From contig NZ_JAZHRR010000001.1 in NCBI RefSeq assembly GCF_036924515.1, positions 3,877,001-3,941,000 on the forward strand: a stretch of 64,000 nt of DNA, given 5' to 3'. Every line of letters starts with the position of its first letter. Position 1 is the first letter of the stretch. The DNA comes from Bradyrhizobium sp. AZCC 1610 (GTDB lineage: Bacteria > Pseudomonadota > Alphaproteobacteria > Rhizobiales > Xanthobacteraceae). The notes beneath the pieces were generated by a model. It had not been told where the DNA came from, did not search any database, and was given only the letters and a program-made list of their open reading frames with translations. The position numbers and the translations under genes are program-made. Of the stretch, positions 1-64,000 are shown piece after piece.

Positions 1-516
1 ATGCGCGATCCGCATGCCCTTGCCGCCGCCGCCGGCGGAGGCCTTGATCATCACGGGATAGCCGATCTCGTCGGCGATCTTCACCGCGTGCTTTTCGTCC
101 TCGATGACGCCGAGATGTCCCGGCACCGTCGATACCTTTGCCTTGGCGGCGGCCTTCTTGGATTCGATCTTGTCGCCCATCGCGGCGATGGCGCCCGGAT
201 TGGGACCGATGAAGACGATGCCCGCCTTGGCAAGCTCGCGCGGAAACGCTTCGCGTTCAGAAAGGAAGCCGTAGCCGGGGTGCACGGCCTCCGCGCCGGT
301 CTTGCGGCAGGCCTCGACAATCCTGTCGATCCGCAGATAGCTCTCGGCGGCGGGCGGCGGGCCGATCAGCACCGCGTGGTCGGCCATTTCGACATGAAGC
401 GCATCGCGGTCGGCCTCGGAATACACGGCTACCGTCTCGATCCCCATCCGGCGCGCAGTCTTGATGACCCGGCAGGCGATCTCGCCGCGATTTGCGATCA
501 GAATTCTCTTGAACAT
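1..516 (-). CDS. acetyl/propionyl-CoA carboxylase, biotin carboxylase subunit (N-terminal part)
   Basis: Reading the minus strand from 516 gives a biotin carboxylase N-terminus: residues 2-12 read [11 protein letters not shown], followed by a Rossmann-like segment, an ADRDA...HADHAV-type region and [11 protein letters not shown] near residues 60-70. The ATP-grasp glycine loop ([12 protein letters not shown]) lies just before the window edge. The family carboxylates biotin with ATP and bicarbonate; with a carboxyltransferase partner it feeds fatty-acid synthesis or propionyl-CoA catabolism. The residue pattern looks more like the propionyl-CoA carboxylase alpha type than bacterial AccC, but the C-terminal half, including any biotinyl domain, is outside the window, so the substrate is not decided. 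172 codons are present. Start ATG at 516. Confidence 0.93.
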
Positions 517-655
517 GTTCTTCTTGCTTGAGCTTTGGGCGGGATCCTCACCCGCAATGTGACATGCGGGGACGCGGGCAACAAACCCGTCGTACAGCAA
601 AAATCAATGGAGGCAACGGTCTCGTATCAGCCTCGCCGCACCGGCCGGCGGTAAT

Positions 656-865
656 TCACCCGGAATAGGCGTTGAACCGGCCTCGCGCATAGGCGCGGGA
701 CACCGCCTTCATCAGTTCGCCGACCTCGGACTCCAGATATTCATTGGCCACGATCAGCGCGCGGACCGTCGCCCTCATGTCGCCGCCGCAGGCTGAAATC
801 GCTTGATCCACCGCGGTTTCCAGCCCGTCGTCCTCTTCGAATTTCGGCTGTGAAGAGGACGACAT
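656..865 (-). CDS. small conserved-looking hypothetical protein
   Basis: A 69-residue acidic protein starting MSSSSQPKF and containing a predicted amphipathic helix (DMRATVRALIVANEYLE). No catalytic motif and no signal peptide are visible; it is probably cytoplasmic. The frame stays open upstream to ATG codons at 898 and 925. The ATG at 865 has GGAA eight bases upstream; the one at 898 has AGAGGA but with very short spacing, so the start is uncertain. It resembles small unannotated proteins common in Bradyrhizobium, but I do not recognise a named family. Confidence 0.6.
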   Translation of the reverse strand: MSSSSQPKFEEDDGLETAVDQAISACGGDMRATVRALIVANEYLESEVGELMKAVSRAYARGRFNAYSG

Positions 866-1062
866 GGCAAATATTCCGTGTTGAGCGACACCGTCCATGT
901 TCCTCTTTTGTTCACATGAAGTCAATGGGCCGTTCGGCGCGTGGCCGCAACGGCGCTGACGGTTTTCCCCAACCTGCTTTCATGCGCGATTAGCGCCAGC
1001 GCCTTGGTTCAATCACTTCACCTTATGCTAGAAAGCGCTCGCGGGTGTGGAAGTGATTTGAA

Positions 1063-1836
1063 ATGAAACAGATGCGGTCACGAATTTTTCTGGTTGCGGT
1101 GTTGCTATCGATCGTACTTCCGGCCAGCCAGAGTTCGGCTGCCACCGCCATCGTCCGGGATGGCAGCACGCTTCAGCTTGGCAATGTCACCTACCGGCTC
1201 GACGGCATCGAGGTCCCAACCGTCGACCAGTTCTGCATCGACGAGCATGCTGACGTGTGGACCTGTGGGATCGAGGCGCGCGGTCAACTGAGCAAGCTAA
1301 TCGAGGGCAAGCAGGTCCGCTGCGACGATCTCGGTCCCGATCCCTCCTACAAGAAACGGCACATTGGCGTGTGCAAGGTCGAGGGCGAGACCACAAGTCT
1401 CAGCCAGTTGCTGGTCCGCAACGGCTTTGCCTTGAATGTCGAAGCCTCCGCCAGCGGGCGCTTCAACATAGATGAGGCCCGCGCCAAAGACGACCGCCAG
1501 GGACTCTGGAAAGGCTGCTTCGTCGCGCCGCACGAGTTCCGCGCCGGCAAGAAGGACGGTCCCCTGCTCGGCGCCGCGTGCCGCGCCGATCGCGACCGCG
1601 AAATCCGCGAAGCCTTGTTCCCCGAAGATCTCGTGATGCCGGCGGGCTGCAACATCAAGGGCAAATACGCGGTCCGCGCGCGCGTCACCGGGAACCTCGG
1701 CATCTATCATCTGCAGGCGTGCCGCTCCTATCCGGGCCTGACCAAGCCGGATCGCTGGTTTTGTTCCGAGGAAGACGCGCAAGCCGCCGGGTTCCGCAGG
1801 GCCTATAACTGCCGGTCAACCACCAAGAGCAAATGA
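1063..1836 (+). CDS. secreted thermonuclease-like (SNase fold) protein
   Basis: 257 residues. A signal peptide covers about residues 1-27 (basic start, hydrophobic core, ASQSSA/A cleavage region). Residues about 28-150 match the staphylococcal-nuclease-like fold: a start of the VRDGSTLQLGNVTYRLDGIEVP type, then CGIEARGQL and a later NGFALN segment with a RQGLW stretch, the usual order in exported SNase-like proteins. The Cys-containing C-terminal part (about 165-250, with NIKGKYAVRAR and YHLQACRSY) resembles the endonuclease-linked tail seen in rhizobial homologues that ends with a WFCSEEDAQAAGFR motif. Expected to act outside the inner membrane on nucleic acid; the catalytic Arg/Glu set was not checked by alignment. 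It stands alone, followed after 56 bases by a sensor kinase. Confidence 0.85.
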   Translation: MKQMRSRIFLVAVLLSIVLPASQSSAATAIVRDGSTLQLGNVTYRLDGIEVPTVDQFCIDEHADVWTCGIEARGQLSKLIEGKQVRCDDLGPDPSYKKRHIGVCKVEGETTSLSQLLVRNGFALNVEASASGRFNIDEARAKDDRQGLWKGCFVAPHEFRAGKKDGPLLGAACRADRDREIREALFPEDLVMPAGCNIKGKYAVRARVTGNLGIYHLQACRSYPGLTKPDRWFCSEEDAQAAGFRRAYNCRSTTKSK

Positions 1837-1892
1837 GGCTGGCAAAGCCGCCGCTTCCTGTGTGAAGGTGCCAGCAGAGGTTGCCGGCACGC

Positions 1893-4352
1893 ATGACCCC
1901 TTCCAATACTTCGAATGTCTTGCCTGAAGCTGCCGCCGAACGCTTGCGGCGACATCTGCAGGAAATCGCGAGCGAGCGCGACAGGGCTCATCGCGCCTTG
2001 CAGGAACGCGAAGCAGAGCTGGCGCGGATCCAGCGCATCGCCGGTGTCGGCGGTCTCGAAATCGATTTTCGTGGCGGCGTCAGGAACCGCCGCTCCCCCG
2101 AATATCTCCTGGTTCACGGCTTGCCGCCCGAGGCGGCTAACGAGACCTACGAGGAATGGGTCAGCCGAATCCATCCCGAGGACCGCGAGCGAACGGTCCA
2201 GCATCTGTTCGGCGTACTGAAGAGCGAGAGCGAGGACTATTCGGCCGAATACCGCATCGTCCGGCCGAATGACGGTACGACCCGCTGGATCCGCGTCGTC
2301 GCCAAGATCGAGCGCGACCGCGACGGCCGCGCGCTGCGGCTGGTCGGCGCCGATTGCGACGTCACCGCTCAGATGCTGGCGCAGGCCACCTTGCGCGAAA
2401 GCGAGGAGCGCTTCCGCCTGATCGCCGACAGCGCGCCGGTGCCGGTCTGGGTCACCAAGCTCGACCGCACGCGTTCCTTCGCCAACCAGGCCTATCTCGA
2501 TTTCCTCGGGCTGCCGTTCGAGGAAGCCATCGTGTTCGACTGGCGCAAGCGGCTGCATCCGGACGACCAACAGCGCGTCGTGCAGGAATCGATCGCGGGC
2601 GAGGCCTCGCTCAAGCCGTTCGTGCTGGAGGCCCGCTACCAGCGCGCCGACGGCGAATGGCGGTGGCTGCGCTCCGAATCCCAGCCGCGCTGGGATGCGA
2701 CCGGCAAGCATATCGGCTTCATCGGCGTCGCCCACGACATCACCTCAGCCAAGCAGGCCGAGCACGATCTGCGCCGGCTGAACGAAATCCTCGAATTGCG
2801 GATCACCGAACGGACGGCGCAGCTCGAATCCAGCGAAGCCCAGATGCGCGCGATCTTCGAGACCAGCCACCAGTATCAGGGGCTGCTCAACGCGCACGGC
2901 GACGTTTTGCATTCGAACAGTACCTCGCTCGCCGGCATCGGCGCAAATGCCAGCGAGGTGATCGGCAAGCCGTTCTGGGAAACGCCGTGGTTTGCCGGAA
3001 CCGAAGGCATGCGGGACGCCATCCGCGACGCCTTCATCGCCGTGATGCGGGGCGAAGAAATCCAGACCGAGATGCGGCTGCAGCTGCCAATCGGCGAGCG
3101 CTATTTCGACTTTGCGATGCGCCCGCTGCGCGATCAGCACGGCGCGATCATCGGCGCAGTGCCGGAGGCGATCGACGTTACCGAGCGCCGCCAGGGCGAG
3201 GAAGCGCTGCGCCAGTCGCAGAAGATGGAGGCGGTCGGACAATTGACCGGCGGCGTAGCGCACGATTTCAACAATCTGTTGACCATCATCCGCTCTGCGA
3301 CCGACTTCCTGCGCCGCCGCGAACTGCCGGAAGAGCGGCGCCGGCGCTACATCGACGCGATTGCCGAGACGGTGGAGCGCGCCTCCAAGCTGACCGGACA
3401 ATTGCTGGCGTTCGCCCGCAGGCAGCCCTTGAAGCCGCAGGTGTTCAATGTCGGCACCCAGGTCGAGGCGGTGGCGCAACTGATCCGCCCGCTGGTCGGC
3501 GCCCGGATCAGGATCGACGTCGACATTGCCGATCTCAACTGTTTCGCGATTGCCGATATCGCGCAATTCGAAACGGCGCTGATGAATCTCGCCGTCAACA
3601 GCCGCGATGCCATGAACAGCGAGGGCCGGCTGACCATCCGTGTTCGCAAGGTGGATGCCATTCCGCCGCTCCGCGCCCAGCCCGCACGTGGCGGCGATTT
3701 CGTCGCCATCACCGTGACCGACACCGGCACCGGCATCGAGCCCACCCTGCTCGAGACGATCTTCGAGCCGTTCTTCACCACCAAGGAAGTCGGCAAGGGC
3801 ACCGGCCTCGGCCTCAGCCAGGCGTTCGGCTTTGCCAAGCAATCCGACGGCGACATCGCGGTCGCGAGCGAGCCCGGCCGGGGCGCGACGTTCACGATCT
3901 ACCTGCCGCAGGCCGCAGTGCCGGCCGATGCCGTCGAGGCCGCCGCGACCGCCACCGAACCCGCCGCGCGCGGCCGCGGCTACCGCGTCCTCGTGGTCGA
4001 GGACAATGACGACGTCGGCCAGTTCTCCACTGAACTGTTGGAAGATCTCGGATACACCGTCCGCCGCGTTGCCAGCGCGGATGCTGCGCTGGCGATCCTT
4101 GCCGAGGACGAATTCTCCGCCGACCTGGTGTTTTCCGACGTCATCATGCCCGGGATGAACGGCGTCGAGCTCGCCGGCATCGTGCGCGAGCGCTATCCCG
4201 GTCTGCCCGTGGTGCTGACCAGCGGCTACAGCAACGTGCTGGCGGAGAATGCCCACCGCGGCTTTGAGCTGATCCAGAAGCCCTATTCGGTGGAATTGCT
4301 GTCGCGAATTCTCAGAAAGGCGATTTCCGAGGCGCAGCCGCAGCCGGGCTGA
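1893..4352 (+). CDS. PAS-domain hybrid histidine kinase with C-terminal receiver
   Basis: About 819 residues, no membrane segment, so a cytoplasmic sensor. Order: a coiled N-terminus, three PAS/PAC modules (about residues 40-150, 165-285 and 310-430), a dimerisation/phosphoacceptor helix with His457 in the sequence GVAHDFNNLL, an HATPase domain with an N-box (NLAVNSRDAM), DTGTGIEP and GTGLGLS, and a receiver domain from about 700 with the acidic pair VVEDND and phosphoacceptor Asp749 in FSDVIMPGMNG. The architecture implies autophosphorylation followed by intramolecular transfer; the output partner is not adjacent. A TTG 12 bases upstream would extend it by four residues; ATG 1893 was chosen with AGAGG 12 bases ahead. 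It converges on the GGDEF/EAL gene that follows. Confidence 0.93.
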   Translation: MTPSNTSNVLPEAAAERLRRHLQEIASERDRAHRALQEREAELARIQRIAGVGGLEIDFRGGVRNRRSPEYLLVHGLPPEAANETYEEWVSRIHPEDRERTVQHLFGVLKSESEDYSAEYRIVRPNDGTTRWIRVVAKIERDRDGRALRLVGADCDVTAQMLAQATLRESEERFRLIADSAPVPVWVTKLDRTRSFANQAYLDFLGLPFEEAIVFDWRKRLHPDDQQRVVQESIAGEASLKPFVLEARYQRADGEWRWLRSESQPRWDATGKHIGFIGVAHDITSAKQAEHDLRRLNEILELRITERTAQLESSEAQMRAIFETSHQYQGLLNAHGDVLHSNSTSLAGIGANASEVIGKPFWETPWFAGTEGMRDAIRDAFIAVMRGEEIQTEMRLQLPIGERYFDFAMRPLRDQHGAIIGAVPEAIDVTERRQGEEALRQSQKMEAVGQLTGGVAHDFNNLLTIIRSATDFLRRRELPEERRRRYIDAIAETVERASKLTGQLLAFARRQPLKPQVFNVGTQVEAVAQLIRPLVGARIRIDVDIADLNCFAIADIAQFETALMNLAVNSRDAMNSEGRLTIRVRKVDAIPPLRAQPARGGDFVAITVTDTGTGIEPTLLETIFEPFFTTKEVGKGTGLGLSQAFGFAKQSDGDIAVASEPGRGATFTIYLPQAAVPADAVEAAATATEPAARGRGYRVLVVEDNDDVGQFSTELLEDLGYTVRRVASADAALAILAEDEFSADLVFSDVIMPGMNGVELAGIVRERYPGLPVVLTSGYSNVLAENAHRGFELIQKPYSVELLSRILRKAISEAQPQPG

Positions 4353-4371
4353 AGCAACCTGGTCTCCGGCC

Positions 4372-7092
4372 TCACGCTGCGGCCTCGACGCCGGCCTTCC
4401 TCGATGCCAGCAGCGCGCGGATCTCCTGCGCCGGACGCGCCGCGCTGAACAGAAAGCCCTGCATCTGCGTGCATCCGAGATTCTGCACGGTCTCGCGCTG
4501 CTGCACCGTCTCGACGCCTTCCGCCGTGGTGACCATGTTGCGGTCGGCGGCGATGCTCACCACCGCGCGGATGATCGAGGCCGACGAGGAACTGCGCGTC
4601 ACTTCCTTGACGAAGGACCTGTCGATCTTGATCTTGTCGAACGGAAAACGCTGCAGATATTGCAGCGAGGAATAACCGGTTCCGAAATCGTCGAGCGCGA
4701 TGTGAATGCCGAGCGCGCGGAGCTGGTTCAGCGTCGCCAGCGCCGCGTCGTCGTCCGCGATCAGGACGGCTTCGGTGATCTCCAGCTCCAGCCGGCGCGG
4801 GTCGAGCCCGGTCTCGGTGAGCGCTGCCGCCACTTTCAGCGACAGCGTTTCCGATCGGAACTGAATCGGCGAGACGTTGACAGCGATGCGGACGTGGTTG
4901 GGCCAGGTCGCTGCTTCCGCACAGGCGGTGCGCAACACCCACTGCCCGATCTCCTCGATCAGGCCGGTTTCCTCGGCGACCGGCACGAAGTCGGCCGGAG
5001 AGACCATGCCGCGCACCGGATGCCGCCAGCGCAACAGCGCCTCGCAGCCGGTGACACGGTCGCTACGCAGATCGACCTGCGGCTGATAGTGCAGCTCGAA
5101 GCTGCCCTGCGCCAGCGCCGCGCGCAAATCTGCCTCCAGCTCGCGGCGATAATTGGCTTGCTGCTCCATGGCGGGATCGAAGAAGCGATAGGTTCTGCGG
5201 CCGGCCGCCTTCGCCGCATACATCGCGAGATCGGCGTTCTTCAAGAGATCGAACAGGTCCGAGCCGTCGCGCGGCGCGACAGCGATGCCGATGCTGGCAT
5301 CGCTGGCAAGCTGGTGGCCATCGCAGTCGAACGGGGTGCGCAGCGCCTGATAGATCCGCGCGAGCAACGCGTGGACATCCTCGGCGCTCTCGATGCCGTG
5401 CTGAAGGATGGCGAATTCATCCCCGCCGAGGCGGGCGATGAAATCTTCAGGTCCCACCGACTGGCGCAACCGCTCCGCCACGCCCTTCAGGAACTCGTCG
5501 CCGATCAGATGTCCCAGCGTGTCGTTGATGCGCTTGAACTCGTCGATGTCGATATAGAGGATCGCGAATTCGTGCCCCTCGGTTTCCAGCAGCAACCCTT
5601 CCGCATGGCGCTGGAACAGCGAGCGGTTCGGCAGATTGGTCAGCGCGTCGTAATGGGCGAGATGTTCGATCCGGGCCTGGTCGCGCCGCCCTTCGGTGAC
5701 GTCTTCCAATGTCGTGGCCCAGCCGCCGTCCGGCGAGCGCTTGAAGATCAGCCGGATCGTGCGCCCATCCGGCGTCGAGGTTATCGTGTCCTGCACGAGG
5801 CTGCCATTGGGATCGAGAAACCGGGCACAATAGGCGTCGACGTCGCCGACAAAGGAGCCGCGCTCGTAACGGTGCCGGATCAGATCGCGCAGATGACAGC
5901 CGGGTTTGACCACGTCGGGCGAGAGCCCGAACATGTCGATATATCGCCGGTTGCAGATCACCAGACGGCCTGAGGCATCGAACAGCAGCAGGCCCTGCGT
6001 CATGTTGTTGATGGCGGTGTCGAGATGCTGGCTCTTCTCGGAGAGCTTGCGCTGCGCGGCGGCATGCTGGCCGCGTAGCTGGCGCACGACCAGGAAGACC
6101 ATGCCGATCACGACGACGATCGCCAGCGCCGCTGCAAAAAATTGCAGCCTGGTCTGCGCCCGCCAGTCGGCGAGCGCGGTCTCGGTCCTGGTGGTCGCGA
6201 CGATGAGGATCGGAAAGTGCGTCAGCGACCTGACCGCGCCGACCTTGTCTTCCGACAATCTCGCACTGGTGAAGCGTCCCGACATATTGCCGTCCACGGC
6301 CAGCGCGCGTCGAAACGCCTCGGTGCCGGCAACATTGAAGCCGATCAGGCCGTCGTCCTTGGGATAGCGGGCGATGATGGTGCCGTTGCTGTGAATCATC
6401 GAGATTGCGGTACCGCTGTTGAGCTCCAGCGATCCAACAAAGGCGTCGAAATGCGAAGGCTCGACACCGCGGCTGGCGAAGCCGATGATCTCGCCGTTCC
6501 GGCCAACGATCCTGCGCGCAAACAGCGTGGTCCAGTTCTTCGTCACCTTGCTGACGACCGGCTCGACGATCACGTCGGACGTCGGTCTCCCGGACGTGAA
6601 CTCCTTGAAGTACTGGCGGTCGGCGATGCTGAGGTCCGGCACCGGCCACATCTCAGAGGAATTGATCAGCCACCCCTTGGCGTTCCACAGGTTCAGTGCG
6701 CCGACATGCGGCAGCGCCGAAAGCTTGGAGCGGAGCATCTCGTGCGCGCTTAAGCTCGACATGCTCTGTTCGAATTCGTCAGACGTATCGACCCCATCGG
6801 CCTGCATGCCGGCGACGACGTCCTCGTGTACGTGTTGGAGATAGCTCAGTTGCTGGTCGAAATGCCGCGACAGCAGCAGCGCGCTGTTGTTGAGTTCGCG
6901 TTCGGCGACTTCCAGCGCCCGCTCGCGGTATTGCATGGCGAAATAGCCGGTGCCGAGCATGATCGCGATCACAAGCACCGCCGCACTCAGGATCAGCCAC
7001 TGGATTGCACCCAGCCGGATCCGCCACGGCAGGCTGCTACCGAACAGCGGCCGGCTCTCCGCGATGATTTCTTGCGATGAATTGTTCAGCAT
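4372..7092 (-). CDS. membrane Cache-PAS-GGDEF-EAL cyclic-di-GMP protein
   Basis: About 906 residues. TM1 (about 30-52) and TM2 (about 320-340) bracket a periplasmic double-Cache-type sensor; a PAS domain (about 365-480) follows. The GGDEF motif is intact (556-560), predicting diguanylate cyclase activity, and the EAL domain has EAL at 684-686 and a DDFGTGYSSL loop, predicting phosphodiesterase activity. The usual inhibitory RxxD I-site upstream of GGDEF reads GPED, so product inhibition at that site is probably lost. ATG 7092 is preceded by a G-rich stretch; a TTG at 7131 would add 13 residues. It ends 20 bases from the convergent hybrid kinase gene. Net direction of c-di-GMP turnover cannot be told from sequence. 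Confidence 0.93.
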   Translation of the reverse strand: MLNNSSQEIIAESRPLFGSSLPWRIRLGAIQWLILSAAVLVIAIMLGTGYFAMQYRERALEVAERELNNSALLLSRHFDQQLSYLQHVHEDVVAGMQADGVDTSDEFEQSMSSLSAHEMLRSKLSALPHVGALNLWNAKGWLINSSEMWPVPDLSIADRQYFKEFTSGRPTSDVIVEPVVSKVTKNWTTLFARRIVGRNGEIIGFASRGVEPSHFDAFVGSLELNSGTAISMIHSNGTIIARYPKDDGLIGFNVAGTEAFRRALAVDGNMSGRFTSARLSEDKVGAVRSLTHFPILIVATTRTETALADWRAQTRLQFFAAALAIVVVIGMVFLVVRQLRGQHAAAQRKLSEKSQHLDTAINNMTQGLLLFDASGRLVICNRRYIDMFGLSPDVVKPGCHLRDLIRHRYERGSFVGDVDAYCARFLDPNGSLVQDTITSTPDGRTIRLIFKRSPDGGWATTLEDVTEGRRDQARIEHLAHYDALTNLPNRSLFQRHAEGLLLETEGHEFAILYIDIDEFKRINDTLGHLIGDEFLKGVAERLRQSVGPEDFIARLGGDEFAILQHGIESAEDVHALLARIYQALRTPFDCDGHQLASDASIGIAVAPRDGSDLFDLLKNADLAMYAAKAAGRRTYRFFDPAMEQQANYRRELEADLRAALAQGSFELHYQPQVDLRSDRVTGCEALLRWRHPVRGMVSPADFVPVAEETGLIEEIGQWVLRTACAEAATWPNHVRIAVNVSPIQFRSETLSLKVAAALTETGLDPRRLELEITEAVLIADDDAALATLNQLRALGIHIALDDFGTGYSSLQYLQRFPFDKIKIDRSFVKEVTRSSSSASIIRAVVSIAADRNMVTTAEGVETVQQRETVQNLGCTQMQGFLFSAARPAQEIRALLASRKAGVEAAA

Positions 7093-7184
7093 TTTTGCTG
7101 CCCCCACAGGCGCTTGTTGTAGGGAACACAAGCCAAAAGGGCGTTAGCAAAATGAGTTATCGCGAGGTTAAAGCGGCGGCGGAA

Positions 7185-7712
7185 TCAGGCAGTTTCCGCC
7201 ATCTCCTCTTCCTTGAGACTGCACTCGATCAGTGCGCCGTCGATCGTGAACTTCGAAAACAGCGCGCCCGGTGTCGAAGCCTGCAGCGCCGCGAAGTACT
7301 GCGAATCTCCCGGGCTCTTCAGAAAGAAGCGGATATGGCTTGCCGACATCGTATCCCTCGACAGCCACACGATGCCGGAGAACAGCGCCACCATCATCTG
7401 GGCGTATTGGCCGGCGTCTGCGATCCCCAGCTCATAGACCGGCGACACTACGATAAAGCGCGCCCGCAGGATCGGTGACGGGAATTTGCTCATCATCAGG
7501 CGGCTGACCTGGCAGGCCGCATGAATCCGCTCGCCATCGGAAAGGCAGTACAGGCTGGGGTGGTCGCCTTCCTTGGTCAGGCCGTCATAGGCCGTAAAGC
7601 TGCCCGTCGAAAAGGTCGAAAAATCCTCGCCGACGCTTTCAGCGTCCTTCTTCCACTGGCCCTTGATCGACCGCCAGGACCTGTCCGGCTCTTTCATCGG
7701 CAGAAGGCGCAT
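7185..7712 (-). CDS. hypothetical protein
   Basis: 175 residues, no signal peptide; the middle (RFIVVSPVYELG) and the stretch AQMMVALFSGIVWLSRDTM suggest a compact alpha/beta protein with one hydrophobic helix. The first 30 residues are rich in Lys and Trp (SWRSIKGQWKKD). No known motif recognised. No clear ribosome binding site precedes ATG 7712, and ATG 7697 is an alternative. It lies upstream of and on the same strand as the GGDEF/EAL gene, about 90 bases away, so the two may be co-transcribed. Confidence 0.6.
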   Translation of the reverse strand: MRLLPMKEPDRSWRSIKGQWKKDAESVGEDFSTFSTGSFTAYDGLTKEGDHPSLYCLSDGERIHAACQVSRLMMSKFPSPILRARFIVVSPVYELGIADAGQYAQMMVALFSGIVWLSRDTMSASHIRFFLKSPGDSQYFAALQASTPGALFSKFTIDGALIECSLKEEEMAETA

Positions 7713-7977
7713 GACTAACCAGAGGTTAATGCAAAAGTTGATGCCGGCATTTTACGGACAGCGGCTAAACGTTTGCTTACGCTGGCGCCGGCCGCGCAAA
7801 TATTTGTTCGACCTCGTAAAACTACTACCCTGGCAGGCGTTTGCCGTGGCGATTTAGCTGCGCGCCGCGTTCGAAAAGCACCACGACGAGACCGAGGGAC
7901 ACGATGACGTCCTCCATTGTTGGCGGGCAGACAACATTTGGATTGAACGAAATGGTTCCTAAACCGCGCGCGACGCC

Positions 7978-8430
7978 TCAGCCGTGCCCGGCCGCAAGAT
8001 CGATCAGCGCAATCCCGAGGTCCGCCCGCTTCTTTCGTCGAAGCGTTGCCGGGACTTCGGTCAAGACCACTTCGAGCGTCGGCCTCACCGTGCCTGCCAG
8101 CAGGTGGCCGCCGCGGGTCGAGCAGTCGGCGAGCCCGAGCACGATGTGGACATGAAGGCTGGGCTTGCCGTCATCGCCGACGGCTATGTCGCCGATCGCA
8201 CTGAGCACCTCGCATTGCTCATTGACCTCAATCTTGCGGTAGCTCTTCGAAGCAATGTCGAACCAGCCGACGGTGGCCCGCTCGAAGGCGCCGATCGCCG
8301 TCAGCGACGCCGCTGATATCCCCGATTCATTGGCGAAGCGGGTGAGCGCTGCAAACGCCTCCTCGCCCGTGTCAAGAATGATGACGTGAACCTGCGCCTG
8401 CTCGTCGGCGCCGATGCGCTTGCTCTTCAT
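7978..8430 (-). CDS. PPC domain (DUF296) protein
   Basis: 150 residues. The PPC/DUF296 pattern is plain: FANESGISAASLTAIGAFERATVGWF near residues 32-57, a His pair in SLHVHIVLG near 90-98, and STRGGHLLAGTVRPTLEVVLTE near 103-125. In plants the fold occurs in AT-hook proteins; bacterial stand-alone members are small trimeric proteins of unsettled role, possibly metal-binding through the His cluster. It is preceded by a 209-base divergent gap to the DUF6328 gene. Single-gene unit as far as visible. Confidence 0.88.
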   Translation of the reverse strand: MKSKRIGADEQAQVHVIILDTGEEAFAALTRFANESGISAASLTAIGAFERATVGWFDIASKSYRKIEVNEQCEVLSAIGDIAVGDDGKPSLHVHIVLGLADCSTRGGHLLAGTVRPTLEVVLTEVPATLRRKKRADLGIALIDLAAGHG

Positions 8431-8639
8431 GGATGACCTCGCAATTGCCGTTCAGCCCGCGATACGTCTGCAATTCGACGGTTGCGCCCGCCTACTCGAG
8501 CGGGTCACGCGGTACTCCCGGTCAATCGGCATCGACATGCATCGTTCCCTGAATCCGCCGGATTCGCACGGCGGATGCGACGATACGAACCGGTTTGGAA
8601 CCGCGGCATGCGCGGACGGTTCACTAGGCGGAGGCCCTA

Positions 8640-9539
8640 ATGGAGATCGAAAGCCGGCTGAAGACCGCACTTGATGAATCGAGGCTCCTGATCCTGGGAG
8701 CCCAGGTGCTGTTTGGATTTCAGTTCGAAGCTGTCTTTCAGGAGCGGTTTTCGGATATCTCCGAGGGAGGCCGCATGATCCATAACGCGGGACTTGTGCT
8801 GATGCTGATCAGCATCAGTCTGCTGATTGCTCCTTCGCTGTTTCATCAAATCATCTTCGGCGGAGAGAGCCTGCCGGGAGCCATAGCAACAGCGACGATG
8901 CTGGCCGGCGCCAGTCTGTTGCCGCTGACGGTCGGCCTGGGCATATCGGCCTTCGTGACGTTCGAGCTCCTGTTCGGTCGTACCTTCGGCATCGTTGCAG
9001 GCACGTCGTTCACGGCGATCGGGCTCGCTTTTCTCTACGGCCTCGGCTTCGCATTAAAACGAAATCGGACGAAACAGATGCCAGAAATGTCCAACGAGAC
9101 CTCGCTGAAATCCAAGATCGAGCAAATGCTCACGGAGGCCCGGGTCATCATTCCGGGCGGGCAGGCCCTGCTCGGATTTCAACTGATCGCCACATTGACG
9201 AAGGCGTTCAACGAACTGCCGGACCTGTTCAAATATCTTCATTGTGCCGCACTATGCGCGGTAGCGCTGGCCGTCATCCTTTTGATGACGCCCGCCGCGG
9301 TTCACCGCCTCGGTTTTCAGGGCGAAGACGATCCGGAATTTTTCAACATTGGCTCTCGTCTTGTGATCGCCGCCTCGATACCCTTGGCCATTGGTATCTC
9401 CGGCGACGTCGCGGTGGTGTTTTTCAAGACGACCGGAAGCACGGCCATTGCCCTGAGCGCTGGGGCGATCGCACTGTTCGCTTTGCTCGCATTCTGGCTG
9501 GCATATCCGCTCTGGCACCGTACTCGCTACGCGGCCTGA
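8640..9539 (+). CDS. tandem DUF6328 membrane protein
   Basis: 299 residues made of two homologous halves. Half one starts ESRLKTALDESRLLILGAQ and half two starts SKIEQMLTEARVIIPGGQA near residue 150; each continues with LLFGFQ or LLGFQ, a hydrophobic pair and a PxxHR/H-Q turn (APSLFHQ, TPAAVHR). This matches the DUF6328 family, in which one copy is usual. About eight membrane segments are likely. Function unknown. The start is secure: GGAGG six bases before ATG. It is divergent from the PPC gene. Confidence 0.85.
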   Translation: MEIESRLKTALDESRLLILGAQVLFGFQFEAVFQERFSDISEGGRMIHNAGLVLMLISISLLIAPSLFHQIIFGGESLPGAIATATMLAGASLLPLTVGLGISAFVTFELLFGRTFGIVAGTSFTAIGLAFLYGLGFALKRNRTKQMPEMSNETSLKSKIEQMLTEARVIIPGGQALLGFQLIATLTKAFNELPDLFKYLHCAALCAVALAVILLMTPAAVHRLGFQGEDDPEFFNIGSRLVIAASIPLAIGISGDVAVVFFKTTGSTAIALSAGAIALFALLAFWLAYPLWHRTRYAA

Positions 9540-9728
9540 CAACGTCGCCGCTGGGGTGCGTCGACGCAAGAGATCATTCGCAAAAGCGAAGCCGCCTTGC
9601 GGCGGAACATGAAACCGGAACTGAAACCTCACATCCGTTTGAAATGACCGGATCACGATACCGGAACGGTGGCTATCGCTATTCGTTGGCTCCAAGTCAC
9701 TGCAAGGCCACTACAACGGAGGCAACTT

Positions 9729-10094
9729 ATGAACTTGAAGCTCCTGACAGCAGCGGCTGTTCTTTCCACTGCGGTCGCAGCGCCGGCACTGGCGCAGGAT
9801 CCTCACGGACGGTCAGATGCCATCCGTCAACCGCAAACCCAAAGCCGCGTCTATCAAGACCGCGTCTACCATCGACACAGCGGATTCTGGCCGGGTGAAG
9901 TAGCCGCGGGCGTGGTTGGCGGTGTGATCGGAACGGCCGGCGCCATCGCCACCGCTCCATTCCGAAACGACGTCTACGCCTATAATGACGGCTACTATGG
10001 CCGCCGCTACTATGGCGGCTACAACAGCGGTTTCGTCTGTCAGCCTGGCACGACGTTCATAGGCCAGGACGGTCGACGTCACATCTGTCAGTAA
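9729..10094 (+). CDS. small exported protein with C-terminal IGQD-RRH-C motif
   Basis: 121 residues after choosing ATG 9729, which has GGAGG at ideal spacing. Signal peptide 1-23 (cleavage after APALA). The body has a Gly/Ala hydrophobic patch (VAAGVVGGVIGTAGAIATAP) like the glycine-zipper region of small envelope proteins, a Tyr-rich stretch, and a C-terminus FVCQPGTTFIGQDGRRHICQ with two cysteines. The last 20 residues resemble the end of the protein at 21418-21675. Expected in the periplasm or outer envelope; function unknown. Confidence 0.75.
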   Translation: MNLKLLTAAAVLSTAVAAPALAQDPHGRSDAIRQPQTQSRVYQDRVYHRHSGFWPGEVAAGVVGGVIGTAGAIATAPFRNDVYAYNDGYYGRRYYGGYNSGFVCQPGTTFIGQDGRRHICQ

Positions 10095-10131
10095 CGAGAA
10101 CGTATGCGAGACGTAAACGTATGCGAGACTT

Positions 10132-10158
10132 AAGAGAGGCGGCACGGCCGCCTCTCTT
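10132..10158. terminator. hairpin between convergent genes
   Basis: A perfect 12-bp stem (AAGAGAGGCGGC and its complement) with a 3-base ACG loop sits between convergent genes. There is no U-run on either side, so it may act as a bidirectional hairpin or processing site rather than a classic intrinsic terminator. A 12-base direct repeat (CGTATGCGAGAC) lies just upstream. Confidence 0.5.
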
Positions 10159-10186
10159 GTCTGCGGAGCTAGATCCGTATCGGCAA

Positions 10187-10495
10187 TCAGCTAGCTGACC
10201 CCGCGCGCTTGGGGACGGCCTCCCCCTTCTTTCGTTTCTTTCCCGGCGGATCGCCGCCTCGATCCACTCTGCTCACCCGCTGGGCGCGCTCCTTGTCGCG
10301 AGGCTGCTCTTGTCCGCGCTCATCGCGGACGATGCCCTGGTCATGGCGATCATCGTCATGGCGCTTGGCGGTCGATCCCGGCTCCGTCGCTTCGCGCTGC
10401 TGCTCCTTGGCTTCCTGCACCAGCCGCTCATCGCCGAGCATTTGCCCGATGATCTGTTTGGTCTGGGCTTCGGCCTTCTGTTGGAACTTGCTCAT
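10187..10495 (-). CDS. CsbD-like small stress protein with charged tail
   Basis: 102 residues. The N-terminal 40 residues (MSKFQQKAEAQTKQIIGQM..., then LVQEAKEQQREA) have the CsbD-like pattern of a short amphipathic helical protein; the rest is a very charged, Lys/Arg/Asp-rich disordered tail. CsbD family members are induced by general stress in many bacteria, with unknown biochemistry. ATG 10495 is preceded by AGGAGG with a 6-base spacer. The open frame extends upstream, but the strong ribosome binding site decides the start. Confidence 0.75.
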   Translation of the reverse strand: MSKFQQKAEAQTKQIIGQMLGDERLVQEAKEQQREATEPGSTAKRHDDDRHDQGIVRDERGQEQPRDKERAQRVSRVDRGGDPPGKKRKKGEAVPKRAGSAS

Positions 10496-10827
10496 GGCTG
10501 GCCTCCTGGCAATGAGAACGGCGCCGGGGCTCCGATGTTTCCTCTGACGGCTCCGACCTTGACCACGCGGCTGCCATCCAGTCCCGCTCTCGAGGCCGGT
10601 TCCGCACAATGTAATGATCCCGCCGCAGCGCAAAACTAAACGGGCGCGACGACGGATCACCGGAACTGCTTCTTGTGGGGGAGAATGCGCTGCGTGCTCA
10701 ACTTCCAGCGCGTCGGCACCCAGCGCTATTTCGATGCCGCCGGCTTCCCCAGCCGCACCCTCGGGCTGGAGGCGGAAGGCGGAAAACAGAAAAACGGCGG
10801 GGAAATAACCCCGCCGCGTGTATCTGA
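10496..10827. other. intergenic region, 332 bp
   Basis: Holds the upstream region of the CsbD-like gene and the terminator of the 59-residue gene (10781-10816). No other gene or motif could be supported. Confidence 0.6.
10781..10816 (-). terminator. intrinsic terminator of the 10828-11007 gene
   Basis: Read on the minus strand: an 8-bp GC stem (CGGCGGGG with CCCCGCCG), 6-base loop, then a T-rich run. It follows the stop codon of the 59-residue gene by about 12 bases. Confidence 0.8.
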
Positions 10828-11007
10828 CTATCCGATGAGCCATAGCCCCTTGTGGATATCGAATTTTACCAAACCTTCGTCGCGCATTTTCAGAAGCAGG
10901 GCCTGGCAGGCCTCCTCATTCGGAAGATTGGCACGCCTCATGACTTGGTAGGCCTTGAGCGGCTTCTCGCGGAGCGCGTTCAGGATATTCTCGCGATCTT
11001 TCAGCAT
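10828..11007 (-). CDS. 59-residue winged-helix-like small protein
   Basis: The protein reads MLKDRENILNALREKPLKAY, then a QVMRRANLPNEEACQAL helix, LLKMRDEGLVKF and a DIHKGLWLIG end. The helix-turn-helix followed by a strand-turn-strand (LVKF/GLWLI) matches the layout of a minimal winged helix, so it may bind DNA; this is a fold-level inference. AGGAC about ten bases upstream of ATG and a strong terminator immediately after the stop support a genuine gene. Confidence 0.7.
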   Translation of the reverse strand: MLKDRENILNALREKPLKAYQVMRRANLPNEEACQALLLKMRDEGLVKFDIHKGLWLIG

Positions 11008-11049
11008 GACTGGTCCTGCAATCCAAAACTGGCGTTCATGATGAACTGC

Positions 11050-11289
11050 TCAAGCCGCCATGACGAGTTTGATCTGGCCGTCTTCAAGATTTCCCGCCGC
11101 GAGCGCGTCGCGCGCCATTTTTTCGATAACGGGCCAATTTGTAAGAAGATACTTCTGGGCCAGCGCCTTTGTCGGCAGCTCGGTTTGCAGAATGCAGCGC
11201 TGTCGCGCATTCCCGTTCGCGATCTGAAAGGATACCGCTTGCGGCCCCTCGATGATCTCTTGTTCGGTGGGCTTGGCAGCTATCCGCAT
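11050..11289 (-). CDS. small hypothetical protein
   Basis: 79 residues starting MRIAAKPTEQEIIEGPQAVSF; no signal peptide or membrane helix. The start is supported by AAGGA seven bases before ATG 11289. Its end is about 40 bases from the start of the 59-residue gene on the same strand, so the two may form an operon with 11403-11552. No family recognised. Confidence 0.65.
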   Translation of the reverse strand: MRIAAKPTEQEIIEGPQAVSFQIANGNARQRCILQTELPTKALAQKYLLTNWPVIEKMARDALAAGNLEDGQIKLVMAA

Positions 11290-11402
11290 CCGCTATCCTT
11301 TTTGAACGTCTGATTGGGTCAAGCTGTCGGGATCGACATCGACCGCCGCGCCTTGGTCCGTTTCTTAAGCTTGCAAATAAGCGGCGAGCCGCCGGCGGCC
11401 AG

Positions 11403-11552
11403 CTAGGACTGATCGTCCTTGGCCTTTGGGGCGCGTTTCGGCCTGTCATCCGCGATCGGCTGCGTGTTGCGGACCGCCTCGGCCAGCATCAGGCGCAACT
11501 CATCCTTCGTCTTCGGTGGTTGCCGCGTGGTCGATGATTTCCATTGTGCCAT
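11403..11552 (-). CDS. 49-residue basic hypothetical protein
   Basis: MAQWKSSTTRQPPKTKDELR, then LMLAEAVRNTQPIADDRPKR and a short charged end. It has a basic, probably disordered N-terminus and a central helix. I recall near-identical short proteins in Bradyrhizobium genomes, but no function. Length and open frame are exact; only a weak GAG lies upstream as ribosome binding site. Confidence 0.55.
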   Translation of the reverse strand: MAQWKSSTTRQPPKTKDELRLMLAEAVRNTQPIADDRPKRAPKAKDDQS

Positions 11553-11658
11553 GGAACTCTATATGGGGTGCCCGAGCGAGAATTAAAGCCCCGGGCCGCT
11601 GGCTAAGCCAGCCTATTCTGCTGGAACTTGGGCGAAGGTGAAAGATCGAGCTTTGCTG

Positions 11659-12171
11659 TCATACAGTCTTTGGGGCGGTCGGTCGCGATATCGTCAATCC
11701 GAAAGCGGCTAAAATCAAAGCGACGCCTGAAGCGATCGTTCGCACTTGATTCCAGAACTGCCATCGCCCTGAATAGCTTTCCCACACTTCCCGCGCGGCT
11801 TCAATGTCTGCCGGAACAGGCGTCACCGCCAGCGCCTCGTTCATGGGAACGTTCACAGCCATTGTGAGGAAAAGGCCGAAAACCATATAGACCGCAGCCG
11901 CGGCCAAGTACCAGAACGCAGCCAAACTTTGATCGGCAAAGCGCATTGCGGCCGCCGTGAGAACCAGAACGACCGGCGTCAGGAAGAATGCGGGAAAGAA
12001 CACCGCGTTGCGCACTGAGGCATTCATCGCCTTCATGGCGGCGATTGCGACACGGGGATCCGCCTGATCGAGTCCCCACATCGTCGAGCAGACCCAGGCA
12101 TAGAAGAATCCGAAAATCGCGCCGCAAAAGACAATTGACGCGATCGACAGCGCTACGAGCAATCTAGGCAT
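11659..12171 (-). CDS. DUF1772 (anthrone oxygenase family) membrane protein
   Basis: 170 residues with four membrane segments (about 6-28, 62-80, 90-110, 145-165). The conserved pattern is a short N-terminal helix, a hydrophobic pair, then AVNVPMNEALA near 115 and a W-x(5)-W-N-x-V-R-T segment (YSGRWQFWNQVRT) before the last helix, typical of DUF1772. Fungal relatives oxidise anthrones; the role of bacterial members is unknown. ATG 12171 has GGGAGG ahead; upstream in-frame ATGs are ignored for that reason. Confidence 0.85.
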   Translation of the reverse strand: MPRLLVALSIASIVFCGAIFGFFYAWVCSTMWGLDQADPRVAIAAMKAMNASVRNAVFFPAFFLTPVVLVLTAAAMRFADQSLAAFWYLAAAAVYMVFGLFLTMAVNVPMNEALAVTPVPADIEAAREVWESYSGRWQFWNQVRTIASGVALILAAFGLTISRPTAPKTV

Positions 12172-12283
12172 TGCAGCCTCCCCCAGGGCGATCATTCCGT
12201 TCTCACGACCAATGCAAACCACCAACAGGCTAATCATCCGTTGTGCGCGTGGCCTTTGTTAAAATTACAGTGTTCAGTTCGTA

Positions 12284-12373
12284 GTAGGGTGGGCAAAGGA
12301 GCGTTAGCGACGTGCCCACCATCTATCATCAAGCACGCTGCTTGATGGTGGGCACGCTGTCGCTTTACCCACC
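12284..12373. repeat. REP/BIME-like inverted repeat
   Basis: Two related arms containing GTGGGCA and TGCCCACCAT flank a centre with CATCAAGC and GCTTGATG. Same general class as the GTGGGTAA/TTACCCACC palindromes scattered in alphaproteobacterial intergenic DNA. Confidence 0.7.
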
Positions 12374-12706
12374 GGACAGCGCGCTGCGGGCTGATTTGCT
12401 GCGCGCGTCAAGTGCAATCTCAGGCGGTAGACTGCGACATTTCAACCCGACGGGCAAATCAGTAAAAACCTGTCCAGCCCCCTCTGCAAAAATATTCCGC
12501 TTAACTTCTCGAGCAAATCATCGGCATAACTCCGCCTGTCTCACGGCAGATGAGGGGCGTTGGCCATCGTCACGAACGTGCGGTGAGATGCGGTGGACGC
12601 TGAGGGCGCGATAGACGTACGCGCCGGACGCGTACGGTGAAGTCGTGTGGTTCGGGCGCCGCGGTGCTGGCGCTAAGTTGGCGGGAAGTGTCCCGCTGAC
12701 GACGGA

Positions 12707-12890
12707 GGCAAAAGAGCCGTTCTCCGGGAAGAGCACGAAGTAAGCCGTAAAGCCATTGCGCAGGGAAGGCCGGAATGCTCGCGCTGCCCTGTATGCTCGT
12801 GTGCACTTTTGTTTGCGCAAATCGCACGCGAGACCGCGGGTGCAGCAAGCACCCGGTCTTCCCTGCGCCCTCTGTTCTCGATGAGGGCGG
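12707..12890 (-). repeat. dispersed repeat copy A
   Basis: Reverse-complement match to 43057-43243. Shared blocks include GAGGGCGCAGGGAAGACCGG, GCACCCGCGGTCTCG, CACACGAGCATACAGG and GGCCTTCCCTGCGCAATGG. The copy probably extends toward 12420, where a repeat-like stretch with GACGGGCAAATCAGT occurs. It encodes no supported protein. Confidence 0.85.
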
Positions 12891-12947
12891 GAAGTTGATA
12901 GCAAACCTCGGGCGCAACGCGCCGCGAGATCGCGAAGGTGTGTTTTC

Positions 12948-13027
12948 GTAGGATGGGTGGAGCGAAGCGATACCCATCGTCACGTGTGTCGGCATTGATG
13001 GGTATCGCTTCGCTCCACCCATCCTAC
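12948..13027. repeat. long perfect inverted repeat (31-base arms)
   Basis: Arms 12948-12978 and 12997-13027 (start GTAGGATGGGTGGAGCGAAG) are exact reverse complements with an 18-base spacer. No ORF or transposase nearby; REP-like. Confidence 0.9.
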
Positions 13028-13030
13028 AAA

Positions 13031-13058
13031 ACAAAAACGGCGGGAAATGACCCGCCGT
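13031..13058 (-). terminator. intrinsic terminator of the 13086-13673 gene
   Basis: On the minus strand an 8-bp stem (ACGGCGGG/CCCGCCGT), 6-base loop, followed by a T-run. It lies about 28 bases after the stop codon of the hypothetical gene. Confidence 0.8.
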
Positions 13059-13085
13059 CCTCAGATCAATGATCGCCGGATGAAC

Positions 13086-13673
13086 CTACAGCATCCCCAT
13101 GTCCAGCATGCCCGGCAGTTGCGCGAGTGGCAGCGCGGCGGCGCCGATCAGGGTTGCGACCAGCGCCGCGAGGCGGTGGTTGGTGCGGCGCTTGCCGCGC
13201 ATCTGGCTGGCAAGCCATTCCAGCACCTTGGTATCGATCTTGGCGGCCTGCGTCGGCGCCCAACTCTCGATGTCGGTATCGGGCGACAGCGCAACCGTGC
13301 GCGGCGGCACCGGCAGGCCGGACTCGGAGGCCGCATGATGGGCGACCGCCTTGGCCAGGAGGTCGTCGAAACGTCCGTCGTCGGTACGCTCGGCGGCGGC
13401 ATCGCTGATTTCAAACAGCGCCTCGACTTCGGCGCGGCTGACGGGCTGATGCTCGACCGCGCTGACGGTCAGGATGCGCGCGCACCAGGCGGCGTCGTCG
13501 GCATCGAGCGCGCGGGAGAAATGGATACGGCCCCTGGTCGTCGGCCCCTCGCCGGTGATCACGCCGTCGCGCACGATGGTGAGCGCGTGCGCCGCGGTCT
13601 GGCGGCAGGATGGTTGGGGGACGTCGGACGTTTCGGCGGACGTGTCAGTGGCTTTGGCAGTAGGGGCAGGCAT
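13086..13673 (-). CDS. hypothetical protein with C-terminal hydrophobic segment
   Basis: 195 residues from MPAPTAKA (ATG 13673). The N-terminal 20 residues are Thr/Ala-rich and probably disordered, residues 25-160 are a soluble region with GPTTRGRIHFSRALDADD and EVEALFEISDAAAERTDDGRF, and the last 30 residues (ALVATLIGAAALPLAQLPGM) look like one membrane segment near the C-terminus, as in a tail-anchored protein. No family recognised. Followed by a clear terminator. Confidence 0.7.
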   Translation of the reverse strand: MPAPTAKATDTSAETSDVPQPSCRQTAAHALTIVRDGVITGEGPTTRGRIHFSRALDADDAAWCARILTVSAVEHQPVSRAEVEALFEISDAAAERTDDGRFDDLLAKAVAHHAASESGLPVPPRTVALSPDTDIESWAPTQAAKIDTKVLEWLASQMRGKRRTNHRLAALVATLIGAAALPLAQLPGMLDMGML

Positions 13674-14065
13674 GGTTGCACTTCTCAATTTCTTTTTTTC
13701 AGGTCCAGCATTTCCATACGGGGCATGAACGAGCGGTTAACGATTCGAGACTCGCATTCCCTGATTTTTACATGGTTGCCAATTGGTCGCTGTGAGGTCG
13801 GTCACGGTTCGGGCCAAGGCAGCCCCCCGGCGGCAAACCGGCCGGGCGTGATGAGGACCATAAAAGGCGATATCGGGGCAATCCGGACAATTGCGGTCGG
13901 CGGGTTTTTTCGCCACAGAGGCGCGGATCGAAAGAAGATGCTAGGAGTTCCGGGCTTGCGGGGAAGGATCTCACCTTTTGCACGAGGAGGTTCACCTAAC
14001 CGCTCCCATTAAGTATAATCTCCAAGCCAATTTCCACTGTAACTAGAACAAGATGAGGTCACATC
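13674..14065. other. intergenic region, about 390 bp
   Basis: Divergent region between the hypothetical protein and the peroxiredoxin gene, presumably carrying both promoters. AT content rises near 13720-13780. No operator, RNA or small gene could be supported. Confidence 0.5.
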
Positions 14066-14725
14066 ATGGCACTCCCGATTGGCGCAACCGCCCCCGATTT
14101 CGAAGCCCAGACCACCGAGGGAAAAATCAAATTCCACGACTGGATCGGCAATAGCTGGGCGCTTTTGTTCTCGCACCCGAAGGATTTCACGCCGGTTTGT
14201 ACCACCGAACTCGGCGCTCTCGCGAAGTTGAAGCCGGAGTTCGACAAGCGCGGCGTCAAGCTGATGGGTCTGAGCGTCGATCCCGTCGACCGGCATTCGA
14301 AATGGTCCGAGGACATCAAGGAGACGCAGGGGGCGGCGCCGAACTACCCGATGATCGGCGACACCGATTACAACGTCTCCAAACTTTACGAGATGCTGCC
14401 GGCTTCGACCTCCGGCGATCCCCTCACCCGCACGCCTGCGGACAACCAGACCGTCCGCAACGCGATCGTGATCGGCCCCGACAAGAAGATCAAGCTGACG
14501 ATCGTCTATCCGATGACCACCGGCCGCAACTTCCAGGAGATCCTGCGCGCGATCGACTCGCTGCAGCTGACCGCAAAGCATCGCGTCGCGACGCCGGCCG
14601 ACTGGAAGCAGGGCGAGGACGTCATCATTGCAGGCTCGGTCAGCGACGACGAGGCGAAGACGATCTATCCGGCCGGCTGGAAGGCGCCGAAGCCGTATAT
14701 CCGGATCGTGCCGCAGCCGAAGTGA
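14066..14725 (+). CDS. 1-Cys peroxiredoxin (Prx6 type)
   Basis: 219 residues. The catalytic motif PVCTTE gives peroxidatic Cys45; no second cysteine exists in the protein, so this is the 1-Cys type that is re-reduced by an external thiol. FSHPKDFTP before it, Arg in the GRNFQEILR segment near 152 and the long C-terminal extension (ADWKQGEDVIIAGSVSDDEAK, YPAGWK) are typical of Prx6. Role: reduction of hydrogen peroxide and alkyl hydroperoxides in the cytoplasm. GAGG eight bases before ATG. A REP element follows it directly. Confidence 0.95.
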   Translation: MALPIGATAPDFEAQTTEGKIKFHDWIGNSWALLFSHPKDFTPVCTTELGALAKLKPEFDKRGVKLMGLSVDPVDRHSKWSEDIKETQGAAPNYPMIGDTDYNVSKLYEMLPASTSGDPLTRTPADNQTVRNAIVIGPDKKIKLTIVYPMTTGRNFQEILRAIDSLQLTAKHRVATPADWKQGEDVIIAGSVSDDEAKTIYPAGWKAPKPYIRIVPQPK

Positions 14726-14754
14726 CGGCTGCGATTGCGAAGCAATCGAAGCCG

Positions 14755-14853
14755 TCATCCCGGAATGGTCCGAAGGACCATATCCGGCATCTTGAGATTC
14801 TCTGGTGCGCAATTGCGCACCAGAGTTCGATGCTACGCATCGCCCCGGAATGA
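14755..14853. repeat. REP-like palindromic element
   Basis: Contains TCATCCCGGAATGG, a GGTCCGAAGGACC palindrome, a perfect GGTGCGCAATTGCGCACC palindrome and GCTACGCATCGCCCC. Related pieces (GCGCAATTGCGC, GCTACGCATCGCCCC) recur at 39183-39240. Confidence 0.8.
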
Positions 14854-14854
14854 C

Positions 14855-15256
14855 TCAGCTTCGAGCCACCAACCAATTCGCCACGAGCAATCCGGCGGTC
14901 GACGAGACCGCCGTCACGAATGCGCCCCAAGTGATGTCGACGATCGCGACCGGCCAGCTCCAGTGCTTGAGCAGCGCCAGCGATGTGAGGTCGAACGTCG
15001 CATAACAAAACAAGCCGAACAGCGCGCCATAGAGCAGCGTCGACTGCCAGGTAGCGCCCTGCCCGCCGCTGACGAAGATCACGATGCCGGCGACATAGAA
15101 CAGATAGAAAAGGATCGCGGGTGCGATCTTGATCTCGCCCAGCATGTTGCCGACCTGCGAGGTGAAGAACTCCTTGGCGACGACGCCAAGGAACAGAAAA
15201 TCAAGCGGGATGATGACGAACAGCGTCACCAGATAGAGCGCGGCGTATCGGTTCAC
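14855..15256 (-). CDS. DUF2177 family membrane protein
   Basis: 133 residues from GTG 15256, chosen because GGAGGG lies seven bases upstream; the in-frame ATG at 15301 lacks this. Four membrane helices; the pattern YLVTLFVIIPLDFLFLG, FYLFYVAGIVIFV, GALFGLFCYATFDLTSLALLK and DITWGAFVTAVSS is the standard DUF2177 series, including the conserved YATFDLT and D-x-x-W-G segments. Inner membrane; function unknown. Confidence 0.9.
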   Translation of the reverse strand: MNRYAALYLVTLFVIIPLDFLFLGVVAKEFFTSQVGNMLGEIKIAPAILFYLFYVAGIVIFVSGGQGATWQSTLLYGALFGLFCYATFDLTSLALLKHWSWPVAIVDITWGAFVTAVSSTAGLLVANWLVARS

Positions 15257-15367
15257 GGAAGCCCTCCAGCCCGGGAAACGAGGGGCAATTGTTCGCAGCA
15301 TAGAGAACTACGAATCCGGAGGCTTCCGGTTTCACCGGCGGCGCCATGCGTCGCCGTGACGCTTCCG

Positions 15368-17104
15368 TCAGGCGGCGCGGACGCGGTCGAGGAATTTTTC
15401 GACCTCGGCCTTCAGGTGCAGGCTCTCACTCGACAGATTCTGCGCGGAAGCAAACATCCGACTCGACGTCTCGCCGGTCTCGTCGGCGCCCTGCGCGGCG
15501 TTGCGGATGTTGGCGGCGACGTCTGCCGTGCCGCTGGCCGCTGCGCGAACGCTCTGGGCGATGTTCTGGGTGGCGCCGCGCTGCTGCTCGACCGCCGCCG
15601 AGATCGAGGTGGCGATATCGCTGATGCGCTCGATGGTCTGGCCGATCGCCTTGATGGCGCTGACCGACTCTTCGGTCGCAAGCTGCATGTTGCCGATCTG
15701 GCTGGAAATCTCCTCGGTCGCCTTCGCGGTCTGACCGGCGAGACTCTTGACCTCCTGCGCCACCACGGCAAAGCCGCGGCCGGCATCGCCCGCCCGCGCG
15801 GCCTCGATGGTGGCGTTGAGCGCCAGCAGGTTGGTCTGCTCGGCAATCGAGGTGATCAATTTCACCACGTCGCCGATCCGCGCGCCCGCTTCCGACAATT
15901 CGTTGATGCGCTGGTCGGTGGCGACAGCCTGCTTGACGGCGTCGGCCGCGATCCCGTTCGATTCCTGGACCCGGCGGGTGATTTCGGCGATCGAGCTGGA
16001 GAGCTCGTCGGAGGCGGCCGCCGCGGTGCGGACATGCTCGGAGGCGGTCTCGGATGCGCCCGCCGACTTGCCGGAGAGCCCGGCGGTAGTCCGCGCGGTC
16101 TCGGTGAGCTGCCGCGCGACACGCTCGAATTCGCTGGACGAGTTGAGCACCTTGTCGAGGATGCCGCCGACGCTGGTCTGGAACTCATCGACGAAGCCGC
16201 GCAGTTCAGTCTTGCGTTGCTCGGCGGCGGCGGCAGCAGCCGCGGTCTGCTCGTCGCGCATCCGGCGGCGTTCGACCGAGTTGTTCTTGAACACCGCGAC
16301 GGTCCGCGCAATCTCGCCGATCTCGTCCATTCGGTCGTGGCAGTCGATTTCGACCTCGGTATTACCGTTCGCGATTGCCGTCAGCGAGGCCGTGACCGAG
16401 GTCAGCGGCTTGGTCACCTGGCGCACCAGCACCATGGTCAGCAACATCACGAGCAGCGCAGCGATGCCGGCTGCGATGGCCATGTTCTGGATGGCATGCG
16501 ACAGCATGCTCTCGAACTGCGCCATCGGAATGCCGACATAGAGAAGTCCGATCACCTTTCCGGCCGGATTCATGATCGGGTAGTAGGCCGTCATGAACGT
16601 CTTGCCGAACAGCGTCGCCGGGCCCCTGTAGGCCTCGCCGCGACGCACGACCGCCTGCCCCGGATGGTCGGGGGCGAGCTGGGTGCCGACGGCACGGTCG
16701 CCGTTCTCCTTCTTGACGTTGGTGGTGCGGCGGACAAACTGGTTGCTGGCGTCGTCATAGACGAACAGGGTCGCGTTGCCGCCGGTATAGCCGACCGCGC
16801 GATCGACGATCGCGTGGTCCTTGAACTCGGGCATCTTGGGCATTTCGGCGCGCGCGACGGCGCCGTCCTTGAGGGTGATCTTGGCGTCGCTGTAAGTCTC
16901 GGCAAACGCCAAGCCCAGCGTGCGCAGATTGACTTCGATGTCCCGCAGCGCCCTGTCGCCGAACTCTGATGTCAGCGACCAATGGGCCGCCCCCACCACC
17001 AGCGCGGTATTTACCGCAATCAGAAGGATGGCCGAGATGACAGCCTTGGTGCCGAGCCGCAGCTTGAGCGCCGGCAAGAACTTTCCAATGGATTGCGTGG
17101 TCAT
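15368..17104 (-). CDS. methyl-accepting chemotaxis protein with periplasmic Cache domain
   Basis: 578 residues from ATG 17104. TM1 about 20-42, a single-Cache periplasmic sensor (about 45-205, with a [15 protein letters not shown] segment and [20 protein letters not shown] at its end), TM2 about 212-232, HAMP about 235-290, then a long coiled-coil signalling domain whose hairpin tip [18 protein letters not shown] is intact. No CheR-docking pentapeptide at the C-terminus (ends DRVRAA). The Cache type (sCache_3/Cache_3-Cache_2) often senses small organic acids; the ligand here is unknown. No chemotaxis genes adjoin it, so it is an orphan receptor. Confidence 0.95.
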
Positions 17105-17235
17105 AGCTAGAAATCCCCCAAAATCGTGACCAATCTGCCCCGTTTTGCTTACGATCGCCTTAATGGGCACAACCCAGGGAAAATACTGATAAGCCTCAGG
17201 AAATTTATACGTGCACAAGGGCCGGGGGCACTACC

Positions 17236-18111
17236 TCAAACTGAGCGGCGATTGACCACCAGCACCGCAGCAGCACACGCGACCATGCCGACAATCGAAA
17301 CCGCGTCGAGCTTCTCGCCGAACAGCACATACGCCATCAGCGACGTCACGGCCGGGACCAGATAGAACAGGCTCGCCACCGACGTCGCGGCCGAGCGGCG
17401 GATCAGCCAGTACAGCAGTCCGATCGATCCGATCGACAGGACGACCGCAAGCCAGGCCAGCGCCAGCATGAACTCGGTGGTCCAGTGCACCACATTGGTC
17501 TCGAACAGCCATGCGCCGAGGCCGAAGAAAATCGTCACCGCGACGTATTGCACAAGATTGCCGGAACGCCAGTCGATCGCACCGCAGTAGCGGCGCTGGT
17601 AGAGCGTGCCCAAGGTGATGCTGACCAGCGATATGGCCGAGGCGAGCCATCCCCAACCCGCCTCCCCGCTCATCGGCCGGTCGTGCAGGATCAGCATGAC
17701 GCCGGCGAGCCCGAGCAGCAATCCGCCCCATTGCAGCGGCGTGACGCGCTCGCCGAGCCAGCGGCTTGCGAGCGTCGAGGTGAGGATCGGCTGCAGGCCG
17801 GGAATCAAAGCCGACAGCCCCGCCGGAATCGAATGCGCGATCGCGATCGCCGTGCCGCCGAGATAGATTCCATGCACCAGAATGCCGGCGACGGCGCTAT
17901 GCGCAACGCCGATGCGATCCGGCCAGCGTGGCCGTGCGACCGCCACGATAATCGCCATCAGTCCCACGACGCAGGCCATGCGGATCGCGAGATAGGTCAG
18001 CGGCTCGGCGCTGTTCAGCACGTATTTGGTGCCGATGAAGCCGGTGCTCCAGAGCACGACAAAGATCGCCGGCGCCGCGCGCGCGGCAATTTTTTCGAAG
18101 TCGCCAGTCAT
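17236..18111 (-). CDS. EamA/DMT family exporter
   Basis: 291 residues from ATG 18111 (AGGGGCGG upstream). Ten hydrophobic segments in two EamA repeats: the first ends near PGLQPILTSTLASRWLGERVTP, the second ends with VPAVTSLMAYVLFGEKLDAV, the characteristic EamA P-x-x-x-x-x-x-A-x-x-x-x-G-E-x-L signature. Predicted inner-membrane exporter of metabolites or amino acids; the substrate is not predictable. Transcribed in the same direction as the MCP but 130 bases apart. Confidence 0.92.
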   Translation of the reverse strand: MTGDFEKIAARAAPAIFVVLWSTGFIGTKYVLNSAEPLTYLAIRMACVVGLMAIIVAVARPRWPDRIGVAHSAVAGILVHGIYLGGTAIAIAHSIPAGLSALIPGLQPILTSTLASRWLGERVTPLQWGGLLLGLAGVMLILHDRPMSGEAGWGWLASAISLVSITLGTLYQRRYCGAIDWRSGNLVQYVAVTIFFGLGAWLFETNVVHWTTEFMLALAWLAVVLSIGSIGLLYWLIRRSAATSVASLFYLVPAVTSLMAYVLFGEKLDAVSIVGMVACAAAVLVVNRRSV

Positions 18112-18350
18112 TTGCCGCCCCTGTTGCCCGATCACATGCCATGCGGCAAGGACCGATCGCGCCGGGTTGCCGAGCGCAACCACCCCGGTCGCGATCCAGG
18201 CGCCGGATTCGCGTTCGATACAGCGATCGGCACTGCCCCCTCATGCCAAAGGTCCGTTAGCCGCTTGAAACCAATCAGCATGAACGCAATTGACCCCGGG
18301 AAGGCACGGAATCCAAAACTTCCGGATCGCGGATTTTGGAGAATTAAGCG

Positions 18351-20609
18351 ATGGCAATCAGATGGTGCCGATCGCGAACATTGTGGACGCTCGCTGCATT
18401 CCTGCTGATGACAACAGTCGTCAGCGCCGAGGGCGAAAAATCAGCCCGTCCATCCGAATTCCTGCTGCTGGCCCAGATCGCGCTGTTGGTAGCGGTCGGA
18501 CGCGGGCTCGGCGAAATCATGCAGCGGATCGGCCAGCCATCCGTGATCGGGGAACTGTTGGCCGGCCTCTTGCTGGGCCCTTCCCTGTTCGGATGGCTCT
18601 GGCCCGCTGCGCATGCCGCGATCTTTCCACCCTCCCCCGAACAAAAAGCGCTGATCGAGGGCATCGCGCAGTTCGGCATCCTGTTGCTGTTGCTGCTGAC
18701 GGGGATGGAAACGGACCTCAAGCTGGTCCGCAAGGTTGGCCGTGCGGCCGCCTCGATATCGATTGCGGGCATCGTGGTCCCATTCATCTGCGGTTTCTCG
18801 CTCGGCCAATTTCTGCCGCAGAGCCTGCTCCCGCATCCCGAAGCCCGCCTCGTGGCTTCGCTGTTTCTCGGCACCGCGCTATCGATCTCGTCGGTAAAAA
18901 TCGTCGCCGTGGTCGTGCGCGAAATGAACTTCATGCGGCGGAATGTCGGCCAGATCATTGTCGCCACAGCCATCATCGACGACACCATCGGCTGGGTCAT
19001 CATTGCGATGATCTTCAGTCTGGCATCGCACGGCACGCTCGATGTTTTTTCCGTCGGTCAGGCCGTGCTTGGCACCCTTCTCTTCCTGGCCATCAGTTTC
19101 ACGGTCGGCCGACGGCTGGTGTTCCGCCTGATCCGCTGGACCAACGATTATCTGGTGAGTTCGGCCGCGGTCATCACCGTCATCCTGCTCCTGATGAGCA
19201 CGATGGCGATGATCACGCACCTGATCGGGGTTCACACCGTGCTCGGCGCGTTCGTCGCCGGCATCCTGGTCGGCGAATCGCCAATACTTACGCGGCAGAT
19301 CGACGAGCGATTGCGCGGCTTGATCACCGGCCTGTTCATGCCGGTGTTTTTTGGCATGGCGGGCCTGAGCACGGACCTGACCGTGCTTTTGGATCCTGAC
19401 CTGCTCCTGCTGACGGTCGCGCTGGTGCTGATCGCCAGCATTGGAAAATTCGGCGGCGCGTTTGCGGGCGGCGCGCTTGGCGGCCTCACGCCAAGGGAAT
19501 CCTACGCGCTGGCAAGCGGAATGAACGCGCGCGGCTCCACCGAAGTCATCATCGCCACCATCGGTCTTTCCATGGGGGTACTCAGCCAAAACCTGTTCTC
19601 GATGATCGTGATGATGGCGATCCTCACCACCATAGCGATGCCGCCGATGCTTCGCGGCGCGCTTTCCCGCCTTCCACTCGGAAATGACGAAAAGATACGC
19701 CTTGAGCGCGAGGAGTTCGAGCAAAACGACTTTGTCGCCAATCTCGAGCGTCTGCTGCTCGCCGTGGATGAAGGCGCGAATGCGAAATTTGCCTCTCGTA
19801 TCGCCGGCCTGCTCGCGGGAGCGCGCGGCCTCCCAGTTACGGTTCTCCATGTAGGTGCCCGTGCCAAACAACAGGAGGGAAAGCGCCAGGATGAAGACAG
19901 CCACGAGGCCATCGTAAGAGAAGCCGCCACGGCGATCGCAAAGGCCGACCGAGAGAGTGTGGGCGATGTCGAGGTAACGACGCGTGCCCCAGCCCAAGGG
20001 GCCGCCGCTGCCGTTGCGGAAGAGGCGCGAAAGGGGTTCGATCTTCTCGTCGTCGGAGTGGAGAATGTCTTGGGCAAAGACGGCTTCGACAAGAAAGTCG
20101 AAGACGTCACATCGGGCTTCAAGGGGCCTGTTGCCCTGGTTGCGGCCAAGGGCGTCCACCTCAAGCAACCCGCGAGCGCGGAGTTCAGGATACTGGTCGC
20201 GGTTTCCGGAAGTGCCTTATCGCGGCGCGGTGCGGAGATCGCGGGTGCGCTGGCGCGCTCGAGCCCTCATCCGCTCAGGGTGGTTTATGTGTCCACGACC
20301 AGGGACAAAGGCGCGCGCCGGCGCAGCGCCAGCATGTCACTCGCCAGCGAGGAAGGTATTTTGAAAGACGCCGTGGCGGCAGCGGCCCGTTATGATGTCG
20401 ACGTCAGAACGACGCTGCGTACGAACGCGGCTCCCGAAGAAGGCATCCTGCAGGAAATCGAGACCAGCGGCGCCGACCTTGTCGTTCTGGGGGTCGACCG
20501 GATCAAGGGGGAGTCGCTGAACTTTGGCGGCGTAGCCACCGCGATCCTCAGCAAATCAAGAGTGTCGGTGTTGCTGATCGCGGACGGCGAAGCCAACCGG
20601 AAGGATTGA
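18351..20609 (+). CDS. CPA2 cation:proton antiporter with C-terminal UspA-like domains
   Basis: 752 residues. A signal-like hydrophobic start (1-26), then about twelve membrane helices to residue 430 with CPA2 hallmarks: QRIGQPSVIGELLAGLLLGPS, a Gly-rich QFGILLLLLLTGMETDL, IIDDTIGWV and FMPVFFGMAGLSTDL. The cytoplasmic C-terminus carries two universal-stress-protein-like segments (about 470-600 and 615-748), each ending in an LVV-G-V or LVVLGVDR strand as in UspA proteins; KefB/C proteins usually carry TrkA-N here instead. Likely monovalent cation/H+ exchange with nucleotide-sensing control. Start supported by GGAG eight bases before ATG. Confidence 0.92.
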   Translation: MAIRWCRSRTLWTLAAFLLMTTVVSAEGEKSARPSEFLLLAQIALLVAVGRGLGEIMQRIGQPSVIGELLAGLLLGPSLFGWLWPAAHAAIFPPSPEQKALIEGIAQFGILLLLLLTGMETDLKLVRKVGRAAASISIAGIVVPFICGFSLGQFLPQSLLPHPEARLVASLFLGTALSISSVKIVAVVVREMNFMRRNVGQIIVATAIIDDTIGWVIIAMIFSLASHGTLDVFSVGQAVLGTLLFLAISFTVGRRLVFRLIRWTNDYLVSSAAVITVILLLMSTMAMITHLIGVHTVLGAFVAGILVGESPILTRQIDERLRGLITGLFMPVFFGMAGLSTDLTVLLDPDLLLLTVALVLIASIGKFGGAFAGGALGGLTPRESYALASGMNARGSTEVIIATIGLSMGVLSQNLFSMIVMMAILTTIAMPPMLRGALSRLPLGNDEKIRLEREEFEQNDFVANLERLLLAVDEGANAKFASRIAGLLAGARGLPVTVLHVGARAKQQEGKRQDEDSHEAIVREAATAIAKADRESVGDVEVTTRAPAQGAAAAVAEEARKGFDLLVVGVENVLGKDGFDKKVEDVTSGFKGPVALVAAKGVHLKQPASAEFRILVAVSGSALSRRGAEIAGALARSSPHPLRVVYVSTTRDKGARRRSASMSLASEEGILKDAVAAAARYDVDVRTTLRTNAAPEEGILQEIETSGADLVVLGVDRIKGESLNFGGVATAILSKSRVSVLLIADGEANRKD

Positions 20610-20634
20610 TCCAGGGCGTAGAACTCGCTGCGCC

Positions 20635-21081
20635 TCACCACTCTTCCGGACAGGGATCGACGATCTTCCAGAGCTCGCCGCCGTTCTTGATCTTCTTCAT
20701 CTCGGTGGTAAGCCCGCCATTGCGGCGGATCCAGTCCTTCACGCTGTCCGGGTAATAGGACATCAGGTCCGACGTCCCTTCCAAACTCGTGACCTTCATG
20801 CCGAAGGTGAAGGCCTTGTCGTAATAGGCCTGATGGAAACCGAGGCTCGCCTTCGGCGTCACGCAGATCTTGTTCATCGGCACGATGCCGAACACCAGCG
20901 TGCAAGCCGAATTGCAGATGCCGTCGATGATCACGCGCTCCCTGCGTTCGCGGATGCGGTTGTACTTGGCCTTGTACTCCTCGACATACCCGCCGTGATC
21001 GCGCTTGATATGCAGGTCGGCGCGTGCCGGCATCGCGACCAGCACCGAGAGGGACAGCAAGGCAAGGGACGTGATGCGCAT
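20635..21081 (-). CDS. secreted ClpP-like fold protein (hypothetical)
   Basis: 148 residues with a signal peptide (1-21, ending PARA). After a VEEYKAKYNRIRERRERVII strand-helix comes GICNSACTLVFG (residues about 54-65), and KASLGFHQAYYD near 78-88. The S-A-C-T turn after a conserved Gly, with His about 25 residues later, matches secreted ClpP/S49-like serine-peptidase relatives in which Ser and His are catalytic. Activity is an inference; a third catalytic residue is not obvious. It may instead be an inactive relative. It converges with the antiporter gene. Confidence 0.7.
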   Translation of the reverse strand: MRITSLALLSLSVLVAMPARADLHIKRDHGGYVEEYKAKYNRIRERRERVIIDGICNSACTLVFGIVPMNKICVTPKASLGFHQAYYDKAFTFGMKVTSLEGTSDLMSYYPDSVKDWIRRNGGLTTEMKKIKNGGELWKIVDPCPEEW

Positions 21082-21417
21082 GGGTTGGTCGGGAACCGGA
21101 TAGCCTTTGTCAGACGCGGGATAAGTCGGCCCGTAGAGTAAGGACCGGACAGCAGAATTTTGGCCGGACTGTGTTGGGAATTCGTTAAGTATCGCTTGAG
21201 GCCAAAAATGGGCGCGTTAGAGTGGTTTTCCGCAGCTTTTCCAGCCGTTTCTCCTAGAATGCGAAATCAGATCGGCCAAGATGTCGGAGGGCTCCGGCTT
21301 CGATCGAATCAGAGATTCCGCGTCTATCTTGTTGTTTCGACGCGTTTTCTTGACATGAAGGGCTACCCGCCCAGCTCGAAATCGCTACTGTTTCAGTGGG
21401 ACTTCCGGAGAATCGAA
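21082..21417. other. intergenic region, 336 bp
   Basis: Divergent gap between the ClpP-like gene and the 85-residue secreted protein gene. The open frame upstream of 21418 continues back to 21160 but has no ribosome binding site at its earlier starts. Nothing else supported. Confidence 0.5.
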
Positions 21418-21675
21418 ATGACCAAAGCGAAGTTTTTCGTTGCCACCGCGCTCCTCGCCACCGCGGTCCTCGTCCCAAGCCCGGCAGACGCCCGCCATAA
21501 TCGGCACCACCTGCACAATTGGGGCCTGCCCTACCCAATCAGCTTCCTCCACAATTACGGGCCCGGCCCGCAGCCCGGCACCTTCGCCTATTACGACGGT
21601 CCCTCCACCGTTCTCTGCCGCCAGGGCGCGGCTGCGTATATCGGCCAGGACCGCCGGCGGCATCCCTGCTACTGA
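21418..21675 (+). CDS. small exported His-rich protein with IGQD-RRH-C ending
   Basis: 85 residues with a signal peptide (1-25, ending PADA), a His-rich segment (RHNRHHLHNW), a Gly/Pro/Tyr middle and a C-terminus with Cys, AAAYIGQDRRRHPCY. The ending matches that of 9729-10094 (Cys, 6-9 residues, [FY]IGQD-x-RRH-x-C). GGAG sits eight bases upstream of ATG. Probably periplasmic; metal binding by the His cluster is possible but unproven. Confidence 0.75.
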   Translation: MTKAKFFVATALLATAVLVPSPADARHNRHHLHNWGLPYPISFLHNYGPGPQPGTFAYYDGPSTVLCRQGAAAYIGQDRRRHPCY

Positions 21676-21725
21676 CATTCCGCTGCTGGCTCTGTTAGGC
21701 CAAGTCTGATAATCGACCGTCGCAC

Positions 21726-21802
21726 GCGCTCGTAGCTCAGCTGGATAGAGCATCGGATTTCGATTCCGAGGGTCGGGAGTTCGAATCTCTCCGAGCGCGC
21801 CA
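21726..21802 (+). tRNA. tRNA-Arg (anticodon TCG)
   Basis: 77 nt with encoded CCA. Acceptor GCGCTCG pairs with CGAGCGC; D-arm contains AGCTCAGCTGGATAGAGC; anticodon stem TCGGA/TCCGA with loop TTTCGAT gives anticodon TCG, reading CGA; the T-arm contains GGTTCGAATC-type bases (GAGTTCGAATCTC). The complete cloverleaf folds by eye. The next gene begins 50 bases downstream on the opposite strand. It marks one end of an accessory stretch; a decayed 3' copy lies at 31041-31089. Confidence 0.96.
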
Positions 21803-21851
21803 TTTCGGTACACGCTATCGGCGCAAAATACCGTCGTTTTCCGATCATCGG

Positions 21852-23984
21852 CTAGGAAGCTCGTTTAGTTACCAGGCGGCCTCTTTGCTCCCGCGGTCCG
21901 GCATTCAGTACTGCGCTCGCTACTTTCCCATTCGAGTCCCTTACGAAGGTAATCCGCGTCTGGTCCCCGTTGTCGACATGAAATTCGCTGCCGGATATTG
22001 CTTTCAAGCGGACAGGTTTGCCCTTCTCGAAATCCAGGATCGGCCAAGGTCCCGTCGCCTCTGCGACCAAATTCCCGGCGTCTATCTTGACCTGTAACTC
22101 GACACCGGGGACGTAGATGGGCGCCCGCGTAACAGCGATCTCGATCGGAGCAACCTGCGCGCGTGAGATTTTCAGCCGGGTCTGCGAATTGACCGGGCCT
22201 CGCAACCTCGCGATGACCTGGCTCAACGTAAGACCCTTGACTGAGCTGCCGTCAATTTCCGTGATGATATCACCCGGTCTCAATCCAGCCTCAGCCGAGG
22301 GCGAATTATCGAGAGGCCGAAGAACTCGCGCGCCGCTGCTTTTCAATTCGATGTCAGCGCCGATCCCGGAAAAGTTGCTAGCAGGACCCATTCTGTCCCG
22401 CGAGCTCGATGACTGTCCGAAATCGTATTTGCCGACGAGTTCATCGAGCGCGACTTGATCGATCGCCGCGGTTGCTGATATCGGCACGTCCCGGTCGGGA
22501 TCCAGGAAGGCGCCGTAGGTCAGGTTGCGAAACGGACGGGTGAAACGGTCGAAGTCGGTCGCAACATGGATGAGTTGCATGGCGATCAGCTGCTCCGCCG
22601 GATCGACCCAGAAATAGGTTCCCCAGACCCCGCTCCAGGTGAAGCTGCCGACCGATCCGGGCACCCAGCTCGAGGCCGCATCGCTGCGGATCCCGAAGCC
22701 GAGCCCGAAGGTCGCGCTGCCCCGCGGCCCCATGTCGCCGCCCGCAAATTGGATGTCGGACGGCAGCGAATTTGTCGTCATCCGGCGGACGGTTGCGGGC
22801 GAAAGGATGCGCGCCCCGTCCAGCTCACCGCCGTTGAGCAGCATCTGGCCGAACCGCAGATAGTCCGCGGCTGTCGACACCAGCCCGCCGCCGCCCGAGA
22901 ACAGCGTGGTCGGCTTGGTGACGTCCCGGTCAGGACGAATCCTTGCGTCAACCGGCGCGTCGACCAGGCGGGCGAGCTTCTCCGGCGGCACTCAGAAACC
23001 GGTGTCGATCATGCCGAGCGGTCTGAACAGGCGGCCGTCGAGAAACTGGTCCAGCGGTCGGCCTGAAGCGACCTCGATGACCCGTCCCAGAACGTCGGCG
23101 CTGTGGCCATATTCCCAGACCTCGCCGGGCTGATGGGCGAGCGGAAGCCGCGCCAGGCGGGACACGAAGTCCTTCAACGTGCCGTCGCGTGCCAAGCCAG
23201 TGTCGTACAGCCCACTCTCACGGTAGAGCTTGTGCACGGCCGTATTGCCGCCTTCGTAGACGAGGCCGGATGTGTGGCGCAGCAGGTCCTCGACGGTCAT
23301 CGGGCGCTTCTGCGGCTCAAGCGTGAGCCTGCTCTGTCCGCTCGCCGGATCGATCGTCTCGACACCGACCATCATATCCTTGAACTCGGGGAGATACCCC
23401 TGGACCGGGGCGGCGAGATCGAGCTTTCCCTCCTCGACCAGGATCATGGCGGCCACGCTGGTAACCGGCTTGGTCATCGAGGCGATCCAGAAGATTGCAT
23501 CGGGCTGCAGCGGGATCGTCTTGGCACTGTCACGAAAGCCGACGGCTTGCAGATAGGCGATCCGACCGTTGCGGGCGATCGCCGCAACGGCGCCTGAGAA
23601 GGCTCCGGCATCGACCTGCGCCCGCTGCTGCGCGGCGATCCGTGCCAGCCGCGACGACGAGAAGCCGAGCGCTTCCGGATCGCTCACCGGCGCGGTGTCG
23701 TATGCGAACGCCCGCCACATGCCTAACACGGCGGCGAGGACGATGAACATCGGGGCAGTTCGTCCCCAAAGTGACTTGGGAATGTTGCGGGAGATGAGAC
23801 TGAGCATGAGGTCTTTCCCTATGTGCAGCCAAAGCGCTGCCTTCGACGATGACGCGTTTTCATGGTCTTCAAAGTTCTGGAGCATTTCCGCACGATGCCG
23901 TGCCAGGAAATCCGGCGCATATAGTCTCAAGAGGAACCCGTACACCGCCAGAGAACGAGACTGGGTCTTCCTGATATGCGCCAT
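21852..23984 (-). pseudogene. beta-lactamase-fold serine hydrolase with PDZ-like domain, broken by in-frame TGA
   Basis: One reading frame of about 710 codons interrupted by a single TGA at 22992-22994. Upstream part: an N-terminal segment (VYGFLLRLYAPDFLARHRAE) and a membrane helix (APMFIVLAAVLGMWRAF), then the hydrolase fold with the catalytic SMTK tetrad (S-x-x-K) and YGHS in the Tyr position, up to MIDTGF. Downstream part resumes in frame with VPPEKLARLVDA, carries the rest of the fold (FSGGGGLVSTAADYLRF), then a PDZ-like module (LKSSGARVLRPLDNSPSAEAGLRPGD) and a C-terminal beta domain. Homologues usually have Trp at the break, so TGG to TGA is likely. It starts 4 bases after the PadR stop codon, indicating an operon. 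Confidence 0.85.
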
Positions 23985-23988
23985 CACG

Positions 23989-24312
23989 TCACGCGGTCCC
24001 CAGCTGGCGGCGCGCGACAACGGCAAGATGCGACAGGCGCTCTGTTTCCGCTCTGAGCGTCGCCAGCCCGAGCGTTGTGAGCTTGTAATAGATTCTGCGC
24101 GGGTCCCGCGTGTTGCCCTTCGTCACGAGACCGGCTTCGATCATTCGGTCCAGCGAGCCGTACAACGTTCCCGGCCCCATTTTGACGGCACTCTGGGAGT
24201 CCGACTTGACCTGTTGCATGATGTCGTAGCCGTGTCGCTCTTGCCCGACGAGGGCCAGTAGAATGTGGAACACGGCCGGCGTCAGCGGCACCTGGGGTCC
24301 GGATTTACTCAT
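23989..24312 (-). CDS. PadR family transcriptional regulator
   Basis: 107 residues. PadR winged helix: TPAVFHILLALVGQERHGYDI, then MGPGTLYGSLDRMIEAGLV, and a DPRRIYYKLTTLG wing. PadR-type proteins usually repress a neighbouring gene and bind an inverted repeat near their own start. The gene is immediately upstream of the hydrolase (4-base gap, stop TGA then ATG), so it is likely co-transcribed with it. A perfect palindrome directly upstream (24324-24342) is the obvious operator candidate. Confidence 0.93.
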   Translation of the reverse strand: MSKSGPQVPLTPAVFHILLALVGQERHGYDIMQQVKSDSQSAVKMGPGTLYGSLDRMIEAGLVTKGNTRDPRRIYYKLTTLGLATLRAETERLSHLAVVARRQLGTA

Positions 24313-24323
24313 ACGAACTTGTA

Positions 24324-24342
24324 TATATCCGCAACGGATATA
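24324..24342. promoter_or_regulatory. perfect palindrome, candidate PadR operator
   Basis: TATATCCG-CAA-CGGATATA: two exact 8-base arms with a 3-base spacer, 11 bases upstream of the PadR start codon. AT-rich arms and position suit an autoregulatory operator overlapping the promoter. Confidence 0.7.
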
Positions 24343-24413
24343 ATCAAGAGCCGATTCGTAGCGAAGGATCGTAGACCGTCGCAGATTTGCGAATAGCAGC
24401 GCGCGCCGCGGCA

Positions 24414-24740
24414 TCATAGCGCGATGGCGAAGCTATAGTGCCCATCTTCATCGACCGTGGCGCGCCACCCTGGTACAGAACCGGGCACGCCAAAATCTGC
24501 CGTTGTTGCGCTTGAAGCGGCGACGAGCGCGCTCAGATGGTCGCGGCGGTAGCCGCTTGCCTCGGTCCACCGCCGACCGGACACTCGGACGACTCCAAGC
24601 GTCGTATCAAATCCTGCTGACACCACGCTGTCAGTAGGACCGGCGTATGCGCAGCCATCGGCATGGAAGACCTCACGGCCGAGGTGGCAACCGAAGTCGA
24701 GCGGGCCGTTGATCTCTGACCTACCCTCAATCCCTGCCAT
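24414..24740 (-). pseudogene. degenerate ORF, possible serine-recombinase C-terminal relic
   Basis: An open minus-strand frame with no good ribosome binding site. Its last 35 residues (RRDHLSALVAASSATTADFG, then VPGSVPGWRA) look to me like the C-terminal end of large serine recombinases common in rhizobial islands, where an RDHL region, a TLVAASSAKTAGFGVP-type block and a W-R motif occur. The sequence upstream shows no recombinase catalytic domain. This is from memory of the family, not an alignment, so it may simply be a hypothetical protein or an untranslated stretch. Confidence 0.35.
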
Positions 24741-24752
24741 AGGAGGAACGGC

Positions 24753-26141
24753 ATACACAATCGCGCATCTCAGGTAGCGCAAGGGCGATCGAACCTGATC
24801 ACGATCGCGCTTGGTCTCGGCACGTTCCTGACGCTGTTCGACGTCACGGCAGTCGTGGTCGCCATGCCCGGCATCGCGAAGGACCTGGGCTTTGCCGTCG
24901 CCGGTGCCGGCTGGGTCATCGACGCGTACAGCCTTGCCTTCACGGGCGCTCTCCTTGCATCAGGCGCGCTTGCAGATCGCTTCGGTCGCCGCCGCGCCAT
25001 GTTGGCCGGCAATGCCGTGTTGCTCATGGCTTCAATAGCCTGTGGCTTGGCGACCAGCGGCCCGCAGCTCCTGACTGCGCGGGTCGTGCAGGGCGTCGGT
25101 GCAGCCTTCATGGTCACGGGTGCACTTGCACTCGTCGCCGGTGCGTTTCCGAACCATGGTCAGCGGGCGCGGGCGTTCGGCATCATAGGCGTGATTTCCG
25201 GCGTTGCCATGGCCTTGGGCCCGACCTTGGGCGGCTTGCTCGCCTCGTGGTTCGGTTGGCGTTGGATCTTTTACGCCAACATCCCGTTTTGCCTGGCGCT
25301 GGCTCTCGCAGTGCCACGGGTCGTTGCCGAGACGAAGGACCCGGCCGGGCGTCCACTCGACCCTCTGGGGGTCGCGCTGCTGACGATATCGCTGGGCTTG
25401 GCAATTGATGCACTCTTGCGCCGCGACGCTTCGTTAGCCGTAAGAGCCGGCTGCCTCGTCGCCAGCGCTGCGGCGGCGCTCGTGTTCGTCTTGCAGCAAT
25501 GGCGCAGCCTGCGTCCGGTGCTTGATCCCCGAGTGTTCGCAACATCGGCGATGGCCGGGGTCGGGGCGTTGTTGACCGCCATCCAGTTTGGTTACTGGGC
25601 CGTACTGGTCTATTTGCCCCTGTTCTTGAGCGCTGGGCTGCTCGTGAGCATCGAAGTGGCCGGGGTAGCGCTGCTGGCGGCGACACTGCCGATGCTGCTG
25701 GTGCCACTGTTAGGCGGCCGCGTTGTTACACGATGGGGATGGCGGCGTTTCTTCATCGCTGCGTTTGGCATCGTCGCCATGGGAGACCTGTTTCTAGTGT
25801 TTGCCGCTCTCTCCGCCAGCCCTGCGATGCGCCTTGCAGCAACGATCGCCGGAATGCTTGCAATTGGCATCGGAGCCGCGCTGGCGAATCCGCAGATGGG
25901 GAACGTCGTTTTGGCGCTCGCACCACCCACGCAGGCCGGTATGGCCTCGGCTGTGACAATGATTGTGCGCCAAGCCGGGTTTGCCATCAGCATTGCGGCG
26001 TTAGGAGCGACGCTAGGGACGACCGATGTGGCAGCGGCGTTTGCGACGCCCTTCACCCTGGCGGCATTCGTCGCGCTGGTCGCGATGGTCGCCGCTCTGG
26101 TTTTGCTTCCGGCAAAGTCATCGCAAAACGCGTCAAATTAG
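24753..26141 (+). CDS. MFS drug/metabolite transporter (DHA2-like) without canonical start codon
   Basis: About 462 codons. The frame contains typical MFS elements: TM1 with FLTLFDVTAVVVAMPGIAKD, motif A (GALADRFGRRRAML), motif C (GVAMALGPTLGGLLASWFGW), and a C-terminal half with GGRVVTRWGWRRF; about 13-14 helices as in DHA2 exporters. AGGAGG (24741-24746) is followed six bases later by ATA at 24753, where an ATG would be expected. The open frame continues upstream only to 24720 with no ATG, GTG or TTG; the first canonical start is GTG 24855, inside TM1. So either ATA initiates weakly or the gene is crippled. Confidence 0.8.
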   Translation: MHNRASQVAQGRSNLITIALGLGTFLTLFDVTAVVVAMPGIAKDLGFAVAGAGWVIDAYSLAFTGALLASGALADRFGRRRAMLAGNAVLLMASIACGLATSGPQLLTARVVQGVGAAFMVTGALALVAGAFPNHGQRARAFGIIGVISGVAMALGPTLGGLLASWFGWRWIFYANIPFCLALALAVPRVVAETKDPAGRPLDPLGVALLTISLGLAIDALLRRDASLAVRAGCLVASAAAALVFVLQQWRSLRPVLDPRVFATSAMAGVGALLTAIQFGYWAVLVYLPLFLSAGLLVSIEVAGVALLAATLPMLLVPLLGGRVVTRWGWRRFFIAAFGIVAMGDLFLVFAALSASPAMRLAATIAGMLAIGIGAALANPQMGNVVLALAPPTQAGMASAVTMIVRQAGFAISIAALGATLGTTDVAAAFATPFTLAAFVALVAMVAALVLLPAKSSQNASN

Positions 26142-26237
26142 GTCCCTCAGGCTCTCTCCGGAGCGCATCACCGGGACACGTCCACGGGGTCTCAGGAAAC
26201 TCTCGACTTGAACCTCGGCTCGGAAATCACTATTAAA

Positions 26238-26256
26238 TTGAATTCAATTCAATTCA
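26238..26256. promoter_or_regulatory. AT-rich palindrome upstream of TetR gene
   Basis: TTGAATTCAA is a perfect 10-base palindrome followed by overlapping AATTCAATTCA repeats, 16 bases before the TetR start codon. A candidate autoregulatory operator; position is the main evidence. Confidence 0.5.
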
Positions 26257-26271
26257 GCGCTTGGATCAAAG

Positions 26272-26892
26272 ATGACCCCACCGATCGCGACGCGAGAAAG
26301 ATTAGTCCGGGCGGCCCAAGAGGAGCTCATCCAGAACCATGGGCATCTGGAAATGCAGGCCGTCGCGAAGCGAGCGCAGGTTTCGGTCGGGCTGGCCTAT
26401 CACCACTTTGGATCGAAGGCAGGCCTGATCGCCGCCGTCGTTGAAGCGTTCTATAGCCGGCTCGATGGCGAGGTTTTCAACGACGCGTGCCGCCCCTCGG
26501 AAAGCTGGGCGAACAGAGAGAGGCGGCGAATAGCCTCCTATATCGCCTTCCACTACGATCACCCCTTCGCTCCCCTTGTCATCGGAGCTTTGAGCCGCGC
26601 GCCCGAGGTCCTGGATGTCGAGAGAGCTTTCACCAACCGACAGCTCGCCGGCGGCGCACGCATGCTCGAGGCGGCGCAGCGTAACGGCTTCGTTTCCGAT
26701 CACATCGATCCACATCTCACCATTGCGCTGATGATCGGCGGAATTCGCCAGGCCCTTATCGGCGTCCTGATGAGCGAACAACGACCCGATCCGGAGAAAC
26801 TCACTGATGAAATTTGGGCCTTCATGGCCGGAGCCCTGCGCCTGACTGCTGGCTCCGGCATCGAAAAAAACGGTCGCGACAAGGTCGCCTGA
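26272..26892 (+). CDS. TetR/AcrR family transcriptional regulator
   Basis: 206 residues. N-terminal HTH: RERLVRAAQEELIQNHGHLEM, AVAKRAQVSVGLAYHHFGSKAGLIAAVV, the usual TetR helix-turn-helix ending in Y-H-H-F-x-S-K. The C-terminal ligand domain is not assignable. It lies between the MFS gene and the FabA gene, all on the plus strand, so it may regulate either one or both; TetR proteins often control adjacent transporters. The start has only a weak purine stretch ahead. Confidence 0.93.
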   Translation: MTPPIATRERLVRAAQEELIQNHGHLEMQAVAKRAQVSVGLAYHHFGSKAGLIAAVVEAFYSRLDGEVFNDACRPSESWANRERRRIASYIAFHYDHPFAPLVIGALSRAPEVLDVERAFTNRQLAGGARMLEAAQRNGFVSDHIDPHLTIALMIGGIRQALIGVLMSEQRPDPEKLTDEIWAFMAGALRLTAGSGIEKNGRDKVA

Positions 26893-26931
26893 CGTTGCGC
26901 AACCGCCAGCCAAACGCCGAAGGATATTGCC

Positions 26932-27462
26932 TTGTCCAACCCAAGAGACTTCCACGCTCCGCAATCGTCCTACACAAAGGAAGATCTGCTCAAATCAAGC
27001 GAGGGCGGCTATTTCGGCCCGGGCAACGCCCAGCTGCCGGCACCGCCCATGCTGATGATAGACCGTATCGCCGAGATCAGCCTGGACGGCGGCGAATTCG
27101 GCAAGGGCCACGTCATCGCTGAGCTGGATATCGCGCCGGGCCTCTGGTTTTTTGACTGTCACTTTCCCGGCGATCCCGTGATGCCCGGATGTCTGGGTCT
27201 GGACGCCATGTGGCAAATCGTCGGCTATTGGCTTGGCTGGTCGGGGTCACCGGGCAAGGGCCGCGCCGTCGGCGTCGGCGAGGTCAAGTTCCGGGGAGAC
27301 ATAAAGCCAGACATCAAGCGCGTGCGCTACGAGGTCAGTATGCGCCAGGTAAGGCGCGGCAAACTGGCTGTTGGAATTGCTGACGGCAGCGTGTTTGCCG
27401 ACGACGCATGCGTATATCTCGCCAAGGATATGAGGGTCGGAATGATAGCGTCTGCGACCTGA
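26932..27462 (+). CDS. FabA-type 3-hydroxyacyl-ACP dehydratase
   Basis: 176 residues from TTG 26932 (AAGGA upstream). Hot-dog fold with the FabA active-site segment [20 protein letters not shown]; His77 and Asp91 match the E. coli catalytic pair with a constant offset of 7. Length is standard for FabA (about 171). Reaction: dehydration of 3-hydroxyacyl-ACP and, in true FabA, trans-2/cis-3 isomerisation leading to unsaturated fatty acids; no FabB follows, so the isomerase role is unproven. Probably an extra copy, since the main fabA is usually paired with fabB. It follows the TetR gene by about 40 bases. Confidence 0.93.
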
Positions 27463-27566
27463 GAGATCGCCGTGGCGCGCCACGTCATCCCTAACCTGAA
27501 CATAGGTTCGTCCTCGCCATATATGTGTGTACTTCGGCTCCGTTGTGCTCCGGCGCGAGGACGAAA

Positions 27567-27755
27567 ATGGAACTCGTCACCCATAAAAAATTGAAGGCCG
27601 GTCGCCTTATGCCTTGAGGGAAAGGCACATTGGCCACGGGGGCAAAGGGTTTTGTCTTCCTGGCCGGCAACACCGCAACCACGGACGACTACGAACCGTT
27701 CAAAAAAGGTGATCTCGTCATCGAGATAGTCGCGGTCGCAGCACTGCCCGATTAG
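27567..27755 (+). pseudogene. RidA family fragment with in-frame stop and internal deletion
   Basis: In one frame: MELVTHKKLKAGRLMP, stop TGA (27615-27617), then GKGTLATGAKGFVFLAGNTA, TTDDYEP and a jump to KKGDLVIEIVAVAALPD, stop TAG. The GFVFLAGNTA segment is the RidA N-terminal core and GDLVIEIVAVAAL is its C-terminal strand; RidA proteins are about 130 residues, so about 70 internal residues are missing. The gene is non-functional. Confidence 0.7.
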
Positions 27756-27885
27756 CTGCGTCCCATCAATTCGTGTCGTGCCGAGCCTGCGACGCGCAGT
27801 GCTGCGTAGCGCCGACCTTCATCGACCATCGCGCGGCACGCCCCTCACAGACGAGCGCCGTCAGAAAACAAACGGCATACTACGA

Positions 27886-28005
27886 TCAGGAACAAATCCA
27901 GATGATCGCAACCGCAATCGGGACACCCAAACCAAGTGCACCGAAAATCGCCGGGACGAATTCGGAAAGCAGACTTGCATGGTGCTTTACGCCTGGTGAC
28001 GACAT
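27886..28005 (-). CDS. 39-residue single-pass membrane protein
   Basis: MSSPGVKHHASLLSEFVPAI, then FGALGLGVPIAVAIIWICS: a polar start and one hydrophobic helix of about 23 residues. AAGGAG sits seven bases before ATG 28005, a strong ribosome binding site that argues for translation. Function unknown; small membrane proteins of this type often adjust a larger membrane partner, but none is adjacent. Confidence 0.65.
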   Translation of the reverse strand: MSSPGVKHHASLLSEFVPAIFGALGLGVPIAVAIIWICS

Positions 28006-28341
28006 GACGTTGCTCCTTGGAGCCCCGCGAGCCTCTGCCCGCCCCCAAGATGAACGATCAATCGCGCCTTCGGACTAAAGCCCGTGGCGCCTCTCTAGAG
28101 GGGCAATGCTGGGGCGTTATGGTTAACAAGTGGTTAATCGGCATAAAGAGAAGTTTGCAGACCGCGCCTTGAAAGACGCGCCGCTTGATCGTGAATCGCG
28201 CCGGCGGTGCACACGTTGTTTCGGCCAGAGTTCCGGAAGAGCGCCTCGCCGGCATCGTCGGCCGCCCCCCGTCGCGCCCCGGCCGCCGTCAAGGAATGGC
28301 GCCTACTCGGCGCCACTCCTTTTCAGCGGCGCACGCGCCAA
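28006..28341. other. intergenic region, about 336 bp
   Basis: Between the 39-residue gene and the Tat protein gene. Open frames here lack start signals and overlap one another on both strands. Nothing supported. Confidence 0.5.
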
Positions 28342-28686
28342 TCAGAACGAGCAGCCATACGCCGTGAGGGAGGCCTTCGTCGCATCCAGGGTCTGCTTGC
28401 AGGTCGATTCCATGGTCGCCTTCGCCGACGGATTCTTGGCCAGGTCGACCCACGCCTTGCGCGTCTGGTCGATCTGCGTCTTGTACATCGCGCGCTGTGC
28501 CTCGGGGACCTTGGAGACGACGCAGGCGTCGTACTTGGTCAGGAAGTCGTCACAGGCGGCGATACCCGTGCTCTGCGCGTGAGCCGTGGTGACGCCCGCG
28601 AGCAAGGCGACGCCCGCCGCGAGTGACAGCACTTGTCGGCGGTTCGCGCTCGAACCTGCCGCGGCCTTCGATGTTGCTTGACGCAT
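28342..28686 (-). CDS. Tat-exported Cys-containing hypothetical protein
   Basis: 114 residues from ATG 28686. The start MRQATSKAAAGSSANRRQVL leads to a LSLAAGVALLAGVTTAHAQ hydrophobic core: a twin-arginine motif followed by a signal peptide. The mature part (about 75 residues) has four cysteines at CDDFLTKYDACV, STCKQTL and YGCSF, spaced like two disulphide pairs. GAGGA nine bases before the ATG. I see similar small periplasmic helical proteins in rhizobia but know no function. Confidence 0.75.
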   Translation of the reverse strand: MRQATSKAAAGSSANRRQVLSLAAGVALLAGVTTAHAQSTGIAACDDFLTKYDACVVSKVPEAQRAMYKTQIDQTRKAWVDLAKNPSAKATMESTCKQTLDATKASLTAYGCSF

Positions 28687-28904
28687 GACTCTCATTCCTC
28701 TGTATGAACTGAATAATTTGGATCGTCGGCAAGTGCCCGGCATCGCCCGGATCTCCCAGATCGACTCGCAAAGCGTCGCGCGCCGACAACAGGTCGGCGT
28801 TGCGGACGTTGAGCAGTTCAAGCGTAGAGCAGTTCGAGGCGAGACCAGGCACCATCGTGCCGGCAACGAATAATTGTTCCGTCAATTTGGCGAGATTATG
28901 GGTG

Positions 28905-29058
28905 ACGGCGTGGTGACATTGCGACGGCCGCTGGCGTTCTCCTGCGTCGCGATATTGCGAATGAAGCCTCGGTCGATCTTGATCTTGTCCAACGACAATT
29001 GATGGACATAGCTCAGGCTGGACTGCCCCGATCCGAAGTCGTCCAGCAGCGCCACCGC
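28905..29058 (-). pseudogene. relic of an EAL phosphodiesterase domain
   Basis: Directly after the stop of the 29060-30076 gene, the minus strand reads VALLDDFGSGQSSLSYVHQL and then SLDKIKIDRGFIRNIATQ, the loop-6/helix region of EAL domains (D-D-F-G-x-G, D-K-I-K-I-D-R). No start codon, no EAL motif, no C-terminal part; then the resemblance ends. A truncated, non-functional fragment. Confidence 0.8.
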
Positions 29059-29059
29059 T

Positions 29060-30076
29060 TTACGCGGCTGAGGTATCGATCGAACGGCGGATCACCCGCC
29101 GCACCTCCGCATTGGACAGGAATAAATCATGATTGATGACGCCCCAGCCTGCGTCGGACGCATCGATGACGCGTACCCCGAGCCGCTCGATGGCGGCCTT
29201 TTCGGCGGCGCCGACCCGTGTCATCCCGCCGGCCAATCGTCCCGACAGCGCCAACGCGCGGTCGTTCGTCGCAGTGACGACGGTGATCTTGCGGCCGAGT
29301 GGACCGATGCGAATAACAGCCGACGAGAATACGTCCATGTCGATGTCAGGTGAGGCAAACACCACCGCCCCGATCTTGTCTGCAACAGCGTCGCCATGTC
29401 GCGCATAGAGCTGGCGCAGGCTTTCGAGCGTCAACATGGTGCCCATGCTGTGTGCGACGATGTGAACGCGGCCGGCGCCGGGAGTCGTGACGACGGATTG
29501 GAGCACGCGTTCGAAGCCATCGCGGGACCACATCGCGCTTTCGCGGTCATAGGCATAGTCGAACAGTCCGGCCTTGGACGGCCAGGAAAAGACCATCGTC
29601 TGGCCGCGGAATTTGATGCCATCGGCGAGATGCGCGGTGTCGAGCGCCGCCGTCTCGAAGGTCTGTTTGAAACCGTGCACGTAGATCAGGACGTCGCCTC
29701 CGCCCTGCGCGAGAAGATCGCTGACCTCTCCCGAGACCGGCTCGACCCCGTCAAGACGCCAGTCGCCAATACCGGCTGCGGCGAGCGAGAAACGGCTCTC
29801 GTCGGGCGGCACCAGTTTCGCCCGGGCGACCGTCATCCTCGTTGCGCGTTCCGGCCCGAACCAGGGTTTCGTCCGCCCGCCGTTCACCGGCTTGCGCGTG
29901 GTTGCGACGAGCAATGTCGGTTCGGCGGTAAGCGACGCAGCGTCGTAACGCGCGCCGGTCGCGCCCAGGCTGGCGCATCCACCGAGCGCGAGCACGCTGG
30001 CTGAGGACACAATCCCGCGCAGGAACGCACGGCGGGACGTAAGAGTTTCGTTTTGCAGTATATGTTGGACGATCAC
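29060..30076 (-). CDS. exported alpha/beta hydrolase (DUF900 family)
   Basis: 338 residues from GTG 30076 (AAGG seven bases upstream). The N-terminus carries SRRAFLRG, a twin-arginine motif, then a hydrophobic run ending LALGGCAS, a lipobox-like site, so it is probably a Tat-exported lipoprotein. The body matches DUF900 hydrolases: DVLIYVHGFKQTFETAALDTAHLA, VFSWPSKAG, the nucleophile elbow VAHSMGTML and late ASPDIDMDVF. Substrate unknown; ester or lipid hydrolysis in the envelope is likely. It ends immediately before an EAL relic, suggesting that an older neighbour has been lost. Confidence 0.9.
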   Translation of the reverse strand: MIVQHILQNETLTSRRAFLRGIVSSASVLALGGCASLGATGARYDAASLTAEPTLLVATTRKPVNGGRTKPWFGPERATRMTVARAKLVPPDESRFSLAAAGIGDWRLDGVEPVSGEVSDLLAQGGGDVLIYVHGFKQTFETAALDTAHLADGIKFRGQTMVFSWPSKAGLFDYAYDRESAMWSRDGFERVLQSVVTTPGAGRVHIVAHSMGTMLTLESLRQLYARHGDAVADKIGAVVFASPDIDMDVFSSAVIRIGPLGRKITVVTATNDRALALSGRLAGGMTRVGAAEKAAIERLGVRVIDASDAGWGVINHDLFLSNAEVRRVIRRSIDTSAA

Positions 30077-30376
30077 ACAGGACCTTTGGGAACACGGCCT
30101 TCGCAGAACGCGCCCCGCAGGTCTCCTGAACTAGGATGGCGAGAAAAGGGCGGACGATGGCAATGATTGTCCAGTTCCGTCGCGATTCCGTGATCCCGAG
30201 TTGGCGCTACGAAACCATTTTTGCCTGCCGCGAAGCGCTCCGGAAACAAACAGCCGCTACGGTCAGCCCAACCGGAACAAACGGGGTTAGATCATGTTGA
30301 TATCAGTACTCAACCTCATCTACCGCGAATTTCTCAAGCGTGCCCTTTCCGGCATGGCAACACAGGGAGGAAGGCT

Positions 30377-30463
30377 ATGACCGAGGTCGTGACGGCATTC
30401 CTCCTCTTCGTCAGCATCGGCGTATTCCTGGCCCACGCATTTGACGCCTATCGTCTGCGCTAG
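30377..30463 (+). CDS. 28-residue membrane protein
   Basis: MTEVVTAFLLFVSIGVFLAHA then FDAYRLR: one transmembrane helix with a basic C-terminal end, so the C-terminus is probably cytoplasmic. The leader has GGAGGAAGGCT before ATG, an excellent ribosome binding site. Too short for most gene finders. Function unknown. Confidence 0.6.
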   Translation: MTEVVTAFLLFVSIGVFLAHAFDAYRLR

Positions 30464-30514
30464 ATCTGTTCCACACCACGCAGACACGATCGTGCCGCGA
30501 GATCAGTCGACGTT

Positions 30515-30846
30515 TTAATGCACACTTGGCGGCTCTTTCCTATCGAGCCCATCCTTGCCAGCGATGAACACGTCGCGATCCGGGAATCTTCCGAACACTT
30601 CGGCCGGCTGACCGAAATTCGTGGCGAGCACGTCCGTCGGTTTGCCGCGATCCATTGCGACAGGTCGCTGGTCTCGTAGATGCCCGCATTGAAACCGATC
30701 AGGACGCGCGCAGGTCCGTTCCCGACATTCTCGATCGAGTGACCATAGCCTTGCGGGATCTAGCCGACGTCACCCTTCTGCAATCGCTCGATCCGATAGC
30801 GGCCGTGAGAGCCGAACAAGGTGACAAACTCCCGCGACACCTAAAC
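30515..30846 (-). pseudogene. relic of a bicupin (oxalate decarboxylase-like) C-terminus
   Basis: The minus strand reads EFVTLFGSHGRYRIERLQKG, DVG, stop TAG, IPQGYGHSIENVGNGPARVL, IGFNAGIYETSDLSQWIAAN; then a one-base deletion shifts the frame to PTDVLATNFGQPAEVFGRFP, DRDVFIAGKDG. The cupin pattern (GDVGYIPQGYGHSIENVG, F-x-x-G-x-Y-x-x-x-x-L-x-Q-W) is that of oxalate decarboxylase-type bicupins. One nonsense and one frameshift mutation; no upstream cupin domain. Non-functional. Confidence 0.8.
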
Positions 30847-31040
30847 AGCGCCCACTAGACCACAAGTTGGCGCCGGCAGATGGCGTGTGCCAACCGTAAG
30901 CCGCCGCACCCCGAGGCAACCGGACTTCAGGCAAGGTCAGGCCAACACCCTCCAGGCCGTCGCGGGCTCAATTGAATAGCCATTGAATCAACAGGTTAGA
31001 CAGACGCTTGGGGATAGTGCTAGAGAACGCAGGCGCACAG

Positions 31041-31089
31041 CGGGATTTTCGATTCCGAGGGTCGGGAGTTCTGGTCTCTCCAGGCGCGC
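31041..31089 (+). pseudogene. decayed 3' fragment of tRNA-Arg(TCG)
   Basis: Bases 31048-31070 are identical to 21760-21782 of the intact tRNA (anticodon loop, anticodon stem, variable loop and start of the T-arm). The following T-arm and acceptor bases are only partly preserved (TCTCTCC, then GCGCGC) and no 5' half is present. It cannot fold as a tRNA. It is about 9.3 kb from the intact gene in the same orientation, as expected of an att-site duplication, though it is eroded. Confidence 0.75.
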
Positions 31090-31115
31090 TCTTACGGCTA
31101 TTCGGACATTTCGAC

Positions 31116-31475
31116 ATGAGAAAGATCATCCTGACGCTGGCGATCCTGTATCCGGCGGCGGCGCTGGCTCAGGGGACCGCCCCTGCCGATCCTCCGACCA
31201 TCGGCGGCAAACCGCTGGTTGTGGTCGGAAAGAAAACAGAGGCGGGCAAGAAAGAAAAACCCTTGTCGGTCGCCCAGAAGTTGCAGGCCTGCCAGGACAT
31301 CGACGATGCGACCAAGGAACGCCTGAATTGCTACGACGCCATTTATGCGCCGCAGCCCAAGCCGAAGGCGCCGGCCGCGAAGGGCGTCAATGACTGCCGC
31401 TTCCTCAAGGAGGAAGACGAGCGGCTGACCTGCTACAACGGTTTTGCGGATAAAATCCCGAAACTGCCACGCTAA
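31116..31475 (+). CDS. exported small protein with duplicated CYD-type motif
   Basis: 119 residues. Signal peptide 1-19 (MRKIILTLAILYPAAALAQ). The mature region has two related segments: QACQDIDDATKERLNCYDAI and DCRFLKEEDERLTCYNGFAD, each Cys-x(n)-ERLxCY[DN]. This repeats a short pattern found in several proteobacterial envelope proteins, including VasI/TagO-like ones. The paired cysteines could form disulphides. Role unknown. The start ATG 31116 lies just downstream of the tRNA fragment. Confidence 0.75.
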   Translation: MRKIILTLAILYPAAALAQGTAPADPPTIGGKPLVVVGKKTEAGKKEKPLSVAQKLQACQDIDDATKERLNCYDAIYAPQPKPKAPAAKGVNDCRFLKEEDERLTCYNGFADKIPKLPR

Positions 31476-31495
31476 ACTAAATCAGGCGGCGCACC

Positions 31496-31960
31496 CTACC
31501 AGGTGGTGTTCCAGTTCGGACCGCCGAAGAAGCCGAAATGCGACTGCTGCGCGACCCGCATTTGCGGCTGCGCGAACTGCATCGGTTGCGCCGGACGGCT
31601 CTTGGCGATCTTGCGCTTGCGCTGAACTTGGGGCTCGGACTTCTTCGCCTCCGCCGGGACGAACTGGGCGAACGTCTCCCGCACACGGGCCTGGGCGGTG
31701 GCATCGGCTGAGGCAGGCGCCACGACCGGGGCCGTCACTTGGGCCATCACGGCCGGCGGCGGAACAATGGTCGGAAGGCTGGTGTCGAAAACCACCCGCT
31801 CCGGCAGCTTTTGGTCGGAGCGAATGCGCACCACCGTCTTGTTGACCGAAGGCTCGGCCTGGCTGGCCACGACCGCCTGCTGTGGGATGAGCGCATCGAT
31901 CGCCAACAACAGCGCGAGCAGCACTCCGCCGATAAACAGGAAATAACGCGCTACGGGCAT
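31496..31960 (-). CDS. membrane-anchored hypothetical protein
   Basis: 154 residues from ATG 31960. One N-terminal hydrophobic helix (YFLFIGGVLLALLLAIDALI), then a Pro/Ala/Val-rich stretch (VPPPAVMAQVTAPVVAPAS), a basic cluster (KSEPQVQRKRKIAKSRPAQP) and a C-terminal Gln/Phe-rich end (AQQSHFGFFGGPNWNTTW). Probably an inner-membrane-anchored periplasmic or cytoplasmic tail protein. No known family recognised; I have seen similar proteins in Bradyrhizobium. It converges with the preceding gene. Confidence 0.65.
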   Translation of the reverse strand: MPVARYFLFIGGVLLALLLAIDALIPQQAVVASQAEPSVNKTVVRIRSDQKLPERVVFDTSLPTIVPPPAVMAQVTAPVVAPASADATAQARVRETFAQFVPAEAKKSEPQVQRKRKIAKSRPAQPMQFAQPQMRVAQQSHFGFFGGPNWNTTW

Positions 31961-32102
31961 CGGTCTCACTCCCCCCGCGCGAGCACCGCGCGGTTCATTC
32001 GCCCAACGGATGATATAGCGATTAGTTCCTGGTCAACCGGCAAGGTTCAAAGGCGCAGATCACATTTTCGAGGGGACACGAGGCGAGTTCGGCCGCACAA
32101 AG

Positions 32103-32705
32103 TTAAATACGGCTGGCGGTCACCACTGAACATTTCGCCTTATTTGCGTTGACGTTGACGAACCCGACCAGCATGCCGGCGTAGCGCTTCCGGCTCCTCA
32201 TGTTCACGGTATCGGGAATGATACGCCTGCGGTCGGTCAGATGGCTACCGTCCCGGCGCTTGAAGGCGCAGGCGATTTCGATATCCCTCACCGCGTAGTC
32301 ATTGGCGTTGCGGAGCGTAAAGGTCACCAGCGCTTTCGAGCCGAGCCCGCCCCTGCGCCACGACTGCGAGATAATCTTCAGGCCGTCGAGCGACGACTTG
32401 GCGGACTCCACAGTTTCCGGCGGCGCGATGTCGAGAGGCGCGACAGCGGCCGGCGCCGGATTGGCGTCGGGAGAAGCGGTTGATGGCGCCGGGCTCGACA
32501 GGGTCGCCTGGACCCCGGCGGTGTCGTCGTTGCCGGATGTATCTTGCGTCACGCGGGTAACTTCAGGCGACGTCGCGGTGGAATGACCCTCGGCATCGCT
32601 TGCTTGCGGGAGCATCAACCACATGGCGCAGCCGAGGATGGCGATGGCCGGCAGCACGGCGAGCCGTGCTGCGGACTTTCCGAACGACCACCCGGCGATT
32701 CTCAT
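32103..32705 (-). CDS. signal-anchored protein with FxLYD-like C-terminal domain
   Basis: 200 residues from ATG 32705 (GAGGG seven bases upstream). A membrane anchor at about 10-32, a disordered Ser/Thr/Pro stretch (about 40-100), then a domain of about 95 residues: LKIISQSWRRGGLGSKALVT, FTLRNANDYAVRDIEIACAF, RDGSHLTDRRRIIPDTVNM. The alternation of beta strands with an N-D/A-N turn resembles FxLYD-type extracellular domains. Periplasmic location inferred; function unknown. An in-frame ATG far upstream is ignored because of the strong ribosome binding site here. Confidence 0.7.
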   Translation of the reverse strand: MRIAGWSFGKSAARLAVLPAIAILGCAMWLMLPQASDAEGHSTATSPEVTRVTQDTSGNDDTAGVQATLSSPAPSTASPDANPAPAAVAPLDIAPPETVESAKSSLDGLKIISQSWRRGGLGSKALVTFTLRNANDYAVRDIEIACAFKRRDGSHLTDRRRIIPDTVNMRSRKRYAGMLVGFVNVNANKAKCSVVTASRI

Positions 32706-32982
32706 AGCCGTGCCCTCACCCGGTAGCGCCGGCGATTGCCGTGCCGCGCATGAAAAAGCCATACGGGCGTTTCCCGTACGGCTTCTGTCACGACCGCCGC
32801 TGTACGGATCCCGCCGCCCGTCAACAATCACCCAGAATAGAAATGGTTTCATGCCACCTCGACAATATTGCGGCGGCGGCGCAAGGCGTGGAGGATGGAG
32901 TTGTGGAGGCTTGGCGGCTACATTGGCCGCCGCATCACACGCCGGCGTTGAAAGCCGCAACAAGAATAATGGGGAGACCGAG

Positions 32983-33378
32983 ATGCCGACCGTTGATTGG
33001 GCAGTTACCTGGGACCACGTCCACTTGCGCAGCCCCGATCCCGAGGCGACCGCGGCGTGGCTGGAAGACATCCTGGGCGGCGAGATCATCCGTGGCCCGG
33101 GGCGGATCGACGTCAAGCTCGGCGGCGCCAACATATTCATCGCGCCCGTCACCGCCGGCGACGGCGTCAACACCCCGCCGGTGACACCCTATCAGGGTCT
33201 CGACCATTTCGGTCTGACCGTGAAAGACATCGACGCGGTCGCCGCCGAGATCAAGGCCAAGGGCGTCGAGTTTACGAAGGAGCCGACCACGATCCGGCCC
33301 GGCGTGCGCATCTGCTTCATCCGCGGGCCGCAAGGCATTTCGATCGAGTTGCTCGAGCGCGACCAGAAATATGCATGA
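32983..33378 (+). CDS. VOC family (glyoxalase-like) protein
   Basis: 131 residues. Single VOC domain: WDHVHLRSPDPEATAAWLED, then a GGANIFI strand, LDHFGLTVKDIDAVAAEIKA and a C-terminal IRGPQGISIELLER with the metal-ligand Glu. His in the WDHVH and LDHFG strands and Glu near the end form the usual metal triad. Substrate unknown (isomerase, dioxygenase or resistance protein are all possible). Start ATG 32983 with GGGGAG ahead. Confidence 0.9.
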   Translation: MPTVDWAVTWDHVHLRSPDPEATAAWLEDILGGEIIRGPGRIDVKLGGANIFIAPVTAGDGVNTPPVTPYQGLDHFGLTVKDIDAVAAEIKAKGVEFTKEPTTIRPGVRICFIRGPQGISIELLERDQKYA

Positions 33379-33427
33379 CTCCACTTTCGCGGAGTATGAC
33401 GATCGGTGCGGCCGGCGCTGGCGTAGC

Positions 33428-33865
33428 TCACGTCATGCTGCCCGGCATGAAGCAGCGGATGCTCAATCCCTGATAGCCGCGGATCGGCCAGACCATGGTT
33501 CGCCCGACCCGGTTCGGTTCGGTGATGACGGCATCCTCGGGCACGTCGTGCCACTCGCCGTCGATGCGAACGCGGTAGTGCCCGCTTTTCGATTCCCAAT
33601 CCACGTCGCTGACGGCGCTGCCGTCTGCGTCGGAACAGCATGGTCCCTTGCCGCTTCTGAGACTGTCGAACCACTGCTTCAGCGGCGAGTTGGCATAGCG
33701 GCCGTCGGGATCGCGGGCCTTGCCGGGATCGGCGGCCAGCGGCAACATCAGCAACACGCCGCCGATCATCAACGGTATTTTCCAGCGGCCCGCGCGATGA
33801 CGGCCCGTGGTTTCGAGGCTGCTATTCTCTGCGTATGGGCGCGGCACGTGGCCGCCGGAATTCAT
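33428..33865 (-). CDS. membrane-anchored Cys-containing protein
   Basis: 145 residues from ATG 33865 (AGGTGA eight bases upstream; a later ATG at 33769 is an alternative). A hydrophobic stretch (WKIPLMIGGVLLMLPLAADP) acts as signal or anchor. The mature domain of about 100 residues has QWFDSLRSGKGPCCSDADGS, VDWESKSGHYRVRIDGEWHD and VPEDAVITEPNRVGRTMVWP. The CC-SDAD, GHYRVRIDGEW and final CFMPGSMT are recurring features of a rhizobial family that has no named function to my knowledge. Confidence 0.7.
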   Translation of the reverse strand: MNSGGHVPRPYAENSSLETTGRHRAGRWKIPLMIGGVLLMLPLAADPGKARDPDGRYANSPLKQWFDSLRSGKGPCCSDADGSAVSDVDWESKSGHYRVRIDGEWHDVPEDAVITEPNRVGRTMVWPIRGYQGLSIRCFMPGSMT

Positions 33866-34114
33866 CCAGTTGGTCACCTGTTTCTCTTGCTCCAGCACCC
33901 GCCGGCCGGTGCCAAACCGAGCTATGCATTTCGCGGGCCAACTTGAGTCGATCACCGCGAGTCATCCTCGCGTCACGTCGGAGTGGCACGTTTCGGATTT
34001 GCTTCCTGTACGGGAATTGGCAGCCAACCTGACGCGTTGACGGTGCATGCCGCGCTTTGGCATAACTCCTTGACCGGCTTCCGCGGGCGCGGCGGCCGGG
34101 CCATCTGGGACGTC

Positions 34115-34465
34115 ATGAAAAACGGGCTCTATTCGATCCACGTCACCCTGCTGGATGGGCGCATCGGCAAGGGCAGCGGCGTCATTCTGTTCCGGGACGG
34201 CCAGATTCTCGGCGGCGACGCCTATCTGTTTTATACCGGCAGCTACACCGTGAAGGGCGATACCTTCAAAGGCGAGGTCCTGGTGCAGCGCCACACCACC
34301 CCGCGCGACAATGACAATCCGCTGTTCGGCGGGCCTAACCCGGTCGGCATCGGCGTGTCCGGAACCTTCACCGACACCCGCGGCAGCATGAATGGAACCG
34401 CGCTCGTCGGCAAAGCGAGCCAGATCTTCGGCGCCACCCTGCACAAGCTGGCGGATATCAATTAG
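34115..34465 (+). CDS. GrlR-like small regulatory protein
   Basis: 116 residues starting MKNGLYSIHVTLLDGRIGKG. The beta-barrel pattern GSGVILFRDGQILGGDAYLF, YTGSYTVKGDTFKGEVLVQR, H and FGGPNPVGIGVSGTF matches the GrlR family (the negative regulator of type III secretion in enteropathogens). Rhizobial copies occur without a type III locus, so the regulatory role here is unknown; the YTGSY and NPVGIG segments are the clearest matches. GGGA precedes the ATG. Convergent with the following kinase gene. Confidence 0.85.
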   Translation: MKNGLYSIHVTLLDGRIGKGSGVILFRDGQILGGDAYLFYTGSYTVKGDTFKGEVLVQRHTTPRDNDNPLFGGPNPVGIGVSGTFTDTRGSMNGTALVGKASQIFGATLHKLADIN

Positions 34466-34541
34466 CGCGACGGGTCGGCACGGGGCCGGCTGGATACACG
34501 CGCTCTTGCAGGGTTGACCGCCTGCAGACGACCCGCGTCGC

Positions 34542-37220
34542 CTACTCCGCCGCCTGCTCCAGCGGCGCTGTGCGCGGCAGGATCATCTGGATTCGCGTGC
34601 CGCCACCCGGCTGCGAATCGAGATCAAGCCGGCCGCCCAAGCGTGTCGTCACAATGCTATAGACGATGTGCAGGCCGAGACCGGTGCCGCCCTGATCACG
34701 CCGCGTGGTGAAAAACGGGTCGAACGCGCGGCGACGGACGTCGAGGCTCATGCCAATGCCGTTATCCGAAAAGATGATCTCGACATTGTCCTTGCCGGAC
34801 TCCCGCACCTGGATATCGACCGTGCCGGGCTTGCCGTCCGGGAACGCATGCGCCACCGAATTGAGGAATAGGTTGGTGAGCACCTGCCCGTAGGGCCCGG
34901 GATAACTGTTCATGATCAGATTGGGCTGGCACTCGACATTGAGCGTCAGATTGTGTTTGCGCAAGCCGGGCCGCAGGCTCATCACCACCTGCTCGGTGAG
35001 ATCGCCGAGGTCGAAAGAGCGCTGGTCCGAATAATTACGGTCGGCGGCGACCTGCTTGAACGACTGGATCAGTTCGGCGGCGCGGTTGAGGTTGGCGACG
35101 AGCTGCGACGATGCGTCCCGGCTGGTCTCGAGAAAATCGTTCAGGCTGGAGCGCCTCAGCCCACCGCGAGCGACCTCGGCTGCAAAGTTCGACGTCTTGC
35201 GCTCCAGCGCCGACGCCACCGTCAGGCTGATGCCGACGGGGTTGTTGACCTCGTGGGCCACGCCGGCCACCAGCCGGCCCAACGCAGCGAGTTTTTCCGC
35301 CTCGATCAGCGAATTCTGCGTCTCGCGCAAGTTCCGCAGCGCCCCCTCCGCCGCGTCCTTGGCCTTGCGCATCTCGAATTCGACGCGCTTGCGCTCGCCG
35401 ATATCGAGCGCAACGGTCACGATGTTCTCGATCTCGCCGGCCGCATCCAGGATCGGCAGCTTGTTGACCAGCCATTGCCGCATGTGGCCGGACACATCCT
35501 TGTATTCCTCCTCGTAGAAGCCGAGTTCCTTGCCGACCGCCAGCACCCGCTTGTCGGGCTCGTCGGTCTTTTCGGCGCCGTAGCGCGACATCAGATCTGC
35601 AGTGGTGCGGCCGATCGCATCCCCGGGCTCGACCCCGAAAATGCCGGCCATATAGCGGTTCATCAGGACATAGCGCAGCTGTTTGTCCTTGACGTTGATG
35701 ACCGCAGGCACGGTGTCGATCACCATTTGCAGCAGGCGGCGGCCTTCGGCGATCGCATCCTCGGCCCGCTTCTGGTCGGTAATGTCGCGCACCGTCCCCT
35801 CGTAGCGGACGATGACGCCGGCCTCGTTGTGCACGGCGCTCGCGCTGTCGGAGAGCCAGAGCACCGAGCCGTTGCGCGTGCGAACCTGGTACTCATATTC
35901 ACGAACCATGCCGTCGCGCTGCATCAGCCGCTCGTATTCCGCCCGCGCCTCGGGATGGACATAGATCGTGTCCGCGATGTCGCCGATGCCGTTGATCAGA
36001 TCCTGCGGCGTGGCATAGCCCATCATCCGCGCCAGCGCCGGGTTGGCGTTGAGCAAAGCCCCGCCGGGCGTCGTGACGTAAATTCCGTCGACCGAGGATT
36101 CGAACAGCTTGCGGTAACTTTCCTCGGCAAGCCGCTGTTCGGCGAGCGCGCGCACTGCCGCCTCGCGCGCGGAGTCGGCATCGACCAGGGTTTGCCGGAA
36201 TACTTCGGCGGCGCGGGCAATGTCGCCGATCTCGTTGTCCACATCGGTCGCCGGGATCGAGGTATTCTTCTCGCCGCCGGCCACCGCACGAATCGAGTTT
36301 GCGATCGCGGCAAGCGGACGCACGGTGCGGCGAACCACCAGCAGCGAAGCAAAAAGCCCGATCAGCACGCCGGCGGTGCCGAGCACGATGCTCTGCCACT
36401 TCGCCTCGGTCAGCGTCCGCGCAAAATCACGGGAGAGAACGCGCCCCCGCCGCTCGCTGACGTCGCGCAGCAATTCCGTCACGCGCTGGATCAGGCGGCC
36501 CTCCGCGCCAAGCACTTCCCTGTCGATGTCGGATATCTGCCGTTCGCGGACTGATATGTTGACGATCGCCAGCGCATAATCGTCGACTACCGCGCGCAGG
36601 TTCGGATCCGCGATCGTCATCGAACGCATGCTTTCCGCGGCCTGTTCTGCAGCCGAGGGATTATGCGCCAGCAGCGCCGAGGCGATGCGGCTCTGGGTCT
36701 GCAACAGGGCCATCGCTATCTGAGGATCAGACACTTCGGCGATCGCGGTATCGAATTTTTCGCGCAAAGGCGGCAACGCGACGATCATTTCGGCACGGCG
36801 GTTGATCAGTGCGGAAATGCGCTCGATGCCGCTGCGGTAGGTCGACAGGCGCTCGGATACGCCGTCGATCATGTCCTGCTGCTCGGGAGCGAGTTCCAGC
36901 CGCGTCTTCTTCAGGACCTCGCTGAGCGTAGTCGCGGCCTCGCCGACCTGAAGCGACTGGCTGCCGGGTTCGGTGACAAAATCCCGCGCTGCGAGCCGCA
37001 ATTCGTTCATGCGGCGGTCGATGTCCTCGGCGAGGTCGCCGACGCTCTGCAGCCGCTGCAACTCGGCAAAGGTCGAATCGATGTGGCGGATGGCGATGAC
37101 GCTGGCGGTCGAGGTGATGATGATCACCGCCAGCACCAGCATGAAACTGCCGAATGTCAGTTGGCCGATCGAAAGCGAGAACGATCGCGGCGGCGGCGAA
37201 ATCGGCGTTTCAGCGGTCAT
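34542..37220 (-). CDS. membrane PAS sensor histidine kinase
   Basis: 892 residues. TM1 about 20-44, a helical periplasmic domain (about 45-275, a four-helix-bundle-like stretch with LAEDIDRRMNELRLAARDFV), TM2 about 285-305, HAMP about 305-365, two PAS/PAC modules (about 370-495, 505-630), then a dimerisation helix with His656 in GVAHEVNNPVG, and an HATPase domain with NLFLNSVAHAFPDG, DNGIGM and GTGLGLHIV. No receiver, so it must phosphorylate a separate regulator; none is adjacent. Upstream of ATG 37220 no clear ribosome binding site is visible. The E in H-E and N-N-P are standard for this class. Confidence 0.95.
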   Translation of the reverse strand: MTAETPISPPPRSFSLSIGQLTFGSFMLVLAVIIITSTASVIAIRHIDSTFAELQRLQSVGDLAEDIDRRMNELRLAARDFVTEPGSQSLQVGEAATTLSEVLKKTRLELAPEQQDMIDGVSERLSTYRSGIERISALINRRAEMIVALPPLREKFDTAIAEVSDPQIAMALLQTQSRIASALLAHNPSAAEQAAESMRSMTIADPNLRAVVDDYALAIVNISVRERQISDIDREVLGAEGRLIQRVTELLRDVSERRGRVLSRDFARTLTEAKWQSIVLGTAGVLIGLFASLLVVRRTVRPLAAIANSIRAVAGGEKNTSIPATDVDNEIGDIARAAEVFRQTLVDADSAREAAVRALAEQRLAEESYRKLFESSVDGIYVTTPGGALLNANPALARMMGYATPQDLINGIGDIADTIYVHPEARAEYERLMQRDGMVREYEYQVRTRNGSVLWLSDSASAVHNEAGVIVRYEGTVRDITDQKRAEDAIAEGRRLLQMVIDTVPAVINVKDKQLRYVLMNRYMAGIFGVEPGDAIGRTTADLMSRYGAEKTDEPDKRVLAVGKELGFYEEEYKDVSGHMRQWLVNKLPILDAAGEIENIVTVALDIGERKRVEFEMRKAKDAAEGALRNLRETQNSLIEAEKLAALGRLVAGVAHEVNNPVGISLTVASALERKTSNFAAEVARGGLRRSSLNDFLETSRDASSQLVANLNRAAELIQSFKQVAADRNYSDQRSFDLGDLTEQVVMSLRPGLRKHNLTLNVECQPNLIMNSYPGPYGQVLTNLFLNSVAHAFPDGKPGTVDIQVRESGKDNVEIIFSDNGIGMSLDVRRRAFDPFFTTRRDQGGTGLGLHIVYSIVTTRLGGRLDLDSQPGGGTRIQMILPRTAPLEQAAE

Positions 37221-37401
37221 GTGGGTCGGGCCGGGCTCCTATCGGTCGCAATATACGATGTATTTCGGGCCGTGGGGAACATGCTGAAATCAGCCGGATT
37301 CGCCCATCCGGGCGCGGCGCGGCCGCACCGGCGGGAAGAATGGCCATTAACCCTGCCCTTCCGGACTCCTGCCAGACCGCCCGTGGCGCCGTTTGGGTGC
37401 C

Positions 37402-38199
37402 TTAACCGACCGAGCCGATCTCGAACACCTCGCCGTCATAGCCAGCTTCGAGGGGAATGCGGAGCTGGCGGCCACCATTGTTTTTGGTCATCACCGGCGT
37501 CACGGTGACGACGGATTTGCCGCTGGAGTCATCGAGCGCCGCCTTCACGCTTTGCTGCTTGCCGAGCTTGATCAGGTTGCGCGTGGTGGGGAACGGTAGC
37601 TTGAAGCGCCCGCTCTCGCCGCCCTCCAGCGCCTCGCGCGGCGAGACCCAGATCGAGTCGGTGGACTCTTTGCCGTCATGGGCGCCGACCTGTTCCGGCG
37701 GCGCGGCGGCGAGGAAAAACCAGGTGTCGAACCGCTTGGGCATGCCCTCCGGCGTGATCCAGTGCGCATAGGGCACGAGTTCGTCGAGCGCCAGCACCAT
37801 GCCGTTATCGGTTAGCACCTTGAGGAAGCTGATCTTGCCGTCGCAGAGATCCGCGCGATTGATAGCCTCGATCTCGCTGGCGCGTTTGGCATCGACCAGC
37901 GCCCGCGAGCCCTTCGGCCGCGCCAAAAGGATGCCGCTTTCCTCGAAGGTCTCGCGGATCGCGGCGATGCGGAAGCTGAGCGTGGCTTCGTCGAGCCCCT
38001 CGCCGCCCGAATAGAGCTCCGGCGTCGCGATGATCTCCTTGTCGCCCTTGTCGACGCTGCCGCCGGGAAACACCAGCGCGCCGGAATTGAAATCGATTTC
38101 ATAATGGCGAACCATCATGAATACCTCGATTTCCTTGAGCTCCGCGCTGTCGCGCAGCAGCAGGATGGTGGATGCAGGACGCGGGGCGGCTTCTGCCAT
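37402..38199 (-). CDS. NUDIX hydrolase (acyl-CoA/NUDT19-like)
   Basis: 265 residues. The Nudix box has the core AAIRETFEESGILLAR, but the Gly/Glu part lies well upstream (FPGGSVDKGDKE) with a long insertion between, as in NUDT19/NUDT7-like acyl-CoA diphosphatases. Reaction, by family: hydrolysis of a diphosphate bond in CoA esters or nucleotide derivatives. It starts 4 bases after the DapA-family gene ends, so it is translationally linked to that cluster; a role in recycling CoA esters would suit the neighbours. Ends EVFEIGSVG. Confidence 0.88.
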   Translation of the reverse strand: MAEAAPRPASTILLLRDSAELKEIEVFMMVRHYEIDFNSGALVFPGGSVDKGDKEIIATPELYSGGEGLDEATLSFRIAAIRETFEESGILLARPKGSRALVDAKRASEIEAINRADLCDGKISFLKVLTDNGMVLALDELVPYAHWITPEGMPKRFDTWFFLAAAPPEQVGAHDGKESTDSIWVSPREALEGGESGRFKLPFPTTRNLIKLGKQQSVKAALDDSSGKSVVTVTPVMTKNNGGRQLRIPLEAGYDGEVFEIGSVG

Positions 38200-38203
38200 T
38201 GGA

Positions 38204-39160
38204 CTAACCTGCCGCGCTGGATTGCGGTTGCAGATTGGCGCGGCGGTCGACGCGCGCCACCCGCGACAACAGATAATCGACTTCGGCCTTTGCGGTCGCC
38301 GTGATGGTCGCGCCGGGCTTGCGTTGCGCGCTGGACGAAATGATGCCGCGCTTCTGCAGCACGTATTTGCGGACCGACAGGCCAGCGCCGGGCTGCTGCT
38401 CGTAACGGATCAGCGGCAGATGCGCGTCGAACAAATCGTGCGCGGCGTCGCGCTTGCCGGCTTTCGACAGCTTGACGACGTCGATCAGCAGTTCGGGGAA
38501 AGCGTAACCGGTCATGGCACCGTCGGCGCCGCGCTCCATTTCGAAATCGAGGAACAGTCCGCCATTGCCGACCAGAATGGACAGTGGCCGCAGCGAGCCG
38601 TCTTTCTGATAGCCGCGCAGCGTGGAAATCTTCTCCAGACCCGGCCAGTCCTCGTGCTTGAGCATCACGCAGGATGGCGAGTCCATCACGATCTTGCGGA
38701 TCACGGCGGGCGTGAAGATGACATTGAGCGTCAGCGGATAATCCTGCAGCACCCAGGGAATCTCGTCGCCGATCGCTTCCTGCGCCTGCTTGAAATAGCC
38801 CGTGATCTGGTCGTCGGTGCGCAGGTGCGGCGGCGGCGCGATCATCACGCCGGCGGCGCCTGCGTCCATCGACGTTTTCGCCAGCGACCGCATAGAGGCA
38901 AAGCCGGGCGCCGAGACGCCGACGATGATCTGCATGGTCTTGGCGCGCTTGACGAAGCGAACCGCCACCTGCTCCGCTTCCGCGGCGTCGAGCTTCGGCG
39001 CCTCGCCCAAAATGCCGAGCACGGTGACACCATCGCAGCCGACTTCGGCGTAGAAGTCGGTCAGGCGGTCGATGGATTTCTCGTCGATGCGGCCGTCATC
39101 GTGGAACGGGGTTGGCGCGATCGCAAAAGTGCCTGCGGCCTGGGCAGTAAGCTTTGTCAT
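38204..39160 (-). CDS. DapA/NAL family aldolase-lyase
   Basis: 318 residues, TIM barrel of the dihydrodipicolinate synthase/N-acetylneuraminate lyase family. Tyr141 (VLQDYPL) and the Schiff-base Lys168 (CVMLKHED) are present; the phosphate/carboxylate-binding segment in this copy reads GILGEAPKL rather than the usual GTTGE, so the substrate is probably not aspartate semialdehyde. AGAGG ahead of ATG 39160. It is fourth of five downstream genes after the thiolase in a same-strand cluster, consistent with an aldolase or hydratase step in catabolism. Substrate unknown. Confidence 0.9.
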   Translation of the reverse strand: MTKLTAQAAGTFAIAPTPFHDDGRIDEKSIDRLTDFYAEVGCDGVTVLGILGEAPKLDAAEAEQVAVRFVKRAKTMQIIVGVSAPGFASMRSLAKTSMDAGAAGVMIAPPPHLRTDDQITGYFKQAQEAIGDEIPWVLQDYPLTLNVIFTPAVIRKIVMDSPSCVMLKHEDWPGLEKISTLRGYQKDGSLRPLSILVGNGGLFLDFEMERGADGAMTGYAFPELLIDVVKLSKAGKRDAAHDLFDAHLPLIRYEQQPGAGLSVRKYVLQKRGIISSSAQRKPGATITATAKAEVDYLLSRVARVDRRANLQPQSSAAG

Positions 39161-39182
39161 GAGTGCCTCTGATCTCTTCGTC

Positions 39183-39240
39183 ATTCCACAATGCGCAATT
39201 GCGCATTGGGGTTCGCTGCTACGCATCGCCCCCGGCCTGA
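39183..39240. repeat. short REP-like element
   Basis: Contains the palindrome AATGCGCAATTGCGCATT and GCTACGCATCGCCCC, which recur in the element at 14755-14853. Fills the gap between two genes of the acyl-CoA cluster. Confidence 0.75.
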
Positions 39241-39243
39241 CAT

Positions 39244-40125
39244 TCACTTGAATCGCCGCGCCGACTTCTTGATATCTTCCTCGGAGAAGAAGATTTCCTT
39301 GGCGTGGGTCACGATATCCTCGGCCTTCCACCCCGTAAACGGCGGCGTCCAGCCTTCCATTTCCATCATCCTCATCTCGCGGACGCCGCGCGGGCCGGAG
39401 ACGCCGAGCACCTTGCCGGTCTGGTCGCCCGACAGGTCGCTGACCATGTATAGCACGGCCGGCGCGATGCCGTCCGGGCCCAGCGCAGCTCCGGGGTTCT
39501 CTTTATAGCGCGGCAGGTCGGCGGTCATGCGGGTCAGCGCGCCCGGGGCCAGCGTCCAGATCCGGATGTTGTATTTGCGGCCCTCGATCGCCAGCACGTT
39601 CGACAGTCCCCAGATACCGCCCTTGGCGGCGCCATAATTGGTCTGGCCGAAATTACCGATCAGGCCCGAGGTCGAGGACGTGTTGACGATGACGCCGCCG
39701 CCGTTCTCGCGCATCCATTTGAACACCGGCTGGGTGCAGCAGAAGGTGCCTTTGAGATGCACCTTGATTACCCTGTCCCAGTTGGCCTCCTTGGCCTTGG
39801 CAAAAGTCTCGTCCAGCAGGATGCCGGCATTGTTCACCAGGATGTCGGCGCGGCCGAAATTCTTGATGGCGTCGTCGAACACGGATTGTCCGCCTGACAT
39901 GGTCGAGATGTCGGAACCGTTGGCGACGGCCCGGCCGCCCTCCTCCTTGATCGCATTGACGACCTTCTGCGCCATCGAAACGTCGGCGCCGGAACCGTCG
40001 CGCGGTCCGCCGAGGTCGTTGACCACGACCGCCGCGCCCTCGCGCGCGAACAGCTTTGCGTAGGCCTCACCAAGCCCGCCGCCCGCACCGGTGATGATCG
40101 CGACCTTGCCGTCGAGTAATCCCAT
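39244..40125 (-). CDS. SDR family dehydrogenase (MFE-2 hydroxyacyl-CoA dehydrogenase-like)
   Basis: 293 residues. NAD(P)-binding TGAGGGLGE at 12-20, VNDLGG at about 35-40, NNAG at 98-101, catalytic Ser near 151 with Tyr164 and Lys168 (QTNYGAAKGG). The pattern MGLLDGKVAIITGAGGGLGE and the long C-terminal extension (GWTPPFTGWKAEDIVTHAKEI) resemble the (3R)-hydroxyacyl-CoA dehydrogenase unit of MFE-2 and its stand-alone bacterial relatives. With the MaoC hydratase next door this suggests an R-specific beta-oxidation-like pair. Confidence 0.92.
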   Translation of the reverse strand: MGLLDGKVAIITGAGGGLGEAYAKLFAREGAAVVVNDLGGPRDGSGADVSMAQKVVNAIKEEGGRAVANGSDISTMSGGQSVFDDAIKNFGRADILVNNAGILLDETFAKAKEANWDRVIKVHLKGTFCCTQPVFKWMRENGGGVIVNTSSTSGLIGNFGQTNYGAAKGGIWGLSNVLAIEGRKYNIRIWTLAPGALTRMTADLPRYKENPGAALGPDGIAPAVLYMVSDLSGDQTGKVLGVSGPRGVREMRMMEMEGWTPPFTGWKAEDIVTHAKEIFFSEEDIKKSARRFK

Positions 40126-40156
40126 GGTGTTTCTCTCCCTTACATCTTCTCGCTTT

Positions 40157-40306
40157 CGTGTCCCGGACGCGATGCAGCGTGAAACGCTGCTTCGCAGAGC
40201 CGGGACCCAGCACCACCCGGCCAATGGGCCCCGGCTCTGCAGCGCATCACCGGAGTCGCGCGAAGCGCGATCCCGAACGTGCTGCGCTGCGTCCGGGGCA
40301 CGAGAT
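40157..40306. repeat. REP/BIME-like element
   Basis: About 150 bases with several inverted arms: TCCCGGACGC near the start pairs with GCGTCCGGGG near the end; AGCCGGGACCCAGCA and CCCCGGCTCTGCAGCGCATCACCGG are internal. Sits between the SDR and MaoC genes. Confidence 0.75.
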
Positions 40307-41167
40307 CTAACCCAGCACCGTCTTGCCGCTCTTGATCACGGTGACGCCCCGCGACTTTACCTTGGCTTCGAACGAGACGACGTTGCCGTCCTTCCACAAT
40401 TCAATCGTCACGGTCTCGCCGGGAAAGACCGGCGAGGAAAAGCGCGCGACGTGCTGCTTGAAGGCGGATGGATCGTAGTCGGCATAGGTCTGCAGCACGC
40501 CGCGGCAGGTGATGCCGTAGGTGCACATGCCGTGCAGGATCGGCCGCGGAAAGCCGGCCTTCTTCGCAAACTCCGGATCGGAGTGCAGCGGGTTGCGGTC
40601 GCCGCAGAGGCGATAGACCAGCGCCTGGTCCGGCCGCGTCGTGATGTCGACGATCTTATCGGGTGCACGGCTCGGCACCTGATGCGGTTCGGGCTGGCCT
40701 TCGGACGGTCCGCCGAAGCCGCCGTCGCCGCGGGCAAAACGCGAGGCAACCAGTGTGGCGAGCTTCTCGCCGTTCTCGTCCTTCAGCACGGTCTGGTGGC
40801 GGATCACCGCGCCCTTGTCCTTGCCCTTGTCGAAGACGTCGAGCACGGTCGAGTCAGCGGTGATCTTGGCCGCGCTCGGCAGCGGCTTGTGGAAGGTGAT
40901 GTCGCGCTCGCCGTCGACCACCATCACGCGATTGAGATTCATCTCGCCGGGGCTTGAGCCCCAGGCCGCCACCGAGGCGAAGGTTGGCACGACCTTGAGG
41001 GGACGCGGGGTCAAGGTGCCTTCGTTGACGTAGGCGAGTTCGTTCTCGTCCATGGGGTCAGCGCCCAAGCCGATCCCGTAGGCGTAGAGCATCACCTCGC
41101 GGTCGGTATAGGCGTATTTCTGGCCGAGATTTTTCAGGGCCATGAGCTGTTCGTAATTGATCGGCAT
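40307..41167 (-). CDS. MaoC-type enoyl-CoA hydratase (two hot-dog domains)
   Basis: 286 residues. N-terminal hot-dog half to about 150 and C-terminal half carrying the hydratase-2 motif CGDRNPLHSDPEFAKKAGFP, then PILHGMCTYG. Asp and His in GDRNPLH are the catalytic pair of R-specific enoyl-CoA hydratases. Reaction: hydration of trans-2-enoyl-CoA to (3R)-hydroxyacyl-CoA, to be oxidised by the SDR gene next in line. The two-domain length matches the MFE-2 hydratase half and PhaJ-related doubles. Confidence 0.92.
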   Translation of the reverse strand: MPINYEQLMALKNLGQKYAYTDREVMLYAYGIGLGADPMDENELAYVNEGTLTPRPLKVVPTFASVAAWGSSPGEMNLNRVMVVDGERDITFHKPLPSAAKITADSTVLDVFDKGKDKGAVIRHQTVLKDENGEKLATLVASRFARGDGGFGGPSEGQPEPHQVPSRAPDKIVDITTRPDQALVYRLCGDRNPLHSDPEFAKKAGFPRPILHGMCTYGITCRGVLQTYADYDPSAFKQHVARFSSPVFPGETVTIELWKDGNVVSFEAKVKSRGVTVIKSGKTVLG

Positions 41168-41195
41168 GCTTGAACTCTCTCCCAATTCTTTTGTT

Positions 41196-41271
41196 GTCGT
41201 CACCCCCGCGAAGGCGGGGGTCCAGTAACCACCGGCGTTTACTGGATCCCCGCCTTCGCGGGGATGACGAC
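41196..41271. repeat. palindromic REP-like element
   Basis: GTCGTCACCCCCGCGAAGGC at the left reads as the complement of GCCTTCGCGGGGATGACGAC at the right, with a 20-base central stretch; a common alphaproteobacterial class. Lies in the gap between the MaoC and Zn-ribbon genes. Confidence 0.85.
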
Positions 41272-41303
41272 CTGTTGTTTGGCGCGCAGCGCGGGCAATT
41301 CCG

Positions 41304-41693
41304 TCAGGCCGCCGTGAAGAACGGCAATGGCGCGCCATCGGTTGGCTTGAACACTACCTTCACCTTCTGGCCGATCTTCAGGCTCGTTAGATCGCAATCG
41401 ACGATGTTGGTCTGCAGCGACGGTCCTTCCTTCAGCGTGACATACGCGATCGCATAAGGACCGGTCGGCGATTTGCGCATCAGGCTGTAAGTGTAGATCG
41501 TGGCCTCGCCGGAAGCTTCCTCCCACTCCGTCTTGTCGGAGAAGCAGAACGGGCAGATCGAGCGCGGGAAATAATGCGGCTCGCCGCAGGCGGTGCAGCG
41601 CTTGATCATGAACTTGCCGGCCTTGGCCGCTTCCCAGAACTGCGCGGTCTCAGGATTGGTCACCGGCGCCGGATATTTTTTCGCTTCAGCCAT
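41304..41693 (-). CDS. Zn-ribbon/OB-fold protein (DUF35)
   Basis: 129 residues. Zinc ribbon with CTACGEPHYFPRSICPFC near residues 33-50 and an OB-fold C-terminal half (SGEATIYTYSLMRKSPTGPY, AIAYVTLKEGPSLQTNIVDC). In acyl-CoA clusters such proteins are subunits of thiolase- or aldolase-type complexes, for example steroid side-chain Ltp/ChsH2 aldolases. Its ATG shares one base with the TGA of the thiolase gene, so coupled translation and a physical partnership are likely. Confidence 0.9.
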   Translation of the reverse strand: MAEAKKYPAPVTNPETAQFWEAAKAGKFMIKRCTACGEPHYFPRSICPFCFSDKTEWEEASGEATIYTYSLMRKSPTGPYAIAYVTLKEGPSLQTNIVDCDLTSLKIGQKVKVVFKPTDGAPLPFFTAA

Positions 41694-42841
41694 CACACGC
41701 GCTCCAGAATGCAGGTTGAGGCGGCGTGACGCACGCCGAGAAGACCGCCGGTGCCATGGGCGATTGCGAGGTCGCAATTCGGCACCTGCACCTTCGGATG
41801 CGCTTCGCCGCGCAATTGGCGGACAGCCTCGAGGATTTTGGTCATGCCGCCGCGGTTGACCGGGTGGTTGCTGCAGAGGCCGCCGCCATCGGTGTTGAAC
41901 GGCAGCTTGCCGACGCCGGAAATCAGATTGCCGTCGGAGACGAACTTGCCGCCCTCGCCCTTCTTGCAGAAGCCGAGGTCTTCGAGCTGCATCAACACGG
42001 TGATGGTGAAGCTGTCATAGATCGAGGCGTATTTGATGTCCTTTGGCGTGATGCCCGCTTCCTCGAAGGCGCGCGGGCCGGACCGGACGCCGGCCGAATA
42101 AGTGAGATCGAGATCCTTGCCGCCGCGCGGACCCTTCATCGCCTCGCCATGGCCGATCAACCGCACCAGCGGCTTCTTCAGGCTCTTGGCAATTTCCGGC
42201 GTGGTCACGATCATCGCGCCGCCGCCGTCGGTGACGACGCAGCAATCCATCCGGTGCAGCGGGTCCGAGATCATCGGCGAGTTGATGACGTCCTCGACGG
42301 TAACAACTTCCTTCAGCATCGCGTGCGGGTTGTGCTGGGCGTGATGGGAAGCCGCGACCTTGATCCAGGCGAGCTGTTCGCTTGTGGTGCCGTAGTCGTG
42401 CATATGGCGCATGGCACACATGCCGTAGGCATTGTGGGTGGTGGCGCCATAGGCGGCCTCGAAATCGGCCTCTGCGCCAGCGGCGCGCGGCGGCATCACC
42501 CCGGTGCGCGGCTTGCCGGCGAGCGTGACCAGCGCGATCGAGCATTTGCCCGCGGCGATCGCCTCTGCGGCGTGGCCGAGATGGATCAAATAGGAACAGC
42601 CACCCGTTTCGGTGGAATCGACGTGGCGCACCTTCAATCCGAGATAATCGACCATCGGCCAGAGGCCGCCGGGGGCGTCGCCGGCGCAGAAATAGCCGTC
42701 GATGTCGGCTTTGGTGAGCCCCGCATCTTCGATCGCACCCTTGGCGACCTCGGCGTGCAACTGCGCAGTTGATTTGTCGGGTGCGTGCCGGGTGGGATGT
42801 TCGTAGATCCCGGCAATGTAGGCTTTGCCCTTGATGGTCAA
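41693..42841 (-). CDS. thiolase-fold acetyl-CoA acetyltransferase / lipid-transfer-like protein
   Basis: 382 residues from TTG 42841 (GGAGAACGAT upstream). Thiolase superfamily, SCP2-thiolase type: KAYIAGIYEHPTR start, Cys in ETGGCSYLIH at the nucleophile position, DIKYASIYDSFTITVL, PFNTDGGGLCSNHPVNRGGM and a C-terminal DLAIAHGTGGLLGVRHAA. The two His of the NHP and HGTGG segments are present. It heads the cluster and is coupled to the DUF35 protein; such pairs perform thiolytic or retro-aldol cleavage of acyl-CoAs. Substrate not predictable. Confidence 0.9.
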   Translation of the reverse strand: MTIKGKAYIAGIYEHPTRHAPDKSTAQLHAEVAKGAIEDAGLTKADIDGYFCAGDAPGGLWPMVDYLGLKVRHVDSTETGGCSYLIHLGHAAEAIAAGKCSIALVTLAGKPRTGVMPPRAAGAEADFEAAYGATTHNAYGMCAMRHMHDYGTTSEQLAWIKVAASHHAQHNPHAMLKEVVTVEDVINSPMISDPLHRMDCCVVTDGGGAMIVTTPEIAKSLKKPLVRLIGHGEAMKGPRGGKDLDLTYSAGVRSGPRAFEEAGITPKDIKYASIYDSFTITVLMQLEDLGFCKKGEGGKFVSDGNLISGVGKLPFNTDGGGLCSNHPVNRGGMTKILEAVRQLRGEAHPKVQVPNCDLAIAHGTGGLLGVRHAASTCILERV

Positions 42842-43862
42842 ATCGTTCTCCGTTGGCGTTTCTTCTTCCAAGTTTTTTCTGGCCTGTCGCTGCCCCCTTG
42901 GCAAGCGCCGAAATATTCCGCAGGGCGAGACGGTAGCGACTAGACTCAACTCGGGATGATTATCAGTGGAAATCGTATCAGGCCGCAGCCGCGGATATGC
43001 CAGCGCGTTCTCGCGGCGCGACGCGCCCGAGTTGTGCCTGGTCGTTTGCTCCCTCGGGGATGAGAGGGCGCAGGGAAGACCGGGTGCGCGCTGCACCCGC
43101 GGTCTCGTGTGCAATGTGCACAAAGAAGTGCGCACACGAGCATACAGGTCCAGCGGAGAGCATCCGGCCTTCCCTGCGCAATGGTTTGACGGCTTATGGC
43201 GCGCTCTTCCCGGAGACGAATTCCTCTTGCCTCCGTCGCTGCCGGATTGACGACCGATCGAACCCGGTTGGATTCGATCAACCTCCGCCAGCTTGACACC
43301 AGCCACGGGTGCCAGAACCACACGCTTTTGCCGTACGCGAACTGCGCCGCTCGTCCTGCGCGGATCGATCGCTCACAGCCCCAAGACAAGCTTGAGGCCG
43401 CCCTGCAATGCCTCGCGCGCGCGGGCGCCTCGCGTCCACCGCAACCCGCACTCCACGTATCGTGACGACGCGTACGCCCCTCTTCGATGAGGCGGGATGG
43501 CGCGAAGATGGAGCTGATTTGGGGGAAATGGGAAGCGGAATATTTTTGCCGCGCAATCTGGACGACCCAAATCACGTTGAAATGGCTGGTGAAATTCGTT
43601 TTTGCGCGCAGCGCTTTTCATGGGTTTGGATTAGCGGGTCGCGCTGTCGCGCAGCCGAAACGCTTACTGACTGTCCGACCGGGCGACGGGCGAGAGCATG
43701 GGCGAGGCCTTCAATGGGACAGACCGAACAACAGCATTTCCGAGATTACCCCGTGATCGGACATGATGCGGACATATCAAGATCGGCGCGAATGACCCGT
43801 AGCGGAAATCATAAGACGGACTAGGTAAGTTGCGACTGTGGCCCCTCTGAAAGAGAACAAGT
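42842..43862. other. intergenic region of about 1 kb with dispersed repeat
   Basis: Contains repeat copy B (43045-43245) and, from about 43490 to 43700, an open frame reading MELIWGKWEAEYFCR, which belongs to the extended repeat as I know it from Bradyrhizobium, not to a gene. Upstream of 42960 is the promoter side of the thiolase cluster. No supported gene. Confidence 0.6.
43045..43245 (+). repeat. dispersed repeat copy B
   Basis: Matches 12707-12890 in reverse complement; see that entry for shared blocks. The repeat contains the purine-rich GGGCGCAGGGAAGACCGGGT and a complementary CCGGCCTTCCCTGCGC at its two ends, so it can fold into a long stem. Confidence 0.85.
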
Positions 43863-44474
43863 ATGCGCTCGATCCCTTCCATTCTTTTCCGAGTTGTCGT
43901 CGCCGGGATGTTGCTATTCAACTCGGCCGCAGCGGTGCTTGCACAGGATCGCACGGAGACGCGTCGCGAGTGGGGCACGCTAGCCAATGGACGAACCGAG
44001 TTTGAAGTTTCGGACCCCGCTTTGGTGCCCAGCACCCTTGCCCTTGCGGCTGAACAATCAGGCTGCCGCTACCAAGATGACATCAAAGAGAGACCCGCTC
44101 GTTTCATACGCCCGGAAGGCCGCCGTCTTGCTATCCTGTTCTGCGCCTCCATCGTTGGCTCACATCAGGTGTTCGACGTTTCGAATGTGCTGAGGCCAAC
44201 GCCGGTGGAATTCCCGATTATCGCGCACCCGGACGGCTTTGGTACAACAGCTAGGCCGGGTGTGATCACATGGGAAAAGGAAGCCAAAGTCTTTCAGGCT
44301 CAAAGGGGCTCGGACACTTCGCCTGCGGGGCTCCGCCACATCTATCGACTAGATCGCGGGACCGGAAGCTTCGTGGTCGTTCGCGTTGAATTCACGCCGC
44401 ACAGCGGCGTCAAGGACGGATGGACGACGATTTGGGACGCGCCCATCTGGTCTTTCCCCGGGATGCCGAACTAA
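43863..44474 (+). CDS. secreted hypothetical protein
   Basis: 203 residues. Signal peptide about 1-28 (VVVAGMLLFNSAAAVLAQ). The mature part has two cysteines (QSGCRYQDDIKERP, LAILFCASIVGSHQVFDVSN), a beta-rich middle and an ending RHIYRLDRGTGSFVVVRVEF, TPHSGVKDGWTTIWDAPIWS. No known motif; it could be a periplasmic binding or lectin-like fold. AGAG lies upstream of ATG. Isolated gene, followed by 239 bases without a gene. Confidence 0.65.
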   Translation: MRSIPSILFRVVVAGMLLFNSAAAVLAQDRTETRREWGTLANGRTEFEVSDPALVPSTLALAAEQSGCRYQDDIKERPARFIRPEGRRLAILFCASIVGSHQVFDVSNVLRPTPVEFPIIAHPDGFGTTARPGVITWEKEAKVFQAQRGSDTSPAGLRHIYRLDRGTGSFVVVRVEFTPHSGVKDGWTTIWDAPIWSFPGMPN

Positions 44475-44713
44475 GCGGCAAGTCCACAAAAAATCGGGCG
44501 GGGCCTGCTGTTGGCACCCTTGAGACTTGCCGGCACACGGTAACGATGTCTGTTTATAGGGGTAGAGCGGAAGTAGTCGGTGTACGGTCAAACCGACGCG
44601 GATGACCAAAGCCGACGTGGGTCGCTGAACAACGACGCGCCGCGGAGACTCGGCGGTTGTTGTCAGCAGCATCCTATGACACCATCTGAGTACCGAGTTG
44701 TTATGACTTCTAG

Positions 44714-45748
44714 ATGCCTATGCCCCGCCGGAAATATGCTTGGGAAAAGCTATCGGATGAGCAGTTGCTCCAGCAACGCCTCAGTAGTCTGAGGGTTGCG
44801 GTCGAAGGCACTTGGCTCGAGGATTGTATCAGCACTCTTTATGAAGAGCTCGAAGAGCGGGGCATCCGGCTGCGGCCACATACATGGATATCGAGCGAAT
44901 GGTTTAGTCCGGCAGATGTGCCCGGCATTGCCATCCCATTCTATCTCACCCATCCCCGCCTGATAAAGATCGAGAAGAAAATGATGCTCGACGTCGAGGG
45001 CGGCACCTGGTCCGAATGCATGGCCATCCTCCGCCATGAGGCAGGCCATGCCATCCAGCACGGCTATCAGCTGCAGCGCCGCCGGCGTTGGCAGCAGCTG
45101 TTCGGCCGGTCCTCAAAACACTACCCGCGCTACTACCGGCCGAATCCAGCCAGCCGGCAATATGTCCAGCATCTTCGGCTCTGGTACGCGCAGAGCCATC
45201 CGGACGAGGATTTCGCTGAAACCTTCGCGGTGTGGCTGCGGCCGCGTTCGAACTGGCGGACGCGCTATGCCGGCTGGCCAGCGCTGAAGAAGCTCGAATA
45301 TGTCGACGAACTGATGGAGGAAATCGCCGGGAAGCGGCCGCTAGTCACGACGCGGGAGCGTGTCGATCCGCTGCATGAACTCAGCCAGACACTCGGCGAC
45401 CACTATAAAAAGAAGCAGGCGTTCTACGCCTTCAGGCCACCGAAGACTTACGACCGCGACCTCTCCCGGCTCTTTTCCGCCGATCCACGGCATCGCCGGG
45501 GGCAGCCGGCTTCTACATTCATCAGGCGGCACCGCGCCCACTTCAGGCAGCTGGTCGCGCGGTGGACGGGCGAGAACCAACTTACGCTTGATGCTGTACT
45601 TGACGACATGATCTCCCGCTGCCGAGAACTCAATCTGCGCGCTGTCGGCTCCGATCGGAAGCTTGTTACTGACTTCACCGTCCTGTTGACCGCCAAGACC
45701 ATGCACGCGCTGTTCGGTCCCTCGCGGCGAAAATGGATCGCGCTATGA
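44714..45748 (+). CDS. putative zinc metallopeptidase
   Basis: 344 residues. The HEAGH motif (His108, Glu109, His112, in LRHEAGHAIQHG) plus a downstream Glu169 in DEDFAETFAVW fit a gluzincin-type zinc site. No signal peptide, so probably cytoplasmic. The gene overlaps the next by ATGA, so it forms a two-gene unit with the ATP-grasp ligase; I recognise this pair as recurring in rhizobia, perhaps for modification and processing of a peptide, but know no established pathway. No strong ribosome binding site before ATG 44714. Confidence 0.85.
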   Translation: MPMPRRKYAWEKLSDEQLLQQRLSSLRVAVEGTWLEDCISTLYEELEERGIRLRPHTWISSEWFSPADVPGIAIPFYLTHPRLIKIEKKMMLDVEGGTWSECMAILRHEAGHAIQHGYQLQRRRRWQQLFGRSSKHYPRYYRPNPASRQYVQHLRLWYAQSHPDEDFAETFAVWLRPRSNWRTRYAGWPALKKLEYVDELMEEIAGKRPLVTTRERVDPLHELSQTLGDHYKKKQAFYAFRPPKTYDRDLSRLFSADPRHRRGQPASTFIRRHRAHFRQLVARWTGENQLTLDAVLDDMISRCRELNLRAVGSDRKLVTDFTVLLTAKTMHALFGPSRRKWIAL

Positions 45749-46771
45749 GACGCCTGCGCGTTCTGGTGCTCATGCATCCGGACTTCGTGCCCCCGGACTC
45801 CACCGATGGATACACTGCGCGGCAAATCAACGAATGGAAAACAGAATACGACGTCGTGAGCACCTTGCGTGCGGCCGGCCATGATGTTCGCCCGCTCGGT
45901 GCGCAGGAGGAAATCAAGCCGGTGCGCGAGGAGATCGAAAGTTTCAAGCCGCATGTGGTATTCACGTTGCTGGAGCAGTTTCACAACGAGCCCACGTATG
46001 ACCAGCACGTCGCAAGCTATCTCGAACTGATGCAGATCCCGTATACCGGGTGTAACCCGCGCGGTCTGATCTTGGCGCGCGGCAAGGATCTGTCCAAGAC
46101 ATTGGTGCACCATCGCCGGATCGCGGTGCCGGCCTTCGCCGTATTCCCGATGCGCCGAAAGGTCAAACGTCCAGCGCGTCTTGCGCTGCCGTTGATCGTC
46201 AAGAGCCTGAACGAGGATGGATCCCGGGGTATCTCGCAGGCATCCGTCGTCGATACGGACGAGAAGCTCGCAGAGCGCGTCGCCTTCGTCCACGAGCGGA
46301 TCGGAACCGCCGCAATCGCCGAGCAATATATCGAGGGACGTGAGCTTTATGTCGGGGTGCTCGGCAACAATCGGTTGCGAGTGTTGCCGGTTTGGGAATT
46401 GAAATTCGGCACCATGGGCGGCCAGGCCATAGCCACCGAGAAGGTCAAACACGATCCCGGTTACCAGGAGCGCGTGGGAATTGTAGATGGGCCGGCCAAG
46501 AACCTTGGCGCCGGAGGCACACGCTCGCATTCAGCGAACAGCGAAACGCATCTACCGAACACTGGGGCTCGATGGATACGCGCGCATCGACTTTCGCCTC
46601 TCTGCCGACGGCACCCTGTATTTCATTGAAGCGAACCCCAATCCCGAAATCGCGAAGAGCCAAGAGTTCGCTACAGCGGCCCGGCATGACGGACTTGATT
46701 ACCCGGGCCTCTTGCATCGCATTCTGGCGCTCGGAATAAGCCGGACATACGCCGGCGCATCCGTAGGCTGA
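45745..46771 (+). pseudogene. ATP-grasp ligase (D-Ala-D-Ala ligase-like), frameshifted
   Basis: The first frame (45745 to about 46500) reads MRRLRVLVLMHPDFVPPDST, a preATP-grasp fold, then SYLELMQIPYTGCNPRGLIL and the ATP-grasp loop LPLIVKSLNEDGSRGISQAS. After about residue 252 it becomes nonsense, while the +1 frame continues with LAPEAHARIQRTAKRIYRTL, GLDGYARIDFRL and the Mg-binding FIEANPNPEIAK. One extra base (or two lost) near 46500-46512 explains this. Without repair the product lacks the metal-binding Glu/Asn of the second half. The start overlaps the preceding stop as ATGA. Could be a sequencing error. Confidence 0.8.
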
Positions 46772-46884
46772 GACGGGTATGCGGAAAAGAGATTCCCATG
46801 CGAAACGGTAGGCACGGCGCAAGCGCGCCTCGGCCCACCCTACGCGTTAACCTAACCTAACCTACTCTAAGCACCACACCCACC

Positions 46885-47012
46885 GACCTCATCCTGAGGA
46901 GACCGCGAAGCGGTCGTCTCGAAGGATGGCAGCGGGCGAGATCGGGGGCCTCGTGATTCTCCCGGCGATGCGAAGCATCGTCCGGAGCCGGCGCTTCGCG
47001 CCTCCTCACCAC
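46885..47012. repeat. REP-like palindromic element
   Basis: CCTCATCCTGAGGAG, GCGAAGCGGTCGTCTCGAAGG and GGCGCTTCGCGCCTCCTCAC arms, a type common between genes in Bradyrhizobium. A second short palindrome with GCCCACCCTACGC precedes it near 46800-46850. Confidence 0.75.
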
Positions 47013-47021
47013 GAGGGTCGC

Positions 47022-50000
47022 CTACTCCGCCGCGAGTTGCCGCGGCGCGGGCGGCGGGTTGACGAGGTCGGCGGCGAGTTGCGTGTAGCGCGCCTTGGCG
47101 TCCTGCACTGCCTTCTCCTTCACCAGGCCGTAGCCGCGGATGCGGTCGGGCAGCGAGAGAATTTCGACCGCGGTGTCGTGGGTGACCGGGGACAGCAGGC
47201 CGAGCACGGTGGCGACGTCCTTTTCATAGCCTGCGATCAGGTCGCGTTCGAGCTTGCGATCCGCACTGTAGCCGAAGATGTCGAACGGCGTGCCGCGCAG
47301 GAAGCGCAACTTCGCCAGTGTCCGGAACACCTGTAACATCCAGGCGCCGAACGCGCGCTTCTTCGGGCGGCCGAGCGCATCGAGGCCGCCGCCGAGAATA
47401 GGCGGCGCCAGGTTGAAGTTGAACTTGAAGTCGCCTTCGAACTGGTCGCGGAGCTGCTTTTCGAAGCGGCCGTCGGTGAACAGCCGTGCGACTTCGTACT
47501 CGTCCTTGTAGGCGAGCAGTTTTGCGTAGTTGATCGCGACCGCCCGCGGTAACGCGTCGCCATAGCCGCCATCGGTGGCCGCATCGCGCACGCGCTTCAC
47601 GAGACCCCGATAGCGCTCGGCGAGCGCGGCATTCTGATATTCGGCGAGGTGCGCGCTGCGGTGGGCGATGATCTCATCCAGCGACATCGCATCCAGCGTC
47701 TTGAGCGCGACCGTCTCGTCCTGGCCCTTCATCATGGCGTCAAGCCGCGCCGGATCGGCAGCGGCGAGACGGCCGAGCTGGAAGGCCTGCGTGTTCATCT
47801 TGATCGAGACGCCGTTGACCTCGATCGCCTGCAGTATAGCCTTCGCCGACAGCGGCAGCAGGCCCTTCTGATAGGCGTAGCCCAGCATCATGATGTTGGT
47901 GGCGATGGAATCGCCGAGCAGCGCTTCGGCGGGCTTGGTAAAATCGTAGAACGACGAATCCTTGCGCAGCTCGGTTTCCAGCACGTGGTTGACCTTGCGG
48001 CTCTGGAAATTGAAGTCGCGGTTGAGGATGAAGTCGGCGGTCGGAATGACGTGGGTGTTGATGACGCCGACGGTGCGGCTGGCCTCGCAAAGCGTGATGG
48101 TGTCCTTGGCGGCGGCAACCACCTCGTCTGCCGCCATCACGAGATCGGCGGTGCCGGTGACGATGCGCGAACAGGTGACGTCAGCGGTATGCTCGGAAAG
48201 CCGGACATGGCTGAGCACCGCACCACCTTTTTGCGCAAGGCCGGACATGTCGAGGATCATACTGGCCTTGCCCTCGATATGCGCGGCCATGCCGAGCAGC
48301 GCACCGATGGTGAGCACGCCGGTGCCGCCGACGCCGCCGACCGCGATGTTGTAGGGCCGCTCCAGCGAGGGGAACGAGGCCGGCTCGGGAAGATCGCCGA
48401 TGTCACCAAGACCTGTACCATCAAGACTTGCCGGCGCGCGGCGGCGCGGCTTGCCGCCGTCGATGGTGACGAAGGACGGGCAAAAACCCTTGAGGCAGGA
48501 ATAGTCCTTGTTGCAGGTCGACTGATTGATGGTGCGCTTGCGGCCCATCTCGGTTTCCAGCGGCTCCACCGAAATGCAGTTCGACTGCACCGAGCAATCG
48601 CCGCAGCCTTCGCAAACGGCTGGATTGATCATGACGCGGCGCGCCGGGTCTTCCATCAGGCCACGCTTGCGGCGGCGGCGCTTTTCGGCGGCGCAGGTCT
48701 GCACGAAGACAATCGCCGAGGTGCCTTTCAGCGTACGGCACGTCCTCTGGACAGCGTCGAGTTCGTCGCGATGCGCGGTCTTCACATCAGGCGCGATCTC
48801 GGACGCCGGATAGGCGTCGGGGTTTTCCGAGACGAGATAGATATTGCGGATGCCTTCCGAATGAAGCTGGAAGGTGATCTGCTGCGGCGACAATTCGCCA
48901 TCGACATGCTGGCCGCCGGTCATCGCGGTCGCATCGTTATAGAGGAGCTTATAGGTGATGTTGGCGCCGGAGGCGATCGCCTGGCGGATCGCGAGACTGC
49001 CGGAATGGAAATAGGTGCCGTCGCCGAGATTGGCGAACACATGCTCTTCCTTGGTGAAGGGTGCAACGCCGACCCACGGCACGCCCTCGCCTCCCATATG
49101 GGTGTAGGTCTCGGTCGAGCGGTCCATCCACAGCGCCATGAAGTGACAGCCGATGCCGGCAAAGGCGCGGCTGCCTTCCGGCACCTTGGTCGAGGTATTG
49201 TGCGGGCAGCCCGAGCAAAAATACGGCGTGCGGGTGACGGGTGCGACCGCCTGCATCTGGGTCGCCTGACGGCCGTTGAACCAGTCGGCCTTGGCGCGGA
49301 GCATCGCGGCGATTTCGGGGTTGAGATTAAGTCGAAGCAATCGCTCGGTCAGCGAGCTTGCCAGCGAGGCGACGGAAAGCTCGGCGGCGAAGGTCAGGAA
49401 GCGCTTGTCGTGATCGTCCATCTTGCCGACGATGCGCGGACGCACGTCGTCGCGCCAGTTGAACAGCTCCTGCTTCACTTGATTTTCGACGATCTCGCGG
49501 CGTTCCTCGACGATGAAGATTTCTTCAAGCCCAATGGCGAAATTGCGCACGCCTTCCGGCTCCAGCGGCCAGGGCATGCCTATCTTGTAAAGCCGAAGCC
49601 CGATCTTGGCGGCAACTTCCTCCCTAATCCCCAACTCGCGCAGCGCCTGACGGATGTCCTCGTAGCTCTTGCCTGACGCCATGATGCCGTAACGGGCATT
49701 CGGCGAATCCATGGTGATGCGATTGATCTTGTTGGCGCGGGCGAACGCGATCGCCGCATAGCCCTTGTAGTCCTGCAGGCGCAGGTCTTGCGCATAGCGA
49801 TCGTCGGGCCAGCGCAAATTGAGGCCGCCGGGCGGCATCTCGAAATCGGTCGGGATCGCGAACGGGGTCATCTCGTCGGTGAGGTCGATCTCGGCGGTGG
49901 TTTCCACCGTCTCGGTGATCACCTTCATGCCGACCCAGCAGCCGGAGTAGCGCGACATCGCGATACCCAGCAGGCCCATCTCGATGATTTCATGGATGCT

Positions 50001-50528
50001 GGAGGGATAGAGGTAAGGCATCAGCGCGGAGATGAAGGCGTGGTCCGACTGATGGGGAACGGTCGAGGACTTTGCGCCGTGGTCGTCACCGGCGAGACAG
50101 AGCACGCCGCCATTTTTGGCCGAGCCCGCCGTATTGCCGTGCCGGAATACGTCGCCGCAGCGGTCGACGCCGGGGCCCTTGCCGTACCAGATGCCGACCG
50201 CGCCATCATATTTGGCGCCGGGCGACAGGTTGAGCTGCTGAGAGCCCCAGATCGCGGTCGCCGCGAGATCCTCGTTCACGCCGGGCTGGAACTTGATGTT
50301 GTATTGTTCGAGGTGTTTTCGCGCAGCGAAAAGCTGCTGGTCGTAGCCGCCGAGCGGCGAGCCGCGGTAGCCGGAAATGAAGCCTGCGGTGTTCAGCCCC
50401 GCGGCGCGGTCGCGGCGGATCTGCGCCATCGGCAGGCGGACCAGTGCCTGGATCCCGGTCAGGAAGATGTGGCCGGTGCCTTGGGTGTATTTCTGATCGA
50501 GACTGATCGGACCCTGGTTGATTCCCAT
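47022..50528 (-). CDS. indolepyruvate ferredoxin oxidoreductase, fused alpha and beta parts
   Basis: 1168 residues. Order: a pyrimidine-binding-like domain with GFISGYRGSPLGGYD, a TPP-binding part with GDGTYFHSG near residue 505, an Fe-S segment CEGCGDCSVQSNC and later CNKDYSCLKGFC, then a gamma-type domain with GGVGGTGVLTIG near 745. This is the single-chain (IorA+IorB) type known from alphaproteobacteria, oxidatively decarboxylating aryl pyruvates to aryl acetyl-CoA with ferredoxin. Length agrees with the family's fused form (about 1160). AGAGGG before ATG. Isolated gene. Confidence 0.94.
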   Translation of the reverse strand: MGINQGPISLDQKYTQGTGHIFLTGIQALVRLPMAQIRRDRAAGLNTAGFISGYRGSPLGGYDQQLFAARKHLEQYNIKFQPGVNEDLAATAIWGSQQLNLSPGAKYDGAVGIWYGKGPGVDRCGDVFRHGNTAGSAKNGGVLCLAGDDHGAKSSTVPHQSDHAFISALMPYLYPSSIHEIIEMGLLGIAMSRYSGCWVGMKVITETVETTAEIDLTDEMTPFAIPTDFEMPPGGLNLRWPDDRYAQDLRLQDYKGYAAIAFARANKINRITMDSPNARYGIMASGKSYEDIRQALRELGIREEVAAKIGLRLYKIGMPWPLEPEGVRNFAIGLEEIFIVEERREIVENQVKQELFNWRDDVRPRIVGKMDDHDKRFLTFAAELSVASLASSLTERLLRLNLNPEIAAMLRAKADWFNGRQATQMQAVAPVTRTPYFCSGCPHNTSTKVPEGSRAFAGIGCHFMALWMDRSTETYTHMGGEGVPWVGVAPFTKEEHVFANLGDGTYFHSGSLAIRQAIASGANITYKLLYNDATAMTGGQHVDGELSPQQITFQLHSEGIRNIYLVSENPDAYPASEIAPDVKTAHRDELDAVQRTCRTLKGTSAIVFVQTCAAEKRRRRKRGLMEDPARRVMINPAVCEGCGDCSVQSNCISVEPLETEMGRKRTINQSTCNKDYSCLKGFCPSFVTIDGGKPRRRAPASLDGTGLGDIGDLPEPASFPSLERPYNIAVGGVGGTGVLTIGALLGMAAHIEGKASMILDMSGLAQKGGAVLSHVRLSEHTADVTCSRIVTGTADLVMAADEVVAAAKDTITLCEASRTVGVINTHVIPTADFILNRDFNFQSRKVNHVLETELRKDSSFYDFTKPAEALLGDSIATNIMMLGYAYQKGLLPLSAKAILQAIEVNGVSIKMNTQAFQLGRLAAADPARLDAMMKGQDETVALKTLDAMSLDEIIAHRSAHLAEYQNAALAERYRGLVKRVRDAATDGGYGDALPRAVAINYAKLLAYKDEYEVARLFTDGRFEKQLRDQFEGDFKFNFNLAPPILGGGLDALGRPKKRAFGAWMLQVFRTLAKLRFLRGTPFDIFGYSADRKLERDLIAGYEKDVATVLGLLSPVTHDTAVEILSLPDRIRGYGLVKEKAVQDAKARYTQLAADLVNPPPAPRQLAAE

Positions 50529-51011
50529 TACAGCCCTCTTTGCCGTCGGCGTGAGCCTTGATCGACGATGCTTTTTATGTAGGCACCTGAACTTGTTAGA
50601 ACCAGTCTATGTCGGATTTTCCAGCCGACGCACCACAAATCTCGGCCATAGAGCCGCGCATCCAAAGATCGCAATTTCGTGCCGGGAGTAACGGGGCCGC
50701 GTTTCGGTTTGTGTCGTCCGGGAGCCTCGCCGCGAAACGGCATGACATCCCTGCTCTGTCCGCTTTCGCGCTATATCGCCCCGGGAGGTCAGATGGTGCA
50801 GGGACCACACCGGACGATGCGGACGATTCTCGCCGCTCGCCGTCGCCGATGGCCATGCCCAGTCCAAGCCTGAGCTGAGAACCGAGCCGACCGGAACCGG
50901 GGGGAATCACCGGTTCCAACATTGCGGGGTTGCAGCATTGGCGCGGAACATCCGGTCGCGCCAACCATTGTCTTGCCACCTACTCTGGGATGCTAACGGA
51001 GGAACCCATTT
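50529..51011. other. intergenic region, about 480 bp
   Basis: Divergent gap between the oxidoreductase and the 143-residue protein. Overlapping frames on both strands lack start signals. Nothing else supported. Confidence 0.5.
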
Positions 51012-51443
51012 ATGGCATACCAACCCAATCCGAACGATCCCTACCGGCCTGGCCTGAGCGATGAAGAAATCCGCCACCAGGCCCGCCTCAACAGTCTGGA
51101 CAATGAGTTGCAAGCCGATCCCAGCCTCGGCGAGGGTTCTCCCAGCGGCGCCAAGGTCGCCATGTTCGCCGTCGCCATCGCGGTGGTGCTGGGCGCGCTG
51201 TTCTATGGCCTCAACAACACGACCGTAAACCAGGCAGGCACCTCGCCGGACAACCAGACGGCACAGACGCAGCCGGCCAACCCTTCCGCGCCTCCGGGCA
51301 TGCGTGACGTGACGCCCCGCAGCCAGCCCGGCACCACCACGGGTGCCGCGACCAACCGCCCGGCGGCTCCGGCTGATTCGAGCACGGACATGAACAAGGC
51401 GACCACACCGCCAGCCGACAACGCGCCGGCCAGCAAGCAGTAA
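51012..51443 (+). CDS. single-pass membrane hypothetical protein
   Basis: 143 residues. Soluble acidic N-terminus (residues 1-45: YQPNPNDPYRPGLSDEEIRHQ), one membrane helix (KVAMFAVAIAVVLGALFYGL, about 48-68), then a disordered Thr/Pro/Ala/Gln tail with NQTAQTQPANPSAPPG. Topology probably N-in, tail in periplasm. Function unknown. GGAGG nine bases before ATG and a terminator immediately after support a complete monocistronic gene. Confidence 0.75.
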   Translation: MAYQPNPNDPYRPGLSDEEIRHQARLNSLDNELQADPSLGEGSPSGAKVAMFAVAIAVVLGALFYGLNNTTVNQAGTSPDNQTAQTQPANPSAPPGMRDVTPRSQPGTTTGAATNRPAAPADSSTDMNKATTPPADNAPASKQ

Positions 51444-51465
51444 CGGTCATCATCCGAAACGACGC

Positions 51466-51497
51466 GCAGCGGGCCAACCGGCCCGCTGCTTTTTTTA
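51466..51497 (+). terminator. intrinsic terminator
   Basis: Perfect 10-bp stem (GCAGCGGGCC with GGCCCGCTGC), 4-base loop AACC and a T-run of eight. It terminates the gene at 51012-51443. Confidence 0.95.
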
Positions 51498-51580
51498 TGC
51501 TCTAGGCGTGGACTCATTAGTACGCAGCAAAATTCGCATCGAGGCTCCGGCTTCTGCCGCCTTTCGAGAAATATCGCGCT

Positions 51581-53056
51581 CTAGCGTGGGGCCTCCGGCT
51601 TCTTGCCGCGTCCGAGCGCGAATTGACCGACCGGACCCTCTACATGGAATTCGAGCCCCGTCATTTTTGCAAACAGATCGATGTTGCTGGTGCCGATCGC
51701 ACAGCCACCAAGGCCCATATCGGTCGCCGCCAGGTAGAACGTCTGGATCATGCTGCCGACATCCTTCAGGATCAGCGAGTACGCGATTGAGCTGTATTTC
51801 CAGGAGATCCGCCCAAAACGCGCGGCGATCGTGATCAGGACCTGCGGCGGACCGGGTGCGTCCATGGCAAACTCGGCTGCCGCCGAAAGCGCCTGGAGTT
51901 GCTGTGCGGAGACCCCGATCACTACCAACGCGTGGCCGCCCGCGTCGTAGTGGTAAAATCCGCGTTCAAGCCCTTCGCAATTCGAGACCGCCAGATACAA
52001 TTCCAGTTCGTACGCGCTGCCGGCCGATGGATAGGGCCTTGTGCTGTAGGTGATCTCAGGATTGCCTTCGAAATTCGCGCCGCTATTCCATTCCGATAGG
52101 ACTCTGGCAGCGCCATCTAGAAACTGCGCCAGTTCGGCGAGCGTGACCGGATGCTCGTCATCGAAATCTCGGACTGAATGGCGTTCGCGCAACAGCTTTG
52201 CGAAGGGCGAGATTGGATTCGAGGTGAAGAATTTGCGCAGGTCGATCTTCTTGCCGGGCCAAGGCGGACGCACCGCGGGCAGCGGTGAAACGACGCTTGC
52301 ATAGGCGAAGGTGCTGCCAACCGGATTGGCCTGTCGGCCCTCGGTGCTCCGCGTGTGAAACACGAAATCGTGGAAATCCCAGAGAACGAGATTGCCGTCG
52401 CCTTCATTCACCCGAAGGCCGTCGCCGCTTTTCGCATTGAGCTTGAGCAGGAACTGGCTATCCAGCAGCAGTTCGAGCAGATCGAGGTTGAAAGAGGCCG
52501 CGTGGCGGCGAAGCCTGCTGATCTTGTGAGGCCGCGAGAGCGCAGCGAGGGTGGCGGCAATGGCGGGATCGCGAATTCGAAACAGCGCCCCGGCGCGCGG
52601 CGATTCCAGCACCATTTCGTTGCCACGCCGGCGCAGATAGGCAAAGCGCGACAGCACGATGGTGTCACTCTCGCCGAGCTTTGCGCGTTGCGGCCAGTAT
52701 TCGGGGACCTGGGGTTCGATGACCACGATGTCCTGCTCGTCACGCGGAAAGGACAGGCGATATTCGAGAAGCCCGTGCCGCGCCAGTCGATGCGCCAGGA
52801 CATCGACCTCCCTCGCGATGGCGCTCTTGCCGGCAAAGGACGCGAGCGGCAGGCCGTCGGTCAGATTTCGCGCGCGGTCCATCGCGGCCGGGCTGAGGTG
52901 TCCCAGATTGACAAGATAGCCGTCCACGGAGGCGGCGATGCTTCCGTCCGCCTCCATCTGAAAGGAGAAATGACCGTTCAATCGGGCGGCGATGACTGGC
53001 GCGATCTTCCTGGTCGGCATTTTCCGGGCAGCGCGCACGAAAGATCGGCCTTTCAC
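51581..53056 (-). CDS. SagB-type FMN dehydrogenase of the TOMM cluster
   Basis: 491 residues from GTG 53056. The N-terminal half (about 1-285) is a SagB-specific extension with winged-helix-like segments; the C-terminal nitroreductase domain has LLRERHSVRDFDDEHPVTLA near 295-312 (the FMN-binding R-x-S-x-R-x-F), a YPSAGSAYELELYLAV segment and a late GLGGCAIGTSNIDLFAKM. In TOMM pathways this enzyme oxidises azolines to thiazoles and oxazoles. Its start overlaps the stop of the cyclodehydratase gene by 4 bases (GTGA), so stoichiometric expression is expected. It ends the cluster; the next gene converges. Confidence 0.92.
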   Translation of the reverse strand: MKGRSFVRAARKMPTRKIAPVIAARLNGHFSFQMEADGSIAASVDGYLVNLGHLSPAAMDRARNLTDGLPLASFAGKSAIAREVDVLAHRLARHGLLEYRLSFPRDEQDIVVIEPQVPEYWPQRAKLGESDTIVLSRFAYLRRRGNEMVLESPRAGALFRIRDPAIAATLAALSRPHKISRLRRHAASFNLDLLELLLDSQFLLKLNAKSGDGLRVNEGDGNLVLWDFHDFVFHTRSTEGRQANPVGSTFAYASVVSPLPAVRPPWPGKKIDLRKFFTSNPISPFAKLLRERHSVRDFDDEHPVTLAELAQFLDGAARVLSEWNSGANFEGNPEITYSTRPYPSAGSAYELELYLAVSNCEGLERGFYHYDAGGHALVVIGVSAQQLQALSAAAEFAMDAPGPPQVLITIAARFGRISWKYSSIAYSLILKDVGSMIQTFYLAATDMGLGGCAIGTSNIDLFAKMTGLEFHVEGPVGQFALGRGKKPEAPR

Positions 53057-55299
53057 GTGTGCGGCAGGAAGGGAGTGAGTTCGCTTTCCGGCCGCGGGTG
53101 ATCCAATAATCCAAGCCTCACCGGAACATCGTAAAGCCGGCCCGGTGCGAAGCGGCGATAGAAGTGCCGCAGGCCCGGAACAAGCACGCGAACGACAGGG
53201 ACCTCAACGTCGGGCCGCGTCTGGTCGAGCACGAGGAAATCGTAACCTGCCTGGGTCGCGATCTCGACACAGGCATTCACCTGATCGCGCGTATTGTCGT
53301 GAACCTTTAGGTCGGGAGCCGGCGGAACGATCGGATTGTCGCTCGGGACCAGGAATGGATAATCTTCCAGTCGCAGCGGCTTGACACCGTCAAGCGTCGG
53401 CTTCTCACCGCTGGCGCCGCCCATCATGCCAATCGACATGAACTGGGTCAGCTCGGTGAGCGAACGCAGCAGGGCTATGCGGCGATCGAAATGCGCGCCG
53501 GAACCGAACTCGATATTCTCGTGGCCGTTCTGCATCCAGTGCATGATCGCCACGTAAGAGGGAATGCCGAGATCGCTGGTGACGTCGAGCACCCACAGCC
53601 GGCGCCCGGCATCAGCAAACTGGGCTTGCAGATCCCGGACATACGAATCGCCGAATTGCTTAAGGTCAACCTCGGCACGCTGCAGCCGGTTGTACCACCA
53701 GATGGCGTAGGCATCGCGCTCGATCAGTTCGAGGAAGCCCTGAACGATGGCTTCCTCGCGAGTGTTGCCGGCCGCGCAACCGTTTGAGTCCGTATGGAAG
53801 CCGCCATAGAAGAAGTAGAGCAGACCGGTCGGAAGATATTTGAAACGCTTGTCGCGCAACGACCAGACCGGCGACCACTCGGTCCTCATCGAAGGATCGA
53901 GCGGCTCAGGAACCGGATGTGAATCGTCCGGCTGCTCGGCATGCCTGTTTTGAAACTGCGTTTCGCTGAAAAGCTGGACGTCATTGGGGTGAAGGGCGTC
54001 GCCGGGAGCGAAATCGGTAAAGCGGCGCGCCGTCCTGATCTCGTCACCCTGGAAAATTCCCGAATAGCGCTCGATCGCCTCCATCAGCGCGCTGGCCTCG
54101 CCCTGCTCAGCCGTGGAGCCCTTGCCGAAGCTGCCGCCGCTCAGTCCGGACCTGAGCTGATCGACGCTTTGGGCTGGCCCAGAGAAATTGTGATAGGCAA
54201 AAAAATTGGTGTTCATTGGCAGATCGACCTCGATCCGCTCGAGCCGCGTAACCACTCCGGTCAGCGGGCTTACATGCTTGTGGAAGCGGGCCACGGTGGC
54301 CCGAGACGTCACCGTGCGATATCCACCGCTGGTCATGATGAGCTTGCTGCCTTCGGCGATCTCGATTGACGCCGCCGCCCGGCGTGGACTCTGCAGTTTC
54401 TTGCTGCCGCAGGTGAGACATTGCGGGCGCCGCGCGACAAAGTGCTTGGCGATGACCGCACCAGTCAGATCGAGGCTCGCAATATGATCGCGCAGATCGG
54501 TGCGAAAGCCTGAAGCAATCGCTTTCGTGATTTCGACGGCAGCGAAGTGGACCGCGATCTGTCCAACGGAGTCTTGGACCAGGGGCGATACGGCGACCGC
54601 CTGCGCCGGCCCGCGGTCGAGGAACCCCTTGATCTCGCGGTTGCGGATCATGCGATCGAACAGACAATTCCAGCAGGCGCTGTCGCCCGGTTTGAACACG
54701 GGCCCCACCAGTGGAAACACGCCAGACGGCTGCACCAGTAGCCAGGGCGTCTTGTCGGCCACGCGTTCCCGGTTCATCTCGGCCAGCCGCCGGTCCAGAT
54801 AGTCGTTCACCAGCGTGATGATGAGCCTTGGCGACCGCTTGGCGATTTGAACGCCGAGTTTGCTCAAAGCCGCGCTCAGTTCCCTGGCGCCTTTGACATC
54901 GATCGACTCCACCTGCACGGGGCAATTGCGGAGATTCTGCTCCGCGACCTCGGGAGGCAGGCCGAGGCTCGCCCAATATCCAGCGACGGCGCCATCGAAT
55001 GCGTGCGATGTTCCTGTAACGACGTATCGGCGGTCGAACAGCCGCTTGATCGCTTCCTCTATCTTGTCGGTCGGATAGCTCTTCGAAAGCTGGCGAACGA
55101 TCTCTGGCGCAGACTTTCCATTTTTTCCGATCGCCGCGGCCACCGCACAATACAGATCGCCATGCAGGAAGAACTTGCGATCCTCGGAATAGAGGCAGAC
55201 CACATCGGGAGGAAGTACGTAGGCGGTGAAGTTCGGCGCAAATCGCAAGATGTCCTTGCGGGTCTGCCTCGCAACGCGGCTCTTGCGATTGGCTGTCAT
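53053..55299 (-). CDS. fused E1-like/YcaO cyclodehydratase (TOMM)
   Basis: 748 residues. Residues about 1-300 form an E1-like/leader-peptide-binding part with a zinc tetrad (C209-x-x-C212, C294-x-x-C297). The YcaO part from about 360 has the ATP motifs GKGSTAEQGEASALMEAIER (392-411) and GCAAGNTREEAIVQGFLELI (508-527, followed by ERDA). Function by family: ATP-dependent backbone cyclodehydration of Cys or Ser/Thr to azolines, guided by the precursor leader. The C-terminus ends ELTPFLPHT, a Pro-containing tail like that of YcaO cyclodehydratases. No purine-rich ribosome binding site is evident at ATG 55299. Confidence 0.93.
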   Translation of the reverse strand: MTANRKSRVARQTRKDILRFAPNFTAYVLPPDVVCLYSEDRKFFLHGDLYCAVAAAIGKNGKSAPEIVRQLSKSYPTDKIEEAIKRLFDRRYVVTGTSHAFDGAVAGYWASLGLPPEVAEQNLRNCPVQVESIDVKGARELSAALSKLGVQIAKRSPRLIITLVNDYLDRRLAEMNRERVADKTPWLLVQPSGVFPLVGPVFKPGDSACWNCLFDRMIRNREIKGFLDRGPAQAVAVSPLVQDSVGQIAVHFAAVEITKAIASGFRTDLRDHIASLDLTGAVIAKHFVARRPQCLTCGSKKLQSPRRAAASIEIAEGSKLIMTSGGYRTVTSRATVARFHKHVSPLTGVVTRLERIEVDLPMNTNFFAYHNFSGPAQSVDQLRSGLSGGSFGKGSTAEQGEASALMEAIERYSGIFQGDEIRTARRFTDFAPGDALHPNDVQLFSETQFQNRHAEQPDDSHPVPEPLDPSMRTEWSPVWSLRDKRFKYLPTGLLYFFYGGFHTDSNGCAAGNTREEAIVQGFLELIERDAYAIWWYNRLQRAEVDLKQFGDSYVRDLQAQFADAGRRLWVLDVTSDLGIPSYVAIMHWMQNGHENIEFGSGAHFDRRIALLRSLTELTQFMSIGMMGGASGEKPTLDGVKPLRLEDYPFLVPSDNPIVPPAPDLKVHDNTRDQVNACVEIATQAGYDFLVLDQTRPDVEVPVVRVLVPGLRHFYRRFAPGRLYDVPVRLGLLDHPRPESELTPFLPHT

Positions 55300-55455
55300 G
55301 GAGGCAGCACGCGGATTTTGTTACCTGTCATTTCAGATCGCCAGCGCACCACGAACCGTTCGTCCCGTCGGACTCGTGTACCGAGGTCGACTGAGTTGGA
55401 ACACACTCGCTTGTCATCGGCAAGCTGCCCAGGCTGGCAGGCGAACGGTGCAACG

Positions 55456-55496
55456 AAAACAAGAAATTGGCCGGGTCGATCGCTAGCCCGGCCAAT
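55456..55496 (-). terminator. hairpin between precursor and cyclodehydratase genes
   Basis: On the minus strand a perfect 10-bp stem (ATTGGCCGGG with CCCGGCCAAT) with an 11-base loop, followed by TTTCTTGTTTT. It lies about 45 bases after the precursor stop codon and 160 bases before the cyclodehydratase start, so it probably attenuates read-through and lets the precursor mRNA exceed the enzyme mRNA. Confidence 0.8.
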
Positions 55497-55538
55497 GAAA
55501 TTGTGGCTTGTCGATACGCAATCAGCAAGCGTCGTTGC

Positions 55539-56054
55539 CTAGCACCAGCGGCACCGGCCCCAAGATGCACAGCAACCTGCACATCCTATGCCTATGCCTA
55601 TGCCTGGCACGCCCACCCCTATCCAACCAACGCCGCAGCCACCACAGCCACCGCAGCCGACGCCGCATCGGCAGGCTCTGCATCCACAGCCTCTGCAACC
55701 GCGACAACCACCGCATCCGTGGAAGCCACCGCATCCCCGGAAGCCGCCACATCCGCGGCAACCACCGCATCTGCCGCAGCCGCGCTGGGCCAGCTGCACA
55801 CCGCTTAGGTCGTTGTCGAAGAGTTCGTCGTCGAAGAGATGGAAGGTGGCGAGGCTGACGTCGGAAAGTTCCTCTTCACCGAGCGCGATCATCATGCCAG
55901 GAGCGAAATTCCGCCCCTGTTGAACGTCACCGGTCGGTACGGCCGAGGCTGATGCGCCTCCTGCTAGCGAAAAAGTTAATCCGGCGGCACCCAACGCCGG
56001 TACTGCGGTTCTGGCTACTCGCTTCTTTTTCGAAGCTTGCTTCACCCGCGGCAT
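55539..56054 (-). CDS. TOMM precursor peptide, Cys/Gly/Arg-rich core
   Basis: 171 residues from ATG 56054 (GGAGG ahead). A basic start (MPRVKQASKKKRVARTAVPA) and hydrophobic run (LGAAGLTFSLAGGASASA) look like an export signal or a leader helix. A leader segment ALGEEELSDVSLATFHLFDD is followed by ELFDNDLSGVQLAQ, and the core from about 92 is RGCGRCGGCRGCGGF..., with 20 cysteines, mostly as CGG or CRG units, ending RCRWC. Cys is nearly the only residue available for heterocyclisation in the core (one Ser, no Thr). It is transcribed with the cyclodehydratase and dehydrogenase genes. Confidence 0.9.
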   Translation of the reverse strand: MPRVKQASKKKRVARTAVPALGAAGLTFSLAGGASASAVPTGDVQQGRNFAPGMMIALGEEELSDVSLATFHLFDDELFDNDLSGVQLAQRGCGRCGGCRGCGGFRGCGGFHGCGGCRGCRGCGCRACRCGVGCGGCGGCGVGWIGVGVPGIGIGIGCAGCCASWGRCRWC

Positions 56055-56292
56055 GGTCGCATCCTCCAACGTTGCAAGAAGGATCTCCGCGGGAGCGATC
56101 CTACGCTGACCAAATAAGGCAGGCAAGATTCATGCACACACGAAAACGTAATGACGCTCGTTCAGGTAGCATTCATGTTCATGAACAATGTCGCCGCATT
56201 TTCGTCGATTGCAACGACGGCCTGCGCAGAGTGCAACGAGTGCGACTTGGTGCAGTGCGCAATCGTCTCCAAGCTTGAACGGAGAAATTGGC

Positions 56293-57162
56293 GTGGTCAA
56301 TCAACTCGGACGCTTCGCCTGGTATGAGCTCCTGACCACGGACGTCGCGGCAGCAAGCGCCTTTTATGGCAAAGTCGTCGGCTGGGGTGCGAAGGATGCG
56401 TCGACTCCGGAACTGGCCTACACGGTGCTTACTGCTGGCGAAGTTCCGCTGGGTGGGCTTATGGATCTCCCGGAAGAGGGGCGGCGATTGGGGGCAACTC
56501 CGAGATGGGTCGGCTACGTCGCTGTCGATGACATGGATGCGACGGCCACACAGATCAGGCGTCGTGGAGGCGCTGTCTTGCTGCCGCCAACGGACAGCAA
56601 TATCGGCCGGGTTTCAGTGGTCGCCGATCCGCAAAAGGCGACTTTTGCGCTTGTCAGCGGACTGACGTATGGCCAACGGCAACCCGGCGGGCTGGACGAG
56701 CTGGGCCGCGTGGGCTGGCACGAGTTGCTGGCTGAAGACCGGAACAAGGTCTTTGATTTTTACGGCGAGCTTTTTGGCTGGCAGAAGGCCTACGGTGAAA
56801 CCGATCCGGCAGACCTGTATCAATCGTTTTCGGCGGCCGGGCAGACGATCGGTGGCATGCTCACCAAGCTTCCGAACGTGCCGCAGCCGTGTTGGCTATA
56901 TTACTTCAATGTCGACGACATCGGCGCGGCAGCCAAGCGCGTCAATGCTGGTGGAGGCCGCATCCTCCAGGGGCCAATCGAATTGCCAGACGGTTGCTGG
57001 ATCGCGCGATGTGCCGATCCCCAAGGCGCCCTGTTTGCGCTGCAGGGTGTTCGAGGTCAGAGAGACACCGAGCAACCCTCCGCCTCGGAAGTCGCTTGGT
57101 CCGCCAAGTGGGGTGGCATTGCTTCACAGGGCAGGATGGTGCTGCCAAAGCCGAAGCGTTAA
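56293..57162 (+). CDS. two-domain VOC family protein
   Basis: 289 residues from GTG 56293 (GGAGA seven bases upstream). Two VOC modules: FAWYELLTTDVAAASAFYGK and VGWHELLAEDRNKVFDFYGE begin the halves, each followed by a WGAKD or WQKAY strand, and end in DPQKATFAL or DPQGALFAL. Such doubles are often annotated glyoxalase/bleomycin-resistance. It is divergent from the TOMM precursor across 238 bases, so both may be driven from the same region. A protective role toward the TOMM product is possible but unproven. Confidence 0.9.
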   Translation: MVNQLGRFAWYELLTTDVAAASAFYGKVVGWGAKDASTPELAYTVLTAGEVPLGGLMDLPEEGRRLGATPRWVGYVAVDDMDATATQIRRRGGAVLLPPTDSNIGRVSVVADPQKATFALVSGLTYGQRQPGGLDELGRVGWHELLAEDRNKVFDFYGELFGWQKAYGETDPADLYQSFSAAGQTIGGMLTKLPNVPQPCWLYYFNVDDIGAAAKRVNAGGGRILQGPIELPDGCWIARCADPQGALFALQGVRGQRDTEQPSASEVAWSAKWGGIASQGRMVLPKPKR

Positions 57163-57395
57163 GAGTGCTCGCAGGTACCAACCGTGATCAGTTCGCCACG
57201 CGCGACCGCGAGAAGCGCGGAGATAATGGCCCGACGCGCACTCCAGCTTGCGGCTGAGCAATCTCCGCACTCCCAAGCGTTGCAGCCACAACTAGGCCGT
57301 CCGGCTAACAACCATGCTGTTCCCTACAGTGCATAAGGCCGCTTGTGGCACCAAAGCGGACGTCGGCCGGCCACTCTGATTTATGGGTTCATGCT

Positions 57396-58208
57396 TTAGC
57401 TGAACATCTTGTTGAGTTCGCCGCCGGAATAGCCGTTGGCGAATTCGGTGAACGTCCCCTGCTCCGCCATCTCCTTTGATGCCTTCATGAAGCCGGCCCA
57501 TGCCATCCGCGCCAGCGAGGCGCCGACGCTGATCCGGCGCACGCCGAGATCGGAGGCCGCCTTCAGCGACGGGCCGGCCGCGCCGACCAGGAGATTGACG
57601 GGCTTTGGATGCACCGCCTTCACCACAGCCGAAATCTCTTCCGGCGTCGCGATGCCGGGCGCATAGAGGCAATCGGCGCCGGCTTCGGCATAGGCGGTGA
57701 GCCGGTCGATCACCAGCTTCAGATCCTTCTGCCCGCGCAGGAACGCCTCGCAACGGCCGGTAAGCAGGACGCCGCTGCTGTCGGCATCGATGGCCTTCCG
57801 CGCCGCCCTGATGCGATCGACGGCAAGCGCCGAATCGAACAGCGGTTTTGCGTTATCTCCGGTAAAATCCTCGATCGAAAGGCCTGATACGCCGGTCTTC
57901 ACAGCGCGGGCGACATTGGCGCCGACCTTGTCCGGTTCGTGCGCAAAGCCGTCCTCGAAATCGGCATTGACGGGGATATCGACCGCCGCGCAGATCGCGG
58001 CGAGATGCGTGCAGACATCATCGACCGTGACGCGGTTGTCGGCCTTCGCCAAAGTCCAGGCAAAGCCTGCGCTGGTGGAGGCCAGCGCCTTGAAGCCGAG
58101 ATGCTGCAAGGCCTTCGCGCTGCCGACATCAAAGGGATTGGGGATGATGAAGCATCCGCTCTCGTGCAATTTCCTGAACGCGGCGCGCTTGTCAGCAGAT
58201 GTCAGCAT
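57396..58208 (-). CDS. isocitrate lyase/PEP mutase family protein
   Basis: 270 residues, TIM barrel of the PEP mutase/isocitrate lyase superfamily: PNPFDVGSAKALQHLGFKAL, a metal-binding-type VNADFEDGFAHEPD, GLSIEDFTGDN and LLTGRCEAFLRG, then DCLYAPGI. Family members include oxaloacetate decarboxylases, 2-methylisocitrate lyases and PEP phosphonomutases; KKCGH of true isocitrate lyase is absent, so assignment to one activity is not possible. GGGGAG before ATG. No phosphonate genes nearby. Confidence 0.9.
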   Translation of the reverse strand: MLTSADKRAAFRKLHESGCFIIPNPFDVGSAKALQHLGFKALASTSAGFAWTLAKADNRVTVDDVCTHLAAICAAVDIPVNADFEDGFAHEPDKVGANVARAVKTGVSGLSIEDFTGDNAKPLFDSALAVDRIRAARKAIDADSSGVLLTGRCEAFLRGQKDLKLVIDRLTAYAEAGADCLYAPGIATPEEISAVVKAVHPKPVNLLVGAAGPSLKAASDLGVRRISVGASLARMAWAGFMKASKEMAEQGTFTEFANGYSGGELNKMFS

Positions 58209-58275
58209 GGTCGCTCTCCCCTGTGTTTGTTTGCGCCGCGTAGATAGGTGCGCAACGCCCGTTCTGCCAGACGCC

Positions 58276-58584
58276 TCACGCCACGACCTTGCGCAGGAAC
58301 GTCCGCTCTTCGACGAGGATGAACTTGTTCTCCTCGGCGAAATTGAAATTGGCCATGCCTTCGCTGTCGGCGCGCAGCCGCGCCCGGTAGCTTTCATAGG
58401 CGGCGAGACTCTCGAACGAGATCAGCGCAAAGGCGATGTTGTTGGTGCCCTCGTACGGCATCCAGTAGCCGATCAGGTCGCCTCCGCATTTCGGGATGAT
58501 GGTGAGCCAGTTTTTCGAATATTGCTCGAACAGCGCGCGCTTGAACGGATCGAGCTGGTAGCGGATGAAAACGGTGATGGTCAT
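58276..58584 (-). CDS. NIPSNAP family protein
   Basis: 102 residues, ferredoxin-like alpha+beta barrel: [20 protein letters not shown], then [20 protein letters not shown] and [14 protein letters not shown]. The pattern of a short strand, a Pro-Phe helix and a Gly-Tyr-Trp turn is typical of bacterial NIPSNAP proteins. Function unclear; often next to oxidoreductases or regulators. It is divergent from the ArsR-family gene across 117 bases and may be its target. Confidence 0.85.
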
Positions 58585-58701
58585 TGCGTATCTCCGATGA
58601 TTGCTACCGTCATTGCGAGGAGCGAAGCAATGACGGAACCTGTTTCTCAGACCGGAGAATACCCGCTTGATCGACAGCAATGCTTCGGCTATCATCGAAC
58701 T

Positions 58702-59406
58702 ATGAAAGCAGGTCCTGACATCGCCATGGTCGCCTCATTGGTCGGCGATCCCGCGCGCTCCAACATGCTGACCGCGCTGATGACCGGCCGCGCGCTGACC
58801 GCGAGCGAACTGGCGAACCAGGCCGGCATCACGCCGCAGACCGCGAGTTCGCATCTGGCCAAGCTGGAAGCCGGCGGCCTGATCGAGCCTGAGAAACAGG
58901 GCCGTCATCGCTATTACCGCCTCACCGGCCCCGATGTCGCCCATGTGCTCGAAGGGCTTGCGGGCTTGGCCGAGCGCGCCGGCCACACCCGCGTTCGGAC
59001 GGGACCGAAAGAGCCGGCGCTGCGCCGCGCGCGGATCTGCTACGATCATCTTGCCGGCGATCTCGGCGTGCAGATGCTCGACAGCATGCGCACGCAACGG
59101 CTGGTCCGGCAAACCAAACAGTCGATCGAACTCACCGGCGAGGGCAAGCGCTTCATGGCCGAGGCGCTGCAGATCGACACCGAGGCGCTGGCGCATCCGC
59201 GAAGGCCGGTCTGCAAGGCCTGCCTCGACTGGAGCGAACGGCGGCATCATCTCGCCGGCACACTCGGCGCCGCCGTCATGAATCGCTTCACCGAATTGAA
59301 CTGGGCGGCGCGCGATCCCGCGCCGGGCAGCCGCGTCGTCAATTTCACCCGGACCGGCGAAAAGCGGTTTGCCGCGCTGTTCGGAAACGGCACGGAACGA
59401 CCCTGA
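58702..59406 (+). CDS. ArsR-type winged-helix regulator with C-terminal domain
   Basis: 234 residues. ArsR HTH at about 8-95: [40 protein letters not shown] and [20 protein letters not shown], with no metal-site ELCVCD. A further domain (about 110-230) has [20 protein letters not shown] and [20 protein letters not shown], as in extended ArsR proteins that sense small molecules. It is divergent from the NIPSNAP gene and likely controls it or itself. No ribosome binding site is obvious at ATG 58702. Confidence 0.9.
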
Positions 59407-59527
59407 CGTTTTCGGGCGTGAGTGCCGAATGAGGTGGGCCTGATCTCCGCAAAAAGTGAAGCCGCGCCGGCTTTACCGCGCGCGTTCATCGCATCAATAA
59501 GGTCGCATCCCAAAGATGGAGCCTGCG

Positions 59528-60553
59528 ATGCGACGCGCGATCATGATCTGCTTTTCGATTATCGTGGGCGGCCTCTCCTCCTGCGCGCTGGCAGCTGAAC
59601 CGGCGGCGCGCGAACCCTCTGTGCGCGAACCGTATGGCATCGCGCTCGAAGGTTTTGCGTATCCCTACCCCGTCCGTCTGCTGCCGCTGGTGAATGACGG
59701 TGAGCAGGTGCGGATGGCCTATATGGACGTAGCTCCTGCGCAGCCGAACGGGCGCACCGTGGTGCTGCTGCACGGCCGCAATTTTCCATCGAGCTACTGG
59801 GCGCCGGTCATCCAGACGCTAAGCAATGCCGGCTATCGCGTGGTGGTGCCGGACCAGATCGGCTTCGGCAAATCCTCCAAGCCGCAAGGCGACCTGCATT
59901 TCGACACGCTGGCGCGCAACACGATCGCACTGCTCGATCATCTGCAAATCGCAAAGGCCGACATCGTGGCGCATTCGCTCGGCGGCATGCTCGGGGTGCG
60001 GATCGCGCGCGCCTATCCCGACCGGATCGCGCATCTGGTGCTGACCGCCCCGATTGGCCTGGAGGATTATCGGCTCTACGTGCCGCCGACGCCGACCGAT
60101 AAGATTCTGGAGAATGAGGACAAGCTCACCGCCGACGGCTATCGCAAGCAGTTAGAGACCAATTACGCGCTGAAGCTGCCGCCCGAACAGGTCACGCCGT
60201 TCATCGATGCGCGTTTCAACATCAAGGGCAGCGCCGAATATCCGCGCTGGCTGCGCGCCTTCGTCAGCTCGGCGCAGATGATCTACCGCGAGCCTGTGGT
60301 GCACGAGATCCCGCTGATCACGCAGCCGACGCTGTTCGTGATGGGCGCCGACGATCACAACGCGCCGGGAAGAGCCAATGCGCCGGAGGCGCTGCGCGCA
60401 AAGATGGGACAGAATGCCGAGCTGGCCAAGGCGCTCGCCGCAAAGATGGCGAACGGCCGGGCCGAGGTGATCCCCAACACCGGGCATCTGGTCTTCCTGG
60501 AAGCGCCGGCCAAATATGATGAACTGGTGCTCGGATTCCTCGCCGCGCCGTAG
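59528..60553 (+). CDS. exported alpha/beta hydrolase
   Basis: 341 residues from ATG 59528 (GGAG seven bases upstream). Signal peptide about 1-23 (IIVGGLSSCALA, lipobox-like Cys). Alpha/beta-hydrolase core: VVLLHGRNFPSSYWAPVIQT with HG, the nucleophile elbow VAHSLGGMLG, and late MGADDHNAPG with a catalytic Asp and PNTGHLVFLEAPAKYDELVL with the catalytic His. The exported form in rhizobia is of unknown substrate, perhaps an ester or lactone. Isolated transcription unit. Confidence 0.92.
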   Translation: MRRAIMICFSIIVGGLSSCALAAEPAAREPSVREPYGIALEGFAYPYPVRLLPLVNDGEQVRMAYMDVAPAQPNGRTVVLLHGRNFPSSYWAPVIQTLSNAGYRVVVPDQIGFGKSSKPQGDLHFDTLARNTIALLDHLQIAKADIVAHSLGGMLGVRIARAYPDRIAHLVLTAPIGLEDYRLYVPPTPTDKILENEDKLTADGYRKQLETNYALKLPPEQVTPFIDARFNIKGSAEYPRWLRAFVSSAQMIYREPVVHEIPLITQPTLFVMGADDHNAPGRANAPEALRAKMGQNAELAKALAAKMANGRAEVIPNTGHLVFLEAPAKYDELVLGFLAAP

Positions 60554-60638
60554 CATCAGGGAACATTCATGTTCCATTCAGGTCTCGTGACTAGGTTCCG
60601 AACGGTGCCGCCCTTGCGGCCAAGAAACGGGAGAAAAC

Positions 60639-60896
60639 ATGAAGTACCTCTTCGCAGCAATTTTGGCTCTGGGCACCGTTGCCAGCTTCAGCGCGGCGGA
60701 AGCCGCGGGCGGATGCGGCCCCGGCTGGCATCGCGGTCCCTATGGCGGCTGCCAGCCCAATCGCCGGGCCGTTGTGGTCCGTCCTGCAGCCCCGGTCGTC
60801 GTGGTGCGGCGTCCGGCTCCGGTCGTCGTGGTACGGCCCGGCCGCGGGTGTCCTTACGGCACCGTGTGGCGCTACGGACGCTGCCGCGCTTACTGA
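60639..60896 (+). CDS. GCG/CRPN-type small exported protein
   Basis: 85 residues. Signal peptide 1-22 (ending SAAEA). Mature part: GGCGPGWHRGPYGGCQPNRR, then a repeat of VVVRPAAPVVVVRRPAPVVV and the end RPGRGCPYGTVWRYGRCRAY. The GCG...C-x-P-N opening and following Pro/Val/Arg repeats are typical of a small secreted family in Bradyrhizobium and relatives. Four cysteines; function unknown. Terminator follows. Confidence 0.85.
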   Translation: MKYLFAAILALGTVASFSAAEAAGGCGPGWHRGPYGGCQPNRRAVVVRPAAPVVVVRRPAPVVVVRPGRGCPYGTVWRYGRCRAY

Positions 60897-60913
60897 CATT
60901 TCCAAAGCAGGAC

Positions 60914-60943
60914 AAAAGCCCCGCTCGCGCGGGGCTTTTTTTA
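60914..60943 (+). terminator. intrinsic terminator
   Basis: 8-bp stem (AGCCCCGC with GCGGGGCT), 4-base loop TCGC, then a T-run. Ends the 60639-60896 gene. Confidence 0.95.
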
Positions 60944-60973
60944 TTCCTTGTCTAAATAGTCTCTAGCGGCGCC

Positions 60974-61309
60974 TTACCAGTAGTAACGACGACGACGCCA
61001 GTAGCGGCGGCGCCAGCGGCGGCGGCGATGCCAGCCCCAATGCCTGCGACGCCAACGGCGGCGGCGCCAGCCCCAGTGCCTTCGGCCCCAGCCGCGATGA
61101 CGGCCACGGCCGCGGCCCCAACGCACTTCTTCGGGCGTGAGGCGATCGACCTCATCACCTGACGTGACGGCAGGTTGGGCATCAGGATTGGTGGGCAGCT
61201 TGTCGTCGAGCGGCGCCGGCATCAGCGGCGCGGCCTGCGCGCTTGCTGCAAGCGCGATGCCGCCCGCGGCAAATCCAAAGGCGAGTTTTAGAAAGTGGCG
61301 GCGTTCCAT
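60974..61309 (-). CDS. Trp/Arg/His-rich Tat-exported protein
   Basis: 111 residues from ATG 61309 (GGAGGAG upstream). Twin-arginine start MERRHFLKLAFGFAAGGIAL, cleavage after QA; a spacer with PEEVRWGRGRG, then a compositionally extreme tail of HWGWRRR, RWRRR and YWRRRRYYW units (Trp, Arg, His, Gly, Tyr). The tail is strongly cationic and aromatic, like some cell-wall- or membrane-active regions. Recurrent in rhizobia, without a known function. Confidence 0.75.
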   Translation of the reverse strand: MERRHFLKLAFGFAAGGIALAASAQAAPLMPAPLDDKLPTNPDAQPAVTSGDEVDRLTPEEVRWGRGRGRHRGWGRRHWGWRRRRWRRRHWGWHRRRRWRRRYWRRRRYYW

Positions 61310-61510
61310 CACATCTCCTCCTCCGTCTGCTGTTTGCGAGAAAGAGAGTTTCGAGGTGCCGAGATGAATGCGCGGTGAATTGTGCGTTCAGCTTTGCTGC
61401 GAACGAAGCCGATCCAGAATTATTTTCGCGCACGGCCGTTCGCAGCGGAACATTTATCGCTGCTGCGCTATTTCTGCATCGCGCGCGTGTGTGCCGGTTG
61501 GCGCGGCATC

Positions 61511-61828
61511 TCAAGCCGGGACCAACTCCTCGGCAAGCACCAGCACATCCCGCGTCCGCGTCACGTCCGGCCAGTCGCGGTTGAAATCAGCCACCAGGCG
61601 CTTGAGCTCGGGCCCCTCGATCGCGCGATCGAGCGCGGCCTTGTCTGGAAATTGGTACATCGCCTGATGCACCGACGGATCGGTATCGCTCCAGTAGCGC
61701 CAAGCCTTCACGGCGCCGAACGATTTCATCGCATCCGGCAGATGCTCGTGCGAATACCAAGTGTCGAACGCTTGGCGCTTGGCCGGATCGGCCACGGTGG
61801 CGCGGACGACGAAGAAGGCTGCGGGCAT
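61511..61828 (-). CDS. small ferredoxin-fold (EthD/dabb-like) protein
   Basis: 105 residues: [40 protein letters not shown] and [20 protein letters not shown]. The W-Y-x-x-E-H-L-P-D motif is typical of dimeric alpha+beta barrel proteins (EthD/DUF4286-like). Role unknown; often with degradation genes. GGGAGG before ATG. Divergent from the phosphodiesterase. Confidence 0.85.
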
Positions 61829-61950
61829 TGGATTTCCTCCCGGGCATTGTTTTTGTTCGGCGCATGGGACACCGGTTGCCGGCCACACGCAACTGTCACA
61901 TGCTCCGTGATATCAAGGCCGCGCGCAACGCGTTTTCCGAGGTGCCACCC

Positions 61951-63198
61951 ATGCCTGCCCGCCATCGCTCCGCCCTTCCCGCAGCCCTCTGCCTGTTGGC
62001 GGCTACCGCTTCCGCCCTTGCCGACGAGATCATGCTGCCGCGCGAGCCGCAGATCGGGCCGCGGCCGTTTTATCTGGTCGACAAGATGAAGGACGGGCCG
62101 CTGAAGCAACAGCTCAGCCAATGCACCGGGCCGTTCCGAAAGACCGACTTTTCCATCGGCCACCGCGGCGCGGCGCTGGAATTCCCCGAGCACACAAAAG
62201 AGTCTTATGTAGCGGCTGCCCGGATGGGCGCCGGCATCATCGAATGCGATGTGACCTTTACCAAAGACCGCGAACTGGTCTGCCGGCATTCGCAATGCGA
62301 CCTGCACACCACGACCAACATTTTGACGGTGCCGGAGCTTGCTGCAAAATGCTCGCAAGCCTTCAGCCCAGCCGATCCGGCAACCGGCAAGAAGGCGTCG
62401 GCAAAATGCTGCACCAGCGACATCACGCTCGCCGAATTCCGCACGTTGACCGCGAAGATGGACGGCTTCAACGCCGATGCGAAGACGCCGGAAGAATACC
62501 AGAACGGCACGCCGCGCTGGCGCACTGATCTTTACGCCAATTCCGGCACGCTGATGACGCATGACGAGAGCATCGCGCTGATCAAAAGCTTAGGGGCCAA
62601 GTTCACGCCGGAATTGAAGGCGGCCGAAGTGGCGATGCCGTTCGACGGCGACTACACGCAGGAGAAATACGCGAGCCAGATGCTGGACGCCTACAAGAAG
62701 GCCGGCATTCCCCCGGGCGACGTATTTGCGCAGAGTTTCAATCTCGCCGACGTGCTCTATTGGGTGAAGACCGAGCCGGCGTTCGGGGCGCAGGCGGTGT
62801 ATCTCGAGGACCGCTACGAGAAGAAGGGTCTCGATCCCGCCAAGCCCGACACCTGGAAGCCCTCGATGGCAGAGTTGAAAACGCAAGGCGTCGCGATCCT
62901 CGGCCCGCCGATCTGGACCATGCTGACGCTGAACGACAAGCGCGAGATTGTCCCGTCCGAATACGCCAAGGCGGCGAAGGCTGCCGGCCTCGATCTGATC
63001 GGCTGGTCGCTGGAGCGCGACGGCCCGCTGCACAAGGGTGGCGGCTTCTATCACCGTTCGGTCAAGGCGGCGATCGACCGCGATGGCGATACGCTGACGG
63101 TGCTGGACGTGCTCGCCAGGCAAGTCGGCGTGCGCGGCATGTTCTCGGACTGGCCGGCGACGACGACGTTCTATGCGAGTTGCACGGGGATGAAGTGA
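61951..63198 (+). CDS. exported glycerophosphodiester phosphodiesterase
   Basis: 415 residues. Signal peptide 1-24 (ending SALA). GDPD motifs: [13 protein letters not shown] (His71, Arg72 and Glu78), ECD (Glu98, Asp100 as metal ligands), CRHSQCD with His113. An insertion with extra cysteines ([31 protein letters not shown]) follows. Reaction: hydrolysis of glycerophosphodiesters to glycerol-3-phosphate and alcohol, in the periplasm. Length and insertion fit the longer bacterial type. GAGGTG precedes the ATG. Confidence 0.93.
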
Positions 63199-63238
63199 GG
63201 GGCTGGACGACCTTCGCGAAACCTTGCCCGCAGGCACG

Positions 63239-63595
63239 TCAACTCAGTTTCATGGGGCTATCACCAACCACCCGGAGATCGATCCTGCCGATCAGATCCG
63301 AACGGAGCGTCTCGGCGGCGCTGATGGCGTCCGTCGTCTGCCGCAACGTGCTGACATTCGATCCGAGCGACACGATTCCGCCGAGCACCGCGGCGATCGA
63401 TCCGAGGGCGGCGACCTGACTGGACCCGAACAGGCCGAGCACCATCACGAGCAGCAATGCGACGCCGCCGGCGATTACCGCCTTGGAAACCAGAATGATC
63501 TTTCGGCATCGCTCGGCGACTCCGGCAAGCTCCTCGAGCCGCTCCTCGATGAGTGAAATCTCGTCGGTCGGGTCGTCCTCTGCCGTCAGATTCAA
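63239..63595 (-). CDS. hypothetical membrane protein
   Basis: 118 residues from TTG 63595, the most plausible start since no ATG precedes the conserved part. Acidic helix DEISLIEERLEELAGVAERC, a pair of membrane segments (KAVIAGGVALLLVMVLGLFG, VAALGSIAAVLGGIVSLGSN), then a soluble C-terminal helix LRQTTDAISAAETLRSDLIG. Similar two-helix proteins are common in Bradyrhizobium; no function known to me. The start is uncertain. Confidence 0.65.
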   Translation of the reverse strand: MNLTAEDDPTDEISLIEERLEELAGVAERCRKIILVSKAVIAGGVALLLVMVLGLFGSSQVAALGSIAAVLGGIVSLGSNVSTLRQTTDAISAAETLRSDLIGRIDLRVVGDSPMKLS

Positions 63596-63662
63596 GATCG
63601 AGCACCAATGAGTTTCGTTGGTTGGGTTAGTAACCCACCCTACCCGCCGACCGGCTTTCGCG

Positions 63663-64000
63663 CTAGACCGGCTCCAGGCCCAGCGCCTGCGCGCTCTCGA
63701 TCCAGGTTGGCAATTCGCGCTGATACAGCGCATTGCTTTCCTTGAAACCGAGCGCCGGCTCCAGCACGAACGTGCTAAGAACTTCCTTCACTTTCGGATC
63801 GTTGTTGGCGGCCACGCAGAGTTCCGACAGCCGGTCGACGATCGGCTGCGACACAGCCTTTGGCACAGCCCAGCCCGTGAAGCCGCTGATGGTAAAGAAC
63901 TTCGATGTGGCGCCCTGTTCAGGCAGCGTCTTGACGTTCGGAATCGCGGCGACCTTCTTCGAGTGCACCGCGAACACCACGCCGTGGTTGCCTTGCAGGA
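63663..64000 (-). CDS. Bug/TctC-type periplasmic binding protein (C-terminal part)
   Basis: About 112 residues to the window edge, 5' part missing. Features: LQGNHGVVFAV, KKVAAIPNVKTLPEQGATSK, FTISGFTGWAVPKAVSQPIV and DRLSELCVAA, the C-terminal half of the tripartite tricarboxylate transporter solute receptor family. The P-N-V-x-T-L-x-E-x-G and W-A-V-P-K segments are the familiar ones. Binds carboxylates such as citrate or aromatic acids; substrate unknown. The start and signal peptide are outside. Confidence 0.9.
   Translation of the reverse strand, partial: LQGNHGVVFAVHSKKVAAIPNVKTLPEQGATSKFFTISGFTGWAVPKAVSQPIVDRLSELCVAANNDPKVKEVLSTFVLEPALGFKESNALYQRELPTWIESAQALGLEPV

Follow-up and report, generated by a model that had tools for sequence, protein, structure and literature searches.

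A candidate polythiazole peptide locus of Bradyrhizobium with a linked VOC-fold gene

Cyanobactins, made with LynD/TruD-type cyclodehydratases and ThcOx/CyaGox-type oxidases, are defined by a PatA/PatG-type protease or macrocyclase. In TOMM/LAP loci an FMN azoline dehydrogenase is usual, though not obligatory, and a Pro-rich C-terminal end is typical of the YcaO class. Prochlorosins are lanthipeptides whose precursor genes are dispersed, and bleomycin, which bears thiazoles, is bound by VOC resistance proteins. The published accounts drawn on here describe phazolicin, a linear azole peptide of rhizobia, as a 27-aa product of phzEACBD, with separate modification genes and the exporter PhzE (PMC7136475; PMC6783444); heterocycloanthracins as having a Gly-rich core of repeated Cxx units (PMC7136475); prochlorosins as a case in which one enzyme serves many precursors (PMC10783134); and bufferins and oxazolins as products of MNIO and DUF2063 proteins acting on precursors that are rich in Cys and carry a secretion signal at the N-terminus (PMC12452194). 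Sec signals are highly unusual for RiPP precursors according to the last of these papers, Sec use in the natural host having been demonstrated for bufferins only (PMC12452194). No description of the locus considered below was found among the matches listed in the open-licence literature, covered mostly at the level of titles and abstracts (subscription papers and preprints lay outside the scope); “rhizobi” is absent from the main text of the 2015 TOMM survey (PMC4603692) and occurs twice in the 2020 YcaO mining paper, where the rhizobia passages concern phazolicin (PMC7136475).

What does the Bradyrhizobium locus share with these systems? It lies in a 64,000-nucleotide stretch (the window) of Bradyrhizobium sp. 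AZCC 1610, whose genome is one contig of 7.75 Mb. As a first-pass annotation had stated, three genes share the minus strand: a precursor peptide gene (55539–56054; 171 aa), a gene for a 748-aa fusion of an E1-like domain with a YcaO cyclodehydratase (53053–55299), and a gene with a GTG start for a 491-aa SagB/ThcOx-type FMN azoline oxidase (51581–53056), the two enzyme genes overlapping by 4 nt (53053–53056). The Cys/Gly/Arg-rich precursor of that annotation was borne out, with 20 Cys after the leader, and so were both enzymes: E1-YcaO exceeds the NCBIfam cut-offs of TIGR03604 (220.9 bits vs. 219.25) and TIGR03882 (142.1 vs. 36.9), and SagB, which matches ThcOx and Nitroreductase in Pfam, exceeds that of TIGR03605 (179.5 vs. 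78.4). Three TOMM/LAP features are thus present: a YcaO cyclodehydratase fused to an E1/ThiF-like domain, an FMN azoline dehydrogenase, and, adjoining the enzyme genes, a precursor with a leader and a Cys/Ser/Thr-rich core. An azole (TOMM/LAP) RiPP type is the best reading of these enzymes and this precursor, from which the thiazole product proposed earlier also appears likely; most likely, the locus converts many cysteines of one peptide to thiazoles.

Judged by sequence, the locus is nearest to cyanobactins in its enzymes and to heterocycloanthracins in its core make-up. The nearest solved relative of E1-YcaO is the likewise fused LynD (4v1t, E 8e-142, our residues 17–743), with TruD also near (4bs9, E 2e-136, our residues about 17–743), and SagB is nearest to CyaGox (5lq4 and 8pz5, E 7e-51), with WKY..AYSLILK in common. 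Two CxxC pairs and EASALMEA are invariant in 12 aligned E1-YcaO sequences, ours among them. Unlike cyanobactin loci, this one has no PatA/PatG-type cleavage or macrocyclisation gene that is constant in 21 loci of the genus or present among the window neighbours scanned, and its YcaO ends in [LH]PHT (11 of the 12 aligned sequences) instead of a Pro-rich tail. One precursor homologue (P0082) bears the UniRef family name of heterocycloanthracins, whereas our precursor matches no family in NCBIfam, a library that presumably holds the heterocycloanthracin model, or in Pfam at E ≤ 1e-3. With phazolicin the locus shares the combination of precursor, YcaO and dehydrogenase, and azoles are expected in both; it differs in its fused enzyme, in the exporter, which was not found here, and in the 81 residues that follow the leader. 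In place of the MNIO and DUF2063 proteins of bufferins it has YcaO and SagB, and no MNIO enzyme occurs among the constant locus genes (21 loci) or the scanned window genes.

The order and strand of precursor, E1-YcaO and SagB are identical in 21/21 genus loci (the window and 20 of 116 genus genomes, their flanks compared as families, not individually annotated). Among named records, 69 of 79 loci from the best 80 matches listed have all three genes, with identical order in 69/69, and the remaining 10 are cut at contig ends; the named and genus sets overlap (L176 and L066 agree in length as one contig), and their counts are not independent. The first-pass annotation had named a missing conserved precursor beside homologous YcaO genes as the result that would speak against it; the precursor is conserved in all of these genus and three-gene named loci. 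Its proposed search for homologous clusters and flanking transporters likewise turned up the clusters, with no constant transporter family in the 21 loci. Beyond precursor, E1-YcaO, SagB and the VOC gene described below, no gene family occurs in all 21, and the commonest family outside the cluster span is found in 11. No transporter lies within 5 kb among the window neighbours scanned with Pfam. The earlier statement that transporter, leader peptidase and immunity gene are all missing therefore holds in part: no transporter or peptidase is constant in the 21 loci, and the VOC gene is a candidate immunity gene.

Several neighbours were considered and set aside: an alpha/beta hydrolase gene (59516–60553) with a weak S33-aminopeptidase match recurs in 4/21 loci, and no family of the kind of the Peptidase_Mx and ATP-grasp-like genes 5–7 kb past SagB is constant in the 21. 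Elsewhere in the window, two plus-strand ORFs in different reading frames (45733–46629 and 46487–46771) correspond to the opening and closing portions of the D-ala D-ala ligase C-terminal family; 45733–46771 reads as a frameshifted or decaying ATP-grasp gene. A stand-alone second YcaO gene (485 aa; G000:C1:5614330-5615280, L002) sits beside BTAD-type and helix-turn-helix regulator genes and shows no tie to the azole locus.

The precursor has a constant layout in 46 aligned sequences: a Lys/Arg-rich start, a AVPALGAAGLTFSLAGSASA-like segment, a variable linker, the motif LGEEELxDVSLATFxxFD, a Cys/Gly/Arg core and a CCASWGRCRWC-like C-terminus. In the window precursor, residues 1–37 (55944–56054, minus strand) form a basic and hydrophobic segment with Ala-x-Ala that resembles a signal peptide; residues 58–71 (LGEEELSDVSLATF; 55842–55883, minus strand) are the presumed heterocyclase recognition sequence, with positions 58, 61, 62, 65, 66 and 68–71 invariant across the alignment; and residues 91–171 (55542–55784, minus strand) are the core, which ends in the conserved CCASWGRCRWC and holds all 20 Cys, each C-terminal to the acidic motif. 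At least 5817 of 7995 candidates scored are homologues at E ≤ 1e-3, a count that the Gly/Cys-rich core inflates; the 90-aa leader alone was therefore the query for the genus scan.

Over the aligned positions of a gapped, repetitive alignment, core pN/pS between the window precursor and 7 relatives is 0.00–0.30 and lies below that of the leader in 6/7. The core is thus under purifying selection, as would not be expected of a weapon that changes fast, and such a role becomes less likely; the earlier suggestion that the peptide is perhaps antimicrobial finds no support in a core that is mostly more constrained than its leader and is not diversifying. A bacteriocin acting, like phazolicin, against related rhizobia and exported by a pump encoded elsewhere is unlikely on this evidence. 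In its favour are the basic, Gly-rich core, the possible protection gene next door and the anti-rhizobial action known for azole peptides of rhizobia, as set out in the phazolicin account (PMC6783444). Strong constraint among close relatives fits poorly with fast diversification, without being decisive, and the exporter that, in the same account, gives phazolicin immunity (PMC6783444) has no counterpart among the families constant here.

How would such a peptide leave the cell? The signal-like start, which the first-pass annotation missed, may account for the lack of a transporter and a leader peptidase, if it is functional. Simple criteria (charge, hydrophobicity, Ala-x-Ala) find a hydrophobic stretch near the N-terminus in 178/178 precursors tested, a net charge of at least +3 ahead of it in 166 and Ala-x-Ala beyond it in 172. 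The joint criteria are satisfied by 126/162 precursors and failed by 36, compared with 13/465 background frames from the same loci that satisfy them, a rough calibration in that the hydrophobicity cut-off was derived from the precursors and starts were trimmed by rule (L251, L252, VOC-less loci and E1-YcaO frames of ≤700 aa were set aside, as also in the distance analysis below). The stretch shows just a mild hydrophobicity (mean best 12-mer 1.74) and is, in the 46 aligned sequences, more conserved than a plain signal peptide requires; the enzymes may therefore also read it. This feeds a serious, if minority, alternative: that nothing is secreted, the segment being a part of the leader that serves the enzymes or a protease of the cytoplasm (TldD/TldE, for example), while the peptide acts inside the cell or upon lysis. 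The genome has two PmbA/TldD-type genes, a family also found in 10/14 control genomes, and preliminary results on a bufferin place its signal peptide within the recognition sequence as well (PMC12452194), so that export and enzyme reading can both hold. Against an absence of secretion stand the rarity in the background (13/465) of a basic region, hydrophobic stretch and Ala-x-Ala in combination, and the basic, hydrophobic start that Methylocystis-type relatives, inspected by eye, still possess.

A second alternative, a periplasmic metal-handling peptide that resembles bufferins in action, is improbable. It would suit the Cys-rich precursor, the signal-like start and a locus in which no transporter is constant, and 4/9 Methylocystis-type loci, which are close relatives of one another, have a TonB-dependent receptor gene upstream. 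Thiazoles, however, are without the free thiols of cysteine, and the genus loci compared share no further constant family, whether linked to metals or not.

A fourth gene divergent from the precursor gene, at a gap of 238 bp (56293–57162, plus strand), encodes a two-module protein of 289 aa with the VOC (glyoxalase/bleomycin-resistance) fold (Pfam PF00903; GTG start by alignment). The earlier statement that no immunity gene lies within 5 kb overlooked this candidate, which is linked to the cluster. VOC (E ≤ 1e-60) and the precursor leader occur in the same 116/265 genus genomes; E1-YcaO occurs in 117, those 116 and one more, in which it is a fragment (residues 504–748) in an 81% complete genome, without leader and VOC. 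The gene accompanies 21/21 genus loci compared, whose outer flanks sort into several groups with no relation to one another. In other genera of the family all three azole genes are present in 15/16 loci and VOC in 14/16, four times upstream and divergent and ten times downstream of SagB and convergent, both loci without it being cut by contig ends. This linkage, surviving a change of position, is the strongest sign that VOC belongs to the locus. In the 69 three-gene named loci from the best 80 matches listed, VOC is present in 59 (51 upstream, 8 downstream); one of the other 10 is cut by a contig end, and nine, six of them titled Methylocystis or Methylocystaceae, lack it with sequence on both sides (in two of the nine the right-hand side amounts to just 1.3 and 2.0 kb). 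VOC is thus not required for the chemistry. Its pairwise distances follow those of E1-YcaO (r 0.945, 58 loci; SagB against E1-YcaO, 0.936), a correlation that vertical descent alone would give equally.

Like the bleomycin-binding proteins, the protein of this fourth gene has the VOC fold; unlike them it has two modules per chain, and its nearest solved folds, among the best 50 structure matches, are Rv0577 (a kinase-inhibitor homologue) and the biosynthetic enzyme AbxF, neither of them a drug-binding protein, with no classical one-module bleomycin-binding protein among those 50. Self-protection may be its role, and a tailoring enzyme that modifies the peptide further, not an immunity or escort protein, is a real rival, if an unlikely one. 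In the alignment, the two modules carry W10, W142, A119 and A249 at places where, we take it, VOC metal ligands usually sit; Trp and Ala there would argue against metal-dependent catalysis in either module. The absence of the gene from nine named loci (best 80 matches listed) also speaks against tailoring, although an optional tailoring enzyme could be absent too.

Extra precursors, also missed by the first-pass annotation, recur across the genus: 34/116 genomes have more than one leader, 69/185 leaders are extra, and the maximum is six per genome, while the window's genome has a single precursor. None of the 265 genus genomes has a leader without E1-YcaO. The extra genes among the matches listed lie on other contigs or far off; in the 20 of 69 whose surroundings were read, the most shared neighbour recurs in 3/20, i.e., none is constant, VOC is beside none, and the C-terminal motif is retained in 16. 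Unlike in the prochlorosins, where the products are lanthipeptides, extras here are found in 34/116 genomes and their cores are broadly similar. In L103 (5124–5510, minus strand) a degenerate core has 2 Cys, and in L139, outside the genus, an extra precursor (3684–4124, minus strand) adjoins the cluster; degenerate or truncated cores in these two loci suggest birth and decay of precursor genes.

The locus is present in 116/265 Bradyrhizobium species. Named records among the best 80 matches listed include the legume symbionts B. elkanii, B. lablabi and B. jicamae, as well as Methylocapsa, Methylobacterium crusticola and Methylocystis. Relatives of E1-YcaO (E ≤ 1e-40) occur in 63/391 family genomes drawn, a few of them of a diverged class; the 21 family genomes of other genera with a match comprise 16 read with their surroundings, 2 of the diverged class and the fragmentary G338, G360 and G377, which were left out. 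At the same threshold the class draw gave 15/385 genomes including ours; the other 14 E1-YcaO (33–44% identity, some partial) were set aside as other classes, with no precursor or VOC in the 10–17 kb around them and a distant SagB beside 2. The diverged family loci L141–L144 were likewise not counted, being without precursor and VOC (distant SagB in 3/4). Within the genus, G058, G114, G109:C3 and G117:C11 carry diverged E1-YcaO fusions of another class (34–39% identity), and L141 and L142, which are such fusions, have no precursor of this kind nearby. Bradyrhizobium-type loci in records titled Frankia sp. RB7 and Opitutaceae MAG (L200, L247) are probably mislabelled or contaminated. Methylocystis-type loci (L236–L239, L243, L244, L250) are without VOC; this type has, besides the TonB-dependent receptor gene upstream in 4/9, an amidase gene downstream in 5/9, one example of each gene having been checked with Pfam.

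Precursor and enzyme genes are separated by a hairpin with a T-rich tail (55469–55493, minus strand) that resembles a terminator or attenuator (intergenic fold z −2.46). A GC-rich hairpin with such a tail occurs in 63/90 precursor–E1-YcaO intergenic stretches and in 7/90 after mononucleotide shuffling (stretches of 70–700 nt between genes on the same strand were counted). The recurrence reflects conservation and is not independent evidence because the loci are related and partly from the same genomes. A consensus promoter/terminator scan gave 2 and 6 sites where 1.7 and 5.9 would be expected and did not list the hairpin; Rfam has no match within 51000–57500. The structure would suit a partial terminator yielding more precursor than enzyme.

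These features can be assembled into a working model: (i) very probably, the heterocyclase docks on the acidic LGEEELxDVSLATF motif of the precursor and, using ATP, turns core Cys into thiazolines, which SagB oxidizes to thiazoles, up to 20 per peptide at about −20 Da each; (ii) in genomes with extra precursors, the same enzymes probably modify those too; (iii) with somewhat less than an even chance, the peptide exits by the general secretory route via its signal-like N-terminus and is cut at Ala-x-Ala, in which case neither a dedicated transporter nor a dedicated leader peptidase would be needed and the exported product may retain the acidic motif; and (iv) more tentatively, VOC may bind the thiazole peptide in the cytoplasm, protecting or escorting it as VOC proteins do that hold bleomycin. 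The first two steps, together with the view that VOC has some function in the locus, be it protection or another, can be taken with good confidence.

If the signal segment works, the locus would stand to YcaO chemistry as the bufferins do to that of MNIO enzymes. It is a rather unlikely generalisation that Hyphomicrobiales possess a widespread class of YcaO polythiazole peptides with their own secretion signal, a dedicated VOC binder that keeps them safe in the cytoplasm and, in some genomes, scattered extra precursors feeding one enzyme set; were it true, these bacteria would make an azole RiPP without transporter, leader peptidase or conventional immunity gene. The locus is small, with one precursor gene, a pair of enzyme genes and a single partner gene, and this makes modification, export and self-protection directly testable in laboratory strains.
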